Assembly (NCBI GenBank): GCA_028819955.1
Contig: JAPPKP010000060.1
Span: 1,987-29,167, forward strand
From: Rhodospirillaceae bacterium
GTDB lineage: Bacteria; Pseudomonadota; Alphaproteobacteria; UBA828
Length of the DNA stretch: 27,181 nucleotides
Direction: 5' to 3'
How positions within the stretch are numbered: position 1 is the first letter of the stretch; every line of letters begins with the position of its first letter. The translations under genes were made by a program, and so were the position numbers. The notes beneath the pieces were generated by a model. The model did not search any database. It was given only the letters and a program-made list of their open reading frames with translations, and was not told the DNA's origin. This document shows, in pieces, positions 1 to 27,181 of the stretch.

Positions 1-2148
<2,148 letters not shown>

Positions 2149-2406
2149 TTACGCGCTCGGCTCGACCGAGACGACCGTCTTTCCGCCGCTGCGCCGCGCG
2201 AACCTCACATGGCCGCCGGTCAGCGCAAAGAGCGTGTGATCGCGCCCGATCCCGACGTTCTCACCGGGGTGCCACTTGGTACCCCGCTGGCGCGCGATGA
2301 TGTTGCCGGGGATCACGGCCTCGCCGCCGAACTTCTTGATGCCGAGGCGTCGGCCCGCCGTGTCCCGGCCGTTGCGCGAACTGCCGCCTGCCTTCTTGTG
2401 CGCCAT
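2149..2406 (-). CDS. rpmA: 50S ribosomal protein L27
   Basis: L27 is a small basic ribosomal protein whose N-terminus reaches the peptidyl-transferase centre. The 85 residues start [15 protein letters not shown], the family hallmark, followed by [11 protein letters not shown] and the conserved core [15 protein letters not shown]. The length equals the usual family size. The ATG at 2406 shares one base with the rplU stop (TGATG), so translation is probably coupled to rplU. The N-terminus has no cleavable extension like that of Firmicutes L27. Confidence 0.98.
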
Positions 2407-3080
2407 CAGCTCTTCTCCTCCGCCGGCTCGTCCGCAGGAGCCGCTGCAGTCTCTTCGGCCGGCGTCTCGGTCGTCTCGTCTGCCGGGGATTCAGTCGCCG
2501 CCGGCGCCTCGGCTGCCGCGTCGGCAGTCTCGTCCGCGGGCGGGGCGGCAGCCTCTTCTACCGGCGGCTCGGCCGGCTCCGGGGGAGACTCTTCGGCGGG
2601 CGCGGGTGCGGCCTCCTCGGCCGCCTCGACCTTGGCGGCCGGCTTCTTTCGGGTCCTCGGCTTGGCTGCAGCCTTCGCCCTCGTCGACCTCTTGGCCTCG
2701 GCGCCGGTTGCCTCTTCGCCTTCCGCCGGCGCGGCTTTCTTCTTCCGGCGCGCGCGCCGCTTCTGGCCCGCCGCCAGAATCTCGTCGATACGGAGCACGG
2801 TGAGTTCCTGCCGGTGCCCGCGCTTGCGCCGATGGTTCTTCCGCCGTTTCTTGCGGAAAACGATGATCTTGTCGGCGCGCGTGTGCTCGACGACCGTGGC
2901 CGCCACCCGCGCGCCCTCGACCAGCGGCTGCCCCAGCGAGACGGTCTCGCCGTCGCTCATGGCCAGCACCTCGCCGAGCTCGATCGCCTCGCCGGCCTCG
3001 GCCTTGAGCCGTTCCACCCGGATAACGTCCTCAGGCGCGACGCGGTATTGCTTCCCGCCAGAGCGAACCACAGCGAACAT
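2406..3080 (-). CDS. rplU: 50S ribosomal protein L21 with a long acidic, Ala/Pro-rich C-terminal tail
   Basis: Residues 1 to about 102 are a normal L21 domain: [14 protein letters not shown] at the start, then a basic [16 protein letters not shown] patch and a VLRIDEIL end. A tail of about 120 residues follows. It first has basic Lys/Arg/Ala runs, then becomes rich in Ala, Glu and Pro with repeated PADE/PAEE units. E. coli L21 has only about 103 residues. Tails of this type occur in some alphaproteobacterial L21 proteins, but this one roughly doubles the protein. I chose ATG 3080 because MFAVV is the family start and GGATGG lies upstream of it; ATG 3089 (adding MVS) is the alternative. It is the first gene of the operon behind the promoter at 3129-3156. 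Confidence 0.95.
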
Positions 3081-3100
3081 GGAGACCATCCGTGTTGGGA

Positions 3101-3115
3101 GGAGCGGGGCGCTCC
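3101..3115 (-). promoter_or_regulatory. Hairpin in the rplU leader
   Basis: A perfect 6-bp stem with a 3-nt loop (GGAGCG, GGG, CGCTCC read on the plus strand) lies in the short 5' leader, between the predicted transcription start near 3122 and the rplU start codon. Ribosomal protein leaders often carry autoregulatory structures, but this one does not match a leader family I can name. The hairpin is seen directly; the role is inferred. Confidence 0.35.
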
Positions 3116-3128
3116 CCGCAGCGGGCGC

Positions 3129-3156
3129 ACTATAGGCCTGGCGTTCCCCGTGTCAA
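3129..3156 (-). promoter_or_regulatory. Sigma70-type promoter for rplU-rpmA-obgE-proB
   Basis: On the minus strand a perfect -35 box TTGACA (3156-3151) is followed after 16 bp by TATAGT (3134-3129). The predicted start near 3122 gives a leader of about 40 nt. It sits between the end of the LpxL-like gene and rplU, exactly where an operon promoter is expected. Confidence 0.8.
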
Positions 3157-3175
3157 TCAGGGGTGGGGATATCTC

Positions 3176-4066
3176 TCAGTCGGGCCAGCGCCGGTGCAGC
3201 CAGAGCCACTGCTCGGGCCGCTCGCGAATCCAATCCTCGAGGATTTGGTTGATGGCGACCATGACCAAGTGAATTCGTTCCTCCCGCGTGCCCTCCTCGG
3301 GCATGGCGAGCTTGGGATACACGGTAACCCGGAAGGTCGCGCCGCCCAGCCGTTCCGCCCTGATCGGCCAAATCGGGCAGCCGTAGCGCAGCGCGAATGT
3401 CGCCACGCCAGGGGCGGTCATGGCATCGCGGCCGAAGAAGGGAACCGGAATGCCGGAGTTGAGCTTCTGATCCACCAGGAGAGCGACGTGCCTGCCGGCT
3501 CCCAGCGCTCGCACCAGCTCCCGCGTGCCGTCCTGGCCCTTGGGCACGAGGTGCTGCATGACTGCACGTCTGAACCGCGAGATCATGCGGTCGACGAAGG
3601 GATTGTTCGCCGCCCTATAGAGGGCGGTTGCAGGAATTCCGCCCTGCTCCAGCGTGAGCGCGGAAATTTCCCAATTGCCGATGTGGCCCGAGAAGAAGAT
3701 TCCACCGCTGGCAGAGCGTCTGGCCTCGTCCAGATGGGCGCGACCGATGAGCTCGATCCGCCCGCCCGGCGCGTCGACGGAGAAGCGGCGGAGATGCGGG
3801 TATTCGGCCGCGACGCGGCCCAGATGACGCCACATGCGCCGCGCACAGCGCCGAACTTCGGCCGGCGAAAGCTCCGGCAGCGCCCGGGTGAGGTTGTCGA
3901 GTCCCTGGCGGTGAACCGGAAACAACGGGCCCATGGTGCCGCCCAGCGCAGCACCGACGGCCGACGCCCATCCCACGGGCAGCGCGCCCAACAGCGCAAA
4001 GACGGCGTAAGCGGAGACGGCCTCGCAGACATGCCGCACCGCGCGCGCCGGCCCCCTTCTAGCCAT
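3176..4066 (-). CDS. LpxL/HtrB-like lipid A acyltransferase
   Basis: The 296-residue protein belongs to the LpxL/LpxM lysophospholipid acyltransferase family, which adds secondary acyl chains to lipid A precursors at the inner membrane. The acyltransferase motif HIGNWE (128-133) supplies the HX4D/E catalytic pair. VDQK (about 198-201) and the C-terminal PEQWLWLHRRW are further family marks. The N-terminus is basic, then hydrophobic (about 18-48), as expected for a membrane-associated enzyme. It overlaps the lpxK end by 8 bp and closes the lipid A cluster. Which acyl chain or position it modifies cannot be read from the sequence. Confidence 0.88.
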   Translation of the reverse strand: MARRGPARAVRHVCEAVSAYAVFALLGALPVGWASAVGAALGGTMGPLFPVHRQGLDNLTRALPELSPAEVRRCARRMWRHLGRVAAEYPHLRRFSVDAPGGRIELIGRAHLDEARRSASGGIFFSGHIGNWEISALTLEQGGIPATALYRAANNPFVDRMISRFRRAVMQHLVPKGQDGTRELVRALGAGRHVALLVDQKLNSGIPVPFFGRDAMTAPGVATFALRYGCPIWPIRAERLGGATFRVTVYPKLAMPEEGTREERIHLVMVAINQILEDWIRERPEQWLWLHRRWPD

Positions 4067-5051
4067 GGCGGCAGCGCGCCACGAGCGGTGCCAGCAGCTT
4101 GCGAGGCTCTCCCGGCGCGCGCCAGGCGAGGGTTACAGGCAGCGTGCGCACGATCTCTCTCGCATCGGGCGGCAGGCGCACGTGGTCCTTCTCGGTCGTC
4201 ACCGGCACGGCGTCCCGTTCTTTCGCATGCCGGATGATGGCCCCGATTTCTTCCGGCTTGTAGCGGTGGTGATCGGCGAAGGCATGGCGCGCGATCACAG
4301 TGCAGCCGTTCTCTGCCAGCGTCTCGAAGAACTTCTCCGGCCGCCCGATCCCGGCGAAGGCAACCACCGGCCGCTCACGCAAGGCTCGAATCTCGTCGCC
4401 GGGCACCAGATCGGCTTCGATGACCGGCATGTCATGCGGTCCGAGCGCTGCAACCGAACCCCGTCGGTCGTCTCCGATAAGCACCAGCCCCTGCGCCCGC
4501 CGCAGGCCTCTGGCGAGAGGTTCGCGCAACGGTCCGGCGGGAAAGACGCGGCCGTTGCCGAAGCCGGCTCCGCCATCCATCACCGCGAGGCAGAGGTCTT
4601 TCGCCAACCCCGGCGACTGCATGCCGTCGTCCATTATCAGCAAGTGTGCACCGGCGGATGCCGCAGCGTCCGCCCCCGCCGCCCGGTCGCGGGAGAGCCA
4701 GGTCGGCGCCGCCCGGGCGAGCAGCAGCGCTTCGTCGCCGACAGTGCGCGCGTCGTGGCGAGCGGGATCGACCCTGAGCGGGCCACGCTCACTGCCGCCG
4801 TACCCGCGCGTCAGGACATGGGGGCTGATGCCCTCCTCCGCCAGAAGCGCGGCAAGGGCGAGAACGGTGGGAGTCTTGCCCGCGCCGCCCACGGTGAAAT
4901 TGCCCACGCAGATCACGGGCAATCCTGCTTCGGCGGACTGCACCAGAGCTTCGCGGCCCCGCGCGCACAAACGATAGAGCCAGGAGAACGGCGTCAACGC
5001 GGCGGCAGCGAAACCGCCGCGCTCAGACGCCCAAAACGCCGGCGCGCGCAT
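4059..5051 (-). CDS. lpxK: Tetraacyldisaccharide 4'-kinase
   Basis: LpxK phosphorylates the 4' position of the tetraacyldisaccharide 1-phosphate to form lipid IVA at the inner membrane. The 330 residues begin with a hydrophobic membrane-binding segment, followed by the P-loop GNFTVGGAGKTPT (50-62), which is characteristic of LpxK. HVLTRGYGG and LLIMDDGMQSP motifs follow. The length is typical. The gene overlaps waaA upstream by 29 bp and the acyltransferase downstream by 8 bp, so the three are almost certainly one operon. Confidence 0.95.
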   Translation of the reverse strand: MRAPAFWASERGGFAAAALTPFSWLYRLCARGREALVQSAEAGLPVICVGNFTVGGAGKTPTVLALAALLAEEGISPHVLTRGYGGSERGPLRVDPARHDARTVGDEALLLARAAPTWLSRDRAAGADAAASAGAHLLIMDDGMQSPGLAKDLCLAVMDGGAGFGNGRVFPAGPLREPLARGLRRAQGLVLIGDDRRGSVAALGPHDMPVIEADLVPGDEIRALRERPVVAFAGIGRPEKFFETLAENGCTVIARHAFADHHRYKPEEIGAIIRHAKERDAVPVTTEKDHVRLPPDAREIVRTLPVTLAWRAPGEPRKLLAPLVARCRHG

Positions 5052-6336
5052 CGCGGCCGCAGGGTTCGAGATGGTCGCGAATCAGGCCGAGAGCCGCTTC
5101 GGCTGCACCGCCGAGGCTGCTTGCGGCCTCGTGCGCGGCGGTCGACCGGGCGGACCGCGCGCTCTCGTCGGCGAGCAGGGCGCGAACGGCGCAAGCGAGC
5201 GCATTAGCATCGCTCACCCGGCCGACCGCATCGGCGTCCTCCAGCGCGGCATACGCCTCGGCAAAGTTCTCCGTGTGCGGGCCGGCCACAAGCGCACAAT
5301 CGAGCCGCGCGGGCTCCAATGGGTTGTGCCCGCCGTGGGGTGCCAACGAGCCACCGACAAAGGCAATTTCGGCGAGGCGGTAGACCAAGCCGAGCTCGCC
5401 CAGCGTGTCGACGAGATAGATGGCGGTGGATGGTGCGATCGCCCCGTTCGCCGAGCGCCGGGCGGTGACAAGACCGCGGCGCTCCATCAGCTCGGCTATG
5501 GACGCGCTCCGCTCCGGGTGTCGCGGCGCGAGGATCGTGAGCAAGTCGGGGAAGGTTCGACGCAACGAGGAGACCGCCTCGGCGACGGCTTCCTCCTCGC
5601 CCTCGTGGGTGCTTGCCGCGGCCCAGCAGGGCCGGCTGCCGATGGCTCGTCTGAGGGCTGCCACGTCTTGCGCATTCGCTGGCAGCGGCGCCGCGTCGTT
5701 CTTTAGGTTGCCGTGGACCGCTACGTTGCGCGCCCCAAGTGCTCGAAATCGCGCCGCGTCCGCTTCGGTCTGCGCCAGGACTCCGGCGAAGGCCGCGAGC
5801 AATGGCCGGCTCAGGTGCGGCATCCGCCGCCAACGCGCGGCGGAGCGATCCGACATGCGCGCGTTGACCAGCAGCATGGGGACATCGCGTGCGGCGGTCT
5901 CCAGGATGAGGTTGGGCCAAAGCTCCGATTCCACCCAGACCGCGAGGTCCGGTCGCCAGTGCCGGGCGAAGCGCCGGACCGCACCCGGCCGGTCGACCGG
6001 CGTGAATTGGTGGCACACGCCGTCCGGCATGCGCTCGTGTAGCAGTCGCGCGGAAGTGACGGTGCCGGACGTGATCAGCACGCCGACATCGGGCAGCGTT
6101 TCGCGTAACCGGTCGATCAGCGGCAGCAGGGACAGGCTCTCGCCGACGCTCACCGCGTGCATCCAGGCCAGCCTGCCCTCGGGCCGGGGCAGGCTGGGCC
6201 GCCCGAGACGCTCCCCAAAGCGCTGCTCATCTTCTTTGCCTTTGCGCCGACGGTGGGCGAGCCAGGCATCGACCACCGGCGTGGCGAGCAGGCTGGCGCA
6301 GCGGTAGCTGCGCGGCGTGATCAGCGCTTCGATCAT
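5023..6336 (-). CDS. waaA: 3-deoxy-D-manno-octulosonic acid (Kdo) transferase
   Basis: WaaA (KdtA) transfers Kdo from CMP-Kdo onto lipid IVA at the cytoplasmic face of the inner membrane. The 437 residues contain HAVSVGE (60-66, with the catalytic-type glutamate), VESELWPN (135-142) and GGSLAPHGGHNPLEP (328-342), all diagnostic for this GT30 family. I set the start at ATG 6336, giving MIEALITPRSYR. The open frame extends upstream to 6582, but that part is arginine/glycine-rich out-of-frame sequence of the preceding gene. ATG 6336 overlaps the preceding stop as ATGA. Whether one or two Kdo residues are added cannot be told. Confidence 0.95.
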   Translation of the reverse strand: MIEALITPRSYRCASLLATPVVDAWLAHRRRKGKEDEQRFGERLGRPSLPRPEGRLAWMHAVSVGESLSLLPLIDRLRETLPDVGVLITSGTVTSARLLHERMPDGVCHQFTPVDRPGAVRRFARHWRPDLAVWVESELWPNLILETAARDVPMLLVNARMSDRSAARWRRMPHLSRPLLAAFAGVLAQTEADAARFRALGARNVAVHGNLKNDAAPLPANAQDVAALRRAIGSRPCWAAASTHEGEEEAVAEAVSSLRRTFPDLLTILAPRHPERSASIAELMERRGLVTARRSANGAIAPSTAIYLVDTLGELGLVYRLAEIAFVGGSLAPHGGHNPLEPARLDCALVAGPHTENFAEAYAALEDADAVGRVSDANALACAVRALLADESARSARSTAAHEAASSLGGAAEAALGLIRDHLEPCGRDARAGVLGV

Positions 6337-7085
6337 GGGCGCGCGGCGGCCGCCGCCGCACCGGCACGACCTTCGCCCGTCCGCGCGGCGTGTTCGGCCG
6401 GCTCGATCGGCGCCGCGCCCACCATGCGGTCGGCTTCGGCGGTAAGGGCGTTGAGCCGCTCTTCCAGGGTCTGGCGGGCCTCCTCCAGCGCGGCCCTGTC
6501 CGCGTCTGCGGCCACATAGAGCGGCGGTCCCCACAGATAGACGCCGCGGCCGAAGGGCAGTGCGATCACGAAGCGATCCCAACTGTTCGCCACCGCGCGT
6601 CGCGAGACTGCATAGGTGATCGGCAGGATCGGCGCCCCGGAGAGACGCGCCAGCGCGATGATCCCGGGCTGCACGCGCATCCTGGGGCCGCGCGGCCCGT
6701 CAGGAGAGATGCCGAGATAGCCGCCCTCCTTCAACAAACGTAGCGACGTGCGAATTGCCGAAGTACCGCCCCTGGCGGTAGAGCCGCGGATCGCCGCCAC
6801 GCCCAGGTGCCGCACGGCGCGCGCGATGTTCTCGCCGTCGCGGTGGCGAGAGATCATGACGTGGATCGTTCGCTCTGCCTGCCAGCCATGCGGCGCCAAC
6901 ATCAGCCGGCCGTGCCAGAAGGCGGAGATGAAGGGCCGGCCCGCGCGCAACAGCGAATCGGCGTCTTCGCGGCCGTGGGTCTGCCAGCGGGTCGTCGCGT
7001 AAACCAGACTCACATAACGAACGTAGAGCCACACGAGCACAGCACGCCCGAGCCGGCTCCGCGCGATGCGCTTGCCGAGCGCCAT
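6333..7085 (-). CDS. DUF374 lysophospholipid acyltransferase-like protein
   Basis: The 250-residue protein has the DUF374 layout: a hydrophobic N-terminus (about 14-32), SAFWHGRLML (about residue 54 onward) in place of the usual HX4D motif, and GISPDGPRGPR. Members are often encoded beside waaA and lipid A genes in alphaproteobacteria and are thought to act on lipid A or Kdo-lipid A, although I know of no settled reaction. The C-terminus ends in an Ala/Arg-rich tail. The gene lies 2 bp after the ABC transporter and overlaps the waaA start, consistent with one operon. Confidence 0.85.
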   Translation of the reverse strand: MALGKRIARSRLGRAVLVWLYVRYVSLVYATTRWQTHGREDADSLLRAGRPFISAFWHGRLMLAPHGWQAERTIHVMISRHRDGENIARAVRHLGVAAIRGSTARGGTSAIRTSLRLLKEGGYLGISPDGPRGPRMRVQPGIIALARLSGAPILPITYAVSRRAVANSWDRFVIALPFGRGVYLWGPPLYVAADADRAALEEARQTLEERLNALTAEADRMVGAAPIEPAEHAARTGEGRAGAAAAAARP

Positions 7086-7087
7086 GC

Positions 7088-8923
7088 CTACTCGGCAGCC
7101 ATGCCTGCGGAAAACTGCATGGCGTGAAGCCGCGCGTACACGCCGTTCGCCGCCAACAGCGATCGGTGCGTGCCCGATTCCGCGAGCCTGCCGTCTTCCA
7201 GCACGTAGATCCGGTTGGCCTCCCGGACCGTGGAGAGGCGGTGGGCGATGACGAGGGTCGTGCGGCCCTGCATCAGGTTCCGCAATGCGTCCTGCACCTG
7301 CCGCTCCGACTCGGCGTCGAGCGCGCTCGTTGCCTCGTCAAGCAGCAGGATGGGGGCATCCTTGAGCATGGCGCGGGCGATGGAGAGCCGCTGCCGCTGG
7401 CCGCCGGAAAGCTTGACTCCGTGCTCGCCGATGATCGTGTCGTATCCGTCGGGGAGTTCGTCGATGAAGCGCGCGGCGCCGGCGGCGCGGGCCGCGGCTT
7501 CGATATCATCGTCGCTCGCACCGATCCGACCGTACGCGATGTTCGCTCGGAGGCTTTCGTCGAAGAGCACCGCTTCCTGGCTCACCAGCGCCACAGCGTC
7601 GCGCACGCTTTCGATCGTCGCCTCGCGGACGTCGATCCCGTCGATGCTGACCGTTCCTTCGTCCACGTCGTAGAGCCGGGGGATCAGGTTGAGCACGGTG
7701 GACTTGCCGGCGCCGGAGGGTCCGACCAGGGCGACCGTCTCACCCGCCGGGATGTCCAGCGTCACATCGAGGAGCGCGGGTGCGCCATTTGGGTAGGTAA
7801 AGCTGACGCGATCGAGCGCGACGGCGCCGCCCGTGACCTTGAGCGGGCGTGCATCCGGGGCCTCGGCGATGCGGGGCTTCGTATCCAGCAAATCGAACAC
7901 CCGCTGGCTGGCGGCAAGGCCCTCCTGCAGGCTGGCGTTGAGATTGGCGAGGGCCTTGAGCGGCCGATAGGCGAGCAGCATGGCGGTGATAAAGGCGAAG
8001 AAAGCGCCTGGGGTAAGGGCGCCCTCGATCACCTGCCAGCCGCCGTAGAGAATCAGCACGGCGATGAAGATGCCGCCCAGCGTTTCCATGATCGGCGTCG
8101 CGGCGGCACGGACCCGCTCCTGCTTGAAGATCAGGCGGAAGACGCTCTCGATCAGGCGGTCGGTGCGCTCCGCTTCGAAGCGTTCCCGGTTGTACGCCTT
8201 GACGTGGCGGGCTCCCTGAAACGTCTCGTTCAGCCGCGCGGTGAAGAGGCCCAGCTCCTTGAGCGCCGACGTCGAGACCCTGCGCATGCGCCGTCCGATC
8301 TTCGTGATCGGGTAGATCGCAATGGGAAAGACGACACAGGCAATTAACGCGAGCTTCCAGTCCTTCTCGAACATCACGCCGACCAGGAACAACAGAGTCA
8401 GGGAATCCTTGACCACGCCCGTGAGCGCGTTGGAGACCGCGCTGCGCATCATGTTGACGTCGTTGGTCAGCCGCGAGACCAGCCGCCCGGACGCCGTGTC
8501 ATGGAAAAACGCGAGGTCGAAACGCAGGACGTGGGCGAATATCCGGCTCTGCAGTTCGGCGATGACGCGCTGGCCGACGAACGCCATCAGCACCGCCTGC
8601 CCGTAGGTGGCCGCACCCCGGATCAGCGTGATCCCGATCACCGCGATGGGCACCACGATCAGGAGCGTGCGGTCCTTCTCGAGAAAAATCTGGTCCAGCA
8701 CCGGCTCCATGAGGTAGGCAAGCGCCGCCGTGGAGCCGGCGGCAAAGGCCATGCAGAGCACGGCGAGCGCGAGCCGGCCCACGTGGGGGCGGACGTGATC
8801 GCGCACGAGGCGGACCAGCAAGTGCCTCGTCGAGCCTGGGCTAAGGGACGGGTCGGGTCGCTCCACGGCTTTCGCCCGGTTCAGGCGCCAACGCCTAAAC
8901 GCTTGAAATCGACCCCATAGCAT
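7088..8923 (-). CDS. msbA: MsbA-type lipid A/lipid ABC transporter (fused TMD-NBD)
   Basis: The 611 residues form a half-transporter with a six-helix exporter membrane domain (about 45-345) and a C-terminal ATPase. The ATPase has Walker A GPSGAGKST (401-409), signature LSGGQ (505-509), Walker B ILLLDE (525-530) and switch H561. MsbA flips Lipid A core across the inner membrane. The assignment to MsbA rests on its place directly ahead of DUF374, waaA and lpxK. By sequence alone it could be another lipid or multidrug exporter of the same family. The N-terminus carries about 40 extra hydrophilic residues before the first helix, and ribosome-binding support for the ATG at 8923 is weak. Confidence 0.88.
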   Translation of the reverse strand: MLWGRFQAFRRWRLNRAKAVERPDPSLSPGSTRHLLVRLVRDHVRPHVGRLALAVLCMAFAAGSTAALAYLMEPVLDQIFLEKDRTLLIVVPIAVIGITLIRGAATYGQAVLMAFVGQRVIAELQSRIFAHVLRFDLAFFHDTASGRLVSRLTNDVNMMRSAVSNALTGVVKDSLTLLFLVGVMFEKDWKLALIACVVFPIAIYPITKIGRRMRRVSTSALKELGLFTARLNETFQGARHVKAYNRERFEAERTDRLIESVFRLIFKQERVRAAATPIMETLGGIFIAVLILYGGWQVIEGALTPGAFFAFITAMLLAYRPLKALANLNASLQEGLAASQRVFDLLDTKPRIAEAPDARPLKVTGGAVALDRVSFTYPNGAPALLDVTLDIPAGETVALVGPSGAGKSTVLNLIPRLYDVDEGTVSIDGIDVREATIESVRDAVALVSQEAVLFDESLRANIAYGRIGASDDDIEAAARAAGAARFIDELPDGYDTIIGEHGVKLSGGQRQRLSIARAMLKDAPILLLDEATSALDAESERQVQDALRNLMQGRTTLVIAHRLSTVREANRIYVLEDGRLAESGTHRSLLAANGVYARLHAMQFSAGMAAE

Positions 8924-8978
8924 GGCCGGGGCATGGGCTCCAATCGTAGCATACCCCGCGAAGAAGTGCCGTCGGCGC

Positions 8979-10328
8979 TCAGCGGCCCGCCACCGTCATG
9001 CCGTCGATGCGCACCGTCGGGCTGTTGACCCCATAGCGGAACTCGAGATCGCTGGCCGGCGTCAGATGGAGGAACATCTCCTTGAGATTGCCGGCGACGG
9101 TGACCTCGCTCACTGGATAGGCGATCTCGCCCTGCTCGATCCAGAAGCCCGCCGCACCCCGGCTGTAGTCGCCGGTCACCATGTTCACGCCCATGCCGAT
9201 CAGCTCGGTGACGTAGAGGCCGCTTGCGACCCCGCCGATCAGCGCCTCTCTGCTCTCGGCGCCGGGTTCCAACCAGAGATTGGTGCATGAAGGCGAGGGC
9301 GGTGCGCTTGCGCCCCGGGAGGCATGACCGGTGCTCACAAGCTCCAGCTGGCGCGCCGAGCGGGAATCGAGCAGCCAGGTTTGCAGCACGCCGTCGGCCA
9401 CGATGGCGCGCCGCTTCGACGCCACTCCCTCGCCGTCGAAGGGGTGCGAGCGCAATCCCCGCGCCCGGTGCGGGTCGTCCACGACGGCGATGCCGGGTGC
9501 AAACAGATGGGTTTTCAGCGCGTCCTTCAGGAAGCTGGTCCCGCGTGCGATCGACGGGCCGGAAATCCCGCCGGCAAGGTGGGAGAGCAGCCCGCCCGCG
9601 ATCCGGGGGTCGTAGACCACCGGAACCTGCCCCGATTGCGCCTTGCGGGCGCCAAGCCGGCGCACCGCGCGCTCGCCGGCGCGGCGGCCGACCGTCGCGG
9701 GGTCGTCCAGGTCGGCCTCGTGTACCGTCGACGACCAGTCGTAGTCGCGCTCCATCGCCGTGCCCTCGCCGGCCAGCGCCGCAGCGCTCACCGAGAACCG
9801 GCTCGTGGTGTAACCGCCGGCGAAGCCGCCGCTGGTCACGAGCGTCGCCTCGGACCGGCCCCAGCTCGCACTCGCACCATCGGAGTTGGTGACGCCGGCG
9901 ACGGCGCGGGCGGCGTCCTCCGCCTCCGCGGCGCGGGCCATCAGGCTCTCCGCGTCGGGCTCGCTCGCATCGACGAGATCGAGGGAGGGCCAGTCCCGGG
10001 CGAGGAGGGCCGGATCGGCGAGGCCCGCGTAGGGATCCTCGGGCACCGAGCGCGCCATGACGATCGCCCGCTCGGCGAGCGGCCCGAGCGTGCTTTCGGC
10101 GAGGTCCGTGGTGGAGACGATGGCCTGGCGCTCGCCAACGAAGACGCGGAGACCCAGGGTGCGGCCTTCCGCCCGCACCAGCTCCTCCGGCTCCCCGAGC
10201 CGGTAGCCTGCATCGAGCGCGCTGCCGTGGACGTAGAGGGCATCTGCGGCATCGGCGCCGAGCCGCCGCGCGCGCGCAATCAGCCCCTCCAGCAGGGTGG
10301 CGGACTCAGCCGCCTCGTGAGTTCCCAT
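8979..10328 (-). CDS. pmbA: PmbA/TldE-type modulator of DNA gyrase, metalloprotease partner subunit
   Basis: The 449 residues match the U62 family member PmbA (TldE), which pairs with TldD to form a peptidase that processes small peptides and ribosomally made toxins. Visible marks are GLRVFVGERQAIVSTTD near the N-terminus, SGPSIARGTSFLKDAL in the middle and the C-terminal GVNSPTVRIDGMTVAGR. I see no HExxH zinc site, as expected for TldE rather than TldD. I chose ATG 10328 (MGTHEAAES). The open frame continues upstream, but that part is a shadow of msrA. It lies 50 bp after msrA and 55 bp before msbA. Confidence 0.92.
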   Translation of the reverse strand: MGTHEAAESATLLEGLIARARRLGADAADALYVHGSALDAGYRLGEPEELVRAEGRTLGLRVFVGERQAIVSTTDLAESTLGPLAERAIVMARSVPEDPYAGLADPALLARDWPSLDLVDASEPDAESLMARAAEAEDAARAVAGVTNSDGASASWGRSEATLVTSGGFAGGYTTSRFSVSAAALAGEGTAMERDYDWSSTVHEADLDDPATVGRRAGERAVRRLGARKAQSGQVPVVYDPRIAGGLLSHLAGGISGPSIARGTSFLKDALKTHLFAPGIAVVDDPHRARGLRSHPFDGEGVASKRRAIVADGVLQTWLLDSRSARQLELVSTGHASRGASAPPSPSCTNLWLEPGAESREALIGGVASGLYVTELIGMGVNMVTGDYSRGAAGFWIEQGEIAYPVSEVTVAGNLKEMFLHLTPASDLEFRYGVNSPTVRIDGMTVAGR

Positions 10329-10378
10329 GATCGGAGAGGCGCAGCCTTGGTCGTTGCGAAGCGGCCGGAAGAAGCCGG

Positions 10379-10852
10379 TCAAACCCGGAAGAAGCCGGAA
10401 CGAATGCGCCGGTTCTTCTCGAAATACTGCTGGTGGTAGTCCTCGGCCATCCAGAACTCCGCGGCCGGCTCGATCAACGTCGCGACGGGGTGCCCCGCAG
10501 CCACGAGCTTCGCCTTGCTCGCTTCTGCGGCCTCCTTCTGCGCTTCCGAGCCGCAGAAGATGACCGAGCGGTACTGGGTCCCGACATCCGGCCCCTGGCG
10601 GTTCACCTGAGTCGGGTCGTGGACCTGCCAGAACAGCTCCAGCATCCGCTCGTAGCTCACCCGCGCAGGGTCGAAGACCACCCGCACCACCTCCGCATGG
10701 CCGGTCTGACCGCTGCACACGTCGTAGTAGCCCGGCTCGGCCGTGTGGCCGCCCGCGTAGCCGACCGCCGTCTCGACGACGCCTTCGACCCGGCGAAACG
10801 CGGCCTCGACGCCCCAGAAGCAGCCCGCCCCGAAAATCGCCGTCTCAGTCAT
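10379..10852 (-). CDS. msrA: Peptide-methionine (S)-S-oxide reductase
   Basis: MsrA repairs methionine S-sulfoxide in proteins and free methionine. The 157 residues start [16 protein letters not shown], with the catalytic cysteine at position 11 in the invariant GCFWG. GYAGG, the HAEVV segment and [18 protein letters not shown] follow, all typical. The start is ATG 10852, preceded by GAGGGCGAG. The frame is open further upstream, but that part lacks family similarity. It is divergent from the acyl-CoA dehydrogenase, with about 80 bp between them. Confidence 0.96.
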
Positions 10853-10935
10853 CTCGCCCTCATACCCGTCTCTTCCTTGTGTGTTAGATAGCACCTCGCG
10901 GAGATGCGGCAAACAAAAGCGGCAGGAGTCACGGC

Positions 10936-12198
10936 ATGGTGAACGGAGTTGAGACGGCGAGCGACTACGAGGCCTACCGCAAGCGGGTCTTCGACTTCCT
11001 CTGGCGGGAGGTCGAGCCCAGGGCCAGCGAAATGGAGCGCACGGGCACGTTCCCGCAGGACGCGCTCTTCCCGCAGTTCCGCGATCACGGCCTCTTCGGC
11101 GCCGTGATCCCGGAGGAATACGGCGGAATCGCGTTGAGCTGCTCCCAATACCTGCCGCTGCTTGCCGAGTTCTCGAAGGTCTCAGGCGTCGTGCGGGTCC
11201 TGCTGCATGTCCACAACACCAGCGCGCGGGCGGTCGTCGCCTACGGCACCGAGGCGCAGAAGCAGGCGCTGCTGCCGGCGCTCGCCACCGGCAAGCAGTC
11301 GCTCACCTTCGCCATCACCGAGCCCAACTCCGGGAGCGGCATGGATGTCGGCACCCACGCCAGGCGCGAGGGCGACCGCTGGATCGTCAACGGGGCGAAG
11401 CACTACATCACCAATGCCGACTTCGCCACGGGCCACCTGATCTGCTGCCGCACAGGCGCGCACGGAGATCGCCGCGGGCTCACCGCCCTGGTGGTGCCCA
11501 CCGGCGCGCCCGGCTTCACCATAGAGCCGATGCCCGACATGATGGGCAACAACGGCCCGCCCCACGGCATCCTGCGCTTCCAGGACACGCCGGTGCCGGC
11601 GGACAGCATGGTGGGTGCCGAGGGCGACGGCCTCGACGTCTTCCTGGGCGAGCTGGAGCCGAGCCGCGTCTTTGTCGCCGCGAGCTCGCTCGGCACCGCC
11701 GAGCGGGCGCTGGAGATCGCGCTCCATTTCGCGGGCGAGCGCATCACCTTCGGCAAGCCCATCGCCGCCCGCCCCTCGGTGCAGTCCGAGCTCGCGGACA
11801 TGGCCCGGGACGTCTATGCGCTGCGTCTCATCCTCGAAGACGTCGCCGCCAAAATCGACCGCGAGCAGCCGTGCGCGGTGGAGGCCTCGATCGCCAAGCT
11901 GTTCGGGCTCGAGACCGTGATGCGGGTGACCGACAAGGCGATGGATGTGGTTGGCGGGCGCGCCTACTTCACCGACTACCCTTATCCGCTGGAGCGTCTC
12001 TACCGCGAATGCCGGATCAACATGCTGGAGGAGGGCACGCCTTCGATCCAGCGGCTGGTCATCGCGCGCAGCCTGCTCAAGCAATCGGTGCCGCTAGACA
12101 TCGGCACGCTGGGCGCGCCCTATCAGCCGGCGGGCACCGATCCGGCACTCGGCGATCGGCCGCCGCATGACCTCACCTACGCCCACGCGGAGGAATAG
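10936..12198 (+). CDS. Acyl-CoA dehydrogenase family flavoprotein
   Basis: The 420-residue protein has the three-domain acyl-CoA dehydrogenase fold and is expected to oxidise an acyl-CoA to the enoyl-CoA using FAD and electron-transfer flavoprotein. Visible motifs are IPEEYGG near residue 58, the flavin/substrate signature [13 protein letters not shown], and the C-terminal [12 protein letters not shown] followed by [16 protein letters not shown]366 in that stretch matches the catalytic base of the medium-chain family. The start ATG 10936 has a clear AGGAG upstream. The substrate is unknown. It converges on mobA across a 24-bp gap and stands alone as a transcription unit. Confidence 0.93.
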
Positions 12199-12201
12199 CG
12201 G

Positions 12202-12216
12202 CGGAGCTCCGCTCCG
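12202..12216. terminator. Possible bidirectional terminator hairpin between convergent genes
   Basis: A perfect 6-bp stem with a 3-nt loop (CGGAGC, TCC, GCTCCG) lies in the 24-bp gap between the converging acyl-CoA dehydrogenase and mobA. It lacks a U-run on either strand, so efficiency is uncertain. Position is the main support. Confidence 0.4.
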
Positions 12217-12222
12217 GGGGGC

Positions 12223-12846
12223 TCAGAGCGATGGACCGTGCGCCGCGATCAGGCGCTCGGCCTCGGCCAAATCCTCTTCGCGGTTGGCGTTGAAGAACGG
12301 GTCCACCGGAGCGCAGGGGAAAGCGACCTCCACCAGCCGGTGGCTCGCGGTCCAACGGTCGATCTTGCGTTCGCCCTGCTCCACCAGGGCGGCGCGCAAG
12401 TCCGCGCGGAGCTCCACCGGCCAGAGCCCGAACACCGGATGCGCCCGCCCGCCCGAGGCGGCGCAGGCAAGGTCCGCGCCCGCAAGGTCGCGGGCCTCCA
12501 CCATCGTCTCGACCAGATCGAGGGGCAGGAACGGCGCATCTGTGGCGAAGCTCGCCACCAGCGGGTGGTGGGGCGCATTCTCCGCAGCCCACTCGAGCGC
12601 GGTCAGGATGCCAGCGAGCGGCCCGGCGTGGCCCTCCACCACATCGGCCACCACGGGCACCTCATAGGCCGCGAAGCGCGCGGGATCGCCGTTGGCATTC
12701 AGGATTAGCGGGCCGACCTGGGGCGCGGCGCGTGCAATCACCCGTGCGAGCAGGGTCTCGCCGGCGAGCGGGCGCCGGCACTTGTCGCCGCCGCCCATGC
12801 GCCGGGCCAGGCCGCCTGCAAGCAGGACGCCCACGACCGCCGTCAT
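12223..12846 (-). CDS. mobA: Molybdenum cofactor guanylyltransferase
   Basis: MobA attaches GMP to molybdopterin to form the guanine dinucleotide cofactor used by DMSO-reductase-family enzymes. The 207 residues begin with the nucleotidyltransferase signature [14 protein letters not shown] (9-22). [14 protein letters not shown] segment (75-87) and the metal-binding DAP (103-105) follow. The length is typical. The start ATG 12846 has GAGGAG upstream. No other molybdenum-cofactor gene is in the window, which is common for mobA. Confidence 0.93.
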
Positions 12847-13006
12847 GGGCAGCGTACTCCTCTATGCCGTCGTCTCGCGGGTGCTGCCATTCCTTGATGG
12901 TCGCCGGTTTGGAGGTGCTTGAAAAGCGCCCTGGCTTTACTCATCTCACGCTGTAGCGAGCGCGCGGCTCCATGGCATACTGGTGCCGGGCTTGAGGAGA
13001 CGGCCG

Positions 13007-13303
13007 ATGCAGACCGACAGCCACATTCTTGACGACGTCGCCCGGGTCGCCACCGGGGCCATGGGGGCTGCGAGCGGCCTCAAGGGCGAGCTCGATGCCA
13101 TGGTCAAGCGCCGCCTCGAAGGAATCCTGGCGCACATGGACCTGATCCCGCGGGACGAGTTCGACGCCGTCAAGGAGATGGCGGCGCGCGCCCGAAGCGA
13201 ATCGGAAGCGCTGGCCGAGCGGGTCGCCCAGCTGGAAGCGAAGCTCGCAGCGGCCGAGGGCGCCCAGCAGGCCGGCGCCGGGGAGGCGGACGATGGACGA
13301 TAG
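13007..13303 (+). CDS. ubiK: UbiK-family accessory factor (BMFP domain protein)
   Basis: The 98-residue protein resembles the BMFP/YqiC family, whose E. coli member UbiK assists aerobic ubiquinone synthesis and binds membranes. Visible features are a helical N-terminal half with KGELDAMVKRRLEGIL, then the conserved LIPRDEFDAVKEMA and a coiled-coil-like C-terminus with heptads of Leu and Ala. I chose ATG 13007 because GAGGAG lies just upstream; a GTG at 12983 is possible but less well placed. It overlaps the next gene by 11 bp, so the two are coupled. Confidence 0.85.
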   Translation: MQTDSHILDDVARVATGAMGAASGLKGELDAMVKRRLEGILAHMDLIPRDEFDAVKEMAARARSESEALAERVAQLEAKLAAAEGAQQAGAGEADDGR

Positions 13304-13595
13304 GACCCAGACCGAGCTGGAGGCCGCCGCCTTTCGCACGCTGGTTGCGCATCTGCGCAAGCGCACGGACGTTCAGAACATCGAGCTGATGAACCTCGCC
13401 GGCTTCTGCCGCAATTGCCTCTCCAAGTGGTATCGCGCCGCCGCCGAGGAGAAAGGCCTCGACATGGACCTGGAGGAGGCGCGCCAGCAGGTCTACGGCA
13501 TGACCTACGCGGAGTGGAAGGAGCACTTCCAGACCGAGGCGACGCCCGAGCAGAAGGCTAAGTACGCCGAGGAGGCCGCCAAGCACGGCTTCTGA
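13293..13595 (+). CDS. DUF1244 domain protein
   Basis: The 100-residue protein matches the DUF1244 family, which is conserved in proteobacteria and has no established function that I know of. The stretch RTDVQNIELMNLAGFCRNC, followed by LSKWYRAAA, is the family core. The pair of cysteines in FCRNC could bind metal or be redox active, but that is inference. It overlaps ubiK by 11 bp and is followed by two hairpins. Confidence 0.9.
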   Translation: MDDRTQTELEAAAFRTLVAHLRKRTDVQNIELMNLAGFCRNCLSKWYRAAAEEKGLDMDLEEARQQVYGMTYAEWKEHFQTEATPEQKAKYAEEAAKHGF

Positions 13596-13634
13596 TTGGC
13601 CCCACTCTTCCCCTGGTGTGAGGTTTCGAACGAG

Positions 13635-13672
13635 CCGGACCGCGAAGCGGGCCGGAGCGCGCGACTGCGCGC
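13635..13672. repeat. Two adjacent GC-rich hairpins after the DUF1244 gene
   Basis: The first stem-loop pairs CCGG-A-CCGC with GCGG-G-CCGG around a GAA loop, with one A/G mismatch. The second pairs GCGCGC with itself around GACT. They lie 39 bp after the DUF1244 stop in a 235-bp gene-free stretch (13596-13830). Likely roles are transcription termination or a dispersed palindromic repeat; no U-run is present. I see no convincing gene in the rest of this gap. Confidence 0.4.
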
Positions 13673-13737
13673 CGCGCCGAATGGTGCGTAAGCCAAGCGA
13701 GCGCCCGGCGCTTGAGGGAGATGAATAGGGCCGCCGG

Positions 13738-13767
13738 TTGCGGATGTACGGCCGGCGCCTGTAGTAA
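13738..13767 (+). promoter_or_regulatory. Weak candidate promoter for the oxidoreductase-nagB-ROK operon
   Basis: TTGCGG is followed after 18 bp by TAGTAA, about 65 bp before the Gfo/Idh/MocA gene. The match to sigma70 boxes is modest. Placement ahead of a three-gene operon is the main support. Confidence 0.3.
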
Positions 13768-13830
13768 GGTCGCGTTCGAGGCGCCGGGCTGCAATGCCAC
13801 GCGCGACTTCCTTCGAGAGCGAGGCCGTCG

Positions 13831-14919
13831 ATGACGAAACCGGTTGGTGTCGGGTTCTTAGGCTCGCAATTCGTGAGCGGGATTCACGCTCGCGCGCTGG
13901 TGCGCAACCCCAACGCGAGGCTCATCGGCGTGGCATCGCCCACGCCCGGAAATGCCGAGGCCTTCGCCTCCACTTACGGCTTGCCCCACCACTGGACCGA
14001 CCACCGCCCGCTGCTGGAGCGCGACGATATCGACATGGTGGCCATCGGCACCCCCAACGACACCCACTGCCCGCTGGTGCTGGATTGTGCCGCCGCCGGC
14101 AAGCATGTCGTGCTGGAGAAGCCGATGTGCCTGAGCATGGCCGAGGCCGACAGCATGGTCGCCGCCTGCGCCGATGCCGGCGTGCTCTTCATGTATGCCG
14201 AGGAGCTGTGCTTCGCGCCCAAGTACGCACGCATGAAGTCCCTACTCGATGCCGGGGCGCTCGGCCGCCCGACCCTCATCAAGCAGTCCGAGAAGCACGA
14301 CGGCCCCCATGCGCCCCACTTCTGGGATGTCGATCGCGCCGGCGGCGGCGTGGTCGCGGACATGGGCTGCCACGGCATCGCCTTCGCCCGCTGGATGCTC
14401 GACCGCGCGCCGATCGTCTCGGTCTACGCCCAGCTCTCGACCCAGGTGCACGGTGACAAGACCAGGGGCGAGGACAACGCGCTGCTCATCCTCGAGTTCG
14501 AGAACGGCTGCTTCTTCCTCAACGAGACCAGCTGGACCAAGCCCGGCGGCATGGACGACCGGGCCGAGGTGCATGGCTCCGAGGGCGTGGCCTATGCCGA
14601 CCTGCTCCACGGCAACTCCATTGAGACCTACAGCCGCGGCGGCTACGACTACGCGGTCGAGAAGGGCGGCGAGACCACGGGGTGGAGCTTCACCATCTAC
14701 GAGGAGGAGTGGAACTACGGCTTCTGGGGCGAGTTCGACCATTTCGTGGATTGCGTGCAGAACGGCACGGCACCGCTGGTGACCGGGGAGGACGCGCGCG
14801 CCGTGCAGGAAGTGCTGTTCGCGGCCTACGAATCGGCCCGCACCGGTGCCAAGGTCGCGCTCCCCTTTAGGAGCGACGCGGCCAAGCCCTGGGACCTGTG
14901 GCGGGGCGGCACGGGATAA
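13831..14919 (+). CDS. Gfo/Idh/MocA-family NAD(P)-dependent sugar oxidoreductase
   Basis: The 362 residues start with a Rossmann fold (GVGFLG, 6-11), then the family EKP motif (96-98, with the catalytic-type lysine) and DMGCH (177-181), where the histidine is the usual second catalytic residue. The family oxidises or reduces sugars, inositols and related polyols. The gene stops 4 bp before the NagB-family gene and is in an operon with a ROK kinase, so the substrate is probably an amino sugar or sugar acid derivative. The exact substrate is unknown. The start ATG 13831 has only a weak ribosome site. Confidence 0.92.
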   Translation: MTKPVGVGFLGSQFVSGIHARALVRNPNARLIGVASPTPGNAEAFASTYGLPHHWTDHRPLLERDDIDMVAIGTPNDTHCPLVLDCAAAGKHVVLEKPMCLSMAEADSMVAACADAGVLFMYAEELCFAPKYARMKSLLDAGALGRPTLIKQSEKHDGPHAPHFWDVDRAGGGVVADMGCHGIAFARWMLDRAPIVSVYAQLSTQVHGDKTRGEDNALLILEFENGCFFLNETSWTKPGGMDDRAEVHGSEGVAYADLLHGNSIETYSRGGYDYAVEKGGETTGWSFTIYEEEWNYGFWGEFDHFVDCVQNGTAPLVTGEDARAVQEVLFAAYESARTGAKVALPFRSDAAKPWDLWRGGTG

Positions 14920-14923
14920 GGGG

Positions 14924-15652
14924 GTGCGCATCACCGTCCTCCCGGATCGGGAGGCGCTCGATCGGGCAGCGGCGGACGTCATCTGGGAGGCGGCCCGCGC
15001 CAAGCCCGACCTGCTGATCTGCCTCGCGAGCGGGGGGACGCCGACGGGCACCTACGCGCTGCTGGCCGACGCGCCCGAGCGGCTGGCGGACGCGCGCTAC
15101 ATCCAGCTCGACGAGTGGGCCGGTCCGGGCCCCGACGACCCGGCGAGCTGTGCCGCCTACCTGGAGCGCACAGTGCGCGGCCCCCTCGCGGTGCCGCCGG
15201 AGCGCTGGATCGGCATTCGTGGCGACGCGGAGGACGAAGCCGCTGAGTGCCGGCGGGTGGCAGCGGCGTTGGAGGCCACCGGGCCCATCGATCTCTGCAT
15301 CCTGGGGCTGGGGCTGAACGGGCATCTGGCGCTGAACGAGCCGGCGGAGAGCTTCGACCCCTTCTGCCACGTCGCTACCCTCTCCGAACGATCGCGCACC
15401 CACCCGATGCTGGTCGGGGCCGCCGCCCCGGTCCGCCACGGCCTGACGCTCGGTCTTGGCGATATCCTGCGCGCCCGCCGCATCCTGCTCATTGTCTCCG
15501 GCGCCGCCAAGCGGGAGCCCCTCGCGCGGCTTGCGGCCCGTCGCGTCACGCCGACACTGCCTGCGTCGTTCCTGTGGCTGCACGGGGACGCCGTCTGCCT
15601 CTGCGACAGCGACGCCGCGGCCGACATCGAGCACGACGACGCCGAACCATGA
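14924..15652 (+). CDS. NagB-family amino-sugar-6-phosphate deaminase/isomerase
   Basis: The 242-residue protein matches the glucosamine-6-phosphate deaminase family, which converts amino-sugar phosphates to ketose phosphates and ammonia. Motifs are LASGGTPTG (34-42), LDEW (62-65) and GLNGHLALNEP (130-140). Aligned with E. coli NagB D141-H143-E148, the residues are N132-H134-E139, so the aspartate is replaced by asparagine. From memory, galactosamine-6-phosphate isomerase relatives also have Asn here, so the substrate may not be GlcN6P. I chose GTG 14924 because AAGGGG precedes it and the family fold begins there; upstream ATG 14846 would lie inside the oxidoreductase gene. The stop overlaps the ROK start as ATGA. 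Confidence 0.86.
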   Translation: MRITVLPDREALDRAAADVIWEAARAKPDLLICLASGGTPTGTYALLADAPERLADARYIQLDEWAGPGPDDPASCAAYLERTVRGPLAVPPERWIGIRGDAEDEAAECRRVAAALEATGPIDLCILGLGLNGHLALNEPAESFDPFCHVATLSERSRTHPMLVGAAAPVRHGLTLGLGDILRARRILLIVSGAAKREPLARLAARRVTPTLPASFLWLHGDAVCLCDSDAAADIEHDDAEP

Positions 15653-15906
15653 GTTCCTGCGCCATCGGCGTCGACATCGGCGGCACCAAGATCGCGGTCG
15701 GCGCTGTCGATGCGGCCGGTGCGGTGCATGCGCGGCGGACCATCGCGACCGACGCCGAGGCGGGCTTCGAGGCGGGGCTGGAGCGGCTCACCCGGGCCAT
15801 CGACGAGACCCTGGCCGAGGCGGGCATCGATGTCGCCACGCTTGCGGGCATCGGCCTCGGCTGCCCCGGCCCCTTCGACGAGGCGACCGGGCGGATCGAG
15901 AATTTC
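15649..15906 (+). pseudogene. ROK-family sugar kinase, 5' part, interrupted by transposon
   Basis: These 86 codons encode the N-terminus of a ROK kinase, starting MSSCAIGVDIGGTK with the phosphate-binding DIGGTK (9-14), then GLGCPGPFDEATGRIENF. The frame is broken after codon 86, where element A begins. Readthrough into the element adds 39 unrelated residues and stops at 16026. Joined to 22294-22947, the gene is in frame and 303 residues long, a normal length for this family. It overlaps the nagB stop as ATGA, so before the insertion it was the third gene of the operon, probably phosphorylating N-acetylglucosamine or a similar sugar. Confidence 0.93.
15899..15906. repeat. Target-site duplication of element A, left copy
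   Basis: AGAATTTC directly precedes the left terminal repeat of element A. The same 8 bp follows the right terminal repeat at 22286. Eight-base duplications are usual for the IS1595 family. Confidence 0.95.
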
Positions 15907-15932
15907 GGGGATTATGTAGGAAAGTGCCGAAG
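15907..15932 (+). repeat. Left terminal inverted repeat of element A
   Basis: These 26 bp, starting GGGGATTATGTAGGAAAG, are the exact reverse complement of 22260-22285. The match ends after position 26. Only two bases separate it from the stop codon of the leftward cargo gene. Confidence 0.95.
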
Positions 15933-15934
15933 GG

Positions 15935-16423
15935 TCACTGACTGGGCGGCCGCAGGCGGTCCCGCAACTCGACTTGGTAGACCCGTAGCACCTGCGCTAC
16001 CTCCGTGCCGTGCTGGTATGCCGTAGCGCGGACGCGGCGCTGAAACTCCTCATCCTCCGCAAAGACCTTCTCCACGTACGCGACGCACAGATCGAAGACC
16101 TCGAATTCCTCCTTGCCCGCCGCCTCGGCTTCAAGGTCGGGCGCATGACCGCCCGCCCATGCGCTCGCGTCACCCGTCGCGGAGATTTCCCGGCCAAAGT
16201 CGCTGAGCTGGATAGGGCTTGCCGAGACAGTCGCGGGCGGGGTGGGCAGGCGCCGGAATATCTCGGCAAGTGCGCCGCGCACTTCCTTCATGAATTCCTT
16301 GAAGGCGTCGCGGTCCGTATTGACCGCGCCGACCCATTTGCCGAACTTGAAGACTGCCGCCGTCGCGGTGATGACGATAGTTAGGCCGCCCCCGGCGGCC
16401 ACGCCGATCATCCAGTCGTCCAT
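15935..16423 (-). CDS. Membrane-anchored cargo protein of element A, function unknown
   Basis: I do not recognise a characterised family. The 162 residues begin with one probable transmembrane helix (about 5-25, rich in Gly, Ile, Val and Ala), then FKFGKWVGAVNTDRDAFKEF and a helical segment that could form a coiled coil. A linker with PTPPATVSASPIQLSDFG follows, then a charged helical C-terminus. The layout suggests a single-pass inner-membrane protein with a cytoplasmic domain. GGGGGAG lies upstream of ATG 16423. It is divergent from the transposase and ends 2 bp inside the left terminal repeat. Element B has no counterpart. Confidence 0.7.
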   Translation of the reverse strand: MDDWMIGVAAGGGLTIVITATAAVFKFGKWVGAVNTDRDAFKEFMKEVRGALAEIFRRLPTPPATVSASPIQLSDFGREISATGDASAWAGGHAPDLEAEAAGKEEFEVFDLCVAYVEKVFAEDEEFQRRVRATAYQHGTEVAQVLRVYQVELRDRLRPPSQ

Positions 16424-16435
16424 GGTGTCTCCCCC

Positions 16436-16450
16436 GAATTCGCCGGATTC
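16436..16450. promoter_or_regulatory. Near-perfect palindrome between divergent genes of element A
   Basis: GAATTCGCCGGATTC is a 15-bp inverted repeat with one mismatch. It lies between the leftward cargo gene and the transposase promoter. It could be an operator controlling both directions, but no regulator is identified. Confidence 0.25.
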
Positions 16451-16454
16451 GGTC

Positions 16455-16483
16455 TTGACACACTCGGCACTCTCCTGTAAGAT
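16455..16483 (+). promoter_or_regulatory. Promoter of the element A transposase operon
   Basis: A perfect TTGACA (16455-16460) is followed after 17 bp by TAAGAT (16478-16483). The expected transcription start is near 16490, and the ribosome site AGGGAGG lies just before the ATG at 16510. Confidence 0.75.
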
Positions 16484-16509
16484 CGGATCATCTTAGGGAG
16501 GCGACAGCG

Positions 16510-17484
16510 ATGACCAAGGCACCCGGCAAATCCCACCGCGAAGGCATCTCGCTGATCGAGATTATGCGGCGGTTCCCCGACGATGCAACCGCCGAGGCGT
16601 GGTTCGTCGAGCGCCGTTGGCCCGATGGCGTCCACTGCCCGCACTGCGGATCGGTCAACGTGCAGACCGGCGCGAGGCACAAGTCCATGCCCTACCGCTG
16701 CCGTGAGAAGGAATGCGGCAAGCGCTTCAGCGCGAAGACCGGCACGGTCATGGAAGGCTCAAAGCTCGGCTTCCAGGTGTGGATGGTTGCCACGTACCAG
16801 ATGACGACCTCGCTCAAGTCCGTGAGTTCGATGAAGCTACATCGGGACTTGAACATCAATCAGCGCAGCGCGTGGTTCCTGGCGCACCGGCTGCGGGTCG
16901 CACTGGCCGATGAGGGGGGCGTGTTCTCCGGTCCCGTCGAAGTTGATGAGACCTACGTCGGCGGGAAGATGAAGAACATGCACGGCGACAAGCGCCGCGA
17001 AGCCCGCAACAAGCCCGATTACGGCAAGACCATCGTTGCGGGCGCGAAGGATCGCGCCACCGGCGCCGTGCGCGCCCAGGTGATCGAGGCGGCGGACAAA
17101 GAGACCCTGACGGCCTTCGTCGGCGCCCACGCGGCCCCTGACGCCGCGATCTACACCGATGAGGCCCGCGCCTACAGCGGCCTGCCCAACCGCGAGACCG
17201 TCAACCATTCGGCTGGCGAGTACGTCACCGATGACGGCGTGAGCACCAACGGAATTGAGTCTCTGTGGTCCATGTTCAAGCGCGGCCACGTCGGCACGTT
17301 CCACAAGATGTCGCCCAAGCACATGGGCCGGTACGTCGGGGAGTTCGCCGGGCGCCACAACATGCGGGACCGGGACACCATCGACATGATGGCCGCGGTG
17401 GCCGATGGCGGAGTTGGGAAGCGTCTGCGCTATCGGGAACTGATCGCCGATAACGGCCTGTCGTCCGCCGCGCGGACCGCATGA
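16510..17484 (+). CDS. IS1595-family transposase of element A (zinc ribbon plus ISXO2-like DDE domain)
   Basis: The 324-residue transposase should cut and join the terminal repeats of element A. A zinc ribbon (C43, C46, C64, C69) is followed by a helical linker and an ISXO2-like DDE domain with D146 in VDETYVGGK, D217 in IYTDEARAY and E250 in TNGIESLW. The ATG at 16510 has AGGGAGG upstream. Its stop overlaps the methyltransferase start as ATGA, so cargo translation is coupled to the transposase. Bases 16960-17252 are identical to the element B transposase although the rest of the two genes is clearly diverged. The gene looks intact. Confidence 0.94.
   Translation: MTKAPGKSHREGISLIEIMRRFPDDATAEAWFVERRWPDGVHCPHCGSVNVQTGARHKSMPYRCREKECGKRFSAKTGTVMEGSKLGFQVWMVATYQMTTSLKSVSSMKLHRDLNINQRSAWFLAHRLRVALADEGGVFSGPVEVDETYVGGKMKNMHGDKRREARNKPDYGKTIVAGAKDRATGAVRAQVIEAADKETLTAFVGAHAAPDAAIYTDEARAYSGLPNRETVNHSAGEYVTDDGVSTNGIESLWSMFKRGHVGTFHKMSPKHMGRYVGEFAGRHNMRDRDTIDMMAAVADGGVGKRLRYRELIADNGLSSAARTA
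16960..17252 (+). repeat. 293-bp identical block shared with the element B transposase, copy 1
   Basis: I compared this block base by base with 19804-20096 and found no difference over 293 bp. Two mismatches lie just upstream, within a near-identical lead-in starting about 16928. Beyond the block, the downstream sequences diverge at once. The block covers the segment between the first Asp and third acidic residue of the DDE triad. Confidence 0.97.
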
Positions 17485-18920
17485 CGCCCAACTTCGCGTC
17501 CGGCACGGTCTGGACGGGCGACAACCTCCCCGTCATGCGCGGCATGAACGACGCCTGCGTTGACCTGATCTATCTCGACCCGCCGTTCAACAAGGAGCGG
17601 GACTTTGAGGCTCCGATAGGCTCGCAGGCAGCGGGCGCCGCGTTCAAGGACGCATGGACACTGGACGATGTTGACGTGTGCGAGCACGGGGAGCTGGCGG
17701 ACAGGAACCCGGCGGCCTATGCGGTGATCGAGGCCGCGCGCCTGACGCGGGGCAAATCGCTCCAGTCCTATCTGATCTTCATGGCCGTGCGGCTGATCGA
17801 GATGCGGCGCCTGCTAAAGCCCGATGGCAGCATCTATCTTCACTGCGACGATACGGCGGGGCACTACCTCAAAGTGCTCATGGACGCCATTTTCGGCGGC
17901 GGCCACTTCCGCAATGCCATTACGTGGCGACGTGCCACGGCGCACAACGATCCTGGGCGGTACGGGCGGATTTCCGATTACCTGCTGTTCTACACGGCGG
18001 GTGAAAAGTGGACATGGAACGATGTCCGCGAGGAACCGGACGAGAGCAAGATTGAGAAAGCATACCCGCGAGTGGACGAGGACGGCCGCCGCTACCGTTC
18101 CGCCGACCTCACGGGAGCGGCCCACGGCACGTCGGGTGGCGAATCTTCGCGCGAGTGGAAGGGCTACGATGTCGCCTCGCGCGGGCGCGTGTGGTCGCCT
18201 CCCAAGACTGGCACCTACGCCGACTACATCGAGGAACACTTGATCCCCGCCTACAAGGCCATCGCCGGGGTGCATGACAGGCTTGCCGCGCTCGACGAGG
18301 CCGGGCTGATCGTGCATCCCCAAAGGGGATTCTGGCCCGGATTGAAGCGCTACGCCGATGCCGACATGGGGAAGCCGCTTCAGGACATCATTTGGAAGCC
18401 GACCGGGCTGACTAACTACAACCGGAAGGAGCGGACAGGCTATCCGACGCAGAAGCCGGTGGCGTTGCTCGACCGGATCGTGAAGGCGTCGAGCAACCCC
18501 GGAGACATGATCCTCGATCCGTTCTGCGGGTGCGCCACGGCGCTGGTAGTCGCTGATCGCCTTTCGCGCCGATGGGCAGGAATCGACCTATCGCCGCTCG
18601 CGGTCAAGCTGGTGGACGAGCGGATCGCCGAGGATCGCGGCTTGTGGGGCGGCGCCACGGTCCCTGACGGCCCACCAGCGCGCACCGACCTTGGCGACCT
18701 TCCGAACTACCGGACGCACCGGCATCGCCTGTACGGCGAGCAGGAGGGCGTCTGCGCGGGCTGCGAAACGCACTTCCCGTTCCGCGTCATGGACGTGGAC
18801 CACATGCTGCCGCGCGTGAGGGGCGGAACGGACCATCCCGACAACCTTCAGCTTCTCTGTTCCGGCTGCAATCGGAGCAAGGGCGGCAAGACGATGGCCG
18901 AATGGAGGGCCGCGCAATGA
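17481..18920 (+). CDS. DNA methyltransferase (beta class) fused to HNH nuclease domain, element A cargo
   Basis: The 479-residue fusion has an S-adenosylmethionine-dependent DNA methyltransferase (about 1-390) and a C-terminal HNH domain (about 418-470). Catalytic DPPF (33-36) comes before the cofactor loop DPFCGCAT (346-353), the order of the beta class, which makes N6-methyladenine or N4-methylcytosine. YPTQKP (321-326) and SIYLHCD (117-123) are further class marks. The HNH has C425/C428, DVDHMLPRVRGG with H441, N455 and C460/C463, as in zinc-stabilised HNH endonucleases. Both halves look intact. Its start overlaps the transposase stop. Whether it restricts, protects, or only methylates is unknown. 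Confidence 0.88.
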   Translation: MTPNFASGTVWTGDNLPVMRGMNDACVDLIYLDPPFNKERDFEAPIGSQAAGAAFKDAWTLDDVDVCEHGELADRNPAAYAVIEAARLTRGKSLQSYLIFMAVRLIEMRRLLKPDGSIYLHCDDTAGHYLKVLMDAIFGGGHFRNAITWRRATAHNDPGRYGRISDYLLFYTAGEKWTWNDVREEPDESKIEKAYPRVDEDGRRYRSADLTGAAHGTSGGESSREWKGYDVASRGRVWSPPKTGTYADYIEEHLIPAYKAIAGVHDRLAALDEAGLIVHPQRGFWPGLKRYADADMGKPLQDIIWKPTGLTNYNRKERTGYPTQKPVALLDRIVKASSNPGDMILDPFCGCATALVVADRLSRRWAGIDLSPLAVKLVDERIAEDRGLWGGATVPDGPPARTDLGDLPNYRTHRHRLYGEQEGVCAGCETHFPFRVMDVDHMLPRVRGGTDHPDNLQLLCSGCNRSKGGKTMAEWRAAQ

Positions 18921-19102
18921 CTCACCTTCTCCCGGTGCTGGCACTTGCGGCAGCGATGGTCGCCGGCGAGGCACCCCAGGCGGGACCCGCTGCCGAGCAA
19001 GCGCCGCCGGCGCGCGTCATCTTGGGCGTAGATTGCCGCGAGCCGCTCATGGTGAGCCTGCCCGATGACGTGCTTACCGAATGCGAGGGGGAAGCGCGAT
19101 GA
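18917..19102 (+). CDS. Small signal-peptide-like cargo protein of element A
   Basis: I do not recognise a family. The 61 residues start MTHLLPVLALAAAMVAG, which resembles a signal peptide or single membrane helix, followed by a Pro/Ala/Gln linker and a short C-terminal segment with two cysteines (C40, C56). The ATG overlaps the methyltransferase stop as ATGA, and its own stop overlaps the next start in the same way. That arrangement supports translation despite the short length. There is no counterpart in element B. Confidence 0.55.
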   Translation: MTHLLPVLALAAAMVAGEAPQAGPAAEQAPPARVILGVDCREPLMVSLPDDVLTECEGEAR

Positions 19103-19272
19103 CCACCAAGCCGAAGGCTCGCGAGGTCGAGATTGTCAGCCCGGACTACCAGCCGAGCGCTGCGGAGCTTGAGGAAGACGTGCGGGTTGAAGCGACGTTC
19201 GATGAGGCGGTGGACGCGCTCACCCGGCCCGTGAGCATCCGCTACGTGGACAGCCCGAAGGACGCAGAATGA
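19099..19272 (+). CDS. Small acidic last gene of element A, related to the last gene of element B
   Basis: The 57-residue acidic product starts MTTKPKAREVEIVSPDY. Element B ends with a gene whose product starts MTDKPTPKVEVLNPRY, so residues 1 to about 24 are alike (MT.KP....VE...P.Y). Both are the final gene of their element and both start through an ATGA overlap. The function is unknown. A DNA-mimic, regulator or small partner of the methyltransferase-HNH protein are guesses only. It ends just before the point where B inserted. Confidence 0.6.
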   Translation: MTTKPKAREVEIVSPDYQPSAAELEEDVRVEATFDEAVDALTRPVSIRYVDSPKDAE

Positions 19273-19273
19273 G

Positions 19274-19281
19274 CGGACTTC
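19274..19281. repeat. Target-site duplication of element B, left copy
   Basis: CGGACTTC directly precedes the left terminal repeat of element B and is repeated directly after its right end at 22256. Its last four bases are the inner end of element A's right terminal repeat. Confidence 0.93.
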
Positions 19282-19305
19282 GGGAATTATATACTTGACT
19301 GAAAG
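19282..19305 (+). repeat. Left terminal inverted repeat of element B
   Basis: The 24 bp start GGGAATTATATAC and end in CTGAAAG; 23 of 24 match the reverse complement of 22232-22255. The first 12 bases also resemble the ends of element A (10 of 12). A TTGACT promoter box lies inside it. Confidence 0.94.
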
Positions 19306-19323
19306 TCCGCACGCCCCTATGAT
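19295..19323 (+). promoter_or_regulatory. Promoter of the element B transposase, -35 box inside the terminal repeat
   Basis: TTGACT (19295-19300) lies inside the left terminal repeat and is followed after 17 bp by TATGAT (19318-19323). Transposase bound to the end would cover the -35 box, so self-repression is plausible. AAGGGG lies before the ATG at 19357. Confidence 0.75.
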
Positions 19324-19356
19324 GGAGTCATCAAGTTAGCGCAAGGGGTTACGGTC

Positions 19357-20325
19357 ATGGCGAAGGCACCTGGGAAAGCTCACCGCGAGGGTATCAGCTT
19401 CATCGAGCTCGCCGACATGTTCCCCGATGAGGAAACGGCGACCAAGTGGTTCGAGTCCCTGATCTGGCCGAACGGTCGTCATTGCCCCCGCTGCGGTTCG
19501 GTCGAGACTTCCGAGGCGGCGGCCACGTCCGGCCTGCCCTACTACTGCTCGGGCTGCCACAAGCCGTTTTCGGTGAAGATCGGGACGGCACTGGAGCGGT
19601 CCCGTGTTCCGCTGCGCAAGTGGGCCATCGCCATCTATTTCGAGATGGTCTCGCTCAAGGGCGTTTCGTCCATGCGGCTGCATCGCGACTTGAAGGTTAC
19701 GCAGAAAACGGCATGGTTCATGCAGCAGCGGATTCGCGAGGCGTGGGCTGGCAAGGGTGAGGCGATGATGGCCGGTCCCGTCGAAGTCGATGAGACCTAC
19801 GTGGGCGGGAAGATGAAGAACATGCACGGCGACAAGCGCCGCGAAGCCCGCAACAAGCCCGATTACGGCAAGACCATCGTTGCGGGCGCGAAGGATCGCG
19901 CCACCGGCGCCGTGCGCGCCCAGGTGATCGAGGCGGCGGACAAAGAGACCCTGACGGCCTTCGTCGGCGCCCACGCGGCCCCTGACGCCGCGATCTACAC
20001 CGATGAGGCCCGCGCCTACAGCGGCCTGCCCAACCGCGAGACCGTCAACCATTCGGCTGGCGAGTACGTCACCGATGACGGCGTGAGCACCAACGGGATT
20101 GAGGCCCTATGGGCCGTGATCAAGCGGGCGCAGAATGGCGTCTACCACAAGCTGAGTCCCAAGCATCTGCATCGCTACGTCGCGGGCTTCGCGGCCAAGC
20201 ACAACATCCGGGACGCTGACACGCTGGACCAGATGGCTTCCGTCGTCGCCGGGATGGTGGGCAAGCGCCTGATGTACCGCGACCTGATCGCGGACAACGG
20301 CCTATCCTCGGGGGCGCGGACATGA
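19357..20325 (+). CDS. IS1595-family transposase of element B (zinc ribbon plus ISXO2-like DDE domain)
   Basis: The 322 residues have the same layout as the element A transposase: zinc ribbon C43, C46, C64, C67, then DDE residues D145, D216 and E249. The N-termini share APGK.HREGIS but the zinc ribbons and C-termini are clearly diverged, so each probably recognises its own terminal repeats. Bases 19804-20096 are identical to element A. The stop overlaps the next gene as ATGA. It appears intact, so element B may still be active if its ends are functional. Confidence 0.94.
   Translation: MAKAPGKAHREGISFIELADMFPDEETATKWFESLIWPNGRHCPRCGSVETSEAAATSGLPYYCSGCHKPFSVKIGTALERSRVPLRKWAIAIYFEMVSLKGVSSMRLHRDLKVTQKTAWFMQQRIREAWAGKGEAMMAGPVEVDETYVGGKMKNMHGDKRREARNKPDYGKTIVAGAKDRATGAVRAQVIEAADKETLTAFVGAHAAPDAAIYTDEARAYSGLPNRETVNHSAGEYVTDDGVSTNGIEALWAVIKRAQNGVYHKLSPKHLHRYVAGFAAKHNIRDADTLDQMASVVAGMVGKRLMYRDLIADNGLSSGART
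19804..20096 (+). repeat. 293-bp identical block shared with the element A transposase, copy 2
   Basis: This block has no difference from 16960-17252. The boundary is sharp downstream and shows two mismatches just upstream. It gives the two transposases a mosaic structure. Confidence 0.97.
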
Positions 20326-20594
20326 CCAACGACGAAATCAAGGCGCAGATCGGTCAAGCTGCCATCGAGCGGAAGGAATGCCTTGATCAAATGTCCTGCT
20401 ACAAACGGCGATTGGACGACGCCGCTCATAAGCTCCGCCAGTTGTTGAATGATCGGGGCAACCCACTGCATGAAGACAATCAGCGCTTCCTGCATCTTGA
20501 GACAGACCCGCGACTCGATGCGCAAGGCTTTGTGGAAGCCAAGACCCGCGCGGAAGAACTGACGGCTTTCCTGAAACAGCACAACGCCCTCTAG
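20322..20594 (+). CDS. Small helical cargo protein of element B, function unknown
   Basis: I do not recognise a family. The 90 residues are strongly charged and helical in appearance: MTNDEIKAQIGQAAIERKE, then RRLDDAAHKLRQLLND and a C-terminal EELTAFLKQHNAL. The product could form a coiled coil or bind the neighbouring proteins. The ATG overlaps the transposase stop as ATGA, and the stop lies 6 bp before the methyltransferase start, so it is part of the element's operon. Element A lacks it; there the methyltransferase follows the transposase directly. Confidence 0.7.
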   Translation: MTNDEIKAQIGQAAIERKECLDQMSCYKRRLDDAAHKLRQLLNDRGNPLHEDNQRFLHLETDPRLDAQGFVEAKTRAEELTAFLKQHNAL

Positions 20595-20600
20595 GCGGCT

Positions 20601-22089
20601 ATGGCCGCCAACTGGGCGAACCGCACCCTGTTTCACGGGGACAATCTCGGCTTCCTTCGGGCGATGAACAGCGAGAGCGTGGACCTGATCGCTACGGACC
20701 CGCCGTTCAACAAGGGCCGGGACTTCCATGCCACGCCTGACAGCCTCGCCGCCGGCGCCCGCTTCCAAGACCGATGGTCGTGGGAACGCGACGTTCACGA
20801 GTCGTGGACGGATCAAATCACGGACGATCACCCAAGGCTCATGGAGGCGATTGAGTCGGCCCGTTATGCCCATTCGGACGGGATGGGAGCCTATATGTGC
20901 TTCATGGCTGTGCGCCTACTGGCCATGCACCGCGTGCTCAAGCCGACCGGCTCCATCTATTTGCACTGCGATCCCACGGCCTCGCACTACTTGAAGGCCG
21001 TCATGGACGCGATATTCGGGTGCGAAAATTTCCGGTCGGAAATCATTTGGAAACGGACGGGATCGCACGGTGGCGCGAGCCGCTGGGGGCCAATCCATGA
21101 CACGATTTTGTTTTCCGCGAAGAGTCGGAAACAGACTTGGAATCGGACGTTCCAGCCATACAGCGAGGATTATCTGCGCTCTCACTACAACCACAAGGAT
21201 AAGCGAGGGCGCTACCAGCCCGTTAGCTTGACTGGAACTGGCACGCGAACTGGCGAATCCGGCCAGCCTTGGCGGGGAATCGACCCGACCGCTGTGGGGC
21301 GACATTGGGCCGTGCCGAGTGCGGCGCTGCAAACGGCATTTCCTGATCGCGACGTTGATGGTCTCACGACGCAACAGCGATTGGACCTGCTAGACGAAGC
21401 GGGTTTGATCCACTGGCCGCCGAAGGGTCGGGTTCCGCGTCAAAAGCGGTACGCCCACGAAAACCCCGGTGTGCCTCTGCAAGACATCGTGACAGACATC
21501 AACCCCGCGGGGGGGGGAGCGCAAGGGCTACCCGACGCAAAAGCCCTTGGCGCTCTATGAACGGATGATCCGCGCGAGCTCGAACGAAGGCGACGTTGTG
21601 TGTGACCCATTCGCGGGTTGCGCGACGACTCTGGTGGCGTCGGAGCGGTTGGGCCGACAGTGGGTCGGTATGGACATCTGGGAGGGCGCGCACCGGCTTG
21701 TTGTCGAGCGGCTGAAGGATGTCACTGGATTGTTCGGGGAAGTCACCTTCACGGCGGAGCCGCCGGCGCGGACAGATGACGGCGAGACCGCCGCGCCGTA
21801 TCTCCGCGTCAAAGAGCGGGTGAAAGAACCCGAGGGTCCGCGATGGTCGCGTGCCGAGATGTATGAACACCTGATCCGCCAGAACGGGCCGGTCTGCCAA
21901 GGCTGCGACCGCACCTTTGACGATCCGCGCTACTTGGAGCTCGACCACAACGTCCCGCGCTCGGACGGTGGGATTAATCACATCACGAACCGGATTCTGC
22001 TGTGCGGTCCATGCAACCGGCTCAAGAGCAACATCTACACGTTGAGCGGCCTGCGCCGCGAAAACACGAAACGGGGTTACATGCCATGA
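20601..22089 (+). pseudogene. DNA methyltransferase-HNH fusion of element B, frameshifted at a run of nine G
   Basis: The first frame (20601-21560) encodes the N-terminal methyltransferase with DPPF at 33-36, SIYLHCD and the target-recognition region. It then runs out of frame at nine consecutive G (21509-21517). The second frame carries YPTQKP, the cofactor loop DPFAGCATT and an HNH domain with CQGC, LELDHNVPRSDGG and CGPC. With eight G the frames join as AGGERKGYPTQKP, matching ERTGYPTQKP in the element A homologue and giving about 495 residues. The change may be a sequencing error, a decay mutation or slipped-strand phase variation. The stop overlaps the last small gene as ATGA. Confidence 0.85.
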
Positions 22090-22250
22090 CTGACAAACCG
22101 ACGCCGAAGGTAGAAGTGCTGAATCCGCGCTACGCTGGCGCTACGCCTGAAATGGTGGCGCTCGCGCTCTTGCGACACAAGCCGGATGAGGATGGCGGGG
22201 AGGAAGTATCCCCGATCATCGACGATCCCGGCTTTCAGTCAAATATATAA
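22086..22250 (+). CDS. Small last gene of element B, ending inside the terminal repeat
   Basis: The 54-residue product starts MTDKPTPKVEVLNPRYAG and resembles the last gene product of element A over its first two dozen residues. It then has an acidic stretch (DEDGGEE). The start is ATG 22086, through an ATGA overlap with the methyltransferase-HNH stop. Its last codons and TAA stop lie within the right terminal repeat of B. The function is unknown. Confidence 0.6.
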   Translation: MTDKPTPKVEVLNPRYAGATPEMVALALLRHKPDEDGGEEVSPIIDDPGFQSNI

Positions 22251-22255
22251 TTCCC
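22232..22255 (-). repeat. Right terminal inverted repeat of element B
   Basis: This 24-bp sequence reads GGGAATTATATAT and onward on the minus strand. It differs from the left end at position 13 only (T for C). Confidence 0.94.
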
Positions 22256-22263
22256 CGGACTTC
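22256..22263. repeat. Target-site duplication of element B, right copy
   Basis: CGGACTTC directly follows the right end of element B. Its last four bases, CTTC, complete element A's right terminal repeat. Confidence 0.93.
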
Positions 22264-22285
22264 GGCACTTTCCTACATAATCCCC
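22260..22285 (-). repeat. Right terminal inverted repeat of element A
   Basis: These 26 bp are the exact reverse complement of 15907-15932. The inner four bases come from the target duplication made by element B, so the repeat is complete despite the insertion. Confidence 0.95.
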
Positions 22286-22293
22286 AGAATTTC
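22286..22293. repeat. Target-site duplication of element A, right copy
   Basis: AGAATTTC directly follows the right end of element A and matches 15899-15906. Confidence 0.95.
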
Positions 22294-22939
22294 TATACCC
22301 TCCCCGGCTGGGAGGGGAACGACATCGTGAGCCCGCTCGTCGCCCGCTTCGACACGCCGGTGCAGCTCGTCAACGACGCGGATGCGGCGCTGCTGGGCGA
22401 GGCGCTGGCCGGCGCGGCCCGCGGCGCCCGCGTCGCGCTGATGCTGACCATCGGCACCGGCCTCGGCGGCGCGGCGCTGATCGACGGCGCGATCCTGCGT
22501 GGCGCCGCGCGCGACCATCCGGAGATCGGCCACCTCATCGTCGACCCAGCCGGGCCCGAGTGTTACTGCGGCAGCCGAGGCTGCCTCGAATCCCTCGTTG
22601 CCGGGCCGGCGCTCGCACGCGCGGGCGCCGCGTTCGGCTATGCGGACGCCGAGGCCGTCTTCACCGCCGCCGAGGCCGGAGCGGAGCCGGCCAGGGCGAT
22701 CGTCGACCGCAGCACGGAGGCGATGGAGACGGCGATCTGGAGCCTCGTCCACACGCTCCTGCCCGAGGTGATCCTCATCGGCGGCGGTATCGGCGAGCGC
22801 CACTTCGCGCTCTATCGCGAGGCCGCAGAGCGCGCCATCGGGCGCGCCGTGCTCGCACCCGCGGGGGCGATTCGCGTGGTGAAGGCCGCGCTCGGCAACG
22901 ATGCTGGCATGGTGGGCGCAGCGGCGCTGATGCTCGACC

Positions 22940-22947
<8 letters not shown>
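22294..22947 (+). pseudogene. ROK-family sugar kinase, 3' part, separated by transposon
   Basis: These 217 codons complete the ROK kinase. They begin YTLPGWEGNDIV, the stretch that normally follows the N-terminal domain, then LVNDADAALLGE with the catalytic aspartate (D114 in the joined protein), TIGTGLGGAAL, and the zinc-binding pattern GHLIV followed by CYCGSRGCLE. The frame is open upstream through both right terminal repeats to an ATG at 22186, so a 253-residue hybrid could be made, but it would lack the DIGGTK phosphate-binding half. The stop overlaps the next gene by 8 bp. Confidence 0.93.
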
Positions 22948-24565
<1,618 letters not shown>

Positions 24566-24596
24566 GCTGCGCTCGTTCCCCGCCGCGTGCTCAGAT

Positions 24597-24617
24597 GGCC
24601 GGGTGCGAAACCCGGCC
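24597..24617 (+). terminator. Hairpin between the two monooxygenase genes
   Basis: A perfect 8-bp stem (GGCCGGGT with ACCCGGCC) and a 5-nt loop lie in the 96-bp gap between the two genes. No U-run follows. It may be a weak terminator or an RNA stabiliser that separates expression of the two copies. Confidence 0.4.
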
Positions 24618-24661
24618 GATCCGCGCTACACTCCCTGAACGCAGACAAGCGGCCACGGGCC

Positions 24662-26323
24662 ATGAACACCTCTGCGACAGGGAGAAAGACGGGGAACGGC
24701 GGCGGCGCCACGGCGGTGCCGGACGTGGACGCGGTCGTCGTCGGCGCTGGTTTCGCCGGCCTCTACATGCTCCACCGGCTGCGCGGGATGGGGCTCTCGG
24801 TACAGGTCTTCGAGCGAGGCAGCGGCGTCGGCGGCACCTGGTATTGGAACCGCTATCCCGGCGCCCGCTGCGATTCCGACAGCGTCGAGTATTCCTATCA
24901 GTTCTCGGACGCGCTCCAGCAGGAATGGCGGTGGACCGAACGCTACCCCGGGCAACCGGAGATCCTGCGCTACCTGGAGCATGTGGCGGACCGGTTCGAC
25001 CTCCGCCGCGACATCCGCTTCGAGACGACGGTCACCGAAGCCGTCTTCGACCATGCGGCGGGATGCTGGCGGATCGCCACCGAGGACGGCACGCGGCTCA
25101 GCGCCACCTATTGCATTATGGCCACCGGGTGCCTCTCCGCCGTCAACCGCCCGGCCTTCGACGGCTTGGACCGTTTCGAAGGCGCCTGGTACCACACCGG
25201 CGCCTGGCCCCACGAGAAGGTCTCCTTCGCCGGCCAACGGGTCGGCGTCGTCGGCACCGGCTCATCCGCGATCCAGGCGATCCCGCTGATCGCTGCGGAG
25301 GCCGAGCATCTCACCGTCTTCCAGCGCCAGCCGAACTACACCATACCCGCTCGCAACGGGCCGCTGGACGAGGCGGAGTACGCTGCCGTCAGGGCCAACT
25401 ACGGAGAGCTGCGCCGGCGCGCGAAGCAGACGGCGACGGGCTCATGGTGGCATCCGAACCCGGCGACCGCAGCCGAGATGAGCACCGAGGAGCGCCAGCG
25501 CGAAATGGAGGCCCGCTGGCAAAAGGGCGGCCTCAGCTTCTACGGCGTATTCGACGACGTGCTGGCCAATGGCGAGGCGAACGGCATCGCAACCGAGTTC
25601 ATCCGCAGCAAGATTCGCGAGCAGGTGCGCGATCCCGACCTGGCGGCGCGGCTCTCGCCGCACTCCTACATGGGCTGCAAGCGCATCTGCCTCGATACCG
25701 ACTACTACGAGACCTTCAACCGGCCCAACGTGACGCTGGTCGATATCAGCGACGCGCCGATCGAAGAGATCACGCCCGCCGGCCTTCGCACCGGCGGCAA
25801 GGAGTACGCGTTCGACACCATCGTCTTCGCCATCGGCTTCGATGCGATGACCGGTCCCCTGCTCAGAATCGACATTCGCGGCGCAGGTGGGCAGCCGCTG
25901 AGGGAGAAGTGGGCCGACGGGCCCCGGACATATTTGGGAGTTGCGGTCGCGGGCTTCCCCAACCTGTTTACCGTCACGGGACCCACCAGCCCGTCGGTGC
26001 TCACCAGCATGGTCCCCACCATCGAGCAGCACGTCGAGTGGATCTCGGACTGCATCACCCACGCGCGTGCCTGCGGGCGCCCGCACATCGAGGCGACCCG
26101 CGAGGCGGAGGACGCGTGGATGGCTCACCATGAGGAGGTGGCGGCGACGACGCTCTTCCCCTCCTGCAACTCGTGGTATGTCGGCGCCAACGTTCCCGGT
26201 AAGCCGCGCACGGTGACGCCCTATACGGGCGGCTTCTCGACCTACATCGAGAAGTGCGACGCGGTTGTCGCCAACGGCTATGAGGGATTCACGCTGACCG
26301 CCGCACAGGCGGCCGTCACGTAA
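24662..26323 (+). CDS. Baeyer-Villiger-type flavin monooxygenase, copy 2
   Basis: The 553 residues are a close paralogue of the preceding gene. They have GAGFAG at 28-33, the same GGTWYWNRYPGARCD signature, FEGAWYHTGAWP at 172-183 and GTGSSA at 198-203. The N-terminus is about 7 residues longer, with a Gly/Thr-rich lead. I chose ATG 24662 because the open frame upstream to 24587 reads non-coding sequence. Differences from copy 1 are scattered and include residues around WWHPNPATAAEM against WWSANLAAAAEM, so substrate ranges may differ. It ends 4 bp from the converging cupin gene. Confidence 0.92.
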   Translation: MNTSATGRKTGNGGGATAVPDVDAVVVGAGFAGLYMLHRLRGMGLSVQVFERGSGVGGTWYWNRYPGARCDSDSVEYSYQFSDALQQEWRWTERYPGQPEILRYLEHVADRFDLRRDIRFETTVTEAVFDHAAGCWRIATEDGTRLSATYCIMATGCLSAVNRPAFDGLDRFEGAWYHTGAWPHEKVSFAGQRVGVVGTGSSAIQAIPLIAAEAEHLTVFQRQPNYTIPARNGPLDEAEYAAVRANYGELRRRAKQTATGSWWHPNPATAAEMSTEERQREMEARWQKGGLSFYGVFDDVLANGEANGIATEFIRSKIREQVRDPDLAARLSPHSYMGCKRICLDTDYYETFNRPNVTLVDISDAPIEEITPAGLRTGGKEYAFDTIVFAIGFDAMTGPLLRIDIRGAGGQPLREKWADGPRTYLGVAVAGFPNLFTVTGPTSPSVLTSMVPTIEQHVEWISDCITHARACGRPHIEATREAEDAWMAHHEEVAATTLFPSCNSWYVGANVPGKPRTVTPYTGGFSTYIEKCDAVVANGYEGFTLTAAQAAVT

Positions 26324-26327
26324 CGCT

Positions 26328-26768
26328 CTACCCCTCCCCGCGCCATCCTGGCGGCGGATCGCAGGGCTCCGTGCCCATGTCGGCGGGTACGGAGATTTCG
26401 ATCAGGTCGAAGGTCTCCGAGGTCGCGACCTCGTTGTGCGGCGTGCCGCCGGGGATATAGAGCGAATCCCCGTCCTCGATGCGGATGGTCTCGTGCTCGA
26501 AGGCGAGCTCCACCCAGCCGTTCAGCATGTAGACGATCTGCCCCTCGCAGATGTGGGTGTGCCAGCCGGTCGGCCGCGTGAGCCCGACCTTGGCCGAGGT
26601 GATCTGGGCGCGGATGCGGCCTGCGCTCGCCGCGGTGACGCCGAGGTCGCGGTAGGTCATGAAGTCGCGCCGCCCCGGCACGAAGGTCGGGTCGTCCTTC
26701 CTCACGAGGGTGAACGGAGACTCTGGCGTGGCCGGGCTTGCAGCCTCAGCAGTCTGGGCCTTGGTCAT
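26328..26768 (-). CDS. Single-domain cupin protein
   Basis: The 146-residue protein has both cupin motifs: H70, H72 and E75 in GWHTHICEGQIVYMLNG, and H111 in GDSLYIPGGTPHNEVAT, a typical metal site. The N-terminal 20 residues are Ala/Thr/Pro-rich. Small cupins of this kind may be dioxygenases, isomerases or sugar/acid-binding proteins, so no reaction can be assigned. The start is ATG 26768, with AAGGAG upstream. The frame is open further upstream, but that is a shadow of the CDGSH gene. It lies 29 bp after the CDGSH gene and is probably co-transcribed with it. Confidence 0.85.
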   Translation of the reverse strand: MTKAQTAEAASPATPESPFTLVRKDDPTFVPGRRDFMTYRDLGVTAASAGRIRAQITSAKVGLTRPTGWHTHICEGQIVYMLNGWVELAFEHETIRIEDGDSLYIPGGTPHNEVATSETFDLIEISVPADMGTEPCDPPPGWRGEG

Positions 26769-26797
26769 GGCGCGGGCTCCTTTCCGCCGCCCCGCGT

Positions 26798-27037
26798 TCA
26801 GAGCGTGTTGTGCGTGCCGTCGCAGTGCGGCTTGCTCCCGGTCCTCTTGCAGCCGCAGAGCCACGCGGTCTCGCTTTCTTCGGCGGCGAAGACAATGGGG
26901 CGGATGTCGGTGACCTTGTGGGAGCCGTCGCAGAAGGGTTGGGTCTTGCTCAGGCCGCAGGCGCACCAGGCGTAGTTCTCTCCGGCGACGAGCTCGGTTT
27001 CGTAAGGTTCCGCCTGGGCGACAACGGGTTCGCTCAT
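26798..27037 (-). CDS. Dual CDGSH iron-sulfur domain protein
   Basis: The 79 residues contain two complete CDGSH motifs. The first has C25, C27, C36 and H40 (CACGLSKTQPFCDGSH). The second has C61, C63, C72 and H76 (CGCKRTGSKPHCDGTH). Each should hold a 2Fe-2S cluster with three Cys and one His ligand, as in mitoNEET-type proteins. The small two-motif layout is common in bacteria, and the role is probably redox or Fe-S transfer. The start ATG 27037 has GAGG upstream. It precedes the cupin gene on the same strand. Confidence 0.93.
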   Translation of the reverse strand: MSEPVVAQAEPYETELVAGENYAWCACGLSKTQPFCDGSHKVTDIRPIVFAAEESETAWLCGCKRTGSKPHCDGTHNTL

Positions 27038-27118
27038 GGTGGGTTACCTCGACAGTCTGCAGGGTTCGGATCGGCGAACTTCACTCTAACGGCGTGCCCA
27101 GTACCGAACAAGGCCGCC

Positions 27119-27138
27119 CTGTCGGTAACTGTCGGTAA
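27119..27138. repeat. Tandem 10-bp repeat near the right window edge
   Basis: CTGTCGGTAA occurs twice in direct succession. Two further copies of TGTCCGGT lie downstream, near 27148 and 27173. This is upstream of the CDGSH gene and before whatever lies beyond the window. It could be a regulator-binding region. The rest of 27038-27181 shows no gene. Confidence 0.4.
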
Positions 27139-27181
27139 CACGGGATATGTCCGGTCCATGTACCAGATGATCTGTCCGGTT

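What the first reader, a model, noticed from the sequence alone, without database searches (positions are those of the whole stretch)
15907..22285. Nested IS1595-family transposons each carrying a methyltransferase-HNH fusion
Two independently bounded elements of the same family, with different ends and diverged transposases, each carry a beta-class DNA methyltransferase fused to a C-terminal HNH nuclease domain plus a related small last gene. Recurrence in two diverged elements suggests the cargo is selected. Possible roles: protection of the element from host restriction, a single-chain restriction-modification addiction module, methylation of transposon ends that controls transposition, or a nuclease that assists integration. 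The gene layout is seen directly; roles are inferred. IS1595 elements with passenger genes are established, but I cannot say whether this combination has been described.
Basis: partly seen in the sequence, partly recalled or inferred. Interest (0 to 1): 0.88.

Follow-up and report, generated by a model that had tools for sequence, protein, structure and literature searches.

The report
Transposons carrying restriction-modification modules
Two small jumping genes, one inserted inside the other, each carry an enzyme gene that looks built both to mark and to cut DNA (one of the two copies is broken), and relatives elsewhere often carry other marking-plus-cutting enzymes in the same place, which suggests that this kind of transposon spreads bacterial DNA-defence genes.

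Summary
Confirmed. Two nested IS1595-family unit transposons lie at 15907-22285. The outer has 26/26-bp terminal repeats and target duplication AGAATTTC; the inner (19282-22255) has 23/24-bp repeats and CGGACTTC; 40 shuffles gave none. Each carries a Mod-like beta-class methyltransferase (MTase) with a C-terminal HNH domain and a small last gene ("YQPS"). The inner MTase is frame-broken at a 9-G run.

The small gene is a conserved unnamed family tied to this transposase group. Retrieving loci by that gene gave 32 with a transposase upstream; 21 carry a DNA MTase (14/14 in genomes first reached through MTase-HNH, 7/18 elsewhere). In 17 a nuclease is recognisable: fused HNH, Mrr or GIY-YIG, or separate SacI-like, SfiI-like or HNH enzymes. 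The pairing persists while enzyme family, nuclease fold and fusion state change, so restriction-modification (R-M) is the best reading. End methylation and nuclease-aided integration fit worse.

Against: 48 of 60 MTase-HNH loci have no IS1595 transposase within 2.5 kb; 11 of 32 elements show no MTase; the two transposases share a 293-bp identical core. Activity is untested. IS1595 cargo and mobile R-M are known separately; nine capped literature searches listed no report of the combination.

The parts
15899..15906 (.). 8-bp target duplication of the outer element, left copy AGAATTTC
15907..15932 (+). outer element, left TIR, 26 bp
   Evidence: 26/26 with right TIR; I1
15935..16423 (-). 162-aa ORF of unknown function inside the outer element
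   Evidence: no NCBIfam, PHROG or PADLOC family; one sub-threshold Pfam hit E 0.07
16510..17484 (+). outer IS1595 transposase, 324 aa (zinc ribbon PF12760 + DDE PF12762)
   Evidence: 98% identical relative P0122
16960..17252 (+). core identical to the inner transposase gene (293-nt exact run; shared block 300 nt at 99%)
17481..18920 (+). MTase-HNH fusion, 479 aa; start overlaps the transposase stop by 4 bp
   Evidence: PF01555 27-377, PF01844 425-468; model most like EcoP15I Mod
18917..19102 (+). small ORF with hydrophobic N-terminus, unknown
   Evidence: no family hit
19099..19272 (+). YQPS gene (57 aa), last gene of the outer element
   Evidence: 79 homologues listed; alignment A4
19274..19281 (.). 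8-bp target duplication of the inner element, left copy CGGACTTC
19282..19305 (+). inner element, left TIR, 24 bp (23/24)
   Evidence: I2
19357..20325 (+). inner IS1595 transposase, 322 aa, core of the outer type
19804..20096 (+). inner copy of the 293-nt identical core
20322..20594 (+). 90-aa ORF, unknown, 4-bp overlap with transposase stop
   Evidence: no family hit
20601..21560 (+). inner MTase-HNH, first piece (MTase N-core and target-recognition region; homology to about 21509)
   Evidence: PF01555; HMM match to 21509
21509..21517 (+). G9 run at the frame break of the inner MTase
   Evidence: only run of 8 or more G or C in the window
21547..22089 (+). inner MTase-HNH, second piece (motif I and HNH domain)
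   Evidence: PF01555, PF01844
22086..22250 (+). inner YQPS-type gene (54 aa), last gene of the inner element
   Evidence: E 1e-12 in a profile that included it
22232..22255 (-). inner element, right TIR
22256..22263 (.). inner target duplication, right copy CGGACTTC (overlaps outer right TIR)
22260..22285 (-). outer element, right TIR
22286..22293 (.). outer target duplication, right copy AGAATTTC

Best explanation
Both elements belong to a group of IS1595-family unit transposons: TIR beginning GGG[G/A]ATTATATA or close to it, transposase, an exchangeable cargo region, a small YQPS gene usually next to the right TIR, and an 8-bp target duplication. The cargo region is recurrently filled by R-M modules. 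In the window the module is a single polypeptide: a Mod-like, N6-adenine-type MTase with a variable target-recognition region, plus an HNH nuclease. It most likely acts as a single-chain (Type IIC-like) restriction-modification enzyme: it methylates its motif in the host genome and cuts DNA that lacks the mark. This would help retain the element and defend its host against phages and rival elements. Shown: anatomy, boundaries, nesting, recurrence with other MTase+nuclease pairs, conserved active-site residues, variable recognition region. Inferred: both activities, their coupling, and the benefit to element or host. The YQPS gene is part of the transposon (transposition accessory or regulator, inferred), not the partner of the MTase.
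For: Ends and TSDs; chance control 0 of 40. YQPS-based retrieval (38 places; 16 further places; all fetched) gave 32 loci with a same-strand transposase within 5.5 kb upstream; 21 carry a DNA MTase in or beside the slot. Cargo kinds: MTase fused to HNH (L312, L313, L330, L332, L335, L337, L338, L340, L343, L355, L366; at least L330, L332, L338 and L366 are broken or split in frame), to Mrr_cat (L328), to GIY-YIG T5orf172 (L336); separate pairs: D12 MTase + SacI enzyme (L309; PF09566 E 6e-22), MTase + SfiI enzyme (L365; PF11487 E 6e-47, transposase remnant only), MTase + HNH (L339), C5 MTase + HNH (L341 = L253; HNH just below the Pfam cut-off). L334 is a 2,086-bp element with perfect TSD, C5 MTase + HNH-like enzyme (below cut-off) + YQPS and no transposase. 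Across 118 of 120 aligned relatives each listed catalytic residue is kept in at least 116, while the recognition region averages 45% pairwise identity against 73-76% for the other parts. Transposase and MTase similarity are not correlated in 16 elements (Spearman 0.19, 177 of 1000 permutations as high), so modules appear to be exchanged. YQPS and transposase hits share 13 contig lengths, the window's own included (shifted control mean 0.145, maximum 2).
Against: No activity was measured. 4 of the 21 MTase elements show no nuclease that I recognise (L318, L319, L333, L342). 11 of 32 show no MTase. Five genomes that supply 14 of the 32 were first reached through an MTase-HNH query; outside them the figure is 7 of 18. 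L332 and L338 look like copies in one genome. Most MTase-HNH loci are not beside an IS1595 transposase (48 of 60), in viral contigs only 6 of 80 MTase loci have one, and in a transposase-based sample of 96 genomes 2 of 28 loci had an MTase match. An MTase of the asymmetric Mod type usually marks one strand (recalled), which complicates a plain single-chain R-M. The HNH part of the model is low-confidence (10-residue means 39-66 pLDDT).
Confidence: 0.7

Rival explanations
1. Self-protection only: the MTase hides the element from host restriction when it enters a new cell, and the nuclease domain is secondary.
For: Elements with an MTase and no nuclease found by my profiles exist (L318, L319, L333, L342; L264; L069 and L074; the last three were not scanned against Pfam). 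Solitary MTases are common on mobile elements (PMC4176335, passages read).
Against: HNH residues are kept in at least 116 of 118 relatives; nucleases of several folds accompany the MTase, and restriction-enzyme families (SacI, SfiI) occur in the same slot.
Confidence: 0.15
2. The MTase methylates the transposon ends or the transposase promoter and so couples transposition to replication, as Dam does for IS10 and IS50.
For: Precedent for Dam control of IS4- and IS5-family elements is stated in PMC9296519 (passage read). The MTase start overlaps the transposase stop by 4 bp, so the two could be co-expressed (sequence).
Against: L322 has nearly the same TIR start (19 of 20 bases), a perfect TSD and no recognised MTase. 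Transposase and MTase similarity are uncorrelated, and recognition regions vary widely. The MTase may be of an unrelated class (C5, D12).
Confidence: 0.05
3. The HNH nuclease assists integration or homing, like IscB in IS200/IS605 elements.
For: The HNH domain gives partial NCBIfam hits to IscB (E 3e-8) and Cas9d (E 1e-8), both far below cut-off.
Against: No RuvC domain among the Pfam hits and no Rfam match up to E 1 in 15800-22400. The nuclease fold is exchangeable, or no nuclease is seen, in elements with perfect TSDs.
Confidence: 0.05
4. Accidental passenger: a common environmental MTase-HNH gene was caught twice and means nothing for the element.
For: The family is huge (all 8000 scored candidates matched) and 48 of 60 loci are not beside an IS1595 transposase. 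In the class of G022 only 2 of 28 transposase loci show an MTase match.
Against: 28 of 82 transposase rows within 2 kb of an MTase against 0.64 pairs expected. Different MTase classes and restriction-enzyme families occupy the same slot.
Confidence: 0.05

Closest known systems
IS1595 family with passenger genes (tIS), e.g. ISNha5, tISCpe8, MTnSag1
   Same: Transposase family, zinc ribbon, 8-bp TSD, TIRs near 25 bp, passenger genes (PMC8101967, PMC11891212, PMC5704250; passages read)
   Different: Passenger genes named there for this family are a regulator (ISNha5) and lincomycin resistance (tISCpe8, reference title); methyltransferase passengers are named for IS1380. R-M pairs, the YQPS gene and transposase-free R-M cassettes were not in the passages read. 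The founding paper (Siguier 2009) was neither looked up nor read, so it may describe methyltransferase cargo.
Type IIC / IIG single-polypeptide R-M enzymes
   Same: MTase and nuclease in one chain; overabundant in mobile elements (PMC4176335, passages read)
   Different: Here the MTase is Mod-like beta class and the nuclease a C-terminal HNH domain; an N-terminal PD-(D/E)XK nuclease with a gamma-class MTase is usual in Type IIG (recalled).
Type III Mod subunits (EcoP15I Mod)
   Same: Best fold match, motif order, variable recognition region
   Different: No Res helicase-nuclease gene among the 10 ORFs scanned; HNH fused instead.
Tn7-like transposons with defence cargo; IS-linked R-M
   Same: R-M modules are the most common defence cargo of Tn7-like elements (PMC8649781, passages read); R-M flanked by IS copies can move (PMC3031569, passages read)
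   Different: Those are Tn7-like or composite. Here the R-M module sits inside a 2-4 kb single-transposase unit.

Membership tests
IS1595-family transposon | Zinc ribbon + IS1595 DDE transposase | tested here: met
   PF12760, PF12762 and NF033547 above cut-off for both
IS1595-family transposon | Terminal inverted repeats bounding the element | tested here: met
   26/26 and 23/24
IS1595-family transposon | 8-bp target duplication | tested here: met
   AGAATTTC and CGGACTTC, both exact; 0 of 40 shuffles
IS1595-family transposon | Transposition activity | not testable with these tools
   needs a mating-out or excision assay
Type IIC-like single-chain R-M | MTase and nuclease domains in one polypeptide | tested here: met
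   outer gene intact; the inner one is frame-broken
Type IIC-like single-chain R-M | Both active sites intact | tested here: met
   present in the outer protein; each listed residue kept in at least 116 of 118 relatives
Type IIC-like single-chain R-M | Sequence-specific methylation and cutting of unmethylated DNA | not testable with these tools
   biochemistry or long-read methylation needed
Type III R-M | Mod subunit paired with a Res subunit | tested here: not met
   no Res match among the 10 element ORFs scanned
IscB / OMEGA system | RuvC + HNH nuclease with guide RNA | tested here: not met
   no RuvC among Pfam hits, IscB model far below cut-off, no Rfam match

The most novel reading that the evidence does not exclude
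A dedicated class of 2-4 kb IS1595 unit transposons, marked by the YQPS gene and carrying an exchangeable R-M slot (including transposase-free R-M cassettes such as L334), is a main and so far overlooked vehicle that spreads Type II-like R-M systems among uncultivated, partly symbiotic bacteria. It would help explain why R-M systems turn over fast although they are rare on the known mobile elements.
Probability: 0.45. Interest if true: 0.78.

Novelty: new variant of a known kind. Interest (0 to 1): 0.62.

Why it matters
Oliveira et al. [quoted passage not shown] Small unit transposons with an R-M slot are a concrete, searchable answer: the YQPS gene and the GGG[G/A]ATTATATA-type ends let one count them. 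The variety of MTase+nuclease solutions in one slot also gives a natural series for asking what R-M cargo does for a transposon.

Tried and rejected
MTase-HNH adjacency alone as proof: rejected, because most relatives are not beside an IS1595 transposase. TSD length as a general control on the first 160 loci: with TIR >=17/20 the numbers of loci with an exact duplication of 5, 6, 7, 8, 9, 10 and 11 bp were 2, 7, 2, 7, 1, 0 and 1; 8 bp stands above 7 and 9 but 6 bp is as frequent, so that scan alone is weak and I rely on individual elements and the shuffles. I first read L355 as a transposase + YQPS element without MTase; one search showed an MTase-HNH after the YQPS gene, and the counts were corrected. 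The MTase of L222 scored only 27 bits; fuller sequence (L262/L339) showed another MTase with a separate HNH gene. An RNA-guided reading was tested and dropped. Plasmid collection: 4 records match the MTase part only (about 38% identity over 78-79%), none the transposase at E 1e-50, and DNA matches are short pieces, so no named plasmid example was found. Literature: nine searches; five of the lists were cut (20 of 104, 40 of 67, 20 of 169, 20 of 104, 15 of 126). None of the listed papers is on this combination as far as titles and abstract starts tell; I opened passages of 10 papers. Siguier 2009 was not looked up; Furuta 2010 is not held.
Full report
What is there. The window holds an IS1595-family transposon (15907-22285) that has taken a second one of the same family (19282-22255) at the inner edge of its right end. 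The outer element has 26/26-bp TIRs and the 8-bp TSD AGAATTTC; the inner has 23/24-bp TIRs and TSD CGGACTTC. A scan for paired TIR and 8-bp TSD returns exactly these two and none in 40 block-shuffled windows. The target gene is a ROK kinase: the right half matches PF00480 and the left half starts at about 15650 (sequence). Each element has transposase, MTase-HNH and small last gene in that order on the plus strand, with small unknown ORFs besides and 4-bp overlaps between several genes (sequence).

The two transposases. Both have the IS1595 zinc ribbon and DDE domain. They are clearly diverged outside a 300-nt core that is 99% identical, with one exact run of 293 nt. The outer transposase has a relative on another contig that is 98% identical over its whole length (P0122) and keeps that core, whereas the flanks of the inner one find at best about 53% (N) and 69-72% (C) in the set compared, which was 120 hits to the outer transposase plus 14 from other elements. 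Gene conversion from the outer type to the inner copy is the likely cause. An assembly artefact cannot be ruled out without reads.

The MTase-HNH protein. It is a beta-class MTase (DPPF early, motif I late) with an HNH domain at the C-terminus. The structure model is most like EcoP15I Mod, with CcrM and M.BceJIV among the next; overall pLDDT is 71.7 and the HNH part is poor. Of the 120 best-listed relatives, 118 were used: each listed catalytic residue of MTase and HNH is kept in at least 116, and the central recognition region is far more variable (mean pairwise identity 45% against 73-76%); 689 of 2358 pairs with similar N-core and HNH have recognition regions under 35% identical. So both activities appear to be under selection while specificity shifts. 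The set is biased, being the best hits to one query.

Is the association real? Scanning genome contigs gave 80 loci, the best of 524 confirmed. 60 have HNH, and 12 of these have an IS1595 transposase match within 2.5 kb (two, L043 and L057, are weak fragments); among the 42 with full flanks it is 6. Of 20 without HNH, 3 do. Two further loci, L027 and L032, have IS1595-like TIRs and no transposase; L027 has a perfect TSD. Of 80 viral-contig loci 6 have a transposase and 2 an HNH match. So the enzyme is mostly found elsewhere. In the other direction, in 27 genomes I chose from those loci (favouring ones with a transposase), 28 of 82 transposase rows lie within 2 kb of an MTase of this family, with 0.64 pairs expected by chance. 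I entered the 82 strongest listed transposase rows and one row per MTase gene (108), dropping weaker and fragment rows; both outputs were themselves truncated. In a sample of 96 genomes from the class of G022 (titled Alphaproteobacteria), taken by transposase, 2 of the 28 loci examined (of 46 matches, 1.5 kb flanks, one MTase profile) showed a match. The trait therefore does not look general to IS1595.

The small last gene gives a fairer handle. It belongs to an unnamed family (consensus PKPRxVEIVxPDYQPSKAELEEDVRVxATFEEAVDALTRPVxIRYVDRP). The window's copy has no Pfam, NCBIfam, PHROG or PADLOC match, and the 79 listed homologues have no precomputed Pfam domain. 13 of these 79, the window's own included, share their longest-contig length with a hit of the transposase search (shifted control mean 0.145, maximum 2). 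I searched it, with an alignment of which 5 of 25 rows came from MTase-bearing elements, in 289 + 274 + 199 + 194 genomes (38 places) and in 11 + 28 + 201 more with a stricter threshold (16 new places fetched; some genomes recur between searches). Of these 54 loci, 32 have a same-strand IS1595 transposase match within 5.5 kb upstream (23, 9; some are fragments, such as L316, L354 and L365). The other 22 were left out and not each resolved; they include contig ends, opposite-strand transposases (L307, L320, L353), one transposase-free element (L334) and weak YQPS scores.

Cargo of the 32. 21 carry a DNA MTase: all 14 in the five genomes first reached through MTase-HNH (G006, G012, G021, G022, G024) and 7 of 18 in other genomes (L312, L313, L328, L339, L355, L365, L366). 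Six of the 14 carry other MTase classes or pairs than the one that led to those genomes (L309, L318, L319, L333, L341, L342), so the enrichment is not only selection. In 17 of the 21 a nuclease is recognisable: HNH fusion in 11 (by my own profile; L366 also by Pfam), Mrr fusion (L328), GIY-YIG fusion (L336), SacI-like enzyme (L309), SfiI-like enzyme (L365), separate HNH (L339, L341). No MTase was recognised in 11 (L310, L316, L322, L327, L254, L354, L359, L361, L362, L363, L367); L354 and L362 were checked by my MTase profile only, and of the others not every ORF was put to Pfam. 15 of the 32 show an exact 8-bp TSD with matching TIRs. Outside this count, L334 is a 2,086-bp element with TSD TTCGCAAT, a C5 MTase, an HNH-like enzyme and YQPS but no transposase, and L364 has an MTase-Mrr fusion with YQPS at a contig end. 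L253 is the same place as L341, and L262 the same as L339.

How it most likely works. The transposon moves as an IS1595 element. Its cargo acts as an R-M unit that marks the host genome and cuts unmarked DNA. The strongest argument is convergence: a C5, D12, N4/N6 or Mod-like MTase is accompanied by a nuclease of one of several folds, fused or separate, in the same kind of element. Transposase and MTase similarity do not track each other across 16 elements (Spearman 0.19; for L002 the compared MTase stretch was cut from its N-terminus, and for the inner element only its first piece was used), so modules appear to be exchanged. Retention of the element and defence of the host are inferred benefits, following general work on R-M and mobile elements (PMC4176335, PMC8649781; passages read). 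YQPS occurs in elements with and without MTase, so it belongs to the transposon and not to the enzyme; it is usually but not always the last gene (L355, L322).

Rivals. End methylation is disfavoured: L322 starts with almost the same TIR (19 of 20 bases) and has a TSD without a recognised MTase. Nuclease-aided homing is disfavoured: the nuclease fold changes, there is no RuvC match, and no Rfam match. Self-protection by the MTase alone remains possible for the MTase-only elements. Accident is disfavoured by the counts above.

What is known. IS1595 elements with passenger genes are established, R-M cargo is common in Tn7-like transposons, and IS-linked R-M movement has been shown. Nine paper searches listed nothing that I could recognise as IS1595 elements with R-M pairs; they cover an open-access library, several lists were cut, and I saw titles, abstract starts and passages of 10 papers. 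The paper that founded the family was not read. I therefore call it a new variant of a known kind.

Limits. The window's genome is not held. Many locus titles are metagenome bins, several of Poribacteria and other lineages I know as sponge symbionts (titles; habitat partly recalled). No function has been tested.

Noticed in passing
16928-17252 and 19772-20096: Transposase genes of the nested elements share a nearly identical core (293-nt exact run) although the rest is diverged: likely gene conversion between resident transposons, or an assembly effect.
   Followed up: partly
21509-21517: A G9 run, the only G or C run of 8 or more in the window, sits at the frame break of the inner MTase; it could be a phase-variable tract as known for mod genes (recalled), a decay mutation or a read error.
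   Followed up: partly
L334:4861-6946: Transposase-free IS1595-type cassette with C5 MTase, HNH-like enzyme and YQPS gene between TIRs with a perfect TSD.
   Followed up: yes
L365:143-1715: SfiI-family restriction enzyme with its MTase between an IS1595 transposase remnant and a YQPS gene.
   Followed up: partly
L060:6001-9850 and L031:5995-9030: Tandem arrays of three and two MTase-HNH genes with no IS1595 transposase match in the locus.
   Followed up: no
L322:3977-4378, L254:5353-5796, L312:6360-6785, L261:4927-5394: A second recurrent small protein with an NWVxAR..CT-like start follows the transposase in several elements; no family match for the three that were scanned.
   Followed up: partly
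L241:648-1487, L256:4956-5549, L310:5377-6363: Other IS1595 elements carry KilA-N, ClpP-like and EamA transporter genes as cargo.
   Followed up: no
15650-15906 and 22294-22947: A ROK kinase gene, next to a glucosamine-6-phosphate isomerase-type gene and a Gfo/Idh oxidoreductase, is disrupted by the insertion.
   Followed up: partly
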